A stretch of 64,000 nt of DNA, taken from NCBI GenBank assembly GCA_016786585.1, contig JAEUUI010000006.1:124001-188000 (forward strand), written 5' to 3'. Both the position numbers and the translations under genes were made by a program. Under the pieces are notes generated by a model, which was not told the DNA's origin, searched no databases, and worked only from the letters and a program-made list of their open reading frames with translations. This stretch comes from Cyclobacteriaceae bacterium (GTDB lineage Bacteria; Bacteroidota; Bacteroidia; Cytophagales; Cyclobacteriaceae). Positions 1 to 64,000 of the stretch are shown in pieces (the stretch's first letter is position 1; every line of letters begins with the position of its first letter).

Positions 1-299
1 GGATCGCGTTTTAATTGTCGTTTTAAGTAAGCCTGGGCTTCCGCTGTTTCATTAAGATCCAGCAGGGTGTTTAAATAATTATTATGGATGAAGGGTATAT
101 TAATTTCATCTTTAGCAAGATCACGGTAAACTTCAACCGCTTTTTTCTTGTCGCCTTTTAAAAGGTATTCATTCGCAAGTTGTATTTCCGATTGATTTTG
201 CGAGTAGGTTGTAACGCCTGAGAGAATAAGAAGCATACACATGGGTATAGCCCTTATTATTAATGTATTTATATATATATTATAATTATTATTAGTCAT
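1..299 (-). CDS. TPR-type secreted protein, 5' part only
   Basis: An open frame enters from the left edge and begins at the ATG at 297-299; its C-terminus lies outside the window. After a hydrophobic stretch (CMLLILSGVTTYSQ) that looks like a signal peptide, the visible part is helical with TPR-like spacing (LANEYLLKGDKKKAVEVYRD, then LLDLNETAEAQAYLK). A TPR scaffold exported to the periplasm is the likeliest reading; no specific role can be named. The first 19 codons are extremely AT-rich and encode mostly Asn, Ile and Tyr. The true start may instead be the ATG at 240-242, which would leave the AT block non-coding. The gene is transcribed away from the DnaA-box cluster on its right. Confidence 0.7.
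   Translation of the reverse strand, partial: MTNNNYNIYINTLIIRAIPMCMLLILSGVTTYSQNQSEIQLANEYLLKGDKKKAVEVYRDLAKDEINIPFIHNNYLNTLLDLNETAEAQAYLKRQLKRD
254..299. other. AT-rich block, candidate DNA unwinding element
   Basis: Nearly every base is A or T, with runs of alternating TA and repeated ATT triplets. It abuts the first DnaA box at 307. It overlaps the annotated 5' end of the TPR gene, whose first 19 codons may therefore not be translated. Confidence 0.5.
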
Positions 300-306
300 G
301 TTGAAA

Positions 307-315
307 TGTGTATAA
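307..315 (-). other. DnaA box TTATACACA
   Basis: Exact match to the consensus TTATNCACA on the minus strand (TGTGTATAA on plus), immediately beside the AT-rich block. Confidence 0.6.
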
Positions 316-414
316 CTCTAGCCGCGCATGTCTTGTTTAGATCGTGTGAAATGGTTGTTTACAGTAATCTTCAATTAATCAGTTAGTTAGAACAATATCA
401 ACAATTTTTCTGAG

Positions 415-423
415 TGTGGATAA
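415..423 (-). other. DnaA box TTATCCACA
   Basis: Exact match to the strongest known DnaA box on the minus strand (TGTGGATAA on plus). Single-mismatch boxes follow at 456-464, 543-551 and 565-573. Confidence 0.65.
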
Positions 424-542
424 AAGACGTGTTGATTAAACGTAATGTTTTGATGTGTGGTTAAGTCTCGTTTTACCAACACTCAACCTATCGTTTTTCG
501 CGTTTTATGAAAATTGAAGGAAAATGTGGGGTTCTGCTTGAG

Positions 543-573
543 TTGTCCACACCGTCTTAATAAGTTATCAACA
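543..573 (+). other. pair of near-consensus DnaA boxes
   Basis: TTGTCCACA (543-551) and TTATCAACA (565-573) each differ from TTATCCACA at one base and have the opposite orientation to the boxes at 307 and 415. The second lies inside the last codons of the Ig-like lipoprotein gene. Confidence 0.45.
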
Positions 574-2266
574 GAGGTCCTAACGTCCAGTTGGCCTTTA
601 GTGAAATGTCTTTTATTCCTTTTGGATTGTGGTAATAGATAATCGGCTCCGGTTCGGTTTTAGTTGAGAAGTTACCAGGATCCCATTTCCCGTTGTTGTT
701 TAGATCTGCAATTAGCCGAAGCTGATATGTTTCGGGTGGCAGGTTTTCGAATGCAAACTTTTTCTGGTTTCGAACTTCATAAACAAGTTTACCCGTTTTT
801 GTTACAAGTTGGACGATGAAGTTGCTATTCGTTTTTACTTCTGCTTCAACAATCGCGGTTGACTCGAGTGTAATGTATTTTATTGGGGTGTTCAAGATTC
901 CCGAAGAATCCCCTTCCACTGAGATAAAAGTTTTTGGACGGGCTATCATTTGAGTAATTGCAGGCGATGCAGGTATCGGTTTGGTTGGTTTTGCGATTTG
1001 TTCTTTGCCGGCATTTTCTTTTATCCCGGGTCGCTTCATCGCAGCGGTGTCTTTTGGAAAGAGCCTGGTGAGATCGATTTTTTTACTAATTGTTAATCGT
1101 GTTTTGTTCTCGTTCCATGAGAAGTCGGTTGTTGCGAAAGGCAATTGCGTTAGTGAATCGATTTCAATGTAAATGCTGTCCGGATTGAATGTGGCAATTG
1201 GTTTGGCGAATGTTAGCTGAGCCGAGAGAATAGAATTGTTTTCATTGGCGTTTGCATACGTTATTCCCGCGGTGAACTTGTCTTTCGTTGCGTCTTTCTT
1301 AGGGAACTTGACGTACAGGAGGGTATCTACTGTAAAGTTCATACTGTCGACAGCATGGACCCTTACGCGAATGCTGTCAAGCGAAGGAAAGGTGTTAAAT
1401 ATTTTTAGTGTTGTCAGATCGGTTTCAAGAATCGAATATACTTGGGTTGAACTGTCAACTGCTGACAGGCTAAATTCCTGAAGGCTCTTTGAAAACCGCA
1501 GGTTGTAATATGCAAAGGTTTGTCTTGCGGTCATTAGCTTTAGCGGAGTGAGGTCAGCTTTGAATGTCCGGATTACCAGTGAGTCAAGGTTTTTTGTAAG
1601 GTCCAGGGGTGTTGATATGAAACCATAGGTTTCGGATTTACTGTCGACCAGCATGTTTTTGCTTTTGTCATTAAAGGCGTAGAGGAAGTACTTACCGGGC
1701 TTCAGGTTTTCCAGAGCAAACTTTCCTTTCTTATCGGTTTGCGTGATCCAGGATGCCGGGTGTTTGAAAATGTTGAAGGTGTCTGATTGTTCGGCCAGTG
1801 CAACGGTGTAACTCTTTGGAGGAATTTCTGAAATCGCGTCAATTATTTTTCCGGTGATTTTTAGCGAGTCGAGGTATGTACCGGTACTGAATGCAATTTT
1901 TTCATTAGCCGGATTTTTTTCTGTGAGATCCTGAACGGCTTCCCGTAGGTTAACGGTATAGGTTGTATTGGCCTGCAGGCGTTGCTTTAATTGTATCGTT
2001 ACTCGGTTCTTGTTAAAGGTTACTTCAAAGTCTTTTCCAACGCTGGGTGTTATAATAATCTGTTCGCGCGGATTGTTTAGCTGAATTGGTTCATCAAATG
2101 ATAGTTCAATTCTGTCTCCCTGAAAATTTACCTGTTTGTGTTTAGGAAACGAGGCTCTTAGTTTCGGAGGAGTTTCATCTTTTGGTCCACCGGTAGGGGC
2201 CGTTTGTTTGGCACACTGCAGCATGACAAAACTGATAGTTAAAAAAGAAAGTAGTCTCAGTTTCAT
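557..2266 (-). CDS. Ig-like domain lipoprotein (SbsA Ig-like/Big_5 type)
   Basis: A 569-residue predicted lipoprotein. A hydrophobic signal ends in the lipobox VMLQC with the acylated Cys at residue 18. GGPKDETPP (26-34) then opens the Big_5-type Ig-like domain that characterises a large Bacteroidota family. The rest is beta-rich, with a probable carboxypeptidase-regulatory-like repeat around TGKIIDAISE and another near the C-terminus (LRLIADLNNNGKWDPG). It is presumably anchored in the outer membrane; no enzymatic residues are evident. Its ATG overlaps the stop of the upstream methyltransferase by 4 bp, so it is translationally coupled as the last gene of the leftward mnmG operon. Confidence 0.8.
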   Translation of the reverse strand: MKLRLLSFLTISFVMLQCAKQTAPTGGPKDETPPKLRASFPKHKQVNFQGDRIELSFDEPIQLNNPREQIIITPSVGKDFEVTFNKNRVTIQLKQRLQANTTYTVNLREAVQDLTEKNPANEKIAFSTGTYLDSLKITGKIIDAISEIPPKSYTVALAEQSDTFNIFKHPASWITQTDKKGKFALENLKPGKYFLYAFNDKSKNMLVDSKSETYGFISTPLDLTKNLDSLVIRTFKADLTPLKLMTARQTFAYYNLRFSKSLQEFSLSAVDSSTQVYSILETDLTTLKIFNTFPSLDSIRVRVHAVDSMNFTVDTLLYVKFPKKDATKDKFTAGITYANANENNSILSAQLTFAKPIATFNPDSIYIEIDSLTQLPFATTDFSWNENKTRLTISKKIDLTRLFPKDTAAMKRPGIKENAGKEQIAKPTKPIPASPAITQMIARPKTFISVEGDSSGILNTPIKYITLESTAIVEAEVKTNSNFIVQLVTKTGKLVYEVRNQKKFAFENLPPETYQLRLIADLNNNGKWDPGNFSTKTEPEPIIYYHNPKGIKDISLKANWTLGPLLITY

Positions 2267-3147
2267 GAATGCTGTGCTATATAGATAAGGCTTGAATAGT
2301 TGTCAGACCCGGCAGCTGCGTTTGATTTCAGGCCAGATAGAAATCCCTTTGCCATAGTTGCCACAGATGTTTTTGTATTGCTGCGGTAATTTTCACTAAG
2401 CATGCTTACATAAAAAGCATCCAGCTTCATTGGAACAGTTTTTCTTAAGGTCAGCCCGTTAGAGTTTAAAAGCTGGGCCATGCTCTTTTTCGAAAAATGC
2501 CAAAGATGCCGGGGTACATCAAAGCCTGCCCATAGGTTGCCATACTGTTCAGCATCGGTAGATTCATAATTCGGAACAGCAATAAATATAGTGCCATCTT
2601 TTTTAAGATGTTCTTTCAACGTGTTGATCGTATATACGAGATCCGGAACATGTTCTACGACATGCCAGGCAGTGATGATATCGTACGTATTTTTAATTGT
2701 CTCGAGTTCGGAGTGTATTTTCTGACTGGTATTTTCTTCCGCTTTTTGTCGTGCTACTGGCGAGGGTTCGATACCCTCGACCGCCCACTTGTGTTTTTTA
2801 AGAGTCGCAAGAAACTCACCGGTTCCGCAACCAAAGTCTAGTGCTAACCCCGGCTTGCTGTAGGTACCGACAAGCTTCGCTTTTTGATTGAGTGCAAAGT
2901 TGCGGGCTGTTTTATAAAGCGGGCCCATGAGCCCAGAAGATTTTCCGGAATGGGAGATGTATTCTTCCGACAGGTAATAGTCGCCAAGTTTTTCCGTTTC
3001 CGGCCTGGGAGTGGTTATCGCGAGCGCGCAGTTTTCACAACGAACTACCTGAAATGTTTCATGTGAAACAGTAAAATCCTGACAAGTTCTGAAAGGTACT
3101 AAAGACCGGCTTTGGCAAACCGGGCATTCATTGATATCCACCATCAC
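2263..3147 (-). CDS. class I SAM-dependent methyltransferase with N-terminal zinc ribbon
   Basis: A 294-residue protein. Two CxxC pairs (Cys 8/11 and 37/40) form a small zinc-binding module of the kind found before C-methyltransferase-like proteins. The Rossmann methyltransferase domain follows, with SAM motif I ALDFGCGTGEFL (101-112) and a later motif around ITAWHVVEHV, typical of the Methyltransf_23 group. The substrate cannot be read; many relatives act on sugars or cell-envelope metabolites. It overlaps mnmG upstream (ATG at 3145-3147, mnmG stop at 3144-3146) and the lipoprotein downstream by 4 bp. A parS-like palindrome sits inside its 5' coding region. Confidence 0.85.
   Translation of the reverse strand: MMVDINECPVCQSRSLVPFRTCQDFTVSHETFQVVRCENCALAITTPRPETEKLGDYYLSEEYISHSGKSSGLMGPLYKTARNFALNQKAKLVGTYSKPGLALDFGCGTGEFLATLKKHKWAVEGIEPSPVARQKAEENTSQKIHSELETIKNTYDIITAWHVVEHVPDLVYTINTLKEHLKKDGTIFIAVPNYESTDAEQYGNLWAGFDVPRHLWHFSKKSMAQLLNSNGLTLRKTVPMKLDAFYVSMLSENYRSNTKTSVATMAKGFLSGLKSNAAAGSDNYSSLIYIAQHS
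3055..3070. other. parS-like ParB binding site 1
   Basis: TGTTTCATGTGAAACA matches the widely conserved parS consensus TGTTTCACGTGAAACA at 15 of 16 positions. The site lies within the methyltransferase coding sequence; intragenic parS sites are usual in other bacteria. Confidence 0.7.
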
Positions 3148-5006
3148 TTGCCAAGATAGATAGTTAGGATGGAAATGTCGGCAGGCGACACTCCACTGAT
3201 GCGGGATGCCTGGCCGATGGTTTCGGGGCGGATTTTTTTCAATTTTTCCCTGCCTTCGGATGAAAGCGCTTTTACCCGATCGTAATCGAAGTCAGGAAGG
3301 ATTTTATACGTGTCTAAGCTTCCGATTTTTTCGGCCAGCTTTTGTTCGCGATCAATGTAGCTTTCATACTTCACGCCAATCTCAACTTGTTCCTGTATCT
3401 CCTGCGAATATTTGTCAAAGATTGCTGCGATTTCAGGATTGATGGCTTTGAATTCCGACAAGCCAATTTGCGGGCGCCTCAGTAAATTAACTGCAGCAAC
3501 CTTCTCCTGTATTGTAGATGTGTTCAGATTTTCAAGTCCTGCATTTACGGTTTCCGGCTCTACTTTAATTTTCGTTAATTCTTCGGTAAGTCGCTTAATG
3601 TCGTTTCGTTTGTCGATCAGTTTTTCCAAACGGGTATCATCAGCGAGTCCAAGTTTGTGGCCCATTTGAGTTAGTCGTAGGTCGGCATTATCCTGACGTA
3701 GCAGAATTCTGTACTCCGCGCGCGAGGTAAACATTCGGTAAGGTTCCTGGGTACCTTTGTTTACGAGGTCGTCAATCAACACACCGATATACGCATCCGA
3801 TCTTTTTAAAATAAAGGGGTCTTTCTCATGTACTTTGTTATGGGCGTTAATTCCGGCCATAAGTCCCTGACAGGCAGCCTCTTCATAGCCAGTCGTGCCG
3901 TTGATCTGACCTGCAAAATACAGATTATCAATTAGTTGCGTTTCTAATGTAAGCTTTAGCTGCGTTGGCGGAAAGAAATCATATTCGATTGCATAGCCAG
4001 GCCTGAACATCTTAGCATTTTCAAAGCCCGGGATTTTTCTCAGAGCCTCGTGCTGTACATTTTCAGGTAGAGACGTTGAAAACCCGTTGACATAAATTTC
4101 AACGGTGTTCCAGCCTTCAGGCTCAACAAAGATTTGATGTCGGTCGCGTTCAGCAAAGCGATTGATCTTATCTTCAATCGATGGGCAGTATCTCGGGCCG
4201 AGCCCTTTAATACGTCCGCTGAACATGGGGGACTTTTCAAATCCTTCTCTCAATTCAGCGTGTACACTTTCGTTGGTGTAGGTTATCCAGCAGCTCACTT
4301 GTTTTTCAAGAGGCTTGGTCTCGGAGTACGAAAACTTTCCGGGTTTCTCGTCACCAGGCTGCTCTTCCATTTTCGAATAGTCGAGCGAGCGACCGTCAAC
4401 TCTTGGAGGTGTTCCGGTTTTCATTCGCCCGGATTCAAATCCCAGAGAGACGAGTTGTTCAGTTAGCCCGGTTGCAGATTTCTCACCCGTTCGCCCTCCG
4501 CCAAAGTTCTTTTCACCGATGTGGATTTTTCCATTCAGGAAGGTACCGTTTGTTAGAACTACAGCCTTTCCTTTTATCTCCAGTCCGAGGGCGGTTTTTA
4601 TTCCAACCGCTCTCCCATCCTTTACAAGAATCTCTTTGGCCATTTCTTGCCAGAAGTCAACATTGGGAATGGCTTCGAGGGCTAATCGCCATTCTTCGGC
4701 AAACCGCATTCGGTCATTTTGTGTACGGGGGCTCCACATTGCAGGACCTTTCGACATGTTGAGCATCCGGAACTGAATCATGGATTTGTCTGACACAATT
4801 CCTGACTGTCCGCCCAGCGCATCTATCTCCCGTACAATTTGACCCTTTGCCACACCCCCCATCGCAGGGTTACATGACATCTGGGCGATGGTGCCCATAT
4901 TCATAGTCACTAACAGGACTTTCGAGCCCATTTTGGCAGCGGCAGCAGCAGCCTCACAGCCGGCATGTCCGGCCCCAACAACAATTACATCGTATTCTGG
5001 TAGCAT
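3144..5006 (-). CDS. mnmG: tRNA uridine-34 carboxymethylaminomethyl modification enzyme MnmG
   Basis: MnmG (GidA) works with MnmE to install the cmnm5 group on U34 of several tRNAs, using FAD, NADH, methylene-THF and glycine. The protein (620 residues from the chosen start) shows the FAD-binding GAGHAG at 11-16, the signatures GGGRTGEKSATGL and GPRYCPSIEDKI, and a C-terminal helical domain that binds MnmE. The ATG at 5004-5006 gives the canonical N-terminus MLPEYDVIVVGAGHAG; a longer reading from 5051 would run through a parS-like site and DnaA-like boxes and is unlikely. It follows ybeY and precedes the methyltransferase. gidA genes often flank replication origins. Confidence 0.97.
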   Translation of the reverse strand: MLPEYDVIVVGAGHAGCEAAAAAAKMGSKVLLVTMNMGTIAQMSCNPAMGGVAKGQIVREIDALGGQSGIVSDKSMIQFRMLNMSKGPAMWSPRTQNDRMRFAEEWRLALEAIPNVDFWQEMAKEILVKDGRAVGIKTALGLEIKGKAVVLTNGTFLNGKIHIGEKNFGGGRTGEKSATGLTEQLVSLGFESGRMKTGTPPRVDGRSLDYSKMEEQPGDEKPGKFSYSETKPLEKQVSCWITYTNESVHAELREGFEKSPMFSGRIKGLGPRYCPSIEDKINRFAERDRHQIFVEPEGWNTVEIYVNGFSTSLPENVQHEALRKIPGFENAKMFRPGYAIEYDFFPPTQLKLTLETQLIDNLYFAGQINGTTGYEEAACQGLMAGINAHNKVHEKDPFILKRSDAYIGVLIDDLVNKGTQEPYRMFTSRAEYRILLRQDNADLRLTQMGHKLGLADDTRLEKLIDKRNDIKRLTEELTKIKVEPETVNAGLENLNTSTIQEKVAAVNLLRRPQIGLSEFKAINPEIAAIFDKYSQEIQEQVEIGVKYESYIDREQKLAEKIGSLDTYKILPDFDYDRVKALSSEGREKLKKIRPETIGQASRISGVSPADISILTIYLGK

Positions 5007-5012
5007 AATTTT

Positions 5013-5028
5013 AGTTCCACGTGGAACT
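5013..5028. other. parS-like ParB binding site 2
   Basis: AGTTCCACGTGGAACT is a perfect 16-bp palindrome whose core GTTCCACGTGGAAC is a well-known variant of bacterial parS. It lies just upstream of the mnmG start. Confidence 0.75.
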
Positions 5029-5054
5029 TGGTGTATTCCACATTTCCACAAGCT

Positions 5055-5063
5055 TTATCCACA
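5055..5063 (+). other. DnaA box TTATCCACA upstream of mnmG
   Basis: An exact consensus DnaA box, preceded by two further TTCCACA motifs (5036-5042 and 5044-5050) and flanked on both sides by parS-like sites. It may bind DnaA as a secondary cluster or regulate mnmG. Confidence 0.55.
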
Positions 5064-5068
5064 GTGAA

Positions 5069-5084
5069 CGTTTCACGTGGAACG
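5069..5084. other. parS-like ParB binding site 3
   Basis: CGTTTCACGTGGAACG is palindromic except for one base pair and combines the two known half-site variants GTTTCAC and GTTCCAC. It lies between the mnmG start and the ybeY stop. Confidence 0.65.
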
Positions 5085-5086
5085 GC

Positions 5087-5509
5087 TTACTTCAGCAAAG
5101 ATAGGCAAGCATCCTCTTTTTCGCGCATCGCGGTTTTTTCTGCCTTTGTCTTATCGTTAAAGCCAAGCAGGTGTAAAACCCCGTGAATGATTACACGGTT
5201 CAGTTCGGTCGGGAAATCTGTCTGGAAAGTTTCAGCATTCTCGCGAACGCGATCGACACTAATATAGATTTCACCTTCAATTTCCGTTTTGGAGGGATTG
5301 TAATTGAAAGTGATAATGTCAGTGTACGTTCTATGCTTCAGAAACTGAATATTCATTTCGCGGAGGTACTCATCCGTACAGAAAACATAATTCAGCGATC
5401 GGAGGGATTTACCCTCCTTCTTGATCACCTTTCGTATCCAGGTGGATGTTTTAACAGGATTTTTGAGCTTGAAGCGGGGCTTCTGGGAGAAATAACTAAT
5501 CCCCGCCAT
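5087..5509 (-). CDS. ybeY: endoribonuclease YbeY (rRNA maturation)
   Basis: YbeY is a metal-dependent RNase involved in 16S rRNA 3'-end processing and ribosome quality control. The 140-residue protein has the expected GEIYIS strand (79-84) and the metal site HGVLHLLGFND beginning at His109. The usual third ligand of HxxxHxxxxxH is Asp119 here; as I recall this is common in the phylum, so I do not read it as inactivation. The start overlaps the stop of the upstream ATP-binding protein by one base (TGATG), indicating coupling. mnmG follows after an 80-bp gap holding parS-like and DnaA-like sites. Confidence 0.92.
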   Translation of the reverse strand: MAGISYFSQKPRFKLKNPVKTSTWIRKVIKKEGKSLRSLNYVFCTDEYLREMNIQFLKHRTYTDIITFNYNPSKTEIEGEIYISVDRVRENAETFQTDFPTELNRVIIHGVLHLLGFNDKTKAEKTAMREKEDACLSLLK

Positions 5510-5913
5510 CAGGAATTCATGTAGAAACTCAATTCTACCGTTTTTCCGTTTTCACGGAATTCAACTTCGTCTGAAAGGTGTTTCATCAGAAATATTCCAC
5601 GACCGCCCGGCTTCTCCAGATTTTCAGGTGCGGTTGGATCGGGCAGAAGTTCATAGTTAAATCCCGGCCCCTCGTCCTTTACAATAAACTTCAGAAGATT
5701 GTCATGCAGCGTAAGGCTCAGGAATACATTTTTAGCAGAGTTCCCTGCATTGCCGTGGCGGATAGCATTGTTCACGGCTTCTGTAACCGCGATCATGATG
5801 TTTCCATAAAGATCTTCATCCAGGTGAAAACGCTCTTTCGCGTTATCAATAAAACTCTCAATCATCCGAATGTTTTCAACAATTGAGGGAATCTGGATAC
5901 TTATGGTGTTCAT
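5509..5913 (-). CDS. RsbW-like anti-sigma/serine kinase ATP-binding protein
   Basis: A 134-residue stand-alone GHKL ATPase domain. The N-box EAVNNAIRHG (45-54), G1 box DEGPGF (80-85) and G2 region GGRGIFLM (103-110) are intact, so ATP binding is expected. Relatives (RsbW/SpoIIAB) are switch kinases that sequester sigma factors and phosphorylate STAS anti-anti-sigma proteins. No partner gene lies nearby, so the target is unknown. It sits 5 bp after the DUF4175 gene and one base into ybeY, inside the same leftward operon. Confidence 0.85.
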   Translation of the reverse strand: MNTISIQIPSIVENIRMIESFIDNAKERFHLDEDLYGNIMIAVTEAVNNAIRHGNAGNSAKNVFLSLTLHDNLLKFIVKDEGPGFNYELLPDPTAPENLEKPGGRGIFLMKHLSDEVEFRENGKTVELSFYMNS

Positions 5914-5918
5914 CTCTT

Positions 5919-8900
5919 TTATTTATTGCCTATCCGCTTGAAGTATTCACTTACCTCCTTCTTATAGTAAGGAAACAGCTTGGGCGGTACGGTTTTTAAC
6001 AATTCTACTTCTTTTTCCTTTAAACGTAAATATTCTTCAACTGCAGGCGGAATTTCTTTTTCGTGATCTTTCGCGGTCTCTCCTTTTCGTTTGTCATCCA
6101 GATCCTGTTCGCGCATTGACTTTTCTGATTCGAGTAGCCGCGTGAGAATTTCCTTTTGCCGTTCGATCAACTTATCTGTTAACTGCTTGTTCACTAGTTC
6201 TGTTTCGGTTTCTTCCATTTTTTGTGAAAGATCTCCGCCCGGAAGCTTGCCGCCATTTTCATTTTTCATTTTCTCCTGCATCTCTTGCAGCGCCCTGCGA
6301 ATTCTTTCCTGCTCTGCAGCCATCTCAGCAAGTTCTTCCGATAATTCGCGACCCTGTTTACCGCTACCTTTTAATTCTTCAATTCGTTGATTTAGCTGTT
6401 GCTGCATTTGACCGAGACTTTGCTTTCCGCCTTTCGATTTTCCTTTTCCGGGTTTAGCATTTTTCATCATTTCCATCATCTGATCGAAATGACTGTCGAG
6501 CATCAGCGCAAGATTATTAATAGCGGTCATACTGAATTGCATCTCAGTTGATGCCTGCTGGCGTCTGCGTTCCTTGTTGGCTTCAATCACCTTATCAACC
6601 CGGGTGTTGAGTTCTGTAACTTCGCGCGTCACGAAGGAACTCATCATTGCGTCCTTTTTACTAAGCTCTAATAAGCTGTCTTCCAGCACTTTAATATCAT
6701 CTTTCAGTTTAAGTTGCTGTTGTGCGAGCACGTTAAAGCGCGGATCATTTTGTTCCAGCTCACGGAAATTTTTGATCAGATTTTCCTGGTCGAATGAAAT
6801 TTTAATCAGGCCATGAACAATCTGCCGCAGCGACTCCAGATTCTGCATCTCCATTTCCATCTGCATGGAATTTTGAGAATCCTCCATTTGTTGCTGCATT
6901 TGCTGCATTTGTTGAATTGCCTTTTTCTGCGATTCTTTTGCCTTCGAAGGTGAATTTTGCTTTAGGTTTTGCTCACTTTCCTGCTGCGATTTTTCAACGT
7001 TTTCCGACTTTTCCTTTTCAGGTGCCCCATTTTCATTCAATTCTTTGCCCAGTTTTCTTAATTCTTCGAGTTTTTCCTCCGTTTTTTTGAAGTTTTCACT
7101 CAATTTTTGCTGCTCTTTTGCGAGCTCCTGGCTCTTTTCTTCTTTCGACTGAGAGCCGGACTTGTTTTCACTCTCTTTTGACTGCTCGCCAGTTTTGTCA
7201 CTATTTTTTGAATCCTCCTTTTTCGAATCGCCTTTCTGATTCTTATCTCCGGACTCCTTTTCATTCTTGTCCCCGGATTCTTTCTTGCCGGACTTCTCCG
7301 ACTGCTTTTCTAGCTCTTCGGTTTTTTTCTGCAGCGCCTCCTGGGCCTCCTTCTTTTCTTTTAGGTCGGCAATTGCCTGCTCAAACTTGTAGTCGTACTG
7401 CAATTGTTTGAAGAGTTCGAGTGTACGCTCAAGTTCCTTCTCAAGATTTTTCGAACTTTGATTCAGCTTGTCTAGGTTCCGCTGGAGCTGTTGCGGATCA
7501 TTTTTTTCTCGCAAGAGTTTCTCAAGCTCTTCCATTAACTTCTTTGTTTCATCATCCAGCAACTCATCCATGAGTTTCTGAATCTGTTCGGCCTTCTCGC
7601 GAAGGCGCTCGTCTTGCTCGGTGAAAGTTTCCTTCTTTTGTTCGAGAAGTTTGTTCTGCTCTTTCATCTGGTTGATCATCTGATCGAGCTTCTTTTTCTG
7701 TTCGAGGATGTTTTCAATTTTCTTTTCATCCTGCCAGTCGAGCGACTGCTTGCCTTTCAGCTTCTGGTTCAGATCTTCAACCTGTTTCTGAAATTCATCG
7801 GCCTTTTTCGCGCTTTGTTCAATCTTGCTTTCTGTTTGCGATTGGGTTTTCGAAATATCCGTCACCAGCTGATCCTTGTCGGGGATGAAAAATGTGTACA
7901 TCGCGGAGCGCGTGGACTTACGTCCGTTAACGCCATCGTTATCCCACGTCTGTAAAAAATACTCAAGTTGCTGGCCGGGTTTAAGGCTGAGTGTATCCAG
8001 GCTCCAGTTGTAAAAGAAACTTTGCTGCTGCTGATTGTAGGAAACAGGAATGTTGACGGTACGCTGCGTGATTATTTTTTGCTGCTCATCTTTCACGTGA
8101 AACTGGAGGCTCAATTGTGTGATGCCATAATCATCGGCAGTGATACCGCTCAGAATAATGCGCTTGTATAAAACAGAGTCTCTGAAATTATTGATCGTAA
8201 GTTGGGGGTACTGATCTTTGATCACATCAACCGCATAGAAAATCCTGTCTTTGTTCTGGCTTTGTTCATTTCGCAGAAAAACCTCGTATTGGTCGGGGTT
8301 ACGAAATTGACGAGAGTGGATAAATGATTGATTATCAGTTAATTGAAGATCTATTTTCGAACTGTCGGAAGCGAAGATCATCGAAACACTGGTCGCATTG
8401 GCCGTGTTGAGCCGCCACGTGACTAATGTGCCTTCCGGAATTTCCAGGTTGCCGGCATTAATCAGTCGTTCATTTTTCCGCTGAAGATATTTTGGGTATT
8501 GAAGTTCAATCCCCAGCTGAGTTAGCTCGGGCCGATTAGCCAGCGTGATTTCGAAATTACCCGAATAATATCCGGCTGCTTCGAGCTGAAAAGATTTTGG
8601 CTGCTGAAGTTTTTCAAACGTGTATTGAAACAATCCCGCCTGAAGCGTTTCCATCTTCAGGTGCTGGCTGCCAATTACTAGATATGCTTCCTCCGGTACC
8701 GCATCGCCTTCCAGCGATAGTCGGAGCGTAAAATCTTCATTGAAGAAGCCAATCAGATTTTTGTTCTGAATATTAAAGTTGAAGGGTGCCTGTGGTGAAT
8801 ACTGCTGATTAAAATTGACGATTCGTGTGGCACTTTGTGTAATGATCGTTTTGTTGATTAGCAGGATAACCAAAATTATCCCGACAGGAATTGCCAGATA

Positions 8901-9359
8901 CTTCAGGTATTTGCGGTTGTCGTTGATGCGAATCACCGATTCGAATTCTACAGGTTCGAACTCCCGTGACTTTTGTAAAATGCTTGCCTGCGCCAGACCT
9001 GAATCACTCACAGCTGAAAGCTGGATAAGATTTACCAGCCGGTCTTTTATGTTCGGAAAATAATTGCCGATCAGGCGCGCACCCTGTTCGTCATTCAACC
9101 CCCTTTTAGAAATAAGATAGGTGAGCGGGTCTTTAAAAAATCTGAATCCGCAATACACGACCAACCCGAAGAAAATAATCAGAATCAAAAGCCGTCCCCA
9201 GGTTCTGAGCCAGAGTACACATTCAAGCACGGCAGCTGTTAGAAAATATGCGACTAAAATGGAAAGCGTAAACAGGATTCCGCGAATGAGCAGGTTCAGG
9301 TAATACCTTCTCTTAAAGGAATTGATTTTCTTTTGGATCCGCTCAATACCGTTCGCCAT
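5919..9359 (-). CDS. large DUF4175-family coiled-coil membrane protein
   Basis: About 1146 residues from the ATG at 9357-9359; an in-frame TTG nine bases upstream is less likely. The N-terminus has two closely spaced membrane segments (roughly residues 22-72) and a third near 155-175 (LAIPVGIILVILLI). Next comes a large beta-rich region that I take to be periplasmic. From about residue 510 onward it is mostly Glu/Lys/Gln-rich coiled coil, with a low-complexity segment rich in SGDKNEKE-type repeats. This architecture fits the DUF4175 family, which is common in Bacteroidota and has no established function. A mechanical or scaffold role at the envelope is plausible but unproven. A parS-like site lies within the gene. 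Confidence 0.85.
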   Translation of the reverse strand: MANGIERIQKKINSFKRRYYLNLLIRGILFTLSILVAYFLTAAVLECVLWLRTWGRLLILIIFFGLVVYCGFRFFKDPLTYLISKRGLNDEQGARLIGNYFPNIKDRLVNLIQLSAVSDSGLAQASILQKSREFEPVEFESVIRINDNRKYLKYLAIPVGIILVILLINKTIITQSATRIVNFNQQYSPQAPFNFNIQNKNLIGFFNEDFTLRLSLEGDAVPEEAYLVIGSQHLKMETLQAGLFQYTFEKLQQPKSFQLEAAGYYSGNFEITLANRPELTQLGIELQYPKYLQRKNERLINAGNLEIPEGTLVTWRLNTANATSVSMIFASDSSKIDLQLTDNQSFIHSRQFRNPDQYEVFLRNEQSQNKDRIFYAVDVIKDQYPQLTINNFRDSVLYKRIILSGITADDYGITQLSLQFHVKDEQQKIITQRTVNIPVSYNQQQQSFFYNWSLDTLSLKPGQQLEYFLQTWDNDGVNGRKSTRSAMYTFFIPDKDQLVTDISKTQSQTESKIEQSAKKADEFQKQVEDLNQKLKGKQSLDWQDEKKIENILEQKKKLDQMINQMKEQNKLLEQKKETFTEQDERLREKAEQIQKLMDELLDDETKKLMEELEKLLREKNDPQQLQRNLDKLNQSSKNLEKELERTLELFKQLQYDYKFEQAIADLKEKKEAQEALQKKTEELEKQSEKSGKKESGDKNEKESGDKNQKGDSKKEDSKNSDKTGEQSKESENKSGSQSKEEKSQELAKEQQKLSENFKKTEEKLEELRKLGKELNENGAPEKEKSENVEKSQQESEQNLKQNSPSKAKESQKKAIQQMQQMQQQMEDSQNSMQMEMEMQNLESLRQIVHGLIKISFDQENLIKNFRELEQNDPRFNVLAQQQLKLKDDIKVLEDSLLELSKKDAMMSSFVTREVTELNTRVDKVIEANKERRRQQASTEMQFSMTAINNLALMLDSHFDQMMEMMKNAKPGKGKSKGGKQSLGQMQQQLNQRIEELKGSGKQGRELSEELAEMAAEQERIRRALQEMQEKMKNENGGKLPGGDLSQKMEETETELVNKQLTDKLIERQKEILTRLLESEKSMREQDLDDKRKGETAKDHEKEIPPAVEEYLRLKEKEVELLKTVPPKLFPYYKKEVSEYFKRIGNK
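8089..8104. other. parS-like ParB binding site 4
   Basis: TCTTTCACGTGAAACT matches the parS consensus TGTTTCACGTGAAACA at 14 of 16 bases; the inner 12 bp TTTCACGTGAAA are a perfect palindrome. It is inside the DUF4175 gene. Confidence 0.6.
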
Positions 9360-9453
9360 CCTGACCAAAGTTTAAACTAAAAACGAATGTGCCTTCTCTA
9401 AAGATACAGGCTAATTCATTTTTCGGCAAAGCGATTGGTATGGAAGGGTAAGA

Positions 9454-9837
9454 TCAGTTTTCGGGGGCGGCCGGAGACTCAATGATCCATCCGTTTTCCT
9501 GCTCAAAGTATTCGATCACATGCATCTTGAGCAGCTTCTCCTGTTCCAGAAGATCGAAGTGAGGCAGTTTTTTAATTATTTTCCAGTGTGGCCACCCCTG
9601 TTCGTCAAGTCCTTCGAGCTGATAGTATCCCGAGAGGCTCAAAACCTTGCAGATAGCAATGTGCATAAGGTCTTGCTTTTCCTCTTTCGAGAAAGTTTTC
9701 GGACCCCTTCCAAGTTCATGAACGCCAATCAGAAATAGTACTCCGTTTAAATCTTTTGGTTTTTTGCCAATGGTCTGCTGAAGCAAACCCAGCAACGCTT
9801 GCCATTTGCGTTCGAAATCAAGGTCGCGCTTAAACAT
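9454..9837 (-). CDS. conserved hypothetical protein (127 aa)
   Basis: A soluble protein with no signal peptide or membrane segment. The ATG at 9835-9837 gives MFKRDLDFERKWQALLGLL and overlaps the stop of the upstream AhpD-like gene by 8 bp, which decides the start and implies coupled translation. The sequence is amphipathic-helical with an aromatic motif GWPHWKIIKKLPHFDLLEQE. I recognise it only as a protein that accompanies carboxymuconolactone-decarboxylase-like genes in Bacteroidota; I assign no function. Between its stop (9454) and DUF4175 there is an 85-bp gap with no clear feature. Confidence 0.75.
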   Translation of the reverse strand: MFKRDLDFERKWQALLGLLQQTIGKKPKDLNGVLFLIGVHELGRGPKTFSKEEKQDLMHIAICKVLSLSGYYQLEGLDEQGWPHWKIIKKLPHFDLLEQEKLLKMHVIEYFEQENGWIIESPAAPEN

Positions 9838-10171
9838 TTTGCAACGCTTCCCAGAATTCAAAAGCTCTGCGGAGGTGTGGAATAACAATTGTTCCCCCGA
9901 TCAGTGTCGCTACACCCATCGCCTCATGCACCTCGTTGGTAGTAAAGCCTACCTCCTTGCATTTACCGAGGTGATATTTTACGCAGTCGTCACACCGAAG
10001 AACCAGTGAGCATGTAAGACCGATCAACTCCTTACTTTTTACGTCAAGGTGGCCTTCGGCATAAGCGTTCGTATCAAGATTAAAAATCCGTTTAACGATC
10101 AAGCCATCCGATGACATGATCTTCTCGTTCATTTTGCTTCGGTATGAATTGAAGTCTTCTACTAATCCCAT
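9830..10171 (-). CDS. carboxymuconolactone decarboxylase/AhpD-like protein
   Basis: A 113-residue all-helical protein of the CMD/AhpD family. The core segment CSLVLRCDDCVKYHLGKC contains the CxxC-x3-H arrangement that in AhpD proteins forms a redox-active disulfide, so peroxide or thiol chemistry is more likely than true decarboxylation. It begins at the ATG at 10169-10171 and overlaps the next gene by 8 bp. It is divergent from comF, with 69 bp between the two starts that must hold both promoters. Confidence 0.88.
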   Translation of the reverse strand: MGLVEDFNSYRSKMNEKIMSSDGLIVKRIFNLDTNAYAEGHLDVKSKELIGLTCSLVLRCDDCVKYHLGKCKEVGFTTNEVHEAMGVATLIGGTIVIPHLRRAFEFWEALQNV

Positions 10172-10240
10172 AGTGAGTTTTTTGATATTGATTAAAAACC
10201 TCAGTAATATTAATAAGGCTTTGCTGCAAATGTACCCAGC

Positions 10241-10951
10241 ATGAAATTCTTTGCAACTGAAATTTTATCCGACTTCATTTCACTTTTTTATCCGCGGTAT
10301 TGTCTGGCATGTAATTCGGGGTTGGCAAAGGGCGAGGAAACGGTTTGTACGGCCTGCATGCTGGAGCTTCCGCGAACGGATTATCATATTAATCCGGAAA
10401 ATGCATTGTACAGACGGCTTCAGGGAAGAGTTCCATTAGAATTTGCGACAGCGTTTGTTTTGTTTCGCAAGCGTGGAAAGGTGCAGCGTCTTCTTCATCA
10501 TCTGAAGTACAACAATCATCCGGAAATCGGAGAAACGTTAGGTCGTGTGTATGGTGAAGATCTTCGGCAACACTACTTTGGTGAACGAATCGACACCATC
10601 ATCCCGGTGCCATTGCATGCATCGAGAAAAAAAAGACGCGGGTATAACCAAAGCGCTGAATTCGGAAAGGGATTGTCGGCAAGTTTGGAAAAGCCTTGTC
10701 AGGAGGACGTGCTTATCCGAATAACGAAAACCGAAACGCAGACTAAAAAGACAAGGTTGATGCGCTGGCAGAATGTGAAAGAGGTTTTTCACGTGGCCCG
10801 GCCGGAAGAACTGGTTCAGAAGAATGTTTTACTCGTGGATGACGTAATCACTACCGGTGCTACTATAGAAGCCTGTGTTCAAATGATGTTACAGGCCGGA
10901 TGTAAAAGCGTTAGCATTGCAAGCATCGCGTACACTGATGAAGGCAAATAA
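10241..10951 (+). CDS. comF: ComF family phosphoribosyltransferase-like protein
   Basis: ComF proteins are needed for natural DNA uptake in competent bacteria and have a phosphoribosyltransferase fold. The 236-residue protein has a zinc ribbon with Cys 21/24 and 36/39, then a PRTase domain with the PRPP loop VLLVDDVITTGAT at 196-208. The motif RGYNQSAEFGKGLS (133-146) is also typical. A hairpin immediately after the stop terminates transcription between this gene and the convergent gldJ. Other late-competence genes are not in the window. Confidence 0.92.
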   Translation: MKFFATEILSDFISLFYPRYCLACNSGLAKGEETVCTACMLELPRTDYHINPENALYRRLQGRVPLEFATAFVLFRKRGKVQRLLHHLKYNNHPEIGETLGRVYGEDLRQHYFGERIDTIIPVPLHASRKKRRGYNQSAEFGKGLSASLEKPCQEDVLIRITKTETQTKKTRLMRWQNVKEVFHVARPEELVQKNVLLVDDVITTGATIEACVQMMLQAGCKSVSIASIAYTDEGK

Positions 10952-10978
10952 AAAGCCCCGTTTAAAAACGAGGCTTTT
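10951..10978. terminator. bidirectional intrinsic terminator comF/gldJ
   Basis: AAAAGCCCCGTTT pairs with AAACGAGGCTTTT with one mismatch, giving a stem with A and T tracts on both sides. It separates the convergent comF and gldJ genes. Confidence 0.85.
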
Positions 10979-10997
10979 GATATCAATTTCGAAGATT

Positions 10998-12248
10998 TTA
11001 GTAGTTCGAACCAGCTTTGATCATCGCGCAACGGAAACCAATAGTTGCTGTAGCGCTATCCTGATCGAGGAATCTTCTTGTACCTGGAGACATCCAGTAT
11101 GCAACGTCTTTCCAGCTACCACCTTTGTAAACACGGGCACGATCAGTTACCAGTGAAGTAAAGCTTTCCGTGTTACGTGGTGTATACTGACCTGTTGCCG
11201 GGTCTTTAATCAGGTTGTTATTATAGTCTTTTGCATCATCCAGAAAACCATCTCTGCGGATAGGGTTCAGGTCATCAAAATCCTGAAAGGTCATCGGGCG
11301 GTAAACATCCTGTACCCACTCGCTCACATTACCGGCCATGTTATACAAACCGTAATCGTTCGGAGGGAATTCATAAATCTGAGAAGTGATCAATGCACCG
11401 TCATTCAAACGGCCCGCGATACCGGCATAGTCACCACGACCACGCTTGAAGTTGGCAAGCATGTAACCCATCTGTTTTCCATACGGGTTACGAACAGCAT
11501 GACCATCCCAAGGATAGATGCGCTGATGGGTTTGCATTTCATCAAGCCACTGTGTTCCGATCATCGCCTGAGCAGCGTATTCCCACTCTGCTTCAGTCGG
11601 GAGACGATAAGCAGGAACTACGATTCCAGACTCCAAAGGAATACGGCCATCAGTTTCAGCATACTCTTCACCAGCATCTTTTGCCAGCGCAATGTTCACT
11701 GCGCGGGTTCTCCACACAGCATATTCACTTGCCTGAGTCCAGGTTACACCCACAACCGGGAAGTAACGGAAGCCAGGATATCTGAGATAATGTTCTACGT
11801 AAGGATCGTTGAAAGCAAGTTTTCCAACCCAAACAGTTGTGTCAGGCTTTGCAGCAGCAAGAACTTCCTGAGTTGAGTCTTTACCCAAGTACCACATGTA
11901 TTCGAGCCAGTGGATGTTGGCAATTTCAGTTTCATCCATGAAGAAAGAGGCAACAGACACCGTTCTTTCGATGTTGTCGCGGTAAGCCATAACATCTTCC
12001 TCAAAAGAACCCATTACGGCACGTCCGCCTTCGATGAAAATCATGTTTGGAGCATCTGGCTGGCCTTCATAATCGCTTACGCGGTAGCTGCCGGCATCAT
12101 CATCGTTATACGCTAAACCAGTAGCCGTACTTACCTGGCCAGGGTTCATAGAAGTGGGTTTACCGCCACCGCCTCCAAAAAGTGCACATCCTGAGAGGAT
12201 TGCAGAGCTCACGGCTAGAAGTGAAAGAAGTCTGAAACAAGTCTTCAT
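10998..12248 (-). CDS. gldJ: gliding motility/T9SS lipoprotein GldJ (SUMF1-like fold)
   Basis: The ATG at 12246-12248 gives a 416-residue lipoprotein with lipobox ILSGC (Cys21); upstream in-frame sequence does not resemble a signal. The body is a formylglycine-generating-enzyme/SUMF1-like domain: MIFIEGGRAVMGSFEEDV near the start, RLPTEAEWEYAA, GLYNMAGNVSEWVQDVY, and a C-terminal KGGSWKDVAYWMSPGTRRF. In Flavobacterium GldJ is an outer-membrane lipoprotein required for gliding and stabilisation of GldK, part of the T9SS ring; the fold is used structurally, not enzymatically. The SUMF1 paralogue GldK is the main alternative. The 259-bp gap upstream (12249-12507) shows no other gene. Confidence 0.8.
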   Translation of the reverse strand: MKTCFRLLSLLAVSSAILSGCALFGGGGGKPTSMNPGQVSTATGLAYNDDDAGSYRVSDYEGQPDAPNMIFIEGGRAVMGSFEEDVMAYRDNIERTVSVASFFMDETEIANIHWLEYMWYLGKDSTQEVLAAAKPDTTVWVGKLAFNDPYVEHYLRYPGFRYFPVVGVTWTQASEYAVWRTRAVNIALAKDAGEEYAETDGRIPLESGIVVPAYRLPTEAEWEYAAQAMIGTQWLDEMQTHQRIYPWDGHAVRNPYGKQMGYMLANFKRGRGDYAGIAGRLNDGALITSQIYEFPPNDYGLYNMAGNVSEWVQDVYRPMTFQDFDDLNPIRRDGFLDDAKDYNNNLIKDPATGQYTPRNTESFTSLVTDRARVYKGGSWKDVAYWMSPGTRRFLDQDSATATIGFRCAMIKAGSNY

Positions 12249-12507
12249 CTGGGTTTTCAGTTTAAAACAAATGCTAATATAGAGAGATAAATATATGTTT
12301 TCCAAGCAGTAGGCGTTAAATGATGAATCGATGGTGTAAACGCTTTTATTAAACGGTGACCTTCTTCCGGTATTGTTTCGGGAATTCAGAGTCCCAAAAT
12401 AAGAATAGAGGAGGCGACTAACGAACAAAAATAACGGTTTAGAGGCTGGTTTTTGCGACTTGCTACAGTGGCACAGGATTTAGAGAGGATATGGAAAAAA
12501 CAGAGCA

Positions 12508-12771
12508 ATGGTAAATATCAGTGAATTCCGGTTGATGCCCTTTGAGAAGAAGTGTGATGTAGTTACCTATTTTGGTCAGTATCTAACCCACCGGTTCCTG
12601 GGGGAGTGCAAGGTTTTCCTGTACAGCACGGATAACTTTTTCATCGAAGTATATTATTCATCGAAGTATCAGAAAGTACTGATGATTAATGCTTTTGAAC
12701 AGAAGGCTGGTCTGGAACCTTACTTAGATACAATTTCATTATCCGATTTGGACAAGCGTCCGATCATGTGA
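12508..12771 (+). CDS. small conserved hypothetical protein (87 aa)
   Basis: A compact soluble protein with core VFLYSTDNFFIEVYYS followed by FEQKAGLEPYLDTI. No known motif, signal or membrane segment is visible. A shorter start at the in-frame ATG at 12535 (MPFEKKCDVV) is possible. Its last 52 bp overlap the 3' end of mfd on the other strand (convergent). The open frame, protein-like composition and position support it as real. The preceding bases contain no SD motif. Confidence 0.65.
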   Translation: MVNISEFRLMPFEKKCDVVTYFGQYLTHRFLGECKVFLYSTDNFFIEVYYSSKYQKVLMINAFEQKAGLEPYLDTISLSDLDKRPIM

Positions 12772-15700
12772 TCGAATAATTCGATCGCAGCATCAACAGA
12801 AGGGACATTTTCGATAACGATCAGTGGCTTACCGCCCTGATCTTTTATTTTACACCTGCGGGGATTGTTTTGCGCGAACTTTAAAATTTTTCCGAACACC
12901 TCTGAATTAAAGTACGCATCGTTACCGGTTACAAAATATCCTCGAACGCGTTCATTTTTTAAACTGATCTTTTCAAAGCCAAGCTCTTCACCAAGCCAGC
13001 GCAACCGGACTGAGTTAATCATTTCATGAACAGCCGGAGGAATTTCTCCAAAGCGATCATTTAACTCTTCCGAGAATTTCTTGAGCTGCACTTCATCTTT
13101 GATGTTATCCAGTCGTGCATAAAGCTGAAGACGTTCGCTCGTGTTATTTACATAGGTTTCGGGAATGAGAATTTCAAGATCGGTTTCGATCACACAATCC
13201 TGTACGATGATTTTCGCTTTTTCTGCGAGCTCAACAGCAAACAAATCGCGGAATTCGTTTTCCTTCAATTCCTGGATCGCATCGTCAAGAATCTTATGAT
13301 ATGTTTCGAATCCGAGGTCATTGATAAAACCACTCTGCTCACCACCCAATAAGTTTCCAGCACCGCGAATATCAAGATCGCGCATGGCTACTTTGAACCC
13401 ATCACCTAAATCGGAAAACTCTTCGAGTGCCGCCAGCCGCTTACGCGAATCGGAGGTAAGCAATGACGCGGGCGGTGTCAGCAGGTAACAAAATGCTTTT
13501 TTGTTTGAACGACCCACACGGCCGCGCATCTGATGAAGATCAGACAATCCAAACATGTGAGCCTGGTTGATAATGATCGTGTTTGCATTTGGAATATCAA
13601 GCCCGGACTCGATAATGTTGGTTGACACCAGAACATCGTATTCCGCATCGATGAATTTCATCATGGCGCGTTCGAGCTTGTCGCCCTCCATCTGGCCATG
13701 CGCAATGCCAATCTTTGCATCGGGTACTAACTTGTAAATCGTATTGGCGATTGAGTCGATATCGCTTACGCGATTGTGAACAAAGAAAACCTGCCCGCCC
13801 CTGCGCAGCTCATAGCTGACCGCGTCACGAATAATTTTTTCATCGAACGTATGAAGCTCTGTTGTTACCGGCTGCCGGTTTGGCGGAGGCGTAGAGATAA
13901 TGCTCAGGTCGCGGGCGCCCATTAGTGAAAAATGAAGTGTACGTGGAATTGGGGTTGCCGTTAAGGTGAGCACATCGACATTGACCTTTAGTTCTTTTAA
14001 CCGGTCTTTAACCTTAACACCGAACTTTTGCTCTTCATCTACGATCAGCAGGCCAAGGTCTTTGAACTCGATGTCTTTGCTGACTACACGATGTGTGCCA
14101 ACGAGTATATCAACCTTTCCCTCTTTTACATCTGCGAGAATTTTTTTGGTTTCCTTTTCTGTGCGGAATCGTGAAATATATTCAACCCGTACCGGAAGAT
14201 TACGCAAGCGTTCTTTGAACGTGCGGTGATGCTGCATGGCCAGAATGGTGGTGGGTACAAGCACAGCCACCTGTTTTCCATCGGCGGTTGCCTTAAAGGC
14301 AGCACGAATAGCTACTTCTGTTTTACCAAAACCAACATCTCCACAAATCAAACGGTCCATCGGATGCGGCTCCTGCATATCGCGTTTCACATCTTCTGTT
14401 GCGCGGGCCTGGTCGGGCGTGTCCTCATAAATAAAAGATGATTCCAGCTCGGCCTGCAAATAACTATCGGCCGTAAAGGCAAAGCCCGGAGCGGTTTTCC
14501 GTTTTGCGTAGAGGCTGATTAACTCTTTCGCAATATCCTTAACCTTACCTTTAACTTTTGCTTTCTTCGACTCCCACTCCTGCGAACCCAGCTTGCTGAT
14601 TTGAGGTGGAGTTCCGTCTTTTCCAGAATACTTTGAGATCTTGTGAAGCGCATGAATGCTTACATAAAGCAAGTCGTTGTCTTTGTAAACAAGCCGGATG
14701 GATTCCTGCTCATGTCCGTTAACTTCTTTTTTCTCAAGACCGGCAAACTTTCCGATTCCGTAATCAATGTGTGTTACAAAATCTCCTGGTTGCATCATGT
14801 GCAACTCCCGCAAGGTGATGGCCTTTGATTTTGAAAATTTTTCTTTCGAACGATACCGATGGAAACGCTCGAAAATCTGATGATCGGTATAACAAACTAT
14901 CTTAAGCGACTGATCAACGAAACCTTCACGCAATGCAAACTCAAGCGGCTGAAATTGAATTTCCGGATGGATCTCTTCGAAAATTTCTTTCAACCGATCG
15001 TGCTGCTTGGCAATATCGGCCGCGATAAAGTTTGTGTAACCCTGGGCTTGGTGCTCCACCAGGTTTTCAGCCAGTAATTCAAAATTTTTGTTGAACGATG
15101 GCTGGGCTGCTGACGGAAGCTCGAACGTAAGGCTTTCATCCAGCGCGGTACGGCTGCCGAATTCAATTCGTTGAAAAGATGCCGACCGGGCTTTAAATGT
15201 TTTCGAGACTTCAAAAAGCTGTTCGGGTTGCAGCACAACCTGCGCACCACTTTGGCTTATAATATTGTCGAATGAGGCCTCGGCTTTTTCAAAAGATTTA
15301 TTCAATACATCCAGCGTAAGCTGAAAGTCTTTGAACCACAAGCGTGTTGTGGGTGAAATAAAATCCAGCAGCGACTGCCGCTCCTCCTGCATGAGCCGCG
15401 TTTGCACATTTGGGATAATGCTGATCTGCGTAAACGTATCTACCGATAGTTGTGATCCGGGATCGAACGAACGAATGCTGTCTACCTCATCACCAAACAA
15501 CTCGATCCGGTAAGGCAATTCGTGCGCGAAGGAAAATACGTCAATAATCCCTCCCCGTACCGAGAACTGACCCGCTTCATACACGAAGTCTGTTTTTTCG
15601 AAATCGTAACTGTGGAGGAATTCTTCCAGAAAAGGAATTTCAAGCTTCTCTTTCAGCTTAACGGTAAAGGTGTTTGTCGCGAGCGAGCGCTTGTTGATTA

Positions 15701-16094
15701 CTTTTTCGGAGAGCGCCTCGGGGTATGTAACAATAATTTCAGGTCTTGTTTTTTCTGCCAGGCGGTTGAGAACTTCTGCCCGCATCAAAATGTTGGCGTT
15801 CTCAATTTCCAGAAATTCATACGGCCTTTTGTATGACATCGGAAAAAGTAAAATTTCCTGGCCGAGCAGACTTTGTAAGTCGTTCTGAAAATAGGCGGCT
15901 TCTTCTTTGTCCTGCAGGACAATGATGTAGTCGTGTGGGTGAAGCTTGAACGAACTAGCTGCAACTACGGCATCAAAGCTTCCGGAGAGCCCTTTCAGGC
16001 GGATGTTTTGATTTTTGGACGTATGGATTCCTGCGGCTACGGTTTTCATTAAACCATCCGCGCAGTAGATGTTCAAAAAATCTTGCGCCCTCAA
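12720..16094 (-). CDS. mfd: transcription-repair coupling factor Mfd
   Basis: Mfd removes RNA polymerase stalled at DNA lesions and recruits UvrA. Visible in order are the UvrB-homology region, the RNA-polymerase-interacting domain (MQPGDFVTHIDYGIGKFAGL), helicase motif I GDVGFGKTEVAIRAA, Walker B DEEQ, motif III TATPIPRTL, motif VI QMRGRVGRS, and the C-terminal TRCF domain. No ATG lies at the expected N-terminus. The homologous beginning RAQDFLNIY is best reached from a TTG at 16092-16094, with another TTG at 16106 also possible. The 3' end overlaps the convergent small gene. Confidence 0.95.
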   Translation of the reverse strand: MRAQDFLNIYCADGLMKTVAAGIHTSKNQNIRLKGLSGSFDAVVAASSFKLHPHDYIIVLQDKEEAAYFQNDLQSLLGQEILLFPMSYKRPYEFLEIENANILMRAEVLNRLAEKTRPEIIVTYPEALSEKVINKRSLATNTFTVKLKEKLEIPFLEEFLHSYDFEKTDFVYEAGQFSVRGGIIDVFSFAHELPYRIELFGDEVDSIRSFDPGSQLSVDTFTQISIIPNVQTRLMQEERQSLLDFISPTTRLWFKDFQLTLDVLNKSFEKAEASFDNIISQSGAQVVLQPEQLFEVSKTFKARSASFQRIEFGSRTALDESLTFELPSAAQPSFNKNFELLAENLVEHQAQGYTNFIAADIAKQHDRLKEIFEEIHPEIQFQPLEFALREGFVDQSLKIVCYTDHQIFERFHRYRSKEKFSKSKAITLRELHMMQPGDFVTHIDYGIGKFAGLEKKEVNGHEQESIRLVYKDNDLLYVSIHALHKISKYSGKDGTPPQISKLGSQEWESKKAKVKGKVKDIAKELISLYAKRKTAPGFAFTADSYLQAELESSFIYEDTPDQARATEDVKRDMQEPHPMDRLICGDVGFGKTEVAIRAAFKATADGKQVAVLVPTTILAMQHHRTFKERLRNLPVRVEYISRFRTEKETKKILADVKEGKVDILVGTHRVVSKDIEFKDLGLLIVDEEQKFGVKVKDRLKELKVNVDVLTLTATPIPRTLHFSLMGARDLSIISTPPPNRQPVTTELHTFDEKIIRDAVSYELRRGGQVFFVHNRVSDIDSIANTIYKLVPDAKIGIAHGQMEGDKLERAMMKFIDAEYDVLVSTNIIESGLDIPNANTIIINQAHMFGLSDLHQMRGRVGRSNKKAFCYLLTPPASLLTSDSRKRLAALEEFSDLGDGFKVAMRDLDIRGAGNLLGGEQSGFINDLGFETYHKILDDAIQELKENEFRDLFAVELAEKAKIIVQDCVIETDLEILIPETYVNNTSERLQLYARLDNIKDEVQLKKFSEELNDRFGEIPPAVHEMINSVRLRWLGEELGFEKISLKNERVRGYFVTGNDAYFNSEVFGKILKFAQNNPRRCKIKDQGGKPLIVIENVPSVDAAIELFDHMIGRLSKSDNEIVSK

Positions 16095-16202
16095 AATCAA
16101 CAGCAAAGATAGTCAGGAATTAAAATGACAAAGAGAATTTTTTAGTTCCCCATCATTACTACCTGCGCGGTATGAGGATGAAATTTGTTTTACCTTTCCG
16201 GT

Positions 16203-16394
16203 ATGCAAATCGTCCGGCTTTTCTTTTTGCTGCTAGCTGCCGCCAGTGTTATTTTTTTGGTAATCGGACTTTTTCGCCCGTGGGCGATGCTCTGGTGGGA
16301 GGATATTCAGAACAGGCGAAAAGTTATTAAGGTATACGGAACGGTAGCCGTTTTATGCTACGCGGTTTATTGGGGATTGTACTTTTTCAGCTGA
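16203..16394 (+). CDS. small two-pass membrane protein (63 aa)
   Basis: From the ATG at 16203 the protein has two hydrophobic helices, IVRLFFLLLAAASVIFLVIG and VYGTVAVLCYAVYWGLYFF, joined by a charged loop containing WWEDIQNRRKVIKVYG. It resembles small membrane proteins scattered through Bacteroidota genomes; I know no function. It is divergent from mfd. Its stop codon directly abuts the stop of the convergent methyltransferase gene, with no terminator between them. Confidence 0.7.
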   Translation: MQIVRLFFLLLAAASVIFLVIGLFRPWAMLWWEDIQNRRKVIKVYGTVAVLCYAVYWGLYFFS

Positions 16395-17591
16395 CTACTT
16401 AATCCGTTCAGCCGCAATCAGAAACTTTTGTTTTTCGCCCGAACAGCCGATTAAATACTTATCGCCTCCGTCCTGCAGGTTGAGTTTCTTTTTCAATTCT
16501 ACTGGTGTGAGCGGGTAATTGCGGGTAACTACGTTTGCCTTTTGATCCGGAAATTTTGCAGAAACTTCTTTTGGATTGGATTTTATCAATGACTCGACTT
16601 TAAAAATCCTTCCGGGGAAATGGTCGATTAACGCATCGCTTGTGTAGAGATGCGTGTTCGCAGAAAGCTTTGCCAGACCGAAATGTTTACCAACAAGTTT
16701 AAATGCTCCGGCCTTCAGGATGGACGCATTCGGTTCATATAAATATTGTAATGGATCTGAGAAGTGGCTTTGAGTTTGTTTTTCATCAGAGCTTTTCAAC
16801 TCAAACGGTTCATGGTTGCTTTCCAGGTTAACCGCTGAAATCGTAGGTTCGGTGGAGAGATTTTTTTCACACAGGAAAAGAAGTTCCTTCACCTCGTTCT
16901 TAACGGCAACTACCCAAACATGTTTTACATGTTTTAACTCACGAATTCCTTCCATGAGATCAAGCAATGGTGCGGCTTTGATCATCACATAATCGGAGTG
17001 AGAAAAAATTTTTGGAAGAAGCCCGATAACATTGGGTTGACAGTCTGCAAAACGAAATACTTTTTTATCGGAAGCAGTTCTACGGGCCGGATCGATAAAA
17101 AAACAATCAACTTTTTGCGAAAGTGATGTCAGAAAATCTTCTGCGGATGTATTTACATGCCCGATGTTTTCTGCGCCAAGCAGACGATGATTGTGCTGCG
17201 TGTATTCGATGAGTTCTGCGTTTGGTTCAACGCAAGTCACGTGCTCAAATGATTTGCTCAGGAAAAAACTGTCAACCCCCAATCCTCCGGTCAGGTCAAC
17301 TAAAGTGGTACGACTTTTCAAATTTGCTTCAAGAACACCCGTCTTAAATATTGCAGTCTCTTCGGAAGAACTTTGTTCAAGGCTAAGCCCTGCGGGATAA
17401 AGAATATCCTGTGTGTTATAATAGAGTGGAATTTTGATTTGAGCTTTCCTCCTGCCGCTAATCTGCCAGGCAACAAGACTTGCCGGAACATCGAAAATGG
17501 TTTTGTGTTTTAGCAGAAGGGCCTGTTCGTCAGCATGGGCGTGTTCCGTAATAAACTCGCGAATGTTTTCCTGAAGAAGCTTTTCAATCAT
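16395..17591 (-). CDS. class I SAM methyltransferase with THUMP-like domain
   Basis: A 398-residue protein. The central Rossmann domain carries LVDLTGGLGVDSFFL (97-111) as SAM motif I and FFIDPARR as a DPxR-type motif IV. An N-terminal helical region and a C-terminal domain ending in GGDKYLIGC match the Bacteroidota THUMP-like methyltransferase family. These are presumed RNA-modifying enzymes, but the target is not established. The ATG overlaps the stop of the upstream secreted-protein gene by 4 bp, so the two are coupled despite no obvious functional link. Confidence 0.85.
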   Translation of the reverse strand: MIEKLLQENIREFITEHAHADEQALLLKHKTIFDVPASLVAWQISGRRKAQIKIPLYYNTQDILYPAGLSLEQSSSEETAIFKTGVLEANLKSRTTLVDLTGGLGVDSFFLSKSFEHVTCVEPNAELIEYTQHNHRLLGAENIGHVNTSAEDFLTSLSQKVDCFFIDPARRTASDKKVFRFADCQPNVIGLLPKIFSHSDYVMIKAAPLLDLMEGIRELKHVKHVWVVAVKNEVKELLFLCEKNLSTEPTISAVNLESNHEPFELKSSDEKQTQSHFSDPLQYLYEPNASILKAGAFKLVGKHFGLAKLSANTHLYTSDALIDHFPGRIFKVESLIKSNPKEVSAKFPDQKANVVTRNYPLTPVELKKKLNLQDGGDKYLIGCSGEKQKFLIAAERIK

Positions 17592-18136
17592 TCTTTTACC
17601 CGAAAGGTCCGGATGATTGTTCGGAAGGATGAATCAAAACGTGCAAAGAGATTCTTTTCTGTAACGCCATTGACCAGGTAAAGTGAATCACCCTTCTTAA
17701 TCACATAAAACAATGCTTGTAAGTTAGCGGATATTGTACTGTCGCCCGAAGCGGTTGCAGCTGATGCCGTACCTTGACCTGAAAAGGTGAAGACTGCCCA
17801 CTTGGCAGGCAAGCCATTAATTTCCTCCTCACCCTGATTAATCAACTCAAATTGAGCATAGACTTCCGGAAAGTCAACCGTGGTGTAAAAATTGAAGGCA
17901 TGATCCAGTTCGATATTCTCGCCACTTGTAATGCTAAACTCTAGTTTTTCATCCCATGGATCCATCGCTCCATCTGCCGGTGCGTAAACGTAGCTGTCGG
18001 TTCCGCTGATTCTGGCGTTCCACCCCTTCAGTGGAGTAAAGGCATAATGCCCTTCATGGTTGATTTTTTCGGATGTCTGGCCGGATGCCCCGAATGACAA
18101 ACCAATGATCAAGAAAGTAAAAGCAAGACGCGCCAT
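17588..18136 (-). CDS. secreted hypothetical protein (182 aa)
   Basis: From the ATG at 18134-18136 it starts with a classical signal peptide, MARLAFTFLIIGLSFGASGQ, with cleavage expected after SGQ or nearby. The mature part begins with HEGHYAFTPLKGWNARIS, a pattern of small PsbP/MOG1-like periplasmic proteins that carry a sentence such as LKGW; the fold assignment is only a suggestion. It ends RTIIRTFRVKE. No Cys or catalytic motif stands out. It shares a 4-bp overlap with the methyltransferase gene downstream. Confidence 0.7.
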   Translation of the reverse strand: MARLAFTFLIIGLSFGASGQTSEKINHEGHYAFTPLKGWNARISGTDSYVYAPADGAMDPWDEKLEFSITSGENIELDHAFNFYTTVDFPEVYAQFELINQGEEEINGLPAKWAVFTFSGQGTASAATASGDSTISANLQALFYVIKKGDSLYLVNGVTEKNLFARFDSSFRTIIRTFRVKE

Positions 18137-18185
18137 TGTATACAATTAATGTACACAATAATAACACTTGATTTTAAACTGTCCT

Positions 18186-18467
18186 TTACAGAAGGTGATG
18201 TTGAAAGAGCACGATGAACAATGTCATCGAGGAAATGATCAGAAATGCGAGTCGTTTCAGCAATTTCACAGTGCCAACTTTTTGGCGGTGCATCACGCGG
18301 AAGAATGCGGCCTGAATAAGCATACTCATAATGAGTACAATGATCGAAGACGTTACCGGAAGCAACAATGCAATCCCAAAAAGAATAAGACTTAAAAGGT
18401 TCAGCAAGCTGAAACTTCGAGGCATTGCAACCTCAGCACGAGCTACAAGTGAATAGATGAAAGACAT
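18186..18467 (-). CDS. small membrane protein (93 aa)
   Basis: Three predicted membrane helices (SLLNLLSLILFGIALLLPV, IIVLIMSMLIQAAFFRV and LAFLIISSMTLFIVLF) make up nearly all of this protein. The residues just inside are basic. No family could be recognised. It lies upstream of the secreted protein on the same strand with a 49-bp gap and is divergent from the flavoprotein gene, 71 bp away. Confidence 0.65.
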   Translation of the reverse strand: MSFIYSLVARAEVAMPRSFSLLNLLSLILFGIALLLPVTSSIIVLIMSMLIQAAFFRVMHRQKVGTVKLLKRLAFLIISSMTLFIVLFQHHLL

Positions 18468-18538
18468 ACTAAACTGCCAACGTTAGACCGGATTGTATAC
18501 AAATCCGACCTTAAAGGTAAGTCTATTTCCAGCGAAAA

Positions 18539-19771
18539 ATGCCATTTTTGGGCGTGTTTGATTTAATAATTATCGGAGGCGGGGCGGCCGGCTTTTTCGG
18601 AGCCATTCAGGCAGCAGAAATGAGGCCCGGACTAAAAATTCTGATCCTCGAAAAGTCAAATAAGCTATTGTCGAAAGTCCGGATTTCGGGCGGAGGCCGG
18701 TGCAACGTAACACACTACTGTTTCGAGCCGACCACGTTATCGCATCACTATCCACGCGGACAAAAGGCGTTAAAATCACTGTTCAGAAAATACCAGGCAA
18801 AAGATGTTGTTGAATGGTTTGAAAATAAAGGCATAAAACTGAAAGCCGAAGATGACGGGCGGATGTTTCCCGTTACGGATAATTCAGCAACGATCATCGA
18901 TTGCTTTCTGCGCGAAGCCAGGCGACACAATATCAAAATTGAGCTGAACGCAGGCGTAACAGACATCAAACCGCTAAATACAGGATTCAACGTTATCTGT
19001 GATAAGACAGAATTCAGGACCAACAAAGTTTTGATTGCAACCGGAGGTCATCCGAACACAAGCTCGTACTCGTTTATTAAAAATACCGGCCACACAATTC
19101 TTCCGCTTATTCCGTCACTGTTTACACTGAATGATTCACAAAAACAATTTAAAGACTTAATGGGTGTAGCGGTTCCGAACGGGATGGTCAGAATTGCTGG
19201 AACAAAATTCCACCAGGAAGGACCAATCTTAATAACGCATTGGGGATTGAGCGGCCCGGCCGTGATCAAACTGTCGGCATGGGCTGCCGAATATTTTCAT
19301 GAACATCGATACGAGGCAACTGTATTGATCGGCTGGATACCGGAAACCCGTGAGGAAGTTGTGCGTCAGTTTCTTTTGGGATACAAGGTGACTAACGGTA
19401 AACGTAAGATTTATTCGTACCCGCTTTATGAACTTCCGCAGCGCTTGTGGGTTCGCTTGTGTGAACTGGCTGAAATTGAGGAAGGAAAAATCTGGGGAGA
19501 GTTAGCGAACAAAAACCTGAATAAGTTATTGGAACTACTAATCCGATGTCCGTTTACAATTAAAGGAAAAACAACTTTTAAAGAAGAGTTCGTTACGTGT
19601 GGAGGCGTGGACCTGCAAGAAGTTAACCCCGAAACAATGGAGAGTAAAAAGGTGAAGAATCTGTTTTTTGCGGGCGAGGTTTTGAACATCGATGGCGAAA
19701 CCGGTGGATTTAATTTTCAGGCAGCCTGGACAACCGCATTTGTTGCCGCGAAGAAAATCTCGGAAGATTAA
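18539..19771 (+). CDS. BaiN/HI0933-family FAD-dependent oxidoreductase
   Basis: A 410-residue flavoprotein. The N-terminal dinucleotide-binding motif is LIIIGGGAAGFFGAI (9-23). GGRCNVTH is the family hallmark, and GETGGFNFQAAWTTAFVAA near the C-terminus completes the FAD site. HI0933-like proteins (BaiN, RdsA) are NAD(P)/FAD-dependent oxidoreductases of uncertain physiological substrate, although one relative reduces bile-acid intermediates. It stands alone, with a strong terminator 20 bp after the stop shared with asd. Confidence 0.9.
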   Translation: MPFLGVFDLIIIGGGAAGFFGAIQAAEMRPGLKILILEKSNKLLSKVRISGGGRCNVTHYCFEPTTLSHHYPRGQKALKSLFRKYQAKDVVEWFENKGIKLKAEDDGRMFPVTDNSATIIDCFLREARRHNIKIELNAGVTDIKPLNTGFNVICDKTEFRTNKVLIATGGHPNTSSYSFIKNTGHTILPLIPSLFTLNDSQKQFKDLMGVAVPNGMVRIAGTKFHQEGPILITHWGLSGPAVIKLSAWAAEYFHEHRYEATVLIGWIPETREEVVRQFLLGYKVTNGKRKIYSYPLYELPQRLWVRLCELAEIEEGKIWGELANKNLNKLLELLIRCPFTIKGKTTFKEEFVTCGGVDLQEVNPETMESKKVKNLFFAGEVLNIDGETGGFNFQAAWTTAFVAAKKISED

Positions 19772-19791
19772 CTTAGCATAGCCGATAAAAC

Positions 19792-19816
19792 AAAAAGCCC
19801 GGTTATCCGGGCTTTT
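19792..19816. terminator. bidirectional intrinsic terminator
   Basis: AAAAGCCCGG, loop TTAT, CCGGGCTTTT form a perfect hairpin with A and T tracts on both sides, between the convergent flavoprotein gene and asd. Confidence 0.93.
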
Positions 19817-19835
19817 AACTTTATCCTGCAAGGTT

Positions 19836-20828
19836 TTAGTAAACCAAACTTTTCTCAAGCATGAACTCTGCAATTTGAACTGCATTGGTGGCAGCTCCTT
19901 TACGGAGGTTATCGGCAACAACCCACATGTTCAAGGTATTGGGCTGCGATTCATCTCTGCGTAAGCGACCAACAAATACTTCATCTTTTCCATGCGCGGT
20001 AATCGGCATAGGATAAAGATTGTTTTTTGGATTATCCTGAACGATAATTCCGGGAGTGTTCACAAGTGTTTCGCGAACTTCGCTTAGCGAGAAGTCGTGA
20101 TAAAATTCTGCGTTCACGGCTTCCGCATGACCACCGATGGTTGGAATGCGAACTGTTGTTGACGTGACGCCAATGGTTTGATCGCCCAAAATCTTGCGCG
20201 TCTCATTGACCATTTTCATTTCTTCTTTCGTGTAACCGTTTTCTGTAAACACATCGATGTGCGGTAATGCATTCATGTCAATGCGGTGCGGATATACCTT
20301 TTGACCTTCTACTTTATTACGCTCATCCATCATTTGCTGAACAGCATCTTTACCGGTTCCGGTTACGGACTGGTAGGTAGAAACAACAATGCGCTTTAAT
20401 TTATACTTCACGTGAAGCGGAGCCAATGCCATCACCATTTGAATGGTTGAGCAGTTCGGGTTGGCAATGATCCGGTCATCAATTTTCAATTCGTGGCCGT
20501 TGATTTCAGGAACGATCAGTTTTTTGGTAGGATCCATTCTCCAGGCCGAAGAGTTGTCGATTACAATCGTACCCATCTCGGCAAACTTCGGGGCCCACTC
20601 CAGCGATGTACCGCCACCCGCTGAAAAGATTGCCACATCAGGCACAAGCTTGCAGCATTCTTCCATGCTGATGATTGTATAATCTTTATTCTTGAAACGA
20701 ATTGTTTGACCAACCGATTTCGCGGAAGCAACAAGGTAAAGTTCATCAAACTGGAATTTTCTTTCTTCGAGGACTCTCAAAACCTCCTGACCCACCAGAC
20801 CGGTAGCGCCAACCACTGCAAGTTTCAT
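19836..20828 (-). CDS. asd: aspartate-semialdehyde dehydrogenase
   Basis: Asd reduces aspartyl phosphate to aspartate semialdehyde, the branch point to lysine/diaminopimelate, threonine and methionine. From the ATG at 20826-20828 it is 330 residues, the normal length, with the NADP-binding GATGLVG at 7-13 and the catalytic Cys126 in NPNCSTIQ. The base-catalysis His is in GGHAEAVNAEF. A longer frame upstream would enter the divergent gene's promoter and lacks homology, so the internal ATG is chosen. It is monocistronic with its own -7 box. Confidence 0.96.
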   Translation of the reverse strand: MKLAVVGATGLVGQEVLRVLEERKFQFDELYLVASAKSVGQTIRFKNKDYTIISMEECCKLVPDVAIFSAGGGTSLEWAPKFAEMGTIVIDNSSAWRMDPTKKLIVPEINGHELKIDDRIIANPNCSTIQMVMALAPLHVKYKLKRIVVSTYQSVTGTGKDAVQQMMDERNKVEGQKVYPHRIDMNALPHIDVFTENGYTKEEMKMVNETRKILGDQTIGVTSTTVRIPTIGGHAEAVNAEFYHDFSLSEVRETLVNTPGIIVQDNPKNNLYPMPITAHGKDEVFVGRLRRDESQPNTLNMWVVADNLRKGAATNAVQIAEFMLEKSLVY

Positions 20829-20856
20829 TTTCTTCTTAGTCAATCTTTTAATTGCG

Positions 20857-20864
20857 CAAAAATA
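20857..20864 (-). promoter_or_regulatory. -7 promoter box of asd
   Basis: On the minus strand TATTTTTG matches the Bacteroidota -7 consensus TAnnTTTG exactly, 28 nt before the asd ATG. A TTG lies about 22 nt further upstream as a possible -33 element. Confidence 0.5.
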
Positions 20865-20876
20865 ATATTTTTGATT

Positions 20877-23201
20877 ATGCCCAGTTTCAATCGAGTACAA
20901 ATATTGTGCAGTCTTATCTCTACTTTCCTAACATTCGTTTATGCTCACGATTGCAACGGTCAATTTGTCGATAACTTCTCCGACGGAAACTTCACAACTA
21001 ACCCAACCTGGACCGGAACAGATACAAAATTTTCAATCTTGTCGGGAGCGCTTAAGCTGAAAGCGCCCGCTCTAAGTGAAACGGCTTATCTGTCAACACC
21101 AAGCACATCGATTAATAATGCTTCGTGGGAGTTTTTGGTAACCATTAGCGGAGGAACCTCCTCGGCTAATTACACGGATGTTTACCTCGTATCGGATGCT
21201 GCGGTTTTAACCGGCTCGTTGAATGGATACTTCGTGCGCATTGGAAACACAGCAGATGAAGTCGCGCTTTACCAGCAAACGGGCACTACGAAAACAAAAA
21301 TTATCGATGGACTTGACGGTCGAGTTAATCAAACGCTGGCGACCATTAAAATCAAAGTTGCGCGTGATGTGAACGGAGCGTGGCAATTATTTACCGATGC
21401 GACAAATTCAGGGTATATCTTAGAGGGATCGGTTATAAATACCGACATCTTTAGCTCCGCATTCTTTGGAGTTGTTTGTGCGTATTCCGCAACGCGGTCG
21501 AACGACTATGGATTTGATGATTTTGTAGTAACCGGAGATCCATATGTTGACCCCTCGCAACCTGCCGATTATAAAGATGTCATCATCACAGAAATTTTTG
21601 CTGACCCCTCGCCTGTTATCGGTTTGCCAGAAGCAGAATTCATTGAGCTGTACAATCGCAGTAACAAAATCATCAACCTGACGGGATGGAAGTTTACCGA
21701 TGGAAGCTCAACTGCAATCCTTTCGGGAATGTTTCAGCCGGGTGAATACAGAATTATAACGGCGACCGCATCGGCACCGGATTTTGCTCCCTTTGGATCA
21801 ACGTTAGGCGTAGCCAATTTCCCGACACTAAACAATAGTGGGGATAATCTTGAACTAAGAAGAAAAGACAATCTTTTGATTGACAAAGTATCTTACGCTG
21901 ACACATGGTATCGGGATGAGGATAAAAAGCAAGGTGGCTATACGCTGGAGTTGATTGATCCCGGCAACCCGTGCGGTGAAGGCAATAACTGGATTGCATC
22001 CGAAGCGGAGAAAGGCGGTACACCCGGCAGCGAGAACTCTGTGTTTGAAAGCAAACCGGATTTAACCGGACCAAAATTGATTAAAGCTGTTCCGCTGTTA
22101 GCGAACACATTGCGCGTACAATTCGATGAAAAGCTGTTAGCAGAAGCTCCTGACGTTTCATCATTCACCATAACACCTGCAACCAACATTATAAGCGTTG
22201 AATTCACGGATGAATCATTAACCACCATTAAGTTGACTCTTGATGTTGATCTCGCAACAAGAACCCAATACAAACTTGCCGCAAAGCGCATTTTCGACTG
22301 CAATGGGAACGAGATTCAGGCAGACTATTCAACAGCAATCTTTGCATTGCCGGAACCCGCAGCTGAACGCGACCTTATCGTAAATGAAATCTTATTTAAT
22401 CCGCGACCTGCGGGAAATGATTTCGTAGAGATTTATAACAACTCCGATAAATACATTTCTCTCAAAAACTGGTCGGTATCTAATTACATAAACAATCAAG
22501 CAGTTAATACTAAAAAGATCTCATCCGAAGAGGTTGTCATTGCACCGCACACGTTTCTCGTTTTTACAGAAGATATCAATGTGTTGCTGAATGATTATGT
22601 TCAGACAGTTGAGAAAAACATTTTCGTAATTGACGACTTACCATCTTTTAATGACGATGAAGGAACCGTAGCACTTATTAATTCTGATGGAAAGGTGATT
22701 GATTTCTTTCTGTACACAGAAGACTATCATTCGGTTTTTTTGAAAGACAAGGAAGGGGTTTCGCTCGAACGCATTTCCGCGAATGCGGAAACGAATGAAG
22801 CCGCCAACTGGAAATCGGCCAGCTCAGTCTCCGGATTTGCCACACCCGGATACATTAATTCAAATGCTAGAGGTGAGATGTTGGCGGATAAGGTTAACGT
22901 TGAGCCTGAAATATTCGAACCCGTTACCGGACAACCTGCGTTCACACAAATTCATTACAACTTTGATGCGGGCGGATATGTTGCCAACGTAAAAATTCTG
23001 GACAGTCAGGGTCGCCAGATAAAGCAACTTGCCAACAACGAAGTGTTGGGAACATCAGGCTTTTTTCGTTGGGATGGCGACATGACTGACGGCACCAAAG
23101 CGAGAACGGGTTACTACACTGTTTGGATGGAAGTGTTTAACTCAACGGGTAACGTAGAAACATTCCGGAAGCGGGTGATTGTGGCGTCCAGGTTTCAGTG
23201 A
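20877..23201 (+). CDS. secreted lamin-tail-domain protein with Ig-like and FlgD-like domains
   Basis: The ATG at 20877 gives a 774-residue protein with signal peptide ILCSLISTFLTFVYA. After a jelly-roll-like region (about 30-220) come a lamin tail domain (VIITEIFADPS to the LTGWKF region), a Big_5-like Ig domain (PDLTGPKLIKAVPL onward) and a second lamin tail domain (RDLIVNEILFNPRP, FVEIYNNSDKYI). A C-terminal FlgD-like Ig fold follows (FFRWDGDMTDGTKARTGYYT) and ends in KRVIVASRF. The last region resembles T9SS type A sorting domains, so export by the T9SS whose parts are encoded nearby is plausible. The role is probably surface adhesion or matrix binding; no catalytic site was seen. Confidence 0.82.
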   Translation: MPSFNRVQILCSLISTFLTFVYAHDCNGQFVDNFSDGNFTTNPTWTGTDTKFSILSGALKLKAPALSETAYLSTPSTSINNASWEFLVTISGGTSSANYTDVYLVSDAAVLTGSLNGYFVRIGNTADEVALYQQTGTTKTKIIDGLDGRVNQTLATIKIKVARDVNGAWQLFTDATNSGYILEGSVINTDIFSSAFFGVVCAYSATRSNDYGFDDFVVTGDPYVDPSQPADYKDVIITEIFADPSPVIGLPEAEFIELYNRSNKIINLTGWKFTDGSSTAILSGMFQPGEYRIITATASAPDFAPFGSTLGVANFPTLNNSGDNLELRRKDNLLIDKVSYADTWYRDEDKKQGGYTLELIDPGNPCGEGNNWIASEAEKGGTPGSENSVFESKPDLTGPKLIKAVPLLANTLRVQFDEKLLAEAPDVSSFTITPATNIISVEFTDESLTTIKLTLDVDLATRTQYKLAAKRIFDCNGNEIQADYSTAIFALPEPAAERDLIVNEILFNPRPAGNDFVEIYNNSDKYISLKNWSVSNYINNQAVNTKKISSEEVVIAPHTFLVFTEDINVLLNDYVQTVEKNIFVIDDLPSFNDDEGTVALINSDGKVIDFFLYTEDYHSVFLKDKEGVSLERISANAETNEAANWKSASSVSGFATPGYINSNARGEMLADKVNVEPEIFEPVTGQPAFTQIHYNFDAGGYVANVKILDSQGRQIKQLANNEVLGTSGFFRWDGDMTDGTKARTGYYTVWMEVFNSTGNVETFRKRVIVASRFQ

Positions 23202-23206
23202 CCTCA

Positions 23207-24454
23207 CTATGCCACCTTTGCACCTTCTGTTCTTGTAATCATCCGATTCAGGAAATACATCATAATAATCGTAATGATGGTTGTTACGCACACCACGTAA
23301 CCGAGAATCGGATAATTCTCCAGCGGACTTGTTTTTGTTTCCTGGTATACAATCATTCCTGCGATAGCGGCAGCGATGCCTCCTGATATTTGTTGCAGCG
23401 ATGCATTCACCCCCATAAACGCTCCGCGATCAGCCGGGGTCGGAACAGCCGTAAGCAATGCGGATGATGAAATGATGCGTGCAGAAATGCCCATAAACAT
23501 CAGTACGTTAAACATGATCACCATCCAAAGCGGAATTACATCCTGATGGGTATAAACCAGCACCATGATGATGCTCCAAACCGATCCGATTACGAAAATC
23601 GTATACTTCCCGATTTTATCGCTGAAGAAACCGATCAGCGGCCCGGTAACAATCGAGAACAATCCGGTGATGGAAAAAATCATTGGCAGATCTTCCCGGG
23701 TAACGCCCAGGTTATTGACACTAAAGGCTGTTCCGAACGGCATCATCATAAAACCACCCGTGGCAAGCAACGCAGTGGCGGCAAATGCCTGGAGATATCT
23801 TGGTTTCGAAACTGTTTTAAATAAATGCCGAAGTGCGTTTCGCTCGGTTTGCAGCTGAAGATGCGCATTCACGGGTTTCATATAAAAGAAGATGAACACT
23901 CCGGCAAAAACGCTTACACCAACAATCAACAAGAAAGGAGAATGCCATCCCATTTTGTTTGCCAGATAAAGCCCAATGGGAATTCCAAGGATTTGACTCG
24001 CTGCAAAAGCCATCTGCACGAATCCCATTACGCGGCCGCGCGTTTGCAGTGAAAAAAGATCCGTGATTATTGCGAAGCTGATCGACCCGATTACTCCTCC
24101 AAATACTCCTGTCACAACACGCGCAATCAACAAAGAATTATAGTCCGGAGCCAAACCACATAAAAGTGTGCCGATGATAAAGCCAACATAAAAAAACAAT
24201 AGCAATTTTTTACGATCGAATTTGTCGGCAAAGCCTGCGGCAAGCAGCCCCGAAGCGCCCGCGCTGAGAGCATAGGCGGAAACAACAATGCCGAATTGTG
24301 ACGGTGAGATGTCAAGCTCTTTCATAAGTTGCTCACCCAACGGTGACAGCACCATGAAATCGAGAATGACGGTGAATTGCAGAAACGTTAGTACAGCAAT
24401 AATAAAAATCTGATACGGGCTAAACAGCCTTTCCTTAACAACAGTTTTTTCCAT
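23207..24454 (-). CDS. MFS drug/sugar-efflux-type transporter
   Basis: A 415-residue protein with 12 predicted membrane helices and a large loop after helix 6, typical of the DHA1 branch of the major facilitator superfamily. The loop between helices 2 and 3 reads GFADKFDRKK, the MFS motif A. The substrate is unknown; efflux is more likely than uptake on motif grounds. It is the last gene of the leftward acylase operon, 81 bp after the Cys-rich secreted protein, and its stop is 5 bp from the stop of the convergent lamin-tail gene with no terminator between. Confidence 0.88.
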   Translation of the reverse strand: MEKTVVKERLFSPYQIFIIAVLTFLQFTVILDFMVLSPLGEQLMKELDISPSQFGIVVSAYALSAGASGLLAAGFADKFDRKKLLLFFYVGFIIGTLLCGLAPDYNSLLIARVVTGVFGGVIGSISFAIITDLFSLQTRGRVMGFVQMAFAASQILGIPIGLYLANKMGWHSPFLLIVGVSVFAGVFIFFYMKPVNAHLQLQTERNALRHLFKTVSKPRYLQAFAATALLATGGFMMMPFGTAFSVNNLGVTREDLPMIFSITGLFSIVTGPLIGFFSDKIGKYTIFVIGSVWSIIMVLVYTHQDVIPLWMVIMFNVLMFMGISARIISSSALLTAVPTPADRGAFMGVNASLQQISGGIAAAIAGMIVYQETKTSPLENYPILGYVVCVTTIITIIMMYFLNRMITRTEGAKVA

Positions 24455-24535
24455 TGAAATTTTTGGTAGAGTAGTAACGGCCGAGGCAACCGGATGGCAA
24501 AGAACGTAAACGCCCCCGAAATGATAAACGACAGG

Positions 24536-24937
24536 TTATTTTTTCTTTTCCAGTCTGTTTACCGAGACAGATTTCCAGTGCCGCGTAGTGTCGGAAATGG
24601 AATATGTGAGGCGGTAATCACACAAACAACGACAGGCTTCCGCATTTGTGCGATAATAATTAAGGATTAAAGTGCTGTCAGCAATTTCAGCAGTACCGGT
24701 ATGTGTTTCACAGCAATTCGAAATAAACTCGAAGGAAACCTGAGTGGTATCCCCTGCAATCTTTTGCTCACGAATGTTATACGCTTTAAGTGTGCCGCGT
24801 TTGGCAGCCCGTTCAGGTGTTACCTGGCGGCCGGGCTCATCACATAGCGAGTGGAACTGAACACGATACCATGTATCCGCAGAGTGGTCACGCGTAAAAA
24901 GCAGTGTGATTAGAAGACCCGTAATAACCAGCTTCAT
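24536..24937 (-). CDS. small Cys-rich secreted protein (133 aa)
   Basis: A hydrophobic N-terminus (LVITGLLITLLF) is followed by about 115 residues with seven cysteines, including SNCCE and ACRCLC, suggesting disulfides and a periplasmic location. Strand-like segments (TQVSFEFIS, TAEIADSTLILNYY) suggest a small beta fold. I do not recognise the family. It is 9 bp downstream of the YIP1 gene and probably cotranscribed with it and the acylase. Confidence 0.65.
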   Translation of the reverse strand: MKLVITGLLITLLFTRDHSADTWYRVQFHSLCDEPGRQVTPERAAKRGTLKAYNIREQKIAGDTTQVSFEFISNCCETHTGTAEIADSTLILNYYRTNAEACRCLCDYRLTYSISDTTRHWKSVSVNRLEKKK

Positions 24938-24946
24938 CTGTCAATT

Positions 24947-25492
24947 TTAATTCGAACGGGCAGCCATTAACGGCCAAATGATTTTAAAAACAAGTACAGG
25001 AAGCGACCAGATGAGCACGGAAATAAAAACGCTCGTGAAGGATCTGATGCGATCAAGATTTTTCAACTCTGATACAAACGCTGTGAGCGAAATTAAAACC
25101 CACAGTACTGCCAAGAGCCGCAGCCAGATTGCAACTTCAGCAGGTAACGCCAGCGATAAAAAATTTACAACGATAGCAGGCACAAAAGCATAAGGAATGG
25201 CCAACCGCAGCGAATTGGCTGCATCTGTTTTTCTAAATATGCCCGAAATCCAATTCAGTAAATGAGCAAATAAGACAACCGATAAAACAGTTATGACGAT
25301 TCCACCTGCCAACAAAAGAACTTTTACCAATACATCTGTTTTGGGATTAATAAGCTCGGGGAAGACTATACTAACGGGAAGTATTGTTGCCAGTAATAAT
25401 GAAGCGTCCCGTTCAGGATTGGCCTGAATTATACGATACGTTTCTGCGGGTTTGAAAAGCGATTGGAAAATCAGAGCAACTTTTTCTTTCAT
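24947..25492 (-). CDS. YIP1-family membrane protein
   Basis: A 181-residue protein with five predicted membrane helices. The pattern FKPAETYRIIQ near the N-terminus, AHLLNWISGIF in the middle and the helix arrangement match the Yip1 domain family. Bacterial members have no defined role. It lies 10 bp after the acylase gene, so the two are probably in one transcript. Confidence 0.75.
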   Translation of the reverse strand: MKEKVALIFQSLFKPAETYRIIQANPERDASLLLATILPVSIVFPELINPKTDVLVKVLLLAGGIVITVLSVVLFAHLLNWISGIFRKTDAANSLRLAIPYAFVPAIVVNFLSLALPAEVAIWLRLLAVLWVLISLTAFVSELKNLDRIRSFTSVFISVLIWSLPVLVFKIIWPLMAARSN

Positions 25493-25502
25493 TAGATTTT
25501 AT

Positions 25503-27662
25503 CTATTTATCTCCTGGATGATAGGTCCGCACAGCACGCTTTTCAACATCTTCCTTATAATATGCTACATCTTTAAATTGAACATCGGCATATCGTTGCG
25601 CCTGGTCAAAGAAATGTGGCGATGCCGGATTTCCGTTTTGTCCGCCTGCGAGAATACTTTTCGCTTTTACACGATCACCAAATTCCACAACAGCAACAAA
25701 GCTGTTTCCATACGTTCCGTAAATCCTTTTTGTGTTCGGTGTTCCGCGTGCGCCAAATGATGCAAGTGCGCCCCAGTTTCCGGAAGCCATACCGATGGCA
25801 ACACTCGGTTTGCTGTCATCGAATGGTTGCTTGATGTCGCCTGTCAGGCGTTGCAATCTGTTGATCTCGCCCCACGGTGTATTCCACGTGCCGAAATCTT
25901 CGTTGAGTTTTTGAACTGTAAGTGTGAAAATGTTCAGACGTTCCTCCAGCGGACTGCCGGTACCGAAGTAGTTGATAACATCAATCAACTCCAGTTCAGG
26001 ATCGCGTTCTCCTTTCTGCATGTATAATGAGATGTAGAAGTGAGCAAGCGACATCGCGACTGATTCTTTCGATACTTTCAGATTCCAGTTTCGCAACGTA
26101 TCAATTGCCGGTTTTAATGATGTGTAGTTCTTTCCTTTTTTATCATATGCTTCGATCAACCCGGGAATGAGTTTTTCAAACGCAGGCAGGTATGGATCGT
26201 ATGCCGTTTGAATGAGTTTATCGAGCGTATATCCGCTGCGACCTGTTAGCACGCGCTGCGCGTGAATGCCCCGGAAGTTTTCGGGTTCGGTTGCCATGTA
26301 GTACGGATAGTTTTCTTTTTTTGGTGAATACTCGAGCGCTGCGGTAAACGGAGTGGAATTACAATTTTGTATCCATCCGTTAGGCGGATTAACAACGTTG
26401 ATTTCATCTTTCACGTCATGCAATCCTTTCCAGTCAGTGGCCGTGTTGCTCCCGTCAACCGGTTTCGAGTAATCGAACTGAATGTCACGCTTTGGAATAA
26501 AGTTTCCCTGGTACAACGCGATGTTTCCTTCCGCATCAGCATACACCGTGTTGTTGGATGAATTCGTTCTTAAATCCATCACCTTTAAGAATTCCTGATG
26601 TGAAGTTGTTTTTGTACGAAGAAAAGATTGCTGCAATGCTTTCGAAGGATTCCAGTTCATTCCGGTAGCGGTCCACTTACCATCGGTAAGATGCGTGATG
26701 GGTCCGTGATGCGTGCGATAGAACGTAAACGTCTTTTCATCCAATGAGTCGCCCTCCAGATAATTCAGGGTGATATTCTTTTGGATGACAGGTCGCAACT
26801 CTTCGCCATACTTATAAAAGAGCTGATCGTCTTTTTTAATAACGGTTTCAACAAACTCATCCATTACATCTGTATACGAGGAGGTGTGCATCCAGCCATT
26901 GTGTTCGTTGAAACCCTGGTAAACAAAAAACTGGCCCCAGGTTACTGCTCCGTATACATTTAAACCCTCTTCACTTACCACATGAACTTCCCCGCGGAAG
27001 AAAAACGAGGTGTGCGGGTTAATCAGTAACATGGCTTTACCTGATTCCGTGAGCTTGCCGGAAATTGCGAAGCCGTTTGATCCGCTTGGTTCCTGTAACG
27101 TGCTGCTTACAGATTCGGTGCGCGCAATGGCATCCATAGAATCATACAGCTGTTGAATTTTTTCTGGGGGGATAGATTCAATATCACCGCCAATCGAACC
27201 TTCGAAGAAATACATGGGCATCCACGGTTCGAAATGCGTAAGTAACTTTGGTTTTACATCGGGATGCGTTGCGAGGTAGTAATTCACTCCATCGGCAAAA
27301 GCGTCACACAGTTTACGCAGCCACTCCGGACTGGTCTTGTAATAATATTCAGCTTCATCCTGCGTCATGAAAAGGTTTGCGCGCAGGTCGCTGTATAATT
27401 CGCCTTTGCCCTCAACTTCGGCCAGCCTTCCGGTGGCCCAAATATAATTTCGCTCCACACGGTTAAAGTCGTCCTCGCACTGCGCATACAGTAACCCAAA
27501 AACGGCATCGGCATCCGTTTTTCCATACACATGAGGCACTCCAAAATCATCCCGGGTAATGGTCACGCTGGCCTTGTGCGATTCCCAACGTTTCTGCTCC
27601 TCAGTTTTCGATGAACAGGCGGAAAAGAGCAGAATCAGAAGTAAAACCGGGAGTATTCTCAT
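25503..27662 (-). CDS. penicillin-acylase-family lipoprotein amidase
   Basis: An Ntn-hydrolase of the penicillin/acyl-homoserine-lactone acylase family, made as a precursor that cleaves itself to expose a catalytic serine. From the ATG at 27660-27662 the signal ends in the lipobox LFSAC (Cys16), which indicates a lipoprotein in the cell envelope. The autoprocessing site is EPSGSNGFAIS with the nucleophile Ser195. An upstream ATG would only add 12 residues ahead of the signal. Substrate (penicillin, acyl-homoserine lactone or N-acyl amino acid) is not predictable. It is the first gene of a four-gene operon with YIP1, a Cys-rich protein and an MFS transporter. Confidence 0.88.
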   Translation of the reverse strand: MRILPVLLLILLFSACSSKTEEQKRWESHKASVTITRDDFGVPHVYGKTDADAVFGLLYAQCEDDFNRVERNYIWATGRLAEVEGKGELYSDLRANLFMTQDEAEYYYKTSPEWLRKLCDAFADGVNYYLATHPDVKPKLLTHFEPWMPMYFFEGSIGGDIESIPPEKIQQLYDSMDAIARTESVSSTLQEPSGSNGFAISGKLTESGKAMLLINPHTSFFFRGEVHVVSEEGLNVYGAVTWGQFFVYQGFNEHNGWMHTSSYTDVMDEFVETVIKKDDQLFYKYGEELRPVIQKNITLNYLEGDSLDEKTFTFYRTHHGPITHLTDGKWTATGMNWNPSKALQQSFLRTKTTSHQEFLKVMDLRTNSSNNTVYADAEGNIALYQGNFIPKRDIQFDYSKPVDGSNTATDWKGLHDVKDEINVVNPPNGWIQNCNSTPFTAALEYSPKKENYPYYMATEPENFRGIHAQRVLTGRSGYTLDKLIQTAYDPYLPAFEKLIPGLIEAYDKKGKNYTSLKPAIDTLRNWNLKVSKESVAMSLAHFYISLYMQKGERDPELELIDVINYFGTGSPLEERLNIFTLTVQKLNEDFGTWNTPWGEINRLQRLTGDIKQPFDDSKPSVAIGMASGNWGALASFGARGTPNTKRIYGTYGNSFVAVVEFGDRVKAKSILAGGQNGNPASPHFFDQAQRYADVQFKDVAYYKEDVEKRAVRTYHPGDK

Positions 27663-27810
27663 AATGGTAAGGGTTAAAGCGTAACGTAATCTTAGCAAAC
27701 GTTTTCATTTTTATTGGTCCCGATTATGCAAATGGCGAATGGAGGTGAATTTCAGGCATTTAGCTAACGGTGAATTAACGTGATAACTTTTTTTGTTTGC
27801 CCCAAGGGTT

Positions 27811-27818
27811 TAATTTTG
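27811..27818 (+). promoter_or_regulatory. -7 promoter box of the DksA-like gene
   Basis: TAATTTTG matches TAnnTTTG exactly, 17 nt before the ATG at 27836, consistent with a short leader. No well-spaced -33 box is obvious. Confidence 0.45.
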
Positions 27819-27835
27819 CGCAACTTTTTTAAGAC

Positions 27836-28483
27836 ATGGCGAAGACAAAAAAACCTGCCAAGGCAGCTAAGAAGCCCGCTAAGGCAAAACCAGCAAAAAA
27901 AGCAGCTCCAAAAAAGAAAGCGCCTGCGAAAAAGGTGGCAACTAAAAAGATAACCGTGAAGAAAGAAACAGCCGCAAAAAAGACAACGACAGTTAAAGCA
28001 ACGCCCGCACCAGCAAAGCCGGCACCTCCTCAACTCGTTAATTTTCCAGTGTTAACCCAGCGCCCGATCGCGCATAAACCTGCGAAGACAGCCTCTAAGG
28101 AAGATGACCGCACCCGTTATTCGGATGCCGAGTTGAAGGAATTCGAAGTGCTGATCAACGAAAAGCTTGATAAGGCGCGTGGCGAATACAAGATTTTGAA
28201 AGATACGCTTAGCCGCGATAACGACTCAGGTACCGATGCAACATCGGGTGGAAACACCAAAGTTCTGGAAGACGGTGCAGAAACCGCTGAAAAAGAAAAC
28301 CTCAGCCAGCTTGCAGCGCGTCAGCAGAAGTTTATCACCAACCTGGAGAATGCCCTTGTTCGCATTAAGAATGGTACGTACGGTATCTGTACAGTAACCG
28401 GGAAATTGATTTCAAAAGAACGATTGATTGCAGTTCCGCACACAACTCAATCGATCGAAGCAAAAATGATGAAGAAGGATTAA
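27836..28483 (+). CDS. DksA/TraR-like regulator with histone-H1-like N-terminus
   Basis: A 215-residue protein in two parts. Residues 1-85 are almost entirely Lys, Ala, Pro and Thr (repeats of AKK, KPA), resembling bacterial histone H1-like tails that bind nucleic acid. The remainder is a DksA-type coiled coil ending in YGICTVTGKLISKERLIAVP. Classic DksA has a four-Cys zinc finger; here only the first Cys is kept (CTVT) and the second pair is gone, as I recall is usual in Bacteroidota members. It may act on RNA polymerase or the nucleoid. It is followed by scpB after 65 bp. Confidence 0.82.
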   Translation: MAKTKKPAKAAKKPAKAKPAKKAAPKKKAPAKKVATKKITVKKETAAKKTTTVKATPAPAKPAPPQLVNFPVLTQRPIAHKPAKTASKEDDRTRYSDAELKEFEVLINEKLDKARGEYKILKDTLSRDNDSGTDATSGGNTKVLEDGAETAEKENLSQLAARQQKFITNLENALVRIKNGTYGICTVTGKLISKERLIAVPHTTQSIEAKMMKKD

Positions 28484-28548
28484 TCTTTCTCTGCTTGCCG
28501 GTTGCCAGTGGCCGGCAGGTAGTAACCTGAACTGGATTTCTTTTTACC

Positions 28549-29133
28549 ATGGATTTCCTTCAAAATCATATTGAGGCATTAATCTTCTGTTCACCTACTC
28601 CGATTAAAGTGAGTGAGATTAAAGCTTGCCTTTCGGAAATGTTTAATGCCGATGTTCCGGAAGAAGATATTACCAATGCAATCATTCGCATCGACGAAAA
28701 ATTCAACCAAGATGAATTTTCATTTCAGTTAAGCCGTGCAGCTGGTGGCTACCAGTTTTTAACCAAGCCAGCGTATCAGGCAAGTATCGGTATCATGCTG
28801 AAGCAACAATCGAAAAAGAGATTGTCGACTTCTGCCATGGAAACACTTTCCATTATTGCCTACCGTCAGCCAATCTCTAAAACAGAAATTGAAAACATTC
28901 GCGGAGTGAATTGCGACTATGCTGTTCAGAAGTTGCTTGATAAACAATTAATCGAAATCACCGGAAAAGCCGATACGATCGGTCGTCCGATGCTGTACGG
29001 AACAACAACGAAATTCATGGAGTACTTCGGCATTAACGACATCAGCGAACTGCCGGTGCCGAAAGACTTCACAGGCGATATTAACATCATCGGAGAAAGC
29101 ACAGACTTAAAAGAACCGGATGCCCAGGCGTGA
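28549..29133 (+). CDS. scpB: segregation and condensation protein ScpB
   Basis: ScpB with ScpA and SMC forms the condensin that organises the origin region; in many species SMC is loaded at ParB-parS. The 194-residue protein has the two winged-helix domains of the family, with LSTSAMETLSIIAYRQPISK and GRPMLYGTT as hallmarks. The terminal 14 bp overlap the pseudouridine synthase gene (ATG at 29120), a pairing (scpB-rluB) found in many bacteria. The candidate parS cluster is 20-26 kb away. Confidence 0.93.
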   Translation: MDFLQNHIEALIFCSPTPIKVSEIKACLSEMFNADVPEEDITNAIIRIDEKFNQDEFSFQLSRAAGGYQFLTKPAYQASIGIMLKQQSKKRLSTSAMETLSIIAYRQPISKTEIENIRGVNCDYAVQKLLDKQLIEITGKADTIGRPMLYGTTTKFMEYFGINDISELPVPKDFTGDINIIGESTDLKEPDAQA

Positions 29134-30556
29134 TCAATCAAACGAGCGTAACAGCGACAGGAGAAAACCTTCTGGCGGCAGAACGCGGTCAAATTCTTCA
29201 CGTTCCGATTCACCTCGCGGTGAACGCTCTTCACGCGGAGATTCAAAGAAACCCTTCAAAAGTTCTCGCGGCAGCGGAAAAGATTTTTCCAAGCCACGCA
29301 GATCATACGATCGTAAAGACGATTCAGAAAGTCCACGCGGAAATTTCAGAAAACGTTCAGAAGGTTTTTCTCGTGATGAACGTGATGATGTAAAGCGCCC
29401 TTCACGCTTTGGCAAATCATCGGAAGACAATTTCAAAAGACGTTCGGAAGGCAGTGGGTTTTCACGTGACAAGCAGGGTGACGACAAGCGTCCTTCACGC
29501 TTTAGCAAATCATCAGAAGGCAACTTCAAAAAGCGTTCGGAAGGCAGTGACTTTTCACGCGACAAGCAGGGTGACGACAAGCGTCCTTCACGTTTTGGTA
29601 AATCATCAGAAGGCAACTTCAAAAAGCGTTCGGAAGGCTTTAAACCAAGAGAAGATAATTCTTCGCGTCCCGACAATGATGAACGTGAAGAATCAAGGCG
29701 TTCAAAGTTTTCCGACAAGGAAGAGCGCGGAGAGAAAAAAGGATTCTTTTCCAAATTAACACGTGGCGGAAAAGCATTCACTCGCAACGCAGCACCGGCA
29801 CCGGAATACGGGAAAGCAATCGAAAAAAGCAAAGAAGACTTAGGAACTGATAAAATCCGGTTGAATCGTTACATCTCAAACAGTGGTGTGTGTTCACGCA
29901 GGGAAGCCGATGAGCTGATTAAAATGGGATTGGTAACCGTTAACGGAACGGTTGTAACCGAAATGGGCCACAAAGTAAGTCGCAAGGATGTTGTGAAGTA
30001 TGACGGAAAGACACTCCGCGCTGAGAAGCCTGTATACATTTTGATGAACAAGCCGAAAGGATTTTTGACGACAACAAAAGATCCGCAAGAGCGCAATACT
30101 GTTATGCAGATCATTGCTGATTCAATTAAAGAACGCGTTTATCCCGTTGGCCGACTGGATAGAAATACCACCGGCCTCTTGTTGTTGACAAATGATGGCG
30201 AGCTTGCCGACAAGCTGATGCATCCATCGCACAACGTGAAGAAGATTTATAAGGTTGATCTCGACAAGCCAATCACAAAAACCGATTTTGAAAAAATTAA
30301 GAAAGGTGTTCATCTGGAAGAAGGCAAAGCAATCGTAGATGACCTCGCGATTGTGTCGCCCGATAACAAGACAATCGGCATTGAAATTCATATTGGCTGG
30401 AACCGCGTTATCCGCAGAATTTTCGAAGCACTGGGCTATGAAGTTGTAAAACTCGACCGTTCAGTTTATGCAGGTCTCGATAAAAAAGAGTTGAGCCGCG
30501 GCCATTGGCGCCACCTTACCCGCGAGGAGGTTGTTCGGCTGAAGCACTATCAATAG
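29120..30556 (+). CDS. rluB: RluB-type 23S rRNA pseudouridine synthase with repetitive basic tail
   Basis: The C-terminal half (from about residue 245) is an RsuA/RluB-family enzyme: an S4 RNA-binding domain (RLNRYISNSGVCSRREADEL), then the catalytic domain with Asp347 in GRLDRNTTGLLLL. It likely makes pseudouridine in the 23S peptidyl-transferase centre. The N-terminal 240 residues are low complexity, rich in Arg, Ser, Lys, Asp and Gly. They contain three 31-residue tandem repeats (82-174) with the core FSRDKQGDDKRPSRF. This tail is presumably disordered and may bind RNA; it is more than twice the length of typical RluB tails. It overlaps scpB by 14 bp. Confidence 0.93.
   Translation: MPRRDQSNERNSDRRKPSGGRTRSNSSRSDSPRGERSSRGDSKKPFKSSRGSGKDFSKPRRSYDRKDDSESPRGNFRKRSEGFSRDERDDVKRPSRFGKSSEDNFKRRSEGSGFSRDKQGDDKRPSRFSKSSEGNFKKRSEGSDFSRDKQGDDKRPSRFGKSSEGNFKKRSEGFKPREDNSSRPDNDEREESRRSKFSDKEERGEKKGFFSKLTRGGKAFTRNAAPAPEYGKAIEKSKEDLGTDKIRLNRYISNSGVCSRREADELIKMGLVTVNGTVVTEMGHKVSRKDVVKYDGKTLRAEKPVYILMNKPKGFLTTTKDPQERNTVMQIIADSIKERVYPVGRLDRNTTGLLLLTNDGELADKLMHPSHNVKKIYKVDLDKPITKTDFEKIKKGVHLEEGKAIVDDLAIVSPDNKTIGIEIHIGWNRVIRRIFEALGYEVVKLDRSVYAGLDKKELSRGHWRHLTREEVVRLKHYQ
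29363..29641 (+). repeat. three 93-bp in-frame tandem repeats
   Basis: The 31-codon unit is repeated three times in the rluB tail, with units 2 and 3 closer to each other than to unit 1. The bases repeat as well as the amino acids, which suggests recent expansion by slippage or recombination. Confidence 0.85.
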
Positions 30557-30580
30557 GCAATCAGCGATATTAATGTTTAG

Positions 30581-30605
30581 GGGACGCAACATTGCGTCCC
30601 TTTTT
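30581..30605 (+). terminator. intrinsic terminator after rluB
   Basis: GGGACGCAA, loop CA, TTGCGTCCC is a perfect 9-bp stem followed by TTTTT. Confidence 0.92.
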
Positions 30606-30659
30606 GTTGTGTTCCTATCTGTTATGTACGGATGTCCCCGGCACGGCTCTTCGCATTTC

Positions 30660-30713
30660 TTAAAAAAAATCGTCTACACCGCTTTGCAGAATATAAACAA
30701 AATGGATCATCAT
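30660..30713 (-). pseudogene. truncated GIY-YIG gene remnant
   Basis: This copy encodes MMIHFVYILQSGVD, identical to the start of the intact GIY-YIG gene at 31139, then diverges into FF and a stop. Only 17 codons remain, so it is a remnant produced by duplication rather than a gene. It lies in the left copy of the 128-bp direct repeat. Confidence 0.7.
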
Positions 30714-30799
30714 AAGTTATAGCTTCGAATCCCTGGCCATAAATAGTAATTCTTTCCGGGATTTTGCCTTTTTTTGAAGGAATTGGTTTTGTACGCGAA
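30672..30799. repeat. 128-bp direct repeat, copy A
   Basis: Nearly identical to 31098-31225, with a constant offset of 426 bp. It holds the start of a GIY-YIG gene and its upstream region, ending close to a terminator hairpin. The two copies differ at only a few positions. Confidence 0.85.
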
Positions 30800-30809
30800 C
30801 GGCCTGAAA

Positions 30810-30838
30810 CAAAAAATGCTGACGCTTCGGTCAGCATC
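30810..30838 (-). terminator. intrinsic terminator of the GIY-YIG gene
   Basis: ATGCTGAC and GTCAGCAT form a perfect stem around a 6-nt loop; on the minus strand it is followed by a run of T. The hairpin overlaps the stop codon at 30831. A second imperfect palindrome (30838-30866) precedes it in the last codons. Confidence 0.82.
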
Positions 30839-31139
30839 CTGACTGACGCGGCTGCGTCACGTCAGGGACCCCTACAATTGAATCTTCCACTGGATATTTT
30901 CTCATGAATTGTAGCGTTCGCTGAACCGAGAGATTTTTAAGCTTTCGCTCAAGCTGGAATGCCTCGGAGCGACTTTCTTTAGTTGTAAACCAAACCAAAT
31001 CCCACGGTGCGTACTGTTTGGTGTAACTATCCTTCCCCGAGTTGTGCTCCGCAAACCTTCGGACAAGATTATCGGTAATCCCTTTGTAGAAAGAATTGTC
31101 TACCCCGCTTTGCAGAATATAAACAAAATGGATCATCAT
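30831..31139 (-). CDS. GIY-YIG nuclease-superfamily small protein
   Basis: A 102-residue single-domain GIY-YIG protein of the UPF0213/YhbQ-like type. The motifs are VYILQS (GIY-like strand), FYKGITDNLVRRFAEHNSG (YIG region with the conserved Arg) and a Glu in the helix SEAFQLERKLK. Members are suspected to nick DNA or to act in repair; function is mostly unknown. The last 11 residues (PDVTQPRQSGC) are encoded by palindromic terminator DNA and are not typical of the family, so the gene has probably been fused to downstream sequence. It follows tRNA-Phe on the same strand. Confidence 0.85.
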   Translation of the reverse strand: MMIHFVYILQSGVDNSFYKGITDNLVRRFAEHNSGKDSYTKQYAPWDLVWFTTKESRSEAFQLERKLKNLSVQRTLQFMRKYPVEDSIVGVPDVTQPRQSGC

Positions 31140-31225
31140 AAGTTATAGCTTCGAATCCCGGCTAATAAATAGTAATTCTTTCCGGGATTTTGCCTTTTTT
31201 TGAAGGAATTGGTTTTGTACGCGAA
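31098..31225. repeat. 128-bp direct repeat, copy B
   Basis: Covers the first 14 codons of the intact GIY-YIG gene and its upstream region up to the terminator that follows tRNA-Phe. See copy A at 30672. Confidence 0.85.
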
Positions 31226-31242
31226 TGATCTGAAAACAAAAA

Positions 31243-31264
31243 ACCCCTTCGTGAAAGAAGGGGC
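31243..31264 (-). terminator. intrinsic terminator after tRNA-Phe
   Basis: CCCCTTC and GAAGGGG form a 7-bp stem; on the minus strand the stem is followed by TTTTTTG. It separates tRNA-Phe from the GIY-YIG gene. Confidence 0.88.
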
Positions 31265-31270
31265 TTGAAG

Positions 31271-31343
31271 TGGTGACGGAGGGAATTGAACCCCCGACAC
31301 AAGGATTTTCAGTCCTTTGCTCTACCAACTGAGCTACGTCACC
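31271..31343 (-). tRNA. tRNA-Phe (anticodon GAA)
   Basis: A 73-nt cloverleaf on the minus strand. Acceptor GGTGACG pairs fully with CGTCACC and the discriminator is A. The D stem starts GCTC, the anticodon loop is CTGAAAA with anticodon GAA, and the T arm has GGTTCAATTCC. The CCA end is not encoded. Confidence 0.95.
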
Positions 31344-31429
31344 GGCATTAATTCAACCTGTGGCGGTTGAACAGGGGCACAAAACTATATAATTTTAGAT
31401 TGTATGCAAAACATATCCCCGATCGCGGA

Positions 31430-32737
31430 ATGATTCAGCAAATTCTCTTTTTTATTGTACTGGCGGGAGCCGGCTATTTGATTGCCAAACGGGTTGGCTT
31501 TATCCGAAGCACCATTAGTCTTGGGAAGAAGGCCGAAATCAATGACTGTAAAGATGAGCGCCTCAGAAATGTGCTGCTCGTGGCTTTCGGCCAGAAGAAG
31601 ATGTTCAAAAAATTTGTCCCCGCATTTCTTCACCTCTTTGTTTATGTAGGCTTTCTGGTAATCAACCTGGAAGTACTGGAGTTTATCATTGACGGTCTTG
31701 CCGGAACGCACCGTATCTTCGCCCCGAATCTCGGGGGCTTTTACACGGCGCTCATGAACATGTTCGAGTTTTTGGCGGTAGCCGTGCTGCTGGCGTGTGT
31801 TGTATTTCTGATTCGCAGAAATATTTTAAGAACGAAACGACTGAACCTGCCTGACTTAGCGAAGTGGCCACGGATGGATGCGAACATCATCCTGTTTACC
31901 GAAATTATTTTGATGATCGCCATCCTGACGATGAACGCCACAGATCAGGTACTTCAATCCCGTAACGATCATTACACACCTACAGGCTCTTTGTTCTTTA
32001 GCAGTTTCCTGCTTCCATTGTTTCAAAACATGGAAACCGGTGTACTCATTATTATAGAGCGGTTTGCGTGGTGGTTCCACATCATCGGTATTCTGGCATT
32101 TGCGGTTTATGTTACGTACTCAAAACACCTTCATATTTTCCTTGCATTCCCGAACACCTATTTCGCAAAGCTTGAGCCGAAAGGAAAAATGACCAACATG
32201 CCGGTGGTTACGAATGAAGTAAAATCGATGCTGGGCCTCGCCGATGCAAACGCAACACCAACAACCGTTGAACCCGGGCGTTTTGGAGCAAAGGATGTGA
32301 ACGATCTTACGTGGAATAACCTGATGGCTGCTTACTCGTGTACAGAATGCGGTCGCTGTACAGAACAATGTCCTGCAAATATTACCGGTAAAAAACTTTC
32401 ACCACGGAAGATCATGATGGACACACGTGATCGCATGGAAGATGTGGGGAAGAGTTTGCAGAAGGGCGGACCAGGATTGAATGATGGAAAGACACTGCTT
32501 AACGACTATATCACGAAAGAAGAAATTAATGCATGCACCAGTTGCAACGCATGTGTGGAAGCTTGTCCGGTGCTGATTAATCCGCTTGAGATTATTCTGG
32601 AGCTGAGGCGCTATGTTGCCATGGAAGAATCCGGGGCACCACCATCGTGGAACTCAATGTTTCAGAACATTGAAACAAGCTTTGCTCCCTGGAAGTTTTC
32701 ACCAAGCGATCGTTTTAACTGGTCAAAAGAATCTTAA
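31430..32737 (+). CDS. membrane-bound Fe-S oxidoreductase subunit (NarI/DsrM-HdrC-like fusion)
   Basis: The ATG at 31430 (MIQQILFFIVL) gives 435 residues; the upstream frame lacks an ATG. Five or so N-terminal membrane helices carry His residues placed like the heme b ligands of NarI/DsrM (FLHLFVYVGF and WWFHIIGILAF). A cytoplasmic ferredoxin domain follows with two 4Fe-4S motifs, CTECGRCTEQCP and CTSCNACVEACP, like HdrC. It should pass electrons between the quinone pool and the partner encoded next. Start-stop spacing of 11 bp to that gene implies a complex. The donor or acceptor is unknown. Confidence 0.88.
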   Translation: MIQQILFFIVLAGAGYLIAKRVGFIRSTISLGKKAEINDCKDERLRNVLLVAFGQKKMFKKFVPAFLHLFVYVGFLVINLEVLEFIIDGLAGTHRIFAPNLGGFYTALMNMFEFLAVAVLLACVVFLIRRNILRTKRLNLPDLAKWPRMDANIILFTEIILMIAILTMNATDQVLQSRNDHYTPTGSLFFSSFLLPLFQNMETGVLIIIERFAWWFHIIGILAFAVYVTYSKHLHIFLAFPNTYFAKLEPKGKMTNMPVVTNEVKSMLGLADANATPTTVEPGRFGAKDVNDLTWNNLMAAYSCTECGRCTEQCPANITGKKLSPRKIMMDTRDRMEDVGKSLQKGGPGLNDGKTLLNDYITKEEINACTSCNACVEACPVLINPLEIILELRRYVAMEESGAPPSWNSMFQNIETSFAPWKFSPSDRFNWSKES

Positions 32738-32748
32738 AAATTTAACGG

Positions 32749-33534
32749 ATGAATGTTCCAACTGTAGCTGATCTTGCCGCCAAAGGTGAATCTCCCGAAA
32801 TACTTTTTTGGGTTGGCTGTGCCGGCTCGTATGACGATCGGTATAAACGTGTTACCAAAGCTTTTGTAAAAATCCTGAATGCAGTAAACATAAAGTTTGC
32901 CGTGTTGGGTACTGAAGAATCGTGCACGGGCGATCCTGCACGGAGAGCTGGCAATGAATTTTTGTTTCAGATGCAGGCAATGAGCAACATTCAGGTGCTG
33001 AACGGTTATGGAATTAGGAAAATCGTTACGGCTTGCCCGCATTGTTTTAACACAATCAAAAACGAATATGCTGAGCTGGGTGGTAACTATGAAGTTATTC
33101 ATCACTCGGCATTCCTTCAGCAGTTGATCAACGAAGGAAAGATCAAGCTCGAAGGCGGTGGTTCGTTCAAAGGAAAGAAGATCACCTACCATGATTCGTG
33201 CTTTTTAGGACGGGCCAACAATATCTATGAAGCGCCCCGCGCGGTGCTCGAAGCACTTGATGCAGACCTGGTGGAAATGAAACGTTGCCGGACAACCGGT
33301 TTGTGTTGTGGAGCAGGCGGTGCGCAGATGTTTAAAGACGCTGAAAAAGGAAAGAAGGAAATCAACATCGAACGTACGGAAGAAGCGCTTGCAACCGGTG
33401 CGAGTACCATTGCGGTAGCGTGCCCGTTTTGTATGACCATGATGAGTGATGGTGTGAAGAACAAAGAGCGTGAAAGTGACGTGAAAGTAAAAGACCTGGC
33501 CGAACTAATCGCGGAGGCGAAAGGTTTGAATTAA
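32749..33534 (+). CDS. HdrB/DsrK-like CCG-domain Fe-S protein
   Basis: A 261-residue protein with two cysteine-rich CCG domains. The second is complete: SCFLGR, then GLCCGAGGAQMF, then ACPFCMTMM. The first has WVGCAGS, ESCTGD and ACPHC. In HdrB such motifs bind a noncubane 4Fe-4S cluster that does disulfide chemistry. It is 11 bp downstream of the membrane Fe-S subunit; together they resemble HdrDE or DsrMK modules. Substrate (lactate-type, disulfide or quinol shuttling) cannot be read. Confidence 0.9.
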   Translation: MNVPTVADLAAKGESPEILFWVGCAGSYDDRYKRVTKAFVKILNAVNIKFAVLGTEESCTGDPARRAGNEFLFQMQAMSNIQVLNGYGIRKIVTACPHCFNTIKNEYAELGGNYEVIHHSAFLQQLINEGKIKLEGGGSFKGKKITYHDSCFLGRANNIYEAPRAVLEALDADLVEMKRCRTTGLCCGAGGAQMFKDAEKGKKEINIERTEEALATGASTIAVACPFCMTMMSDGVKNKERESDVKVKDLAELIAEAKGLN

Positions 33535-33573
33535 AGTCATCTTTCCGGTTAACGTTTACTTTAAATCTTCGCC

Positions 33574-34071
33574 ATGTTCACACCCTTCAAATCGTTAGAC
33601 AAATCAGCACGGATCTGGATATATCAGGCTGGCCGGAAATTCTCAGCGTCTGAGAAAAGCACAATTTCGGAAACACTTTTAGCGTTTACCCAGTCGTGGG
33701 TGGTGCATGGCAACCCGATGAAAACTTCGTTTACGATTTTGGAAGACCAGTTTATTGTTCTGGCGGCCGATGAAAACTACAACGAGGCCAGCGGGTGTTC
33801 GATTGACTCATCTGTTCGCGTAATGCGGCAGCTTGATCAGCAGTTTTCGCTGGGATTGTTTGATCGGGCGAATGTTGCCTTTCGTAAAAAATCGGAGACA
33901 GAAATTATCCCCCTACCTGAGTTAGGCCGGGCGCTGGCGGAAGGCCGTTGGAACCAGGATACGCTCTTCTTCAACAACGTGATTGCAACGAAGGGCCAAT
34001 TAGAGAGCGAGTGGATTTTACCGGCCGAGAGATCATGGCTTAAGCGATACCTGCCCAAAACGGTGGTTTAA
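33574..34071 (+). CDS. conserved hypothetical protein (165 aa; often mislabelled ABC transporter ATPase)
   Basis: A soluble protein beginning FTPFKSLDKSARIWIYQAGR with the conserved block GCSIDSSVRVMRQL and a C-terminal FFNNVIATKGQLESEW. I recall this family from Bacteroidota under the name ABC transporter ATPase, but no Walker A or signature motif is present, so that name should not be used. It is 39 bp after the HdrB-like gene and could be cotranscribed with it. Function unknown. Confidence 0.75.
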   Translation: MFTPFKSLDKSARIWIYQAGRKFSASEKSTISETLLAFTQSWVVHGNPMKTSFTILEDQFIVLAADENYNEASGCSIDSSVRVMRQLDQQFSLGLFDRANVAFRKKSETEIIPLPELGRALAEGRWNQDTLFFNNVIATKGQLESEWILPAERSWLKRYLPKTVV

Positions 34072-34096
34072 GAGTTTTTTGTAGCTTTAGGATTGA

Positions 34097-36106
34097 ATGA
34101 AAAACATGAGGGTTGTTGTTGTATTGATGGCCGTACTGCTGGTTGCGGGGTGCAGTGTTGAAAAGAAGGCATTGAAATCATTCAATCGCGGTGAATATCA
34201 GAACACCATTAATTTATTGAAGGGTTCAAAAACGGCTAACAGTGGCCGAGCGAATTTCCTTATTGCTGAATCCTACCGCCTTTCTAACCGCCTGAAAGAA
34301 GCAGAAGAATATTATGAAAAAGCCGGTGGCAGGGGGTTTGATAAAGACACGATTCAGTTTTATCATTCACAGGCATTAAAGGCAAACGGCAAATACGAAG
34401 AAGCTCAAAAAGAACTTCAGGAGCTTCAGGCACGCACCACAAATGAAGCCTTAAAAGACCGGGCTGCTGCGGAATTTAACGGACTTACCTATCTGAACAA
34501 TCTTCGACAGAAGACAAGTTACTACCGTGTTAAAAATCTTGAGTTGTTGAATACACCCGCCAGTGAGTATTCACCAGCATACCTGAACAACGAGTTATAC
34601 TACACGTCATCCCGTGGCAACGGAAAAATCTACAGCGCTACCGGAACACCATATACGAACATTTATAAAGTTGCATCACGCGGAGCCAATGTCGACATGG
34701 CAACAGTTGCTCCGCTTCCGCCAAGCATCAATACAGAAAATGTAAACAATGGTACGGTAGCGTTCTCACCGGATGGAAAGATGATGCTGTTTGGCAAAGG
34801 AAATACCGGCAGAAAAAAGGGAAGTGAGGATGTTGATTTGTACATGGCGAGATATCGTAATGGCCAATGGGGTGACCCGCAAATCATCACAGGTAGTGTT
34901 AACACACCTAAGTCATGGGATTCAACACCGGCATTTAGTCCGGATGGTCGCACCGTTTATTTTGCATCGAATCGTGAAGGCGGTTATGGCGGTACGGATA
35001 TCTATGCAGCGCAGATCGATTCCCGCGGAAGATTTTCACGCATTCGCAACCTTGGCCCGGAAATCAACACTCCCGGAAATGAAATGTTTCCATACGTAGC
35101 CGAAGATGCGAAGTTCTATTTCGCTTCTGATGCACACCCGGGCTTTGGCGGACTGGATCTCTTTGTTGTAAAACGTGTTAACGGAAAAACATCGATTGAG
35201 AATCTGGGTGAGCCTGTCAATTCAACCGGAGATGATTTTGGAATTTTCCTCGTACGTCCGGATCGAGGCTTCTTTGTTTCAAATCGCGAAGGCGGTAAAG
35301 GTGATGATGATGTTTACACCTTCGTGAATGAAGATCCCGACTTGCGCGTTGTCAACTACTACCTCGCAGGGATAACCTATACACCTGATAAATCCGGAAA
35401 GCTTCAGATACTCCCCAACACCAAAGTTTCATTGATCGATGCGAATAGCAATGTGATGCAAGACTATGTTACCGGTAATGATGGTAAATTCCTGTTCCGC
35501 GTTTATGAAAATGAAAACTACAACCTGATCGGAGAACAGGACGGATACCTGGTGAAGCGTCAGACGTACACCACGCTTGGTAAGTCTGTCGATCCGAAAA
35601 CATTAACCGAACTCATTACAAACATTACACTCGATACGATTGTGGTGCTGGATAAAATTGAGTTGTTAAAACCATTTAGGCTTGAGAACATCTACTTTGA
35701 ATTTGACAGTACGAGAATCACCTCCACGGCAGCGAAGGAACTTGACAAATTGGTACAGCTGCTGATCGACAATCCGGAAATTAAGATTGAAATGGGCTCA
35801 CACACGGATAGTGTTGGTTCAAATACCTATAACTATGAGCTGTCAAAGGGTCGAGCGGAATCTACCGTGCGTTATTTGATCCAGCATGGCATCTCATCAG
35901 ATCGACTAACTGCCCGAGGTTATGGAGAAGAATTTCCCATCGCGCGTAATACAAATCCCGATGGAACCGACAATCCGAAAGGTCGCGACATGAACAGACG
36001 TACCGAATTCAAAATTTTAGAGGTACGCGAACGCGCGAAACCTGTTGAAGAGGAGGCCGAACCGGAATTCGATGAAGACAAATACTTCAAGAAGGACGGG
36101 GGTTGA
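34097..36106 (+). CDS. PorE-like lipoprotein: TPR, PD40 propeller, CRD and OmpA domains
   Basis: A 669-residue lipoprotein with lipobox LVAGC. Domains in order: TPR-like helices (about 25-135), a PD40/WD40-like propeller (about 160-410, with repeats such as FSPDGRTVYFASNREGGYGG), a carboxypeptidase-regulatory-like domain (about 425-500) and a C-terminal OmpA peptidoglycan-binding domain (FEFDSTRITSTA through GYGEEFPIARN and NRRTEF). This exact order is that of PorE of Porphyromonas, which links the T9SS to peptidoglycan. Other TPR/OmpA proteins share it, so PorE is likely but not certain. A terminator follows. Confidence 0.82.
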   Translation: MKNMRVVVVLMAVLLVAGCSVEKKALKSFNRGEYQNTINLLKGSKTANSGRANFLIAESYRLSNRLKEAEEYYEKAGGRGFDKDTIQFYHSQALKANGKYEEAQKELQELQARTTNEALKDRAAAEFNGLTYLNNLRQKTSYYRVKNLELLNTPASEYSPAYLNNELYYTSSRGNGKIYSATGTPYTNIYKVASRGANVDMATVAPLPPSINTENVNNGTVAFSPDGKMMLFGKGNTGRKKGSEDVDLYMARYRNGQWGDPQIITGSVNTPKSWDSTPAFSPDGRTVYFASNREGGYGGTDIYAAQIDSRGRFSRIRNLGPEINTPGNEMFPYVAEDAKFYFASDAHPGFGGLDLFVVKRVNGKTSIENLGEPVNSTGDDFGIFLVRPDRGFFVSNREGGKGDDDVYTFVNEDPDLRVVNYYLAGITYTPDKSGKLQILPNTKVSLIDANSNVMQDYVTGNDGKFLFRVYENENYNLIGEQDGYLVKRQTYTTLGKSVDPKTLTELITNITLDTIVVLDKIELLKPFRLENIYFEFDSTRITSTAAKELDKLVQLLIDNPEIKIEMGSHTDSVGSNTYNYELSKGRAESTVRYLIQHGISSDRLTARGYGEEFPIARNTNPDGTDNPKGRDMNRRTEFKILEVRERAKPVEEEAEPEFDEDKYFKKDGG

Positions 36107-36128
36107 CAATCTTACCAGAAATGATTCA

Positions 36129-36156
36129 AATGCCGGAGCAATTCCGGCATTTTTGT
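36129..36156 (+). terminator. intrinsic terminator after the PorE-like gene
   Basis: TGCCGGA, loop GCAAT, TCCGGCA and then TTTTTG form a strong terminator. Confidence 0.9.
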
Positions 36157-36170
36157 TTTCGGCCTTTTTC

Positions 36171-36178
36171 TAACTTTG
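36171..36178 (+). promoter_or_regulatory. -7 promoter box of fumC
   Basis: TAACTTTG matches TAnnTTTG exactly, 22 nt before the fumC ATG. No correctly spaced -33 element stands out; TTTTG at 36151 is too close. Confidence 0.5.
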
Positions 36179-36200
36179 AACACATATTAATTCCAATAAC

Positions 36201-37595
36201 ATGAGCTATCGCATTGAGAAAGACACCATGGGCGAAGTAAAAGTGCCTGCCGACAAGTACTGGGGCGCGCAAACTGAACGCTCGCGCAATAATTTTAAGA
36301 TTGGCCCTGAAGCCAGCATGCCGAAGGAAATTATCTATGCTTTCGGGTACCTGAAGAAAGCTGCGGCCATGGCCAATCATGAACTGGGTGTTTTATCTGC
36401 AGAGAAAAAGGATCTCATCGCCAAAGCATGTGATGAAATTATAGCCGGTAAGCTTGACGAGCAGTTTCCACTCGTAATCTGGCAAACGGGGTCAGGTACG
36501 CAAAGCAACATGAACGCCAACGAAGTAATCGCGTACCGCGCGCATGTACTCAGCGGAGGTAACCTGGCCGATGAAAAGAAGGTACTTCATCCAAACGATG
36601 ATGTTAATAAGTCACAGTCGTCAAACGATACATTCCCGACAGCGATGCACATCGCAGCCTACAAGCAGGTGACGGAAATTACACTTCCGGGAATGAAGAA
36701 GCTTCGCGATACGCTCGACAAAAAGGCGAAAGAATATAAGAACATTGTAAAAACCGGTCGCACGCACTTCATGGATGCAACTCCATTGACGCTAGGCCAG
36801 GAATTTTCCGGATATGTGCAGCAGATCGACAACAGCATGCGCGCGATCAAGAATGCGCTCGAAGTTGTTCGTGAACTCGCGCTGGGCGGAACAGCAGTTG
36901 GTACCGGCCTGAATACACCAAAAGGATATGATGTATTGGTTGCCAAAAAGATTGCGGAGTTAACGGGTTATCCGTTTGTTACCGCGCCAAACAAATTCGA
37001 AGCACTTGCCGCACACGATGCAATGGTTGAATTGTCGGGCGCATTGAAACGTTCGGCTGTGGCATTTATGAAGATCGCGAACGATATCCGCATGTTAAGT
37101 TCGGGTCCACGCTCGGGAATTGGCGAAGTTATTATTCCCGATAACGAGCCTGGCTCATCCATCATGCCGGGTAAAGTAAATCCTACGCAGCCTGAAGCGT
37201 TAACGATGGTTTGCGCCCAGGTAATCGGTAATGATGTTGCCGTATCAGTTGGTGGCATGAACGGTCACTTCGAACTGAATGTGTTCAAGCCTGTAATTGC
37301 TGCAAACGTTTTACAATCAGCACGCTTGTTGGGCGATGCCTGTGTATCGTTTAACGATAAATGTGCAGAAGGCATCGAGCCGAACCTGCCGATTATCAAG
37401 CAACACATGGAGAATTCATTGATGCTGGTAACATCATTGAACACGCATATCGGCTATGAGAATGCAGCCAAAATTGCGAAGAAGGCACACAAGGAAAATA
37501 AAACGTTGCGTGAAGCTGCTGTTGAGCTTGGCCTTCTCACATCGGCCCAGTTTGATGAATGGGTTCGTCCGGAGAAGATGGTCGGAAGCCTCTGA
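36201..37595 (+). CDS. fumC: class II fumarate hydratase
   Basis: FumC interconverts fumarate and malate in the TCA cycle and is the oxygen-stable, iron-free form. The 464-residue protein carries the family signature [13 protein letters not shown], the substrate loops [14 protein letters not shown] and [13 protein letters not shown], and the [13 protein letters not shown] motif. The N-terminus [16 protein letters not shown] is canonical. It is monocistronic between a terminator and the 139-bp gap before the next gene; that gap (37596-37734) shows no gene. Confidence 0.97.
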
Positions 37596-37734
37596 AAATT
37601 AGGATTTTAGAAATATTTCGTACTTTTAATAAGATTTAACCTCTAACAATGAATAGGTCAGGTCTAACCATCGCGTAAGCGGTTCGTATTCATGGCCATT
37701 TTTTGCGACCACTTTATAAAAAACAAAAACACAC

Positions 37735-38385
37735 ATGAAAAAACTAACACTACTATTCTGTCTGGTTTTACTTTTTGCGGGCACTGAATCATTCGCCCAG
37801 CTCTCCAAGCAAGAAAAAAAGGAGTGGAAGAAGAAAGCCAAGGAGTTCAAGAAGAACCCTGCTGCGCTGAAAACGCTTACCGAAGAAAAAAAGGTAGCGG
37901 ATGACAATGTGGCTACCTTGACCAATCAAACCAAGCAAATGCAGGCAACCATCAGCGACAAGGATGCGAAGATCGCTGAACTGGAAGATCAGCTTTCGCG
38001 CATGCGCTCGGAACTTACTGCAGCCAAAGCAGAACTTGCTCAGCTTAAAGAAAATCCGGTGATCAACCCGATGGACTTTTCGAAAGGAGTCGTGTTCAAG
38101 GTTCAGATCGGTGCGTTTAAAAACAAAGACCTGAAAAAGTACTTCGACAACAATCCGAACTTTGGCGGAGAAGCAACCGATAAAGGTGATCAGAAGCTGA
38201 CCATTGGCGTGTTCCGTGATTATTGGGAAGCGGATACTTTCAAAAAGTATATGCGCGAAATGGGTGTGAAAGATGCGTGGATCGTGCCATATAAGGACGG
38301 TCAGCGGGTAGAAATTAAAGATGTGCTCGAAGGCGTGGTGGGCGACAAAGTGCCGGCCAAGCCCGCAGATGCGCCAAAACAATAA
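37735..38385 (+). CDS. secreted coiled-coil protein with SPOR-like domain
   Basis: A 216-residue protein with signal peptide LLFCLVLLFAGTESFAQ. A basic helix follows (KQEKKEWKKKAKEFKK), then a heptad coiled coil (about 55-110), and finally a SPOR-like region starting at VVFKVQIGAFKN and ending near the sequence GVKDAWIVPYKDG. SPOR domains bind denuded glycan strands at division sites, so a periplasmic peptidoglycan-related role is plausible. Similar proteins are often labelled Ezrin/radixin/moesin for the coiled coil, which is misleading. A terminator follows. Confidence 0.78.
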   Translation: MKKLTLLFCLVLLFAGTESFAQLSKQEKKEWKKKAKEFKKNPAALKTLTEEKKVADDNVATLTNQTKQMQATISDKDAKIAELEDQLSRMRSELTAAKAELAQLKENPVINPMDFSKGVVFKVQIGAFKNKDLKKYFDNNPNFGGEATDKGDQKLTIGVFRDYWEADTFKKYMREMGVKDAWIVPYKDGQRVEIKDVLEGVVGDKVPAKPADAPKQ

Positions 38386-38405
38386 GTTGACATAACCTGT
38401 CAGTG

Positions 38406-38433
38406 AAAGAGCAGCATCATCGCTGCTCTTTTT
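38406..38433 (+). terminator. intrinsic terminator before recJ
   Basis: AAAGAGCAGC, loop ATCATC-like, GCTGCTCTTT form a hairpin with a T tract. It rules out a recJ start upstream of the ATG at 38457. Confidence 0.88.
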
Positions 38434-38456
38434 GTATTCTTGCAGGTGTAATCAGT

Positions 38457-40157
38457 ATGGAGAAGCGCTGGATTTATAAGCAAACGCCCCCACGCGAAGC
38501 GGTTGAGAAACTCTCGCAGGAGATCAACATCAATCCATACCTCAGCACGATCCTCGTACAGCGCGGCACGAACGACTTCGAATCTGCGAAAGCATACTTC
38601 CGCCCGAAACTTGAAGAGCTCCATGATCCGTTTCTGATGAAGGACATGCAGCAGGCAGTTGATCGGTTGAAGCGAGCAATTGATGCGCAGGAAAAAATTC
38701 TTGTCTATGGCGATTACGATGTTGATGGTACAACAGCCGTTGCCCTCGTGTACAGCTATCTGCGAGCGTTTCATCCGAATTGTGCAGTGTATATTCCGGA
38801 TCGTCATAAAGAAGGTTATGGTGTTTCACGCGCGGGTATTGAATGGGCAGATGAAAACGGGTACACGCTGATCATTGCACTGGACTGCGGTATCAAGGCA
38901 GCCGACATGGTTGTGCTGGCTGAGCACAAAGGAATTGATTTCATCATCTGCGATCACCACTTGCCGGATGAAGAAATTCCAAATGCAGTTGCCGTTTTAG
39001 ATCCAAAAAGAAAAGATTGCAACTATCCATACAAAGAACTCAGCGGATGCGCACTTGGTTTTAAACTGATCCAGGCGTATGCGCGTCAACACCGGAATGA
39101 GCAGGAGGTTTATCAGTTTCTCGACCTAGTTGCTGTAAGTACTGCTTCGGATATTGTGCCGATCACGGGCGAAAACAGAATACTTACCTACTACGGATTA
39201 AGAAAATTGAATGAGAATCCGTTACCGGGATTAAAAGCATTGCGCGAAGTGTCGCAAAACCGGAGTGATCTCGATGTTTCCGGAATTGTTTTTACGCTCG
39301 GTCCGCGTATCAATGCTGCGGGACGCGTTGCCCATGCAAGTGCGGCTGTTGAATTGCTAATTGCCGAAACCGAATCGGAAGCGCTGGAGCTCGCAGGGGC
39401 ATTGAATCTTAACAATGATACCCGCAGGCAATTCGACCTCGACATTACCGAGGAGGCGTTGTCGATGATTCACAACAATGAAGTGCTTCGTTCAGCTAAA
39501 TCGACCGTTTTATTTAAAAACACGTGGCACAAAGGCGTAATTGGCATAGTTGCTGCTCGGTGTATTGAAAAATATTACCGCCCCACTGTGATCCTCACCG
39601 AATCGAACGATAAAATAACGGGCTCCGCACGAAGCGTGATGGGATTCGATCTTTACGAGGCGATCTGCAAATGCAGTGATTTGCTCGAAAAATTTGGGGG
39701 CCACAAATACGCAGCGGGCCTTACGATGGATAAGAAGAATCTGGCAGCTTTTCAACAACGATTTGAGGAAGTGGTGACGGCACAAATTACTTCAGAGATG
39801 TTAACGCCCTCCATTGAAATTGATACACCTATTTCTTTCGATGCGATCACGCCTAAGTTTATCAATGTACTCAAGCAGATGGCACCGTTTGGGCCCGAGA
39901 ATCAGAAGCCTGTGTTCGAAGCTCAGAATGTTTATGCCTCTAACTCACTCTCTAACTTCAAAGATCGTCACGTAAAGTTTACGGCATCGCAGGAAGGTAA
40001 CGGCAGTGCATTTCAGGTTGTCGGGTTTGATTTAGGTGAACATTACGACCAACTCGCGATGCAAACGCCTTTCCGGATGGCGTTTACCATCGAAGAAAAT
40101 TTTTATAACGGATATACGTCTATTCAGCTACGCGCGAAAGACATTAAGTTTGACTGA
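38457..40157 (+). CDS. recJ: single-stranded-DNA-specific exonuclease RecJ
   Basis: RecJ degrades 5'-ended single strands in recombination and repair. From the ATG at 38457 it is 566 residues with motif I DYDVDGT (86-92) and motif [11 protein letters not shown] (DHH at 166-168). A DHHA1 domain follows, including [25 protein letters not shown] and then an OB fold. The stop is followed by TGATATG, so the next gene starts one base later. A recJ-lptB pair suggests one transcript. Confidence 0.95.
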
Positions 40158-40158
40158 T

Positions 40159-40911
40159 ATGAAATTACGGGCAGAGAACCTTGTTAAGAAATATAAAACC
40201 CGCACGGTGGTTAACAACGTTTCGGTAGAAGTTAACCAGGGCGAGATTGTTGGATTGCTTGGGCCGAACGGTGCCGGTAAAACAACTTCATTCTATATGA
40301 TCGTGGGGCTTATCAAACCAAACGAAGGAAAAATCTTCTTAGAGAATGAAGAGATCACTCCACTCCCGATGTATCAGCGCGCCAAACTTGGCCTGGGCTA
40401 TCTTGCACAGGAAGCCTCCGTATTCAGAAAGCTCACCGTAGAAGAAAATATTTTGGCGGTACTTGAAATGCGCGATAACACCAGCAAGCAGCGGAAGGAA
40501 AAAGTAGATCAGCTTCTGGAAGAATTTAGTCTGCAGAAAGTGCGCAAGAACTTAGGTATGTCATTATCGGGTGGTGAACGCAGAAGAACAGAAATTGCGC
40601 GGGCACTGGCGGTTGACCCGAAGTTTGTGTTGCTTGATGAACCATTTGCCGGTGTTGACCCGATTGCTGTAGAGGAAATTCAAACCATCATCGCAAGATT
40701 AAAAAGTAAGAACATCGGTATTCTGATCACCGATCACAATGTTGATGAAACGCTTTCGATTACTGATCGCGCATACCTGATGGTTGACGGCAAGTTGTTT
40801 AAATCAGGCACTGCCCACGAGCTGGCGAGCGATCCGCAGGTACGCAAGGTTTACCTCGGTCAGAACTTCGAATTGCGCAGAGCAAAGGCTGCTACGGAGA
40901 ATTCCCAGTAA
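40159..40911 (+). CDS. lptB: LPS export ABC transporter ATPase LptB
   Basis: LptB powers transport of lipopolysaccharide from the inner to the outer membrane with LptFG and LptC. The ATG at 40159 gives 250 residues: Walker [10 protein letters not shown] (35-43), signature LSGGERRR (136-143), Walker B FVLLDEP (156-162) and the H-loop TDHNVDE. The N-terminus [20 protein letters not shown] is canonical, so the longer frame into recJ is rejected. One base separates it from recJ. Confidence 0.96.
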
Positions 40912-40968
40912 AAGGTACACGCCAGCCGCAGTCTTATCCAAAATTCGTATTTTGGATGTTCGTTCAAT

Positions 40969-42504
40969 ATGGGTTTAATCAATTCCATCCTTACCTGGGT
41001 CATGAAGAAGCGGATCCACCAGATCGAGCTGTTCATGAAATACCCGCATGACGTTCAGGATGAACTTTTGCAAAAACTCTTAAAAACGGCAAAGGGAACG
41101 GAGTTTGGTCGCAAATACGACTTTGACTCGATCGCTACATACGAACAGTTTGCTGAACGCGTCCCGATTTCATCGTACGAAGACATGTTTCCCTACATCG
41201 AACGATTGATGCGCGGTGAACAAAACATTCTCTGGCCTTCCGAGATCAAATGGTTTTCGAAATCCTCGGGCACGACAAACGCACGAAGCAAATTTATTCC
41301 GGTTTCGCAGGAAGCGTTGGAAGATTGTCACTTCAAGGGCGGCAAAGACATGCTGTCGATTTATGTGAACACACATCCCGAAACAAAAATATTTGACGGA
41401 CGAAGTCTAGGTGTGGGTGGCAGCTACCAGTTGAATGAATATGATTCAACGGCAAGTTCGTATTATGGAGATGTTTCGGCAGTGATTATGCAAAACCTTC
41501 CCGAATGGGCAGAGTTTATCCGCACACCCAGTCTGGATATTGCGCTGATGAATAATTGGGAGGAGAAGATTGAAAAAATGGCGCGTGAAACTGCGAACGT
41601 AAATGTTACCAGCATTGCCGGTGTGCCCACGTGGACGATTCTTCTCATTCAAAAAATTGTCGAAGCGCAAGGCAAGAAGAATATTACAGAAGTGTGGCCG
41701 AACCTGGAGGTCTTTTTCCATGGTGCTGTTGCATTCGGGCCTTATCGGAATCTCTTCAAAAAATTGATTCCAAAAAAAGGCATGAACTATTGGGAGACGT
41801 ATAACGCCAGCGAAGGTTTCTTTGGAATTCAGGATCAGTCGAACTCGGAAGAATTACTGCTCATGCTGGATTATGGCATCTACTATGAGTTCCTTCCGGT
41901 AGAAGAGCTTGACTCAACAAATCCGAAGGCACTACAACTCAGTGAAGTTGAAATCGGTAAGAACTACGCGATGATCATCAGCACAAACGCGGGTCTATGG
42001 CGATACAATATTGGTGATACTGTAAAGTTCACCTCCATTCTTCCTTACCGGATTAAAATATCAGGCCGCACCAAGCATTTTATCAATGCGTTTGGTGAAG
42101 AGGTAATTGTTGAAAATGCCGAGCTGGCGATTACCCGGGCATGCGAGGAGACCGGGGCGGTGATGAATAACTTTACCGCGGCACCTGTTTATCTTGATGA
42201 GGGTAAACGCGGAGGCCACGAATGGGTTATCGAATTTGCAAAGAAACCGGCAAGCCACAAGAAATTTGTTGATACGCTTGATGACACTCTTCGCAGCATT
42301 AATTCCGATTACGATGCAAAACGCGCAAAAGATTTAGCGCTTGTAAAGCCGGTAGTTCATTCGGCCGACGAAGGAACATTTTATGAGTGGATGAAAAGAC
42401 GCGGAAAACTGGGCGGGCAAAATAAAGTACCCCGACTTTCTAATTCACGCGAATATATCGATGATATTCTTGAAATGTTGAAGGCAACGAAGCCTGTCAG
42501 CTAA
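40969..42504 (+). CDS. GH3-family acyl-adenylating enzyme
   Basis: GH3 proteins resemble plant auxin-conjugating enzymes and adenylate a carboxylic acid before conjugating it to an amino acid. The 511-residue protein has the nucleotide-binding loop SSGTTNARSKFIPVS and the downstream YNASEGFFG and ISTNAGLWRY motifs. Bacterial substrates are unknown. It begins 57 bp after lptB and overlaps the convergent deoxynucleoside kinase gene by 8 bp. Confidence 0.9.
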   Translation: MGLINSILTWVMKKRIHQIELFMKYPHDVQDELLQKLLKTAKGTEFGRKYDFDSIATYEQFAERVPISSYEDMFPYIERLMRGEQNILWPSEIKWFSKSSGTTNARSKFIPVSQEALEDCHFKGGKDMLSIYVNTHPETKIFDGRSLGVGGSYQLNEYDSTASSYYGDVSAVIMQNLPEWAEFIRTPSLDIALMNNWEEKIEKMARETANVNVTSIAGVPTWTILLIQKIVEAQGKKNITEVWPNLEVFFHGAVAFGPYRNLFKKLIPKKGMNYWETYNASEGFFGIQDQSNSEELLLMLDYGIYYEFLPVEELDSTNPKALQLSEVEIGKNYAMIISTNAGLWRYNIGDTVKFTSILPYRIKISGRTKHFINAFGEEVIVENAELAITRACEETGAVMNNFTAAPVYLDEGKRGGHEWVIEFAKKPASHKKFVDTLDDTLRSINSDYDAKRAKDLALVKPVVHSADEGTFYEWMKRRGKLGGQNKVPRLSNSREYIDDILEMLKATKPVS

Positions 42505-43129
42505 ACAGGTTGTTCAGCTCGTAATCAACCTGACTGATTACATACGCGAAGTCTTCCACACGCTCCACAAAATCAAGTTTGTTTACGTCAATGATCAATA
42601 GCTTGCCTTGCGTGTAATTGCTGATCCATGTTTCGTAATGTTCGTTCAGATTTTTCAGGTAATCGATACGAATTGCATATTCAAAATCCCGCCCGCGTTT
42701 TTCAATTTGCTTAACCAGCTTGGGAATGTCTGCGCGCAGGTAAATCAGAAGATCGGGTGGTTTTACAAACTCGATCATGGAGTTAAACACATCGAAATAA
42801 CTTTGGTAATCGCGTTCGCTGATGTGGCCGCTTTTGCGAAGATTGGCCGCGAAGATGTGCGCATCCTCATAAATTGTCCGGTCTTGCACGATTGTTTTAT
42901 CGTTGTTCCGGATTTCATTGATCTGACGGAACCGGCTGTTCAAAAAATACACCTGCAGGTGAAATGCCCAGCGGCTCATGTCCTCGTAAAAATCACGCAG
43001 GTACGGATTATTCTCAACCGACTCAAACAGTGGTATCCAGCCATAATGTTTGGCTAATTTCTCAGCGAGGGTACTTTTGCCGGAACCGATATTGCCCGAA
43101 ATGGCGATGTGCTTGAGGCGGGAAGACAT
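42497..43129 (-). CDS. deoxynucleoside kinase
   Basis: Phosphorylates deoxynucleosides for nucleotide salvage. The 210-residue protein has a P-loop GNIGSGKST (12-20), the ExxxxNPYLRDFYE substrate region (FESVENNPYLRDFYED), DRTIYEDAHIFA (the DRS-like motif) and a lid EKRGRDFE. Deoxyguanosine/deoxyadenosine kinase is the likelier specificity in this phylum but cannot be decided. It is divergent from the P450 gene (81 bp) and converges on the GH3 gene. Confidence 0.93.
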   Translation of the reverse strand: MSSRLKHIAISGNIGSGKSTLAEKLAKHYGWIPLFESVENNPYLRDFYEDMSRWAFHLQVYFLNSRFRQINEIRNNDKTIVQDRTIYEDAHIFAANLRKSGHISERDYQSYFDVFNSMIEFVKPPDLLIYLRADIPKLVKQIEKRGRDFEYAIRIDYLKNLNEHYETWISNYTQGKLLIIDVNKLDFVERVEDFAYVISQVDYELNNLFS

Positions 43130-43210
43130 GCCGCTAAATTAACCCCCCGAACCCAACGGGCAAAAAGAAATCCAGATTCCGTTGTTTATATTCCAGAAGA
43201 TTTCGCAGCC

Positions 43211-44545
43211 ATGAAAAACTATTCACTTCCACCCGGATATAACTTTCTTCAATCGTTGATGAGGACTTATAAGCAGGTGAAGAATCCGATTGGTACGATG
43301 GAGGAAAGTATGAAAATCTACGAGGGTACGTACGCAGTGGATTTGGGTGCCAGGCGATTGATTGCCACTCAAGACCCTGGTTTTATCGATTATGTGCTGC
43401 GATCCAATCACAAAAACTATCATAAATCACCCATTCAGACAGAAGAGCTGGGAAGATTTTTAGGAAAAGGGCTGCTTACGGTAAATGGTGATTACTGGCT
43501 TAAACAAAGAAGACTGATTCAGCCTGGGTTTCACCTCGATAAGATTCACGCGCTATACGCCATCATTAAGCAAACGGTTGATAATTTTCTGCGCACGATG
43601 CCGGAAGGAAAGGTTGATGTATATCCATACATGCACAAACTCGCGTTTGAAATTGTGATCAACTCGTTGTTCAACATTGAGGTGCCTCAAACCACACGCG
43701 ATCAGCTCAGCGATTTTATTAACGAGGTTCAGGAATTTGTTATCAAAGATTTACGCCAGCCATACAAGAGCTGGTGGTTTAAGCTGTCAGGGGAGGTCGA
43801 ACGAAATCTTCAACGTTCACGAACTGCGCGTAGAATCATTCGCGAGATGATCAACACGCGCAAACAAAGCGGCCGGAAGTTTAATGATCTTCTCGACATG
43901 TTACTGGATGCCCGGTATGAAGATACCGGTGAACCGATGCACGAAGACCAGGTGATTGACGAGATTCTGATTGTACTGATTGCGGGTCATGAAACAACAG
44001 CCAATGCACTTGCGTGGACGCTGTACTTAGTGGCGAATCATAAACCAGAACTTGAGAAGCTGAAATCGTCTACCAAAAATTTGTCTTTAACCGAGATTAC
44101 AACAAACGAACAATTGGCTAATGTGATTAAAGGGAGCATGCGCTTATATCCGCCCGCATGGATCAGCGATCGTATGGCATTGTCGGATGATGCGTATGGC
44201 CCGTTTACGTATCCAAAAGGCATTGTGATCATCTTGTTTTATTACGGATTGCACCGGGATGAAAAATATTGGCCGAATCCGGATTCATTTATTCCAGACC
44301 GCTTCAGCAAGGAGAATGAAGATAAACGCAAGCCAAAAGCGTTTTATCCGTTTGGCGGAGGGCCAAGGCTTTGTATCGGCAATAATTTTGCGATGGCGGA
44401 AATGGCAATTTTCTTGCAGACCATGATTCACGCATTTGAAATTAATCCAACCGATGTTCATCCGAAAGCGAATCCACTCGTGACACTGCGCCCGAATCGT
44501 GTTTTGCTGGACATAAAAAAGTCCCGCAACAGCGGGACTAATTAA
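43211..44545 (+). CDS. cytochrome P450
   Basis: A heme monooxygenase of 444 residues from the ATG at 43211; the longer frame overlaps the divergent kinase gene and has no homology. The I-helix motif AGHETTAN binds oxygen, ExxR lies around the K helix, and FGGGPRLCIGN carries the heme thiolate Cys388. This class (CYP102-domain-like) usually hydroxylates fatty acids. No redox partner is encoded nearby. Its last codons contain a hairpin that acts as a terminator for the antisense lipoprotein gene. Confidence 0.95.
   Translation: MKNYSLPPGYNFLQSLMRTYKQVKNPIGTMEESMKIYEGTYAVDLGARRLIATQDPGFIDYVLRSNHKNYHKSPIQTEELGRFLGKGLLTVNGDYWLKQRRLIQPGFHLDKIHALYAIIKQTVDNFLRTMPEGKVDVYPYMHKLAFEIVINSLFNIEVPQTTRDQLSDFINEVQEFVIKDLRQPYKSWWFKLSGEVERNLQRSRTARRIIREMINTRKQSGRKFNDLLDMLLDARYEDTGEPMHEDQVIDEILIVLIAGHETTANALAWTLYLVANHKPELEKLKSSTKNLSLTEITTNEQLANVIKGSMRLYPPAWISDRMALSDDAYGPFTYPKGIVIILFYYGLHRDEKYWPNPDSFIPDRFSKENEDKRKPKAFYPFGGGPRLCIGNNFAMAEMAIFLQTMIHAFEINPTDVHPKANPLVTLRPNRVLLDIKKSRNSGTN
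44515..44538 (-). terminator. intrinsic terminator inside the P450 3' end
   Basis: GTCCCGC, loop, GCGGGAC form a stem that on the minus strand is followed by TTTTTT. It terminates the lipoprotein gene ending at 44567, yet overlaps the last codons of the P450 gene on the plus strand. Confidence 0.8.
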
Positions 44546-44566
44546 TGAGATCTCTTTTAAGGATGT

Positions 44567-45127
44567 TTAGTTGCCGGCTTCGTCGGCTGCATCTGCTTTC
44601 TTAATCTCTTCGTCTACAATCTTTTCAATCACCGCACGCTGGCGTTCATCGATTGTCTGATCCACCTTTGCCTGCTTCTTCATAAAGCGAAGCATGGCGT
44701 TCTTTTTTATTTCGTACGCAATAAATACGGTGTATTCTTTCTTCTCTTCATTGTAGTATTTCTCTTCACCCATTTTTCGCAAATCGGAGATGTTTGTGTT
44801 CATGATCTGGCGAACGAGACTTTGAAATTTATCGGCAACGTCAGCTGCCTGCGCGTTTTCCGTTTGCCCGAGATATTGATCGGCAACTTGCTTCATAGTG
44901 GTATTTACCTGGCCGGCAAGCTGTGCTTTCGCATCAATGTCTGCCTTGCTGCGCGCAATGTTGTCTTGCGAGCTTGAGCCTTTTCCGGTACCGCGCCAGA
45001 AGCGGTTATTCGATTCATATGCATTTCCCTGGAATGGTTCGCGCACCTTTTTGCCCAGCACACCCGATGAGCAGGCAAACGCAGTAATAGCTACCAGAAT
45101 AAAACAAACTCTAACGATGGATTTCAT
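44567..45127 (-). CDS. LPP20-like lipoprotein
   Basis: A 186-residue predicted lipoprotein with lipobox TAFAC. The middle (NIARSKADIDAKAQLAGQVN) matches LPP20/FlgP-type domains in which an alanine-rich helix precedes a conserved strand; EEKYYNEEKKEYTVFIAYEI closes the fold. C-terminal residues are charged and helical. It probably sits at the outer membrane. It stands alone with its own terminator. Confidence 0.75.
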   Translation of the reverse strand: MKSIVRVCFILVAITAFACSSGVLGKKVREPFQGNAYESNNRFWRGTGKGSSSQDNIARSKADIDAKAQLAGQVNTTMKQVADQYLGQTENAQAADVADKFQSLVRQIMNTNISDLRKMGEEKYYNEEKKEYTVFIAYEIKKNAMLRFMKKQAKVDQTIDERQRAVIEKIVDEEIKKADAADEAGN

Positions 45128-45173
45128 GATTTTGGAGGTTAACGGATTCTAAAATACGAAAAATTATGCCAGA

Positions 45174-45884
45174 CTATCGGCCGGTATAAATGATCAGTTG
45201 CCAGCGAAACGCCCACTTCCACGACAAAGAATAATTGGTAATACCCGCTGCCGATAAGATCTCCTTCAGTTCATTGCGCGAGAAACCCCGGTGCACGGAA
45301 ACGGGCGCATCATTTTTTACCATGTCGGACTTTGAGAAAAGTCGTGTCAATAACCTAATTGAATAATATGCGAGAGGATGCCTGTGCAAATCGTTTACTA
45401 CGATTCCGCAGGAGGTAACTTGTTTTAGATGAGTGAAAAGTCCAACGAGCTCCTCGCGTGTAAAGTGGTGAAAGAATAGCGTGGCGAAAACGAGATCAAA
45501 ATTCTCCTTTTTGAATTCCTCCGAGAAGATGTTAAGCGCTTTGTAATGAATTGAGCTATCAGCTTTTGTATGATTCTCTGCGTAGTCGATGATATTCGGA
45601 TTGGCATCGATCCCGAGCAAATCACCTGCGATGTTCTTTTTTTTGAGACGTTGGCTGATGAGCATGAGCATATCACCCCCACCGCAACCAAGATCGGCAA
45701 TTTTCAACGTTGACGTAGAAGATCTGGAAAGCACTGTATTCAATCCGTTCAGCGTAATGGCGTTTCCTCCCAGCCACTTATTAATGAATTCAAGCTCACG
45801 CAATGTTTGGGGAATGACTGGCCCTGAACAATTCAGGTCGTCCATAATTTCAACTGCCTCAGATCGTTTCGATAAATCAGGCAT
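45174..45884 (-). CDS. SAM methyltransferase of the type III PKS cluster
   Basis: From the ATG at 45882-45884 it is 236 residues, and its start overlaps the stop of the upstream polyketide synthase by 8 bp. SAM motif I is IADLGCGGGDMLML (62-75). VFATLFFHHF follows, and NDLHRHPLAYYSI is a post-motif region seen in UbiE/Coq5-like and O-methyltransferase-like enzymes. In Streptomyces the analogous enzyme SrsB methylates an alkylresorcinol made by a type III PKS. The same role is inferred here. Confidence 0.85.
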   Translation of the reverse strand: MPDLSKRSEAVEIMDDLNCSGPVIPQTLRELEFINKWLGGNAITLNGLNTVLSRSSTSTLKIADLGCGGGDMLMLISQRLKKKNIAGDLLGIDANPNIIDYAENHTKADSSIHYKALNIFSEEFKKENFDLVFATLFFHHFTREELVGLFTHLKQVTSCGIVVNDLHRHPLAYYSIRLLTRLFSKSDMVKNDAPVSVHRGFSRNELKEILSAAGITNYSLSWKWAFRWQLIIYTGR

Positions 45885-46980
45885 ACTGAATCGTGAAGAG
45901 AATGCTCTCGAGTGTAAGTCCCGGGCCAAAAGCAAAGCTTAGCACATCTTCGCCATTGTTCTTTGAAGTTAGCCCTGATAGCAAGTGATGTAAGACAAAC
46001 AACACCGTTGGTGATGACATGTTGCCATACTGATTCAACACGGTGTACGCGTGCTGATTATCGTCTTTCGAGATGCCAAGTTTGTTCTCAATAGCTTCGA
46101 GGATTTTCTTTCCACCCGGATGTATCGCAAAGTGTTTAATGGCATTGAAGTTCTTTTTAATCTTCAACAACATCTCATCCGTGAGTTTTTTAATTCCGCT
46201 CTGAATGATGTCCGGCACGTAGGATGTCAGTTTCATCTCGAAGCCTGCATTGCCGACCCGCCACGCCATTTGTGGCTCCTTGGTAAACGACAGTGCGTTA
46301 TGAAAAGCTGCCGGCACCAGGTTAATTCCCTGAGCGGGGTTTGTCTGCATAATCAATGCGCTGGCACCATCGGCAAATAAGGCATTCGCCAGCATGTTGT
46401 CTTCTGTAGCCTGCTTCTGGAAATGAATGCTGCAGAGTTCGACACACACAACCAGAACCACTGCTTCCGGATCAGCCTTGCAAAAAGCATCGCCAGCTTT
46501 AATGCCGTTGAATGCAGCATAACAGCCCATAAAATTTATACTCAGGCGCTGCACATCATGTCGCAAACCAAGATGCTGGACAAGCTCAATATCAAGCCCC
46601 GGGGCATACATGCCGGTACAGCTCACAACAATTAAATGTGTAACACTTTTCAGATTGAATCCTGCAAGTTTTCCAACACAATCCTTTATGGCTGCGGTGC
46701 TTAGTTTTACCGCATGTTGCTGATATAAGGCTAATCGTTTTTCGGTAGATGGAAATGGTTCAAAGTCAGAAGTGTTAGGATAGAATGTGAAGTCTTTCTC
46801 TTTGCCATAATCGTCCAATACGGAATATCGTTGTGAAATTCCGCTTGAGCGAAAGATGGCCTGGAGCTTCCGGCTGTTTTCATAATCAAGCTGCATGGCG
46901 TTAACCATGAACTTGCCAATCTCCGATTGAGCAAAACGATTGTCGGGAACAGCTATTCCAATAGAGGTTATGTAGCTCAT
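45877..46980 (-). CDS. type III polyketide synthase (chalcone/stilbene synthase family)
   Basis: Type III PKSs extend an acyl-CoA with malonyl-CoA and cyclise it to phenols or pyrones. From the ATG at 46978-46980 it is 367 residues with the catalytic triad Cys153 (INFMGCYAAF), His287 (HFAIHPGG) and Asn320 (NQYGNMSSP). The C-terminal GPG loop FAFGPGLTLE is intact. A residue-level product prediction is not possible. It leads the leftward pair with the methyltransferase and is divergent from the UbiA gene, whose ATG is 52 bp away. Confidence 0.93.
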   Translation of the reverse strand: MSYITSIGIAVPDNRFAQSEIGKFMVNAMQLDYENSRKLQAIFRSSGISQRYSVLDDYGKEKDFTFYPNTSDFEPFPSTEKRLALYQQHAVKLSTAAIKDCVGKLAGFNLKSVTHLIVVSCTGMYAPGLDIELVQHLGLRHDVQRLSINFMGCYAAFNGIKAGDAFCKADPEAVVLVVCVELCSIHFQKQATEDNMLANALFADGASALIMQTNPAQGINLVPAAFHNALSFTKEPQMAWRVGNAGFEMKLTSYVPDIIQSGIKKLTDEMLLKIKKNFNAIKHFAIHPGGKKILEAIENKLGISKDDNQHAYTVLNQYGNMSSPTVLFVLHHLLSGLTSKNNGEDVLSFAFGPGLTLESILFTIQYA

Positions 46981-47032
46981 CAAGTTCAAGTATAACTCAA
47001 AATATCTTAATTTAGATCAGTTTTATTGCAGC

Positions 47033-47935
47033 ATGCTATCACGCTCCGCCTGGCTCCACCTCCGTATACCGTTTTCATATTTTCTGCTGCCCGTATTTCT
47101 GTTTGCGGTTGCAATCTCTCCGAATCTTAACGAGCCTCGATTATTCTGGGTATTTGCCATCCTCCATCTATTTCTGTACCCGGCCAGTAACGGATATAAT
47201 AGTTATTTCGATAAAGATGAAAAAAGCATCGGAGGCCTTAAAAATCCACCTAAAGTTGATAAGGGTCTGTACTATTTGTCGCTGCTTTTCGATTTGATAG
47301 CACTTCTGCTGGGGTATTTTCTCATCAACCCAATGTTTGCGCTGATGCTTTTTGTTTACGGCCTGGTGTCGAAAGCATACAGCCATCCGGTGATCCGGTT
47401 AAAAAAAATGCCGATAACCGGATGGATCGCTGCCGGAGTATTTCAGGGCGCATTTACATTTCTGATGTGTTACGTGGGGATAAACAATCTCCCGCTTAGC
47501 GCATGCCTGCACATTCATATACTTCTGCCGGCCTTGTTAACCACCATTATGTTATGGGCTAACTACCCGATGACGCAGGTGTATCAGCATGAAGAAGATA
47601 CCAAACGAGGTGATAAGACGCTGAGTGTAATGCTTGGAATCCGCGGAACATTTTATTTTACAGCAACTGTATTTGGTGTGGCAGCCGCGTTATTCGCGTA
47701 TTATTTTCTTGAATTCTACCAGATTAAGTATGTGGTTGCTTTCTTTTTAGCGTTGGCGCCTGTGCTTGGATACTTTTTGTTTTGGTTTGTGAAGGTGTTA
47801 AACGATGAGTCGTTTGCAAATCACTCGTATACCATGCGACTTAATTTTATTTCAGCCACCTGCCTGAACATATTCTTTATCTATTTTTTCCTCGACAGCA
47901 CGCATGTGGTTCAGGTTTTCTTTCCGAACATTTAA
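47033..47935 (+). CDS. UbiA-family prenyltransferase
   Basis: An integral membrane enzyme of about eight helices that joins an isoprenoid diphosphate to an aromatic acceptor. The first Asp motif is NGYNSYFDKDEKS (53-65), with Asn56 and Asp60; the second is YQHEEDTKRGDKT (184-196), with Asp189 and Asp194. Both are intact. Adjacent type III PKS, methyltransferase and FAD oxidoreductase genes indicate a phenolic acceptor. It is convergent with the FAD gene, with only two bases between the stops. Confidence 0.9.
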   Translation: MLSRSAWLHLRIPFSYFLLPVFLFAVAISPNLNEPRLFWVFAILHLFLYPASNGYNSYFDKDEKSIGGLKNPPKVDKGLYYLSLLFDLIALLLGYFLINPMFALMLFVYGLVSKAYSHPVIRLKKMPITGWIAAGVFQGAFTFLMCYVGINNLPLSACLHIHILLPALLTTIMLWANYPMTQVYQHEEDTKRGDKTLSVMLGIRGTFYFTATVFGVAAALFAYYFLEFYQIKYVVAFFLALAPVLGYFLFWFVKVLNDESFANHSYTMRLNFISATCLNIFFIYFFLDSTHVVQVFFPNI

Positions 47936-47937
47936 CA

Positions 47938-49050
47938 CTAAAAAGGCTTGCCATGCGTAAGTTTGATCAGTGAGTTGGTAACAAGCTTTGAGTGCACCGC
48001 AAGATTAACGGCTATGTTCGAGCCCCACTCTGTTCCAAAAAGTTTATTTTGAATTTGCCTGCCAATCCAAAGACGTTTTGAAAAGGCCTTCCTCCAGGCA
48101 GCAGTATATAACTTCTCCCTTTCCGGTTGAGATAAACCTCTGTTCTCAATAAGAATGTCCGTCAGAATTTTCGCAGAGTGAATAGCCATTGCCATCCCGT
48201 TTCCGCAAAGCGGAGTGATCATTCCTGCAGCATCACCAACCATCAGAACATGATTCCAAACGGGTTCTTTTGTTTCGAATGAAATCTCATTGATTACCTC
48301 AGGTTTTTCGAACAGAAAATCAGCCTGACTGAAAAGCTTATTCAGATGTGGGTTTTCCGATAAAATATTCTTTTCAAGCGCTTCAATGCTCCCAGACTTT
48401 TTGAGCTGATCGCGATGCGTTAAATAGCATATATTGGTTTTGCCCGCCTCGACATTGCTTACTCCGCAATATCCGCCGCGAAAGTTATGCAAGGCGATGA
48501 GATTATCAGGGTGATCTGTTTTTGCATGATACTTAACCCCCACATAGGGCGATCGTTCTTTAATGAACTTCCGCGAAAGCTGTACATCAAGTTTTGATCG
48601 TTTTCCAAAAGCTCCAATGACCACGTCAGCTTGTAACTCCTCAATTGTGGTACGCACAATGAATTGTTTATCGTAACGGATGGACTCAATCTCCGTGGCA
48701 ACACGCACATCAACGCCTTCGCGGATTGCGATTTCAACCAGGTGCTGATCGAAGATGTACCGGCTAACGCCAAATCCGCCCAGGTCAAGTTCGTTAACTG
48801 AACTTTTTCCACTTACCGAACTAAGCTGAAGTGTTTTTATTTGTGGTGGGTGAAACGATTCAGGATACAATCCTTCGCGCTTCAGGAATTCACGGGTTTC
48901 ATTCGAGATGTACTCTCCGCAAACGCGGTGAAACGGATAGGTTTTCCTTTCAACAAGAACACACGAAAATCCTGCACGGTTAAGCCTGATGGCGGCAATT
49001 AGCCCGGCAAGCCCACCCCCGGCAATAATAATTCTGGTTCCGGAAATCAT
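47938..49050 (-). CDS. FAD-dependent oxidoreductase/hydroxylase of the PKS cluster
   Basis: A 370-residue flavoprotein with Rossmann motif GGGLAG (11-16), a long motif RVCGEYIS near 44-51 and the second FAD motif GDAAGMITPLCGNGM. It resembles geranylgeranyl-reductase-like and aromatic hydroxylase enzymes. The first could saturate a prenyl tail and the second could hydroxylate the ring to a quinol, as SrsC does in Streptomyces. The sequence alone does not decide. It is transcribed toward UbiA and is preceded by 39 bp separating it from the protease gene. Confidence 0.88.
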   Translation of the reverse strand: MISGTRIIIAGGGLAGLIAAIRLNRAGFSCVLVERKTYPFHRVCGEYISNETREFLKREGLYPESFHPPQIKTLQLSSVSGKSSVNELDLGGFGVSRYIFDQHLVEIAIREGVDVRVATEIESIRYDKQFIVRTTIEELQADVVIGAFGKRSKLDVQLSRKFIKERSPYVGVKYHAKTDHPDNLIALHNFRGGYCGVSNVEAGKTNICYLTHRDQLKKSGSIEALEKNILSENPHLNKLFSQADFLFEKPEVINEISFETKEPVWNHVLMVGDAAGMITPLCGNGMAMAIHSAKILTDILIENRGLSQPEREKLYTAAWRKAFSKRLWIGRQIQNKLFGTEWGSNIAVNLAVHSKLVTNSLIKLTHGKPF

Positions 49051-49089
49051 TCGCGGAAGCTAAAGAAAGTTTATGAAACAATGAGGCTG

Positions 49090-50334
49090 TTAAATCTGAC
49101 TTTGAAGCTTAAGCTCCAGTTTTTGATGCGCTTTGTTGCGTTCGATTTCGAGGCGAACGCGTTTGCCAGGCGCGGAATTGAGCAGCGCATTCAGTTGGTT
49201 GAGTCGCAGATCCTTGGTTGCAATGCCGTTCACAGAAATAATTAAATCACCGCGCAAAACTCCAGCTTGCTGTGCCGGTGAAAGATCACGCACATCTATT
49301 ACTTCGTACACGTCAAGTCTCGCACCCTTTGCTTTCATCTCAAGTCCGCTCAGGTTGAGGAAGAATGGCTTCTTGAAATCGTTATTTTTCTTAAGATAAA
49401 GTTTCCCTTGCGGGAAATTCAATACAACCGTAAACCGGCTTAAGATTTCACCACCTATTGAACCGTTTCGAAACGTGATCGAATGCTTAAGGGTGTCGAG
49501 ATAACTGTTGGAATCCGGGAAGTGCGTTATCACATTCGGCAATTTGAATTTTCCGAATTCGACAGATTGAATCCGTCCGGTTTTACCGGTAATCACACCA
49601 CCCAATGCCCGTCCCAACACCGTGCTCACACGATTTTGCGGAACGATAATTCTTTTGTCGGATGTAGGTTCCAGCAACAAGCTGTGGCTTGCGCCTGTAT
49701 CAACAAGCAGTTTGGCGGTTAGGATATTATCCGGATCAATGCTGATGGGAGTAAGAATGAAAGGCTTTGTATCTTCAATCAGCATCGGCAACTCCTGAAA
49801 CTTTTTTGATGGATGAAATTTACCGGGCGCGAACAATGTCATTACCTTTCTCTTGTAATCAATACGAACAATAAAGCGACTGAAAAGCTCGTATCCTAAA
49901 ATGCCGTGAACATCCGCCCCGAGATAATTTCGTAACTCAAGAAGATCCTGTTCCAGCACAAGCAGTGTGTGGCCTTTGCCTTCAATTCCGAGAGTACCGT
50001 TTAATCCAGGCATTGAAATCGAAACGTTGTTGGTAATGAAAGCGTCAACTAATTTGTTTCCGCCCGGTCCGGCAATGGTATACTTGCGTGTGTATTTTAA
50101 TTCAAGAATGTCGGAGAACATTTTTTGCGTGAGAATCGCGGTGCGAACTCCGGTATCGACAATAAATTTCAACGGCAATGTTCCATTCAGGGTAACCGAT
50201 ACAACAACCAGGTTGTTATGAATCTGAATAGGAATGTCGGCCCGCTTCTGACCGGGAGGTAGTGAGAATCCCAGCGTTTGCGCACAAGCCGCTGAAACTG
50301 AGAACGCTAATAAAGCTGAAAGGAGGAGCCGCAT
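49090..50334 (-). CDS. retropepsin-like aspartyl protease with PDZ domain
   Basis: A 414-residue secreted protein with signal peptide LLLSALLAFSVSAACA. Two half-pepsin-like domains each carry the catalytic triplet, VDTGVRTAIL (Asp60) and VDTGASHSLL (near 211). A PDZ domain is at 340-410 (GVLRGDLIISVNGI). The first triplet has Val in place of Ala, a change tolerated in some relatives. Likely a periplasmic protease; no target is known. It shares no obvious unit with the cluster on its left. Confidence 0.85.
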   Translation of the reverse strand: MRLLLSALLAFSVSAACAQTLGFSLPPGQKRADIPIQIHNNLVVVSVTLNGTLPLKFIVDTGVRTAILTQKMFSDILELKYTRKYTIAGPGGNKLVDAFITNNVSISMPGLNGTLGIEGKGHTLLVLEQDLLELRNYLGADVHGILGYELFSRFIVRIDYKRKVMTLFAPGKFHPSKKFQELPMLIEDTKPFILTPISIDPDNILTAKLLVDTGASHSLLLEPTSDKRIIVPQNRVSTVLGRALGGVITGKTGRIQSVEFGKFKLPNVITHFPDSNSYLDTLKHSITFRNGSIGGEILSRFTVVLNFPQGKLYLKKNNDFKKPFFLNLSGLEMKAKGARLDVYEVIDVRDLSPAQQAGVLRGDLIISVNGIATKDLRLNQLNALLNSAPGKRVRLEIERNKAHQKLELKLQSQI

Positions 50335-50392
50335 AAGACCATAGTCTTACTTCAAGGTAAAACAAATTTTACCGAAAGAAGTATACCCCCGA

Positions 50393-50926
50393 TTACGGTA
50401 TTAAGAGGGATACTATTTCTGCGGGTGATTCGCTCGTTTTTATGGAAGAAAAATTTTCCTCACGCAGAAATCCTTCGTGCACCATGTGCTTCATTTGCTG
50501 GATCAGCGGATCGAAAAACTTGTTTACGTTGAGTAACCCTACAGGCTGGGTAATCAAACCAAGTTGTTTCCATGTGAGTATTTCCGCAACTTCTTCCAGT
50601 GTACCCCATCCTCCGGGAATTGCAAGAAATGCATCCGACAGATCGGCCATTCGTTTTTTGCGTTCGTGCATGCTGGAGACAATTTCAAGGGACGTTAACC
50701 CTGAATGACCAACTTCACGATCCATCAAAAATCTTGGGATTACGCCAATTACCTCTCCGCGATTTTCCAATACCGCGTCTGCCACAATGCCCATAAGGCC
50801 GACATTGCCGCCTCCATACACAAGCGAGTGGTTTAGGTGGGCAATGAGTGCGCCAAGTTCTTTTGCCGTACGGCTGTAAACGGGATTAATTCCGAAAGAA
50901 GATCCGCAGAAAACGCAGATTTTCAT
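50393..50926 (-). CDS. LOG-family cytokinin riboside phosphoribohydrolase-like protein
   Basis: A 177-residue Rossmann-like protein of the lysine decarboxylase-like/LOG family. CVFCGSSFG (4-12), YGGGNVGLMG (37-46), MHERKKRM (86-93) and the catalytic PGGWGTLEE (104-112) are all present. LOG enzymes release free cytokinin bases from nucleotide forms; in bacteria a role as nucleotide 5'-monophosphate hydrolase is also possible. A 40-residue membrane protein gene lies 15 bp upstream on the same strand. Confidence 0.93.
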   Translation of the reverse strand: MKICVFCGSSFGINPVYSRTAKELGALIAHLNHSLVYGGGNVGLMGIVADAVLENRGEVIGVIPRFLMDREVGHSGLTSLEIVSSMHERKKRMADLSDAFLAIPGGWGTLEEVAEILTWKQLGLITQPVGLLNVNKFFDPLIQQMKHMVHEGFLREENFSSIKTSESPAEIVSLLIP

Positions 50927-50941
50927 GTAGGCGATTGCCTG

Positions 50942-51064
50942 TTAGAATTTGTTATCGTGCTTGTTTTTGCTCACCATCTTGTTTGGGAACAGCCATGGCG
51001 AAATGATCGCCAAAACAAATAATGCAATTACCACGTAAAACGGAGTCCAGGATGCATCAAACAT
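50942..51064 (-). CDS. 40-residue single-pass membrane protein
   Basis: A short open frame starts at ATG 51062-51064 and ends at a TAA at 50942. It encodes MFDASWTPFYVVI, a hydrophobic stretch continuing ALFVLAIISPWLF, then a basic tail PNKMVSKNKHDNK. The organisation (short acidic N-terminus, one helix, basic cytoplasmic tail) is that of a real small membrane protein, and it sits 15 bp ahead of the LOG gene on the same strand. The remaining part of the gap to 51184 contains no other feature I can support. Confidence 0.55.
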   Translation of the reverse strand: MFDASWTPFYVVIALFVLAIISPWLFPNKMVSKNKHDNKF

Positions 51065-51183
51065 AACGAGTAGCTTTAGAAAGCCAAAAATAGAACGGAT
51101 TCGGCTACTTTCTATAGAAAACAGGTGAAATTATCGTATGTTTTGCTTTTGGAGAGGTCATAAACCGGGATTATAGACAAGAA

Positions 51184-51735
51184 ATGAAACGCTTTTTGAT
51201 TTTTCTGGCCGTAGGGGTAGCACTTATTGCGGTACTATTGCTGGTTCAGCACATTCAACTTAAGAAGACCAAATCACTCAGTCCGGAAGAAGAAGTTTCC
51301 TATTCCGAAGGAGATCTTGCTATTCATGTTTTATACAATCGGCCGTCAAAACGAGGCCGGAAAATCTTTGGTGAACTCGTTCCCTATGGAAAAGTATGGC
51401 GTACAGGTGCCAACGAAGCCACAACATTTGAAACCAACAAGCCGCTAAAGATTGACGACAAGATTCTGCCTGCAGGCAAATACTCACTTTGGACTATTCC
51501 CGACAGCACTGCATGGACTGTTATTTTTAATTCAGAATATGGTCAGTGGGGAATCAATCATACCGGCGAAGCAAATCGCAATCCGACAAATGATGTATTA
51601 ACCGTTTCCATTCTGGCGGTAAATCAGGAACGCACATTCGAACAATTTACCATCGCATTTGAAAAGATGGATGAAGAGGCAGAAATGGTATTGCTGTGGG
51701 ATAATACAGTTGTTGCAGTTCCGTTCTCGCGCTAA
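51184..51735 (+). CDS. DUF2911-domain protein
   Basis: A 183-residue protein anchored or exported through an N-terminal hydrophobic segment (FLIFLAVGVALIAVLLLV). The DUF2911 signature follows: YNRPSKRGRKIFGELVPYGK, then WRTGANEATTFET and LPAGKYSLWTIP. No enzymatic function is established for the family. It overlaps the convergent PD40 gene by 4 bp. Confidence 0.88.
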   Translation: MKRFLIFLAVGVALIAVLLLVQHIQLKKTKSLSPEEEVSYSEGDLAIHVLYNRPSKRGRKIFGELVPYGKVWRTGANEATTFETNKPLKIDDKILPAGKYSLWTIPDSTAWTVIFNSEYGQWGINHTGEANRNPTNDVLTVSILAVNQERTFEQFTIAFEKMDEEAEMVLLWDNTVVAVPFSR

Positions 51736-53318
51736 TTGCGTTTCGGTCGGGCAACGACTTTAATTACAGTCTTTCTGTTTTCAGGCACATCTTCCGGCCG
51801 GGCATTTACGAATACAGTCAATCTTCGGGGCTCAATGCCTGCAGCCGTAAGTTTATCAATAATAACCGCGGCTTGCTTTTGCGTGCGATCATTGTGAAAC
51901 CGCGTTTTAACAATAATGCTGTCTTGTGTTGAAAGTTGTCCGAGTGAATCAACCTTCTGTAAAACCACGTTTGTGGAGTCGATAATCACTTCCGTTAAAT
52001 CATCCGATGTGCGCACGGAATCTTCCAGGTAACCTGATAACATAACCTGCACTTCAAAGTTGAGCGGAACATTTTTCATTAGTCGCGTAAGCCTTCTCAA
52101 TTCGGAGTCGGCATTGTTATCCAGCGTCAGGGAATGAGGAACGAATTGAAGGCCGGTTAACTCGAGTTCATCACCTTCCGCTATCGGTTTTAGAACAACA
52201 TTGATTTTGTCGTTACGCAACACATCATCGTGCATCAAATCGTATTGTTTCGAAAAATAGGTATACGTGCCTTGTTCGTGATCAACGGAAAGTTCATATG
52301 CTTTCCCTTCGAGCAGGTAGAAGAAGAATGATCCGTCAGCTTCGGGTCGTGAACTTAAAACGCGTTTATTACTGTACAGATCGAATACCGAAATGTAGGC
52401 AGGCGTTGGCTTCCCTGCAGCGTCTTTAACAAATCCTTCAACTTTCATCACTCCGCGGGGCCGGAGATTATCGGGAAGAAGATATTCCTGAATTTCACTT
52501 TTGAATTTTCCGGGCGCTTCCTTTAAAAGATATCGTCCATTCGCCTGAAGACTAACATACTGATCGTCTTTTTCAGTATTCACTACATCAAGCGAAACCG
52601 GGTTACTCCACGAACCATTTACAAGCTTAGTAACAAACAAGTCCATCCCTCGTTTCCCCGGATTGATTTTATCAGACGAAAAGATGAGCGTCTCGCCATC
52701 GGCTGCAATGCGTGGTGTTTGCGAATTCCCGGTATTCACGTGGGGAGGCAGTTCAACCGGTTCATTCCATTGATTGGTCCCCGGTTTTTTTGTCGCCATA
52801 AAAATCTTGCAGTTGTCGGCTTTCTGCATATCCATTTTATCGCACCGCATAAAATAGATGGTATTGCCATCGGGCGTGAACGTAGCACAAGCTTCGTTGC
52901 CTTTGGTGTTGATAGGGAGAAAGAGATTTTTTATTGGCGACCAGGTCGACCCGGTAAGATCACTCGACCAGATGTCGTATCCACCTACCCCGCCTGATTT
53001 CGCTGAAGTGATATAAAGTGTTTTTCCATCAGCACTTAACGAATAACCCTTCATGAAACTAAGTTTGGAGTTCAGCGCAGCCGGCAGTTCAACAGGTGCT
53101 TTCCAGTCGCCAGCTTCACGCTGACTGTAATAAACTAACGTGCCATCATCAGCATAATCGGAGGTGAAAAGTATTGCGGAGCCATCCAAACTAATGAATG
53201 GCGCAAAAACATTTATGCCAGGGTTGTTAATGGAGTTCGGTAGCCTCCGGATTTTTGCCTGTGAAAAGACAACGTGCGAAAGCAACAGGAAACAAACGAT
53301 TACGGCAGCGCGATTCAT
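51732..53318 (-). CDS. PD40 propeller protein with degenerate OmpA-like C-terminus
   Basis: From the ATG at 53316-53318 it has 528 residues and the signal peptide IVCFLLLSHVVFSQ. A PD40 propeller (about 25-290) has repeats such as ISLDGSAILFTSDYADDG, FTPDGNTIYFMRC and IAADGETLIFSSDK. A carboxypeptidase-regulatory-like segment (VEGFVKDAAGKPTPAYISV) comes next. The tail (LQFVPHSLTLDNNADSEL to NRKTVIKVVARP) resembles an OmpA domain that has lost its canonical binding residues. The layout echoes the PorE-like gene at 34097 but lacks TPRs and a lipobox. Confidence 0.8.
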   Translation of the reverse strand: MNRAAVIVCFLLLSHVVFSQAKIRRLPNSINNPGINVFAPFISLDGSAILFTSDYADDGTLVYYSQREAGDWKAPVELPAALNSKLSFMKGYSLSADGKTLYITSAKSGGVGGYDIWSSDLTGSTWSPIKNLFLPINTKGNEACATFTPDGNTIYFMRCDKMDMQKADNCKIFMATKKPGTNQWNEPVELPPHVNTGNSQTPRIAADGETLIFSSDKINPGKRGMDLFVTKLVNGSWSNPVSLDVVNTEKDDQYVSLQANGRYLLKEAPGKFKSEIQEYLLPDNLRPRGVMKVEGFVKDAAGKPTPAYISVFDLYSNKRVLSSRPEADGSFFFYLLEGKAYELSVDHEQGTYTYFSKQYDLMHDDVLRNDKINVVLKPIAEGDELELTGLQFVPHSLTLDNNADSELRRLTRLMKNVPLNFEVQVMLSGYLEDSVRTSDDLTEVIIDSTNVVLQKVDSLGQLSTQDSIIVKTRFHNDRTQKQAAVIIDKLTAAGIEPRRLTVFVNARPEDVPENRKTVIKVVARPKRN

Positions 53319-53464
53319 AGGTTCAGCGTTCACGTGAGCTAACTGAAAGATAGTGATAATTTATGCGTGATCAGGCAAAACTCCTGCCGGGGAAGAACAG
53401 TAATTCAGAAAATCTGTTGATGTTTAAGGGTGTTGTGGTATTTTAGCGATCCGAACAAGTAGAA

Positions 53465-54199
53465 ATGATACAGGTTATTCCATCGATAGCGATCCGGAAA
53501 GGAAGAGTAGTGAAAATGCGCAAAGGTGACCCCACCAGTGAAAAGGCGTATGACGAAAACCCGCTGGACCTTGCCAAGCGTTTTGAAGACCACGGCATTG
53601 AGGTTGTTCACCTCGTGGACTTAGATGGCGCTGAACGCGGAAGTCCTATAAACTATCATGTGGTGGAAGCTATTGCGGGTCACACCGATTTGAAAATTGA
53701 TTTCACAGGCGGAATCTCCAACGATGGCGACATTAGTAAGGCCTACGAATCGGGAGCAGATTTTATCACAGCATCCAGCATTGCCGTAACGAACCCGGAA
53801 CTTTTTGCATCGTGGATTATTTCCTACGGACGCGAAAAGATTACGCTTGGTGCCGATGTTACGGATATCAAATCGATGAACCTGTTGTTTCGCGGATGGC
53901 AGAGTAAATCCGAACTCACGTTATTCGAACACCTTGAATACTTTTATTCGCGTGGATTGAAGTACGTGAAAAGCACCGATGTATCGCGCGATGGAGTATT
54001 GGAAGGTCCGGCCTTTGATTTCTACCAAAGCATCATCGATCGCTTTCCGGAGATTTGCGTTCTTGCGAGTGGTGGTATCCGCGGAGTCGATGATATCAAA
54101 CGCCTGAATGATATGGGCGTATTCGCAGTAATTTTCGGTAAAGCCTACTACGAAGGCATTCTGAACCTGAAAGACCTCAAGCAATTTTTGGTGAAGTAA
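53465..54199 (+). CDS. HisA-like TIM-barrel protein lacking a catalytic Asp
   Basis: A 244-residue barrel clearly related to HisA (ProFAR isomerase of histidine biosynthesis): HLVDLDGAERGSPINY, FTGGISNDGDISKA, STDVSRDGVLEGP and ASGGIRGVDDIKRL are all recognisable. The first strand reads VIPSIAIRKGR; HisA has AIDxxDG here, with the catalytic Asp8. It is Ala9 in this protein, while the second catalytic Asp (Asp131 in LGADV) remains. No other his gene is adjacent. It is probably a paralogue with a changed or lost isomerase activity; a functional HisA should be sought elsewhere in the genome. Confidence 0.85.
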   Translation: MIQVIPSIAIRKGRVVKMRKGDPTSEKAYDENPLDLAKRFEDHGIEVVHLVDLDGAERGSPINYHVVEAIAGHTDLKIDFTGGISNDGDISKAYESGADFITASSIAVTNPELFASWIISYGREKITLGADVTDIKSMNLLFRGWQSKSELTLFEHLEYFYSRGLKYVKSTDVSRDGVLEGPAFDFYQSIIDRFPEICVLASGGIRGVDDIKRLNDMGVFAVIFGKAYYEGILNLKDLKQFLVK

Positions 54200-54209
54200 G
54201 TATTCCTGC

Positions 54210-54785
54210 TTAAACAGGAACACCTACATTAACGGGAAATGTGATACTGGCATCGGTATCGCCAGCGCCCGGGCAATCTCCTGTTTTAACACCCGGTTGA
54301 TGCCGCAGCGTAATCGTAACGGTACCGGCAGTTGTTGCCGAAGTAGTAGTCCACACAGAAGTTATTCCTAACGGCAACTCATTTTTATCTTTATTAAGAT
54401 TGGTAATTGAAATGCCTGCCGTGGTAACGGTGAAGCAAAAGATGTGATCCTCGGCCTCTTTTTGTACTTCGTCCGTTATGTTAACTTCTGAGTTACCACT
54501 TTTGTTTAGCAATTTGATCGTTGCTGCGTATGATGTGCCTGGAACCAAATTATCGCTTACAACAATTTCCGACTCATCAACGACAGCATCCAGGTTGATG
54601 TCGTCCCACGTTAACGTAACCGTTTCTCCTTCGGTTGGTTGAAGGGTAACAAGTACCGTTGTTATAACCTCCTCTTCATTCGTTGCTTCCGGATCGTCAC
54701 TGCAACTCATCACAAAGCACGTGAAGCTAATAAACAAAGACAAAACAACCCGATTGATGATAGTTGAAACCTCCTTTTTTCTCAT
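54210..54785 (-). CDS. lipoprotein paired with a TonB receptor (191 aa)
   Basis: A lipoprotein with lipobox FVMSC followed by SDDPEATNEEEVITTVLVTL, a beginning I recall from a Bacteroidota lipoprotein family that sits next to TonB-dependent receptors. The mature part is beta-rich and Thr/Ser-rich, ending in TFPVNVGV-like strands. A short hairpin-like inverted repeat (TTCCTG/CAGGAA) overlaps its stop. It lies 21 bp downstream of the receptor gene and is presumably a cell-surface partner in substrate capture. Substrate unknown. Confidence 0.75.
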   Translation of the reverse strand: MRKKEVSTIINRVVLSLFISFTCFVMSCSDDPEATNEEEVITTVLVTLQPTEGETVTLTWDDINLDAVVDESEIVVSDNLVPGTSYAATIKLLNKSGNSEVNITDEVQKEAEDHIFCFTVTTAGISITNLNKDKNELPLGITSVWTTTSATTAGTVTITLRHQPGVKTGDCPGAGDTDASITFPVNVGVPV

Positions 54786-54806
54786 AAGACTATTGATTTT
54801 GGTTAA

Positions 54807-57191
54807 TTATTCGTGACTATGAAAATTGTACTTGAGCCGCAGCATAAAATTAGCACCGGGCTCATCGGCAAAATACCGGAGTCGATTCATGTACACACGG
54901 TATGTTTTGTTTGTAAGATTCTCTCCTTCCAATGCGATCGACAGGGTGTGATCACCTACCGGGAATTTGATGCCCGCTTCCATATTCAGTAATATGTAGC
55001 CGGCAGGGGCCGGAGCGAAGTCAAAAACCTTTTCACCTTCGTAAGCCGCAACATCCAGTGGATAAACAGTTTTCGGAGCGCGGGTTTGTCTGAACGCAAC
55101 CGGTGCGCTCAGCGTGATAAAAAACTCCTGACCTTTTTTCAATGTACGATGCCATGTGAACGCATGTTCCATTTGGGCAGGCGGGATGAATGTTAATACA
55201 TCATTATTGGCCACGTCCTTTGCATACAGATAGGCAAAGGTACCGGCATACTCGATGCTTCGGCTGATATCCCAGTGCATCAGCCCGTCAACTCCGGTTA
55301 GAATGGCCTCGGTTTGATTGTAATCAAACACCGGAAAATAACCGCGAATAGTAAGCGCAGTGCCGGTGGGCTTAAGGAAAACATAGTTTGAAATGTGATT
55401 CAGATAAGCTGACACTTCCAGCGAGAAAGTTTTCCTGATTAATTGAAAGCCCTGCGTAAACTTGGTTGAGATTTCTTTATGGATAAGCGCCTGGTCGGTC
55501 TGAAAGCCATTCTGATTCATGAGCCCGCGCTCAATGGCTGCCGTACCATGATGTAATCCTTCACTATACAGTTCGCTCACGTGAGGAGGCCGCATAGACA
55601 CACCAACATGTGATGTGATACGGGCAAATTCATTCATGTAGTATGAAACTCCTGCCGAGCCTGAAACATAGTTGAAGTTAAATGAGGGCTTTACTAAATC
55701 CTGATTGTTAATGAACGTAAGAACTTGCAGATGTTGATAATCGAATCGCATGCCGGCCTCCATAAGCCATTTCTCTTTCCGGTACTTTTCGATGATGAAT
55801 AATCCTGTGTTGACTTGCCTGTAGTTCGGTATCAATGGCCGGATGCCGGTGCCCGGCACGTTAGCATTATCTTTATAAGTTCCGTTGATACCGATACTAC
55901 CGGTTAATCCGCCAAGGTTGTGATCAAGCGATACATCCAATATGTTGCTGAACAAGTCCAACGATAGTGCCGGCTTGCCTGTTCTTCCTGCCCTGCGGAT
56001 ATCATACTCCTTCCGTTGATTGTATTGACCGCCATATAAAATGTTCAGGGTACCAACTCCTTGTATCTTTTTAAACGCACTGACCTTTAAAAGCTGGTGG
56101 TTGATCTTTTGTCGTGGTGCATTAATTGTGTACGTAAAGTCTTCGATATACCACGGCTTCTGATTACGGATTGAGTTATCGAAATCTTCCAGGCTTCCGG
56201 TGTGTGCAGCGCGTAATATCCCAATCTCTGTATTGAAACTGCTGACGTATAGTTCTGCTCCGCGATCTTCTTTTTTCCAGCTCAATGCTCCGGAGAAGTT
56301 TAACTCCTGCGTGCCGGTATTTGAGAGTACGTAATCGGGAGTTGAATAATCACCACCTTTTTTTACTGAGCTTTGAATCCGCCAGCTCATGCTCTCGGCA
56401 TTTTTAAATCCACCTTCAAGCAATCCAGAAAAAACACCCATCCGGTTGTTGGAGAATAAACCCGCATTCAATTCGCCACCGAACTTTTGAGCCTGATGCA
56501 TCGGGGGTGTATCAACAATGATTACGCCACCAATCGCATCTGATCCATAGCGAACGGCTTCCGATCCTTTAACAACTTTTATCTCGGAGGCGATGAAGGG
56601 ATCAATCTCCGGTGCATGCTCAACTCCCCATTGTTGTCCTTCCTGGCGAATACCGTTATTGAGAATTAATATTCGCTGACTGTGCAAACCATCGATGACA
56701 GGCTTGAAAATAGCAGGCCCCGTTTGTAATGCACTTACGCCCGGAACACGCTTGAGTGCTTCCCCTAATGACTTGCCACTGAAATGCTCGAGTTCTTGTT
56801 GTGATAAACTGTATGACGAATTTGTAAGGCCCGTTTTGGCAGCCGTATTCCCAACAATCTCAACTTCCTGCAGCGTAGTTTCGTCAGCGATTAGTTGAAT
56901 TGTGATTACGGTGTCCTTTTGCAGGTTGATCTTCTGATAGAAATTCTGGTAGCCAACGTAGTTCACTGTTAGCTCGACCGCTCCGCCACAGAGACCTGAA
57001 AGTCTGAATTTCCCCTCCGAGTCAGAAACAACTGTTTTTCCGGCAAAAGAAACCGTAGCTCCCGGAAGCACATCTCCGTTTTGTTCCTTTACGATGCCTG
57101 AAATAGTTAACAAGCAATTTTGAGCATGGCCTGGAAAGGCTACTAACAGAAGCGAAAGGACTATAAGTAATCGGGGGCGTATATGCAACAT
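54807..57191 (-). CDS. TonB-dependent outer-membrane receptor
   Basis: A 794-residue receptor with signal peptide LLIVLSLLLVAFPGHAQ. A carboxypeptidase-regulatory-like domain (about 24-105, ISGIVKEQNGDVLPGATVSF) precedes the plug (LGEALKRVPGVSAL to YGSDAIGGVI) and a 22-strand barrel ending in LRLKYNF. The block EGQQWGVEHAPEIDPF resembles ZnuD-like and related metal receptors. It is not SusC-like, as no starch-utilisation partner is present. The ATG lies inside a 15-bp palindrome, suggesting regulation by a metal-responsive repressor. A lipoprotein gene follows. Confidence 0.92.
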   Translation of the reverse strand: MLHIRPRLLIVLSLLLVAFPGHAQNCLLTISGIVKEQNGDVLPGATVSFAGKTVVSDSEGKFRLSGLCGGAVELTVNYVGYQNFYQKINLQKDTVITIQLIADETTLQEVEIVGNTAAKTGLTNSSYSLSQQELEHFSGKSLGEALKRVPGVSALQTGPAIFKPVIDGLHSQRILILNNGIRQEGQQWGVEHAPEIDPFIASEIKVVKGSEAVRYGSDAIGGVIIVDTPPMHQAQKFGGELNAGLFSNNRMGVFSGLLEGGFKNAESMSWRIQSSVKKGGDYSTPDYVLSNTGTQELNFSGALSWKKEDRGAELYVSSFNTEIGILRAAHTGSLEDFDNSIRNQKPWYIEDFTYTINAPRQKINHQLLKVSAFKKIQGVGTLNILYGGQYNQRKEYDIRRAGRTGKPALSLDLFSNILDVSLDHNLGGLTGSIGINGTYKDNANVPGTGIRPLIPNYRQVNTGLFIIEKYRKEKWLMEAGMRFDYQHLQVLTFINNQDLVKPSFNFNYVSGSAGVSYYMNEFARITSHVGVSMRPPHVSELYSEGLHHGTAAIERGLMNQNGFQTDQALIHKEISTKFTQGFQLIRKTFSLEVSAYLNHISNYVFLKPTGTALTIRGYFPVFDYNQTEAILTGVDGLMHWDISRSIEYAGTFAYLYAKDVANNDVLTFIPPAQMEHAFTWHRTLKKGQEFFITLSAPVAFRQTRAPKTVYPLDVAAYEGEKVFDFAPAPAGYILLNMEAGIKFPVGDHTLSIALEGENLTNKTYRVYMNRLRYFADEPGANFMLRLKYNFHSHE

Positions 57192-57198
57192 TGTTGCA
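57184..57198. promoter_or_regulatory. operator-like palindrome over the TonB receptor start
   Basis: TGCAACA-T-TGTTGCA is a perfect 7-1-7 palindrome covering the receptor's ATG; the outer bases CGTATA/TATACG extend it with a two-base offset. The 7-1-7 geometry is that of Fur-family (Fur, Zur) operators. The identity of the regulator is a guess. Confidence 0.5.
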
Positions 57199-57245
57199 AA
57201 TATACGAGATCATTCAAAAAACCAACACGCGAATAACACCAGCGG

Positions 57246-57635
57246 TTATTCTACGATGTCGGAAAATTTAAATTTCTCAATGATGTAGTACAGGAAATTG
57301 AAGGAAAGTGGATCCTCTTCCTCCTTCTTTTGAACCTTTTCCTCCTCTTTCAAAGGCTTTTCTACCGCTTTTGCGGAAGGCTTTACGGTTTTTGGTTCAA
57401 TTTCACGGCTTACAGATGGCGATTCCTGGAAAGAGGAAACTGCAGCAGGCTTATTTACACGAATTTCAGGGTTATTCTCGCTTCCGGATGGTATTTCCGG
57501 ATCCTGTTTCACGATCTCTTTGGATGAAATTTCATCAAATCCCGCTCTGTCGTCCTGCGCGAAAGCACCCAAAGGCATTACCAGTGTGAGAAACACAGCT
57601 GCTAAAAGGGGTATATGGCAGGTTTTAAGCTTCAT
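57246..57635 (-). CDS. secreted hypothetical protein (129 aa)
   Basis: The ATG at 57633-57635 gives a signal peptide (LLAAVFLTLVMPLGAFAQ); a longer frame adds only 12 residues. The mature part is hydrophilic and low complexity with Lys/Glu runs (AVEKPLKEEEKVQKKEEE) and ends FNFLYYIIEKFKFSDIVE, a hydrophobic tail conserved in composition. It is probably disordered in the middle. It sits upstream of the TonB receptor on the same strand with 54 bp between; no function could be assigned. Confidence 0.6.
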   Translation of the reverse strand: MKLKTCHIPLLAAVFLTLVMPLGAFAQDDRAGFDEISSKEIVKQDPEIPSGSENNPEIRVNKPAAVSSFQESPSVSREIEPKTVKPSAKAVEKPLKEEEKVQKKEEEDPLSFNFLYYIIEKFKFSDIVE

Positions 57636-57771
57636 CAGGTAATGTTGCCTAAACGCAAAATTAACTTCCATAGTTACACAGGAGGTCAGAATTTCGTTTG
57701 GGAAATTAAAGATAGCCTATAAGAACCATATTTACCCATCGAAGTAATATTTTCCGCTTTATTTTACCCGT

Positions 57772-58104
57772 ATGAGCATTTCCTGGGCGGATTTCGCCAA
57801 AGTTGATATCCGGGCCGGCACAGTTATCCGGGCTGAGCATTTTCCGGAGGCAAAAAAGCCGGCCATTAAGCTCTGGATCGATCTGGGCGAGCTGGGTACG
57901 AAAAAGTCGAGCGCCCAGCTTACCGCACTCTACGACCCGGAAGACCTTGTCGGTCGCCAGGTGATATGTGTAGTAAACTTCGAACCGCGGCAAATTGCAA
58001 ACTTCCTTTCGGAGGTTTTAGTTACAGGTTTTCCGGACGAGCAAAACCGGGTAGTATTAAGTTCAACTGAACGACCTGTTCCGAACGGGTCACGTCTGTT
58101 TTAA
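57772..58104 (+). CDS. csaA: CsaA-like tRNA-binding-domain chaperone
   Basis: A 110-residue OB-fold protein. [16 protein letters not shown] and [18 protein letters not shown] match the CsaA/tRNA-binding domain family, which acts as a homodimeric chaperone in protein export in Bacillus. [18 protein letters not shown] is the dimer and binding region. Typical length. It is one base before the murF-alr gene (stop at 58102-58104, ATG at 58106), so they are probably in one transcript. Confidence 0.9.
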
Positions 58105-58105
58105 T

Positions 58106-60538
58106 ATGCTTTTGTTTTCAAACCTTGAACAGATAACGAATGGAAAGATTATTCAACTACCGGCTGGCAGGCCTGTTACTGAATTAATCATTGACAGCAG
58201 AAAAGCAATGGCCGGAGGTGGATCTGTGTTCTTTGCAATTCATGGTCCTCATCATAACGGACATCAGTACATTCAACAACTTTATCAAACAGGTGTTCGC
58301 CAATTTATTATTGAAGAACATGTAGATGTTCGTGATTATAAAGACGCAAATTTTATTCAAGTCCAATCATCGATCGATGCGCTTCAAAAAGTAGCAGCAC
58401 ATCATCGCGGAAATTTTTCAATTCCTGTTATTGGCATTACCGGCAGCAATGGAAAGACCATTGTTAAAGAATGGCTTTATCAATTGTTATCACCACAATA
58501 CACAACTGCAAAAAATCCGGGAAGTTATAATTCGCAGGTAGGTGTTCCCTTATCGGTTTGGCAGTTGCAACCTTATCATACGCTTGGAATTTTTGAGGCC
58601 GGGATTTCTCAGCCTGGTGAAATGGAAAAGCTTGAACGCATCATCAGGCCGACTATCGGTGTATTCACTACACTCGGGACAGCACATGATGAAAATTTTG
58701 AATCAGCGGAGCAGAAAATTGATGAAAAGATCAAGCTGTTTAAGCACGTTGATGTGCTTGTTTGCTGTGCTGATCAAAAGAATGCATTCACACGCCTCCA
58801 GGCTGCAAAGTTACCATTGTTAAGCTGGGGTTTTACACCGGAAGCTGATGTCAGAATTGTTCAGCAAGAGAATCAATACAACGTATCGTGGAAGGGCAAA
58901 AACTTTACGGTTACTCTCCCTTTTTCCGATCCCGCCTCTGTCGAAAATGCGTTTCAATGCCTGACAATTTTGCTTTACCTGGGTACAGAAATTGGTCATA
59001 TTAAGCACGGCCTTAATTCACTTCGTGCGGTGGCTATGCGACTGGAGTTGAAGGAGGGGATCAACCAAAATCAGCTGATCGATGACGCTTACAACAACGA
59101 TTTGGGTGGTTTACAGATCAGTTTGGACCTGCTCAAGAATCAAAATCAAAAGAAAAAGAAGACGCTCATTTTATCCGACATTCTTCAATCGGGAATGGAC
59201 GAAAACCAGCTTACCGACCGGGTGGCGTGGCTCGTAAATGCGAGCGGAGTGAACAAATTTGTTGGAATAGGAAAGACGTTATCCGCGTATCGGCAAAAGA
59301 TCAAAGCAACAGCTGAGTTTTACAGCACGACCGATGAGTTTCTTCGCACGTTGAACACCGATTCATTTCAGGATGAAGTCATCTTAATCAAGGGTGCTCG
59401 AACATTTGAGTTTGAACGGATTGTAAGCCGGCTTCAACGCAAGGTTCACGGCACCATTATGGAAGTAGATTTCAGCGCACTTATCCATAATCTCAATTAT
59501 TTTAAATCGAAGCTCTCTCCCGGTACCAAACTAATGGTTATGGTAAAAGCGCTCGCGTATGGAAGCGGAAGCATTGAAGTTGCCAACCTGTTGCAGTATC
59601 ATAAAGTTGATTATCTCGGAGTGGCGTACGCCGATGAAGGTGTTGAGTTGAGAAAGCATAACATTAAAACTCCGGTGATGGTAATGAATCCTACGGAAGA
59701 AGGATTCGCAGCAATGGTTAATTTCAACCTTGAGCCTGAGCTTTACGGTTTCACAATTCTTAAATCATTTGTTTCCTTTCTCAATGGAAGAAACTGGAAT
59801 GTTCACATTAAGATTGATACCGGTATGCACCGGCTTGGATTTGAGGAAGAAGATGTCTCTGAATTAATCCAACTGCTGACAGCAAATCCGAACCTTCGCG
59901 TGGCCTCGGTTTTTACTCACCTTTCTGGTTCGGACGAGGCAGCGCTGGACGATTTTTCGCGCGACCAGGTGACACGCTTTCAGCTTGCGGCAGACAAACT
60001 TACGCAGGCGCTGGGGTACTCCCCGATTCGACACGTTTTGAACACGCCGGGAATTCTTCGATTCCCGGAATATCAGCTCGACATGGTCAGGCTGGGCGTT
60101 GGCCTCTATGGGGTCGATCCAACAGTTGAAAAACATAATTTAAAGCCGGTAAATACGTTAAAAACCTTGATTTCACAGATCCGCACTGTAAAAGCCGGTG
60201 AAACGATTGGTTACGGCCGGAAGGGCAAAGCGATAAAGGAAATGCGGGTTGGAACGATTGCGATCGGGTATGCTGATGGTTACAGCCGCGCGTTTAGCAA
60301 TGGTGTAGGTGAAGTTCTGGTGGAGGGAAAGCGGGCCCCGGTTATCGGCAATGTATGCATGGACATGACCATGATCGATTTAACGGGTATCGATGCCCGG
60401 GAGGGTTCGGAGGTTATTGTGTTTGGAAACGGCCTGAGCGTGGATGAGCTTGCCCGGAAAATCCGCACGATTCCTTACGAAATCTTAACAAACACCAGCG
60501 ATCGCGTGAAGCGAGTTTTTGTTACGGAAAGTATTTAG
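58106..60538 (+). CDS. murF: bifunctional MurF ligase/alanine racemase
   Basis: An 810-residue fusion well known in Bacteroidota. The N-terminal half (1-445) is MurF, which adds D-Ala-D-Ala to UDP-MurNAc-tripeptide; its P-loop is GSNGKT (113-118) and the ATPase and ligand-binding motifs follow. The C-terminal half is a PLP-dependent alanine racemase with the Schiff-base Lys481 in MVKALAYGSG and the catalytic Tyr in GVGLYGVDP; NVCMDMTMIDL is also typical. The fusion supplies D-Ala to its own ligase step. It follows csaA by one base and precedes a protease gene by 29 bp. Confidence 0.96.
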   Translation: MLLFSNLEQITNGKIIQLPAGRPVTELIIDSRKAMAGGGSVFFAIHGPHHNGHQYIQQLYQTGVRQFIIEEHVDVRDYKDANFIQVQSSIDALQKVAAHHRGNFSIPVIGITGSNGKTIVKEWLYQLLSPQYTTAKNPGSYNSQVGVPLSVWQLQPYHTLGIFEAGISQPGEMEKLERIIRPTIGVFTTLGTAHDENFESAEQKIDEKIKLFKHVDVLVCCADQKNAFTRLQAAKLPLLSWGFTPEADVRIVQQENQYNVSWKGKNFTVTLPFSDPASVENAFQCLTILLYLGTEIGHIKHGLNSLRAVAMRLELKEGINQNQLIDDAYNNDLGGLQISLDLLKNQNQKKKKTLILSDILQSGMDENQLTDRVAWLVNASGVNKFVGIGKTLSAYRQKIKATAEFYSTTDEFLRTLNTDSFQDEVILIKGARTFEFERIVSRLQRKVHGTIMEVDFSALIHNLNYFKSKLSPGTKLMVMVKALAYGSGSIEVANLLQYHKVDYLGVAYADEGVELRKHNIKTPVMVMNPTEEGFAAMVNFNLEPELYGFTILKSFVSFLNGRNWNVHIKIDTGMHRLGFEEEDVSELIQLLTANPNLRVASVFTHLSGSDEAALDDFSRDQVTRFQLAADKLTQALGYSPIRHVLNTPGILRFPEYQLDMVRLGVGLYGVDPTVEKHNLKPVNTLKTLISQIRTVKAGETIGYGRKGKAIKEMRVGTIAIGYADGYSRAFSNGVGEVLVEGKRAPVIGNVCMDMTMIDLTGIDAREGSEVIVFGNGLSVDELARKIRTIPYEILTNTSDRVKRVFVTESI

Positions 60539-60567
60539 TATTTATAATCAAGTTTTTACCTAAACAG

Positions 60568-62013
60568 ATGGCGATGAAAGGTGTTAAGATGACTGTTTTT
60601 AAACATGCATTTGCGGTTATGATGGTTGCCGCGATTGCCGGTGTTGTGGCATGCAGCGATGACGACAACTCGGATAGTGGAAATAAGTATGTGAATAACT
60701 GGATATACGATAATATGCAGTTGTATTACTTATGGAATCTGGATTTGCCTAAGGCTCCGGCAAAATCTCAAAACCCAAGCGATTTCTTCAATGCGTTATT
60801 ATCCGATCAGGACAGATTCTCCTGGATTCAGGAAAACTACGTTGAACTTTTAAATTCACTTCAGGGCGTTAATAAGGAAGCCGGTTACGAGTTCAAGCTA
60901 TACCTGGAGAGTCCGGATAATGAAAATGTCATTGCCCAGGTGATGTACATTAAATCCGGATCGCTTGTCGACACAGAAGATAAAGATTTAAAGCGCGGAG
61001 ATGTTATTACGCACATCAATGGCCAGCGTATGACACTCTCAAATTATCAAAACTTGCTGGGCGACATTAGTGAAAATCACACCATCACATACTACAGACC
61101 AACGGAAGAAGGTCCGGTTGATATGGGAACACTGAGTCTAAACACGGCTGAATTTGCTGAGAACCCCAATTTTATGCACAAGGTTATCGAAACTGAGGGG
61201 CATAAAATCGGGTATTACGTGTATAATTTTTTTGCTACAGGCCCGACTGCAAACAGCTCGCAGTACAATGACGAGATGGATGCAATTTTCGCTGACTTCA
61301 AATCTGCAGGGATTACCGATCTCGTAGTTGATCTTCGTTACAACAGCGGGGGCGCAGAAGGGGCTACCATTAATCTTGCCAGCCTGATTGGAAATAATAT
61401 TGATAACTCAAAAATATTCACCAAAAGAAGTTATAACAATGATCTTTCTGCGGCCCTGGTCTCACAATATGGCGCAGACGTGTTACTTAAAAAATTTACA
61501 ACCGAAAGTCAGAATGTTGGTCCATTGCTGAACAACAACAGGGTGTATATTCTTTCAAGCTCACGCACCGCCTCAGCAAGTGAATTGCTGATCAACGGCC
61601 TGAAACCTTTTATGAATGTGTTTTTAGTAGGAGATACCACAATTGGTAAGAATGTTGGATCTATTTCTCTTTATGAGCCGGATGATCCGAAGAACAAATG
61701 GGGTATGCAACCTATCGTTGTGAAGTCGTACAACAGTGCAAATGAATCAAACTATAGCGAAGGGTTTTTCCCGGATATTGTAAACGAGGATAATCGCCTT
61801 TCTTTGAAACCGCTTGGTGATACAGACGAAGAGCTGTTAAGCCTGGCTATCGATCACATTACGGGCGGAGGCAGTGCAAGGAGAAGTTCTGCCGCACGCG
61901 GTGGGCAGCGTATTTCACTCGGAACTTCGGCCGATTTTAAACGTGGTAGTTACAACCTTGTAATTGATGACGAACGTGTAGTGGGTGCGATCAGATCATC
62001 ACTGGTAGAATAA
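60568..62013 (+). CDS. S41-family serine protease lipoprotein
   Basis: A 481-residue lipoprotein with lipobox GVVAC; the N-terminus has several ATG choices. Residues 110-190 form a PDZ domain (VIAQVMYIKSGSLVDTEDKDLKRGDVI is split around it). The catalytic domain has LVVDLRYNSGGAEGAT and the nucleophile Ser336 in SRTASASELL, with a conserved Lys shortly after. S41 (C-terminal-processing) proteases trim unfolded or tagged envelope proteins. The C-terminus is Arg/Ser-rich. A terminator follows 70 bp later. Confidence 0.9.
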   Translation: MAMKGVKMTVFKHAFAVMMVAAIAGVVACSDDDNSDSGNKYVNNWIYDNMQLYYLWNLDLPKAPAKSQNPSDFFNALLSDQDRFSWIQENYVELLNSLQGVNKEAGYEFKLYLESPDNENVIAQVMYIKSGSLVDTEDKDLKRGDVITHINGQRMTLSNYQNLLGDISENHTITYYRPTEEGPVDMGTLSLNTAEFAENPNFMHKVIETEGHKIGYYVYNFFATGPTANSSQYNDEMDAIFADFKSAGITDLVVDLRYNSGGAEGATINLASLIGNNIDNSKIFTKRSYNNDLSAALVSQYGADVLLKKFTTESQNVGPLLNNNRVYILSSSRTASASELLINGLKPFMNVFLVGDTTIGKNVGSISLYEPDDPKNKWGMQPIVVKSYNSANESNYSEGFFPDIVNEDNRLSLKPLGDTDEELLSLAIDHITGGGSARRSSAARGGQRISLGTSADFKRGSYNLVIDDERVVGAIRSSLVE

Positions 62014-62154
62014 TCACCCGCAACCGAGATTTTTCTTAAGATTTCGGTCGGGGATTCCACCAAAATCAAAGTCAGGATTTTTTTCAGCCTCCTCTTTGGG
62101 AGGCTGTTTTTTTTCTTCGGGTTTCACCTTTTGGGATTTGGATTTCTTTTTCAA
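62014..62154 (-). CDS. possible 46-residue basic protein
   Basis: An open frame from a TTG at 62152-62154 to a TGA at 62014 encodes a Lys/Glu-rich segment followed by NPDFDFGGIPDRNLKKNLGC. An in-frame stop lies four codons upstream, so no ATG is available. I recall small Bacteroidota proteins with a similar GGIPDRxLKKNLGC end, which favours a real gene. Against it, a strong plus-strand terminator hairpin (62085-62114) overlaps the frame. Undecided. Confidence 0.4.
   Translation of the reverse strand: MKKKSKSQKVKPEEKKQPPKEEAEKNPDFDFGGIPDRNLKKNLGCG
62085..62114 (+). terminator. intrinsic terminator after the S41 protease gene
   Basis: CAGCCTCC, loop TCTTTG, GGAGGCTG followed by eight T form a near-ideal hairpin. 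Confidence 0.93.
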
Positions 62155-62177
62155 AGCACCAAGCTACTGACCAAAAT

Positions 62178-62210
62178 CATTGGATTCCAATGAATCCGCC
62201 CATATCTTTG
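62178..62210 (+). promoter_or_regulatory. feoAB promoter with palindrome
   Basis: A -33 TTG (62180-62182) and an exact -7 TATCTTTG (62203-62210) are separated by 20 nt, the canonical Bacteroidota spacing. The -33 region lies inside a perfect 7-1-7 palindrome, CATTGGA-T-TCCAATG (62178-62192), a candidate operator. The start codon is 20 nt downstream. Confidence 0.6.
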
Positions 62211-62230
62211 TTTGAAATTAATCTAAATAA

Positions 62231-62464
62231 GTGAGGGAACCAGCCAAAAACGTTGCGCAAATGAAGCCGGGAGAGGTTGCAATCATCTCCGGATTCAGTG
62301 ACGAGCTTTTGTCGGTTAAACTCCTTGAAATGGGTTGTTTGCCAGGTGCACCTGTACGGTTTAATTTCACCGCCCCCCTTGGCGACCCGATCTGCATCAG
62401 TGTACTGGGTTATGAACTTTCGTTGCGCCTGGAGGAGGCCGCGACAATTTCAATTCTTAATTAA
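62231..62464 (+). CDS. feoA: ferrous iron transport protein A
   Basis: FeoA is a small SH3-like regulator of the FeoB transporter. The 77-residue protein starts with a GTG (MREPAKNVAQMKPGEVAII); the ATG at 62261 is a shorter alternative but would cut the usual N-terminal segment. SDELLSVKLLEMGCLPGAPV is the conserved region, ending in LRLEEAATISIL. It overlaps feoB by one base. Confidence 0.92.
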   Translation: MREPAKNVAQMKPGEVAIISGFSDELLSVKLLEMGCLPGAPVRFNFTAPLGDPICISVLGYELSLRLEEAATISILN

Positions 62465-64000
62465 TGTCAGCAGAGCGCCTGAAGATTGCATTGGTTGGCA
62501 ATCCCAATTCGGGGAAGTCATCGGTGTTCAATCATCTTACCGGGCTCAATCAAAAAATCGGAAACTTTCCGGGCGTAACAGTCGAGAAGAAATCAGGAAT
62601 GACAATTCTTCCGGATGGAAGCGCAGCAGAGATAATTGACTTGCCGGGTATCTATAGTTTGTACCCGCGTAGTTTAGATGAACGTATCGTATCGGAGATT
62701 CTTCTGGATCACGCATCTCCGCTTTGTCCGGATAAAGTTGTTGTCATTGCAGATGCAACAAATCTGAAGCGAAGCCTTTTGCTGCTTACGCAGATTACCG
62801 ATCTCGGAATGCCTACGGTACTTGCGCTTAACATGATGGATCTCGTTGCGCGCGCAGGGATCAGTTACGATTTGCACGCCTTGTCGAACGAGTTAGGTAT
62901 CCCGGTGGTGCCGATCAACGCCCGAAAAGGCAGCGGCATAGATGAATTGAAAAATGTTATCAGCAAGCCGATTGAAGTTCCCGGAAAAAATGTTTTTAAC
63001 ATTTATCCGGATTTGAAGCTGGCGGTTCAAAGCGTACGCGATCGCTTTCAACTCGATAACGACTACGAGGCGTATCAATTTTTGCAGCAGCCGGCTTCAC
63101 TGAAATTTCTGAATGATGAGGGTCGGGAATTTCTGAGGAACGTAAGCGATACCTATGGATTCTTTCCCGGCAAATTTCAGGGCGCTGAAGCAATTCATCG
63201 TTATACGTTCATCCAGACGTTACTCGATCGGGTCGTTCTAAAAGCAGCCGACTTACCGTGGAAGAAGCACACTTCGGCAATCGACCGTGTACTTACACAT
63301 CGCGTTTGGGGGTATCTGATTTTCTTTGCAATACTGTTTCTCATCTTCCAATCCATTTTCGCGTGGGCTGAAGTGCCGATGGATTTGATTGATAGCGGAT
63401 TCGCAGCAATCAGCGAGTATTTCGGAAAAATTCTGCCGAATACCATGCTAACGCGGTTGCTCACCGAAGGTGTAATTCCCGGTATCGGGGGAATTATAAT
63501 TTTTGTACCGCAGATTGCAATTCTGTTTGCATTTATTGCCTTGCTGGAAGAATCCGGATACATGGCCCGGGTGGTTTTCCTGATGGATAAAATCATGCGC
63601 AAGTTTGGCTTGAACGGCAAGAGTGTAGTGCCGCTGATGTCGGGAGTTGCATGCGCGATTCCGGCCATCATGGCGACACGCACCATTGATAACTGGAAAG
63701 AGCGAACGATTACCATTTTTGTAACTCCGCTGATGAGCTGCTCCGCGCGATTGCCGGTTTTTACGATTCTGGTTGCGCTTGTTGTTCCTGACAAATTTGT
63801 TTTAGGGGTTTTCAGCCTTCAGGGCTTGGCCTTGATGGGATTATATCTTCTGGGATTTGCAGCGGCCATGTTAACGGCCCTGGTTATGAAGTACCTCGTT
63901 CGCGTTAAAGAGCGAAGCTATTTGCTGATGGAACTTCCGGCATATCGTTGGCCAAAATGGTCAAACATCGGGTACACGATCGTTGAGAAAACAAAAACCT
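62464..64000 (+). CDS. feoB: ferrous iron transport protein B, 5' part only
   Basis: FeoB is a GTP-gated Fe(II) importer in the inner membrane. About 512 codons are present from the ATG at 62464 (overlapping the feoA stop in TAATG); the frame is open to the window's end, so it is not truncated in nature. The G domain shows G1 GNPNSGKSS (12-20), G3 DLPGIYS and G4 NMMD. Gate regions of the membrane domain (PGIGGIIIFVPQIAILFAF, then MSGVACAIPAIMATR) follow. Coupled to feoA and led by the promoter described above. Confidence 0.95.
   Translation, partial: MSAERLKIALVGNPNSGKSSVFNHLTGLNQKIGNFPGVTVEKKSGMTILPDGSAAEIIDLPGIYSLYPRSLDERIVSEILLDHASPLCPDKVVVIADATNLKRSLLLLTQITDLGMPTVLALNMMDLVARAGISYDLHALSNELGIPVVPINARKGSGIDELKNVISKPIEVPGKNVFNIYPDLKLAVQSVRDRFQLDNDYEAYQFLQQPASLKFLNDEGREFLRNVSDTYGFFPGKFQGAEAIHRYTFIQTLLDRVVLKAADLPWKKHTSAIDRVLTHRVWGYLIFFAILFLIFQSIFAWAEVPMDLIDSGFAAISEYFGKILPNTMLTRLLTEGVIPGIGGIIIFVPQIAILFAFIALLEESGYMARVVFLMDKIMRKFGLNGKSVVPLMSGVACAIPAIMATRTIDNWKERTITIFVTPLMSCSARLPVFTILVALVVPDKFVLGVFSLQGLALMGLYLLGFAAAMLTALVMKYLVRVKERSYLLMELPAYRWPKWSNIGYTIVEKTKT

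Follow-up and report, generated by a model that had tools for sequence, protein, structure and literature searches.

The window, by which we mean the whole stretch of 64,000 nucleotides analysed here, begins with a series of minus-strand genes arranged around mnmG (gidA), and encodes further along the condensin subunit ScpB. The genes referred to below are:

1..299, minus strand: 5' end of a TPR-like gene (638 codons, named TPR-like by eye) that extends left of the window; its ATG lies 7 nt beyond the DnaA box at 307
557..2266, minus strand: Big_5 domain protein gene (PF13205), between the candidate oriC and the methyltransferase gene
2263..3147, minus strand: methyltransferase gene (Methyltransf_23, PF13489), carrying the site at 3055
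3144..5006, minus strand: mnmG/gidA, tRNA-modification enzyme (PF01134, TIGR00136), its start codon assigned within a longer TTG frame
5087..5509, minus strand: ybeY, endoribonuclease (PF02130)
5509..5913, minus strand: HATPase_c_2 gene (PF13581)
5919..9368, minus strand: gene of a large protein with a weak DUF4175 match (PF13779) below the family cut-off, carrying the site at 8089
28549..29133, plus strand: scpB, condensin subunit (PF04079)

The initial annotation had pointed to four parS-like palindromes in this region as a candidate centromere. All four are present as written there, agreeing with the 16-bp parS sequence TGTTTCACGTGAAACA at 12 to 15 bases (15 of 16 at 3055, 12 at 5013, 13 at 5069 and 14 at 8089):

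5013..5028, no strand: putative parS site 1, AGTTCCACGTGGAACT, perfectly palindromic, 6 bp ahead of the start codon assigned to mnmG
5069..5084, no strand: putative parS site 2, CGTTTCACGTGGAACG, 2 bp past the ybeY stop, in the gap that separates this gene from mnmG
3055..3070, no strand: parS-like site 3, TGTTTCATGTGAAACA, in the methyltransferase gene, over the codons for V-S-H-E-T
8089..8104, no strand: parS-like site 4, TCTTTCACGTGAAACT, in the DUF4175-like gene, over the codons for F-H-V-K

Two of the sites, 3055 in the methyltransferase gene and 8089 in the DUF4175-like gene, do lie within genes, as had been noted, at 1.9 and 3.1 kb from the mnmG start. That the other two share the 80-bp gap between ybeY and mnmG, which is the mnmG leader, and that a candidate oriC is close by, had been overlooked, as had the recurrence of the leader position in relatives. 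Such palindromes had also been said to be almost absent from a random 64-kb sequence. A scan of the window alone with TGTTTCACGTGAAACA at up to 3 mismatches gave 3 matches against 0.46 expected, a count that 1 of 100 shuffles reaches; the excess in the window is thus suggestive at most, whereas the rarity of the sites genome-wide at a strict threshold is clear.

The genome scanned was a draft of 4,186,351 bases (4.19 Mb) in 30 contigs, 95.95% complete. The pattern GTTYCACGTGRAAC at no more than 1 mismatch has exactly four matches in it, which are the four sites, while the reversed pattern, used as the control, has 1. Rather than occurring at equal density across the genome, these near-exact sites all fall within 5.05 kb, which is the clustering that a genome scan had been proposed to look for. 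With TGTTTCACGTGAAACA at up to 2 mismatches, 3055 and 8089 alone were recovered genome-wide. The same tolerance with TGTTCCACGTGGAACA yielded 5013 together with a site on contig C14 that does not have the CACGTG core. Lowering the stringency of TGTTTCACGTGAAACA to 3 mismatches gave 30 matches in the genome versus 19 for the control; as these matches are dispersed, the cluster is visible at strict thresholds only and looser scans hide it.

No parAB is found in the window, and the sites had accordingly been expected to be served in trans. The single ParB-family gene found in the genome is on a separate contig, with parA adjoining:

C7:8300-9076: parA, adjacent to parB
C7:7386-8303: parB, adjacent to parA

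According to the available part of PMC7383237, residues R173 and G201 contact parS and are absolutely conserved in ParB. Compared with solved ParB/Spo0J proteins, the HTH of the native ParB reads GKNR...MGHAR. ParB was above cut-off in all 39 relatives' genomes, and all 30 of the ParBs aligned from these 39 keep the GKxR arginine and the MGHAR glycine, which are equated with R173 and G201 through these shared motifs and not by alignment with the Caulobacter protein. A different consensus for the native ParB, which would have spoken against the proposal, is not suggested by an HTH that appears to retain both residues. As for condensin, SMC was found on contig C13 and ScpB within the window, 20.4 kb from the sites and close to the 20 kb given by the initial annotation. 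Among eight genomes tested SMC was above cut-off in five, Hymenobacter BT18, G068 and G096 being the three in which it was not.

Related bacteria were examined at the best 80 mnmG loci of a larger set obtained by an MnmG scan of named genomes. These loci cover 1.59 Mb and contain 124 exact copies of GTTYCACGTGRAAC, every one of which (124/124) lies between -700 and +50 of mnmG. At least one exact copy within 700 bp upstream of mnmG was found in 59 of the best 80 loci, and a parS-type palindrome within 250 bp upstream in 66 once a relaxed pattern was included; the remaining 14 showed no leader site even by the relaxed pattern. In 39 whole genomes we found 71 exact matches in 35 genomes, compared with 3 for the control, forming a single cluster per genome no wider than 10.4 kb and located at mnmG in 27 of the 35. 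Four genomes have no exact site; in three of them the mnmG leader contains a one-base variant, and in G022 it contains none. Three of the four single-contig relatives have exact sites, all at mnmG, and the fourth, G072, has no exact site and one relaxed site in the leader. A phylum-wide draw of 61 genomes gave a similar picture: among its best 30 mnmG loci, that of the window included, 28 have a site at mnmG (27 exact, 1 relaxed), either in its leader or downstream, no farther than about 0.6 kb from the gene. Most of the relatives examined thus have a parS beside mnmG. We also looked for a change in ParB that matches the one-base parS variant of Larkinella, Dyadobacter and Fibrella, and nothing was evident in ParB L140, the one such protein aligned.

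Given the position beside mnmG, the palindromes might instead be operators at which a regulator of this gene binds, and not a centromere. In most of the relatives among the best 80 loci the sites are indeed within about 200 bp upstream of mnmG, and TATCTTTG, which we take to fit the Bacteroidota -7 element TAnnTTTG, precedes the first site by no more than 60 nt at 26 of 59 loci, the background being 0.0025 per 60 nt. We nevertheless regard operators as very improbable. The palindromes have the sequence of parS, and the genome encodes a ParB with parS-reading residues; two of the four window sites are intragenic and kilobases away from the mnmG start; and the sites do not strictly follow the gene. 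Each of four Hymenobacter-type genomes has just one site, 28-32 kb away from mnmG, three Saprospiraceae-type genomes (both being family labels that we presume for these relatives) and G038 have their cluster away from mnmG, and some other phylum members have the site downstream of mnmG rather than upstream. In G038, where mnmG has relocated, one of the four sites and the end of the ybeY match are still about 25 bp apart. As the link to mnmG is deep and yet not absolute, we read the palindromes as being primarily a centromere and secondarily an mnmG element. In favour of this reading are the lack of further near-exact copies in the draft genome, the conservation of the sites and a ParB that seems equipped to read parS, and the four palindromes very probably represent the ParB-binding centromere (parS) of this chromosome, which is of Cytophagales type (Bacteroidota).

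A role at mnmG could exist alongside that of a centromere. The two leader sites flank a DnaA box and are just downstream of a likely mnmG promoter:

5055..5063, plus strand: perfect DnaA box TTATCCACA, between the two leader parS sites

Since the window bases of TATCTTTG also encode the end of YbeY (C-L-S-L), this motif is not proof of a promoter. Given its presence before the first site in the loci counted above, interference of ParB with mnmG transcription is possible. A stronger version, in which leader parS is bifunctional and the ParB nucleated there governs transcription of mnmG as well, so that wobble-uridine modification of tRNA would be tied to the copy number and segregation of the origin, is a speculation to which we give rather low odds; if true, it would explain why parS has stayed at mnmG over much of the phylum despite the distant parAB. 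The leader DnaA box is also found in the genus-mate G088 (at 311301). As a general component of the leader it was dismissed, for it is seen in the window and in G088 and is not visible in most of the other relatives' leaders inspected.

Palindromes in a leader may also act as RNA, and hairpins in the mnmG mRNA would be in line with the folding of the window leader, which is better than that of shuffled sequences (z -3.1; 1 of 200 as good), a difference that is partly automatic for palindromes. At the variable pair, however, the combination C-A, which breaks an RNA pair, is found in 37 of 124 copies and outnumbers T-G, which keeps a wobble pair (15 of 124), and an explanation by RNA hairpins is accordingly disfavoured and scarcely credible to us. 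The invariance of the central CACGTG is no evidence either way, as it is fixed by the search pattern.

The two genic sites call for separate treatment. It could be argued that the leader sites alone are parS and that 3055 and 8089 match it by chance, as a by-product of the protein sequences encoded there: each lies within a coding frame, and neither is found at the same codon position in more distant relatives, there being no site at the codon position of 3055 in 64 such relatives with the methyltransferase and none near the position of 8089 among the best 80 named loci. An ancient origin of the 3055 site was rejected on these grounds. In two loci, L031 and L049, a near-parS sequence is seen a few codons beyond the position equivalent to 3055. 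On the other hand, 3055 and 8089 are the only other 1-mismatch sites in the genome and both are within 3.1 kb of the leader. Moreover, a genome-wide scan of the genus-mate G088 allowing up to 1 mismatch finds five sites, of which four, one for the 5069 site among them, are the counterparts of those in the window and one is elsewhere. The control pattern gives 3 matches in G088 at this threshold, which the chance explanation can count in its favour, and with 3 against 5 real ones one-mismatch sites by themselves are weak evidence in this genome. The 14-mer of 3055 is identical at the same codons in G088, that of 8089 differs in one base, and the codons wholly within the sites are unchanged in both cases (4 of 4 at 3055 and 4 of 4 at 8089), whereas codon retention at conserved residues is 55 of 140 in the methyltransferase and 296 of 706 in the DUF4175-like gene. 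From residue-specific rates in the same two genes the expected product for all eight codons being unchanged is 0.0013. Runs of four identical codons begin at 1 of 284 start positions in the methyltransferase gene, this one being the 3055 site itself, and at 27 of 1092 in the DUF4175-like gene. Judging by these codons the genic sites look to be under selection, and as G088 has counterparts of all four sites the two genic ones are probably real too; we consider a coincidence imposed by the proteins unlikely.

If the four palindromes are a centromere, the origin of replication is expected nearby. Defining a DnaA box as up to 1 mismatch to TTATCCACA, we found on the far side of the methyltransferase and Big_5 genes, about 4.4 kb beyond the mnmG start:

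240..310, no strand: candidate DNA-unwinding element, 79% AT, abutting the DnaA-box cluster; TAATAATAA follows the last box
307..573, no strand: candidate oriC DnaA-box cluster, with boxes at 307 (minus, TTATACACA), 415 (minus, TTATCCACA), 456 (minus, TTAACCACA), 543 (plus, TTGTCCACA) and 565 (plus, TTATCAACA)

These five boxes in 267 bp form the densest 500-bp cluster of contig C5, the contig covered by the box scan. Together with the AT-rich stretch (240-573) they are 2.5 kb from the nearest parS, the four sites lying at 2.5 to 7.8 kb. The gene dnaA, often used to set the origin, is on a different contig from the parS locus, and an origin at dnaA or at parAB was set aside, the densest count in 20-kb stretches around each being 1 DnaA box per 500 bp. 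In 20-kb bins of contig C5, GC skew is negative in all 7 between the start of the contig and this region and positive in 14 of the 16 on its right, and the cumulative minima of the contig are at 15.6 kb (GC) and 18.1 kb (AT) of the window. Clusters of at least five boxes were detected in 48 of the best 80 loci of the relatives, or 48 of the 74 whose sequence extends 5.5 kb or more downstream, and 48 of 48 are positioned 3.9-5.5 kb downstream of the mnmG start; in G088 the five-box cluster is at 4.4-4.9 kb. With 200 permuted motifs a mean of 0.18 loci of 80 had a cluster; a single permutation exceeded 1, giving 24, and it amounted to the original motif shifted by one base. Below five boxes were 26 of the 74 loci, some having four at the same place, and G068, G072 and G096 showed no DnaA-box cluster near mnmG, so that the origin part applies to only part of the relatives.

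Skews in the relatives are weak, were sampled at 20 stretches per genome and agree with this position to a mixed degree. The skew origin is 0.2% of genome length from mnmG in G068 (permutation p 0.065), 3.1% in G096 and 8.7% in G072. In the complete genome of Hymenobacter BT18 the formal optimum is 18% of the genome from parS and the sign flips locally at parS; on the main scaffold of Litoribacter, where parS is at 172 kb, the change of sign falls between the first stretch and 90 kb. A start of a TPR-like gene over the AT-rich element was considered as a general feature of the origin and abandoned: 15 of 49 pass a loose test, and in only five of those 15 (the window, L021, L022, L024 and L025) is the start AT-rich. 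By eye, the TPR-like start is similar in L018 and L019. From its boxes and their recurrence, the cluster at 307-573 is likely to be oriC.

Taken together, the sites are 16-bp palindromes near TGTTTCACGTGAAACA, clustered and rare elsewhere, and parA adjoins parB. Sequence signatures place them by the likely origin, the DnaA-box cluster being 2.5 kb and the skew minimum 7-13 kb away. The linkage of parAB to parS, which is usual and not defining, is lacking here, parAB being on a different contig. It is lacking in relatives as well: where both are on one contig, parB is 0.30 Mb (G041), 0.80 Mb (G068), 0.88 Mb (G096), 1.14 Mb (Hymenobacter BT18), 1.20 Mb (G027), 1.81 Mb (Litoribacter) and 2.24 Mb (G072, measured from mnmG) from parS/mnmG. 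We are highly confident in reading the four palindromes as the ori-proximal parS centromere of a ParABS-SMC system whose parAB is encoded elsewhere, to the extent that sequence can tell. We propose that ParB from the unlinked parAB on contig C7 would load at the two strong sites of the mnmG leader and the two weaker genic sites, presumably becoming a CTP-dependent clamp that slides outward. ParA would then move the ParB-DNA complex, the complex would probably aid loading of SMC-ScpAB, and the newly copied origin would thereby segregate first. ParB binding and spreading, SMC loading, segregation and origin firing are all steps that we infer; loading and sliding of ParB, and the action of ParA and SMC on the origin region, are drawn by analogy with the available parts of PMC7333895 and PMC7022226.

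That parS is anchored to mnmG is the less expected outcome, together with a possible control of this gene by ParB. A literature search over titles and the starts of abstracts, in which few subscription journals are represented, returned for Bacteroidota no report of parS at mnmG, of a separation of parS from parAB or of a steady distance of parS/mnmG to a DnaA-box cluster. Our results provide a testable address of centromere and origin for a group in which segregation is little studied, and suggest that in Cytophagales-type genomes parS should be sought in the mnmG leader and oriC 3.9-5.5 kb downstream of the mnmG start. The separate locations of parS and parAB, along with the patchiness of SMC (below cut-off in 3 of 8 genomes), offer a useful comparison for the cooperation of ParB and condensin.

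The arrangement resembles the Spo0J-parS system of Bacillus subtilis and ParB-parS of Caulobacter in that the same type of palindrome is found in several copies near the likely origin, and, as in the chromosomal ParABS of these two bacteria, a ParB with parS-reading residues is accompanied by SMC and ScpB. Unlike in both, parAB does not sit beside parS, the two being 0.30 to 2.24 Mb apart in seven relatives. E. coli, which to our knowledge lacks parABS, is like the present genome in having its origin near mnmG. There, the available part of PMC4446571 places oriC between mioC and gidA/mnmG, whereas here the DnaA-box cluster is removed from the mnmG start by the distance given above. Within Bacteroidota, parS near the origin has already been reported for Bacteroides by Hi-C: in the available part of PMC10197239, Bacteroides caecimuris has a parS cluster at the skew-defined origin, the origin is not always near dnaA, and mnmG is not mentioned. 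The same part of that study describes no known condensin homologue in its two Bacteroidetes, whereas the genome analysed here encodes both SMC and ScpB; in its parS cluster at a likely origin, and in the position of that origin apart from dnaA, it is like B. caecimuris as described there.

Between adjacent parS sites in the leaders just upstream of mnmG (loci L018-L097), 39 of the 56 intervals measure 36-38 or 43-47 bp, a preferred spacing that perhaps reflects helical phasing. One leader site in each of seven of the relatives' loci carries an identical one-base change:

L054, L055, L058, L062, L063, L065, L073: leader site reading TTTCCACGTGGAAC (Dyadobacter, Larkinella, Fibrella)

That these leaders share the change suggests a lineage-specific parS variant. 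Open frames that begin with parS were also seen, in Hymenobacter BT18 and one more distant member of the phylum:

L161:9775 and L216:3357: parS where an open frame begins

The predicted N-termini of these frames read MFHVEHF or MDFVSRET, the latter appearing RsmG-like by eye.

In the window, the 5' end of the TPR-like gene shares bases with the likely DNA-unwinding element:

window 240-315: overlap of the likely DNA-unwinding element and the TPR-like gene start

A distance of 7 nt separates the start codon from the last DnaA box, which precedes it, and the AT-rich sequence of the overlap encodes an N-terminus rich in Asn, Tyr and Ile; a comparable arrangement occurs in a few close relatives.

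ParB is present in Adhaeribacter rhizoryzae (G022), whose whole genome contains no exact parS, the sole near match at its mnmG locus (L064) being a one-mismatch site within mnmG. ParB is likewise retained in G030, G068 and G096, three relatives' genomes in which no SMC match exceeded the family cut-off, and which thereby recall the Bacteroidetes without known condensin reported in PMC10197239.
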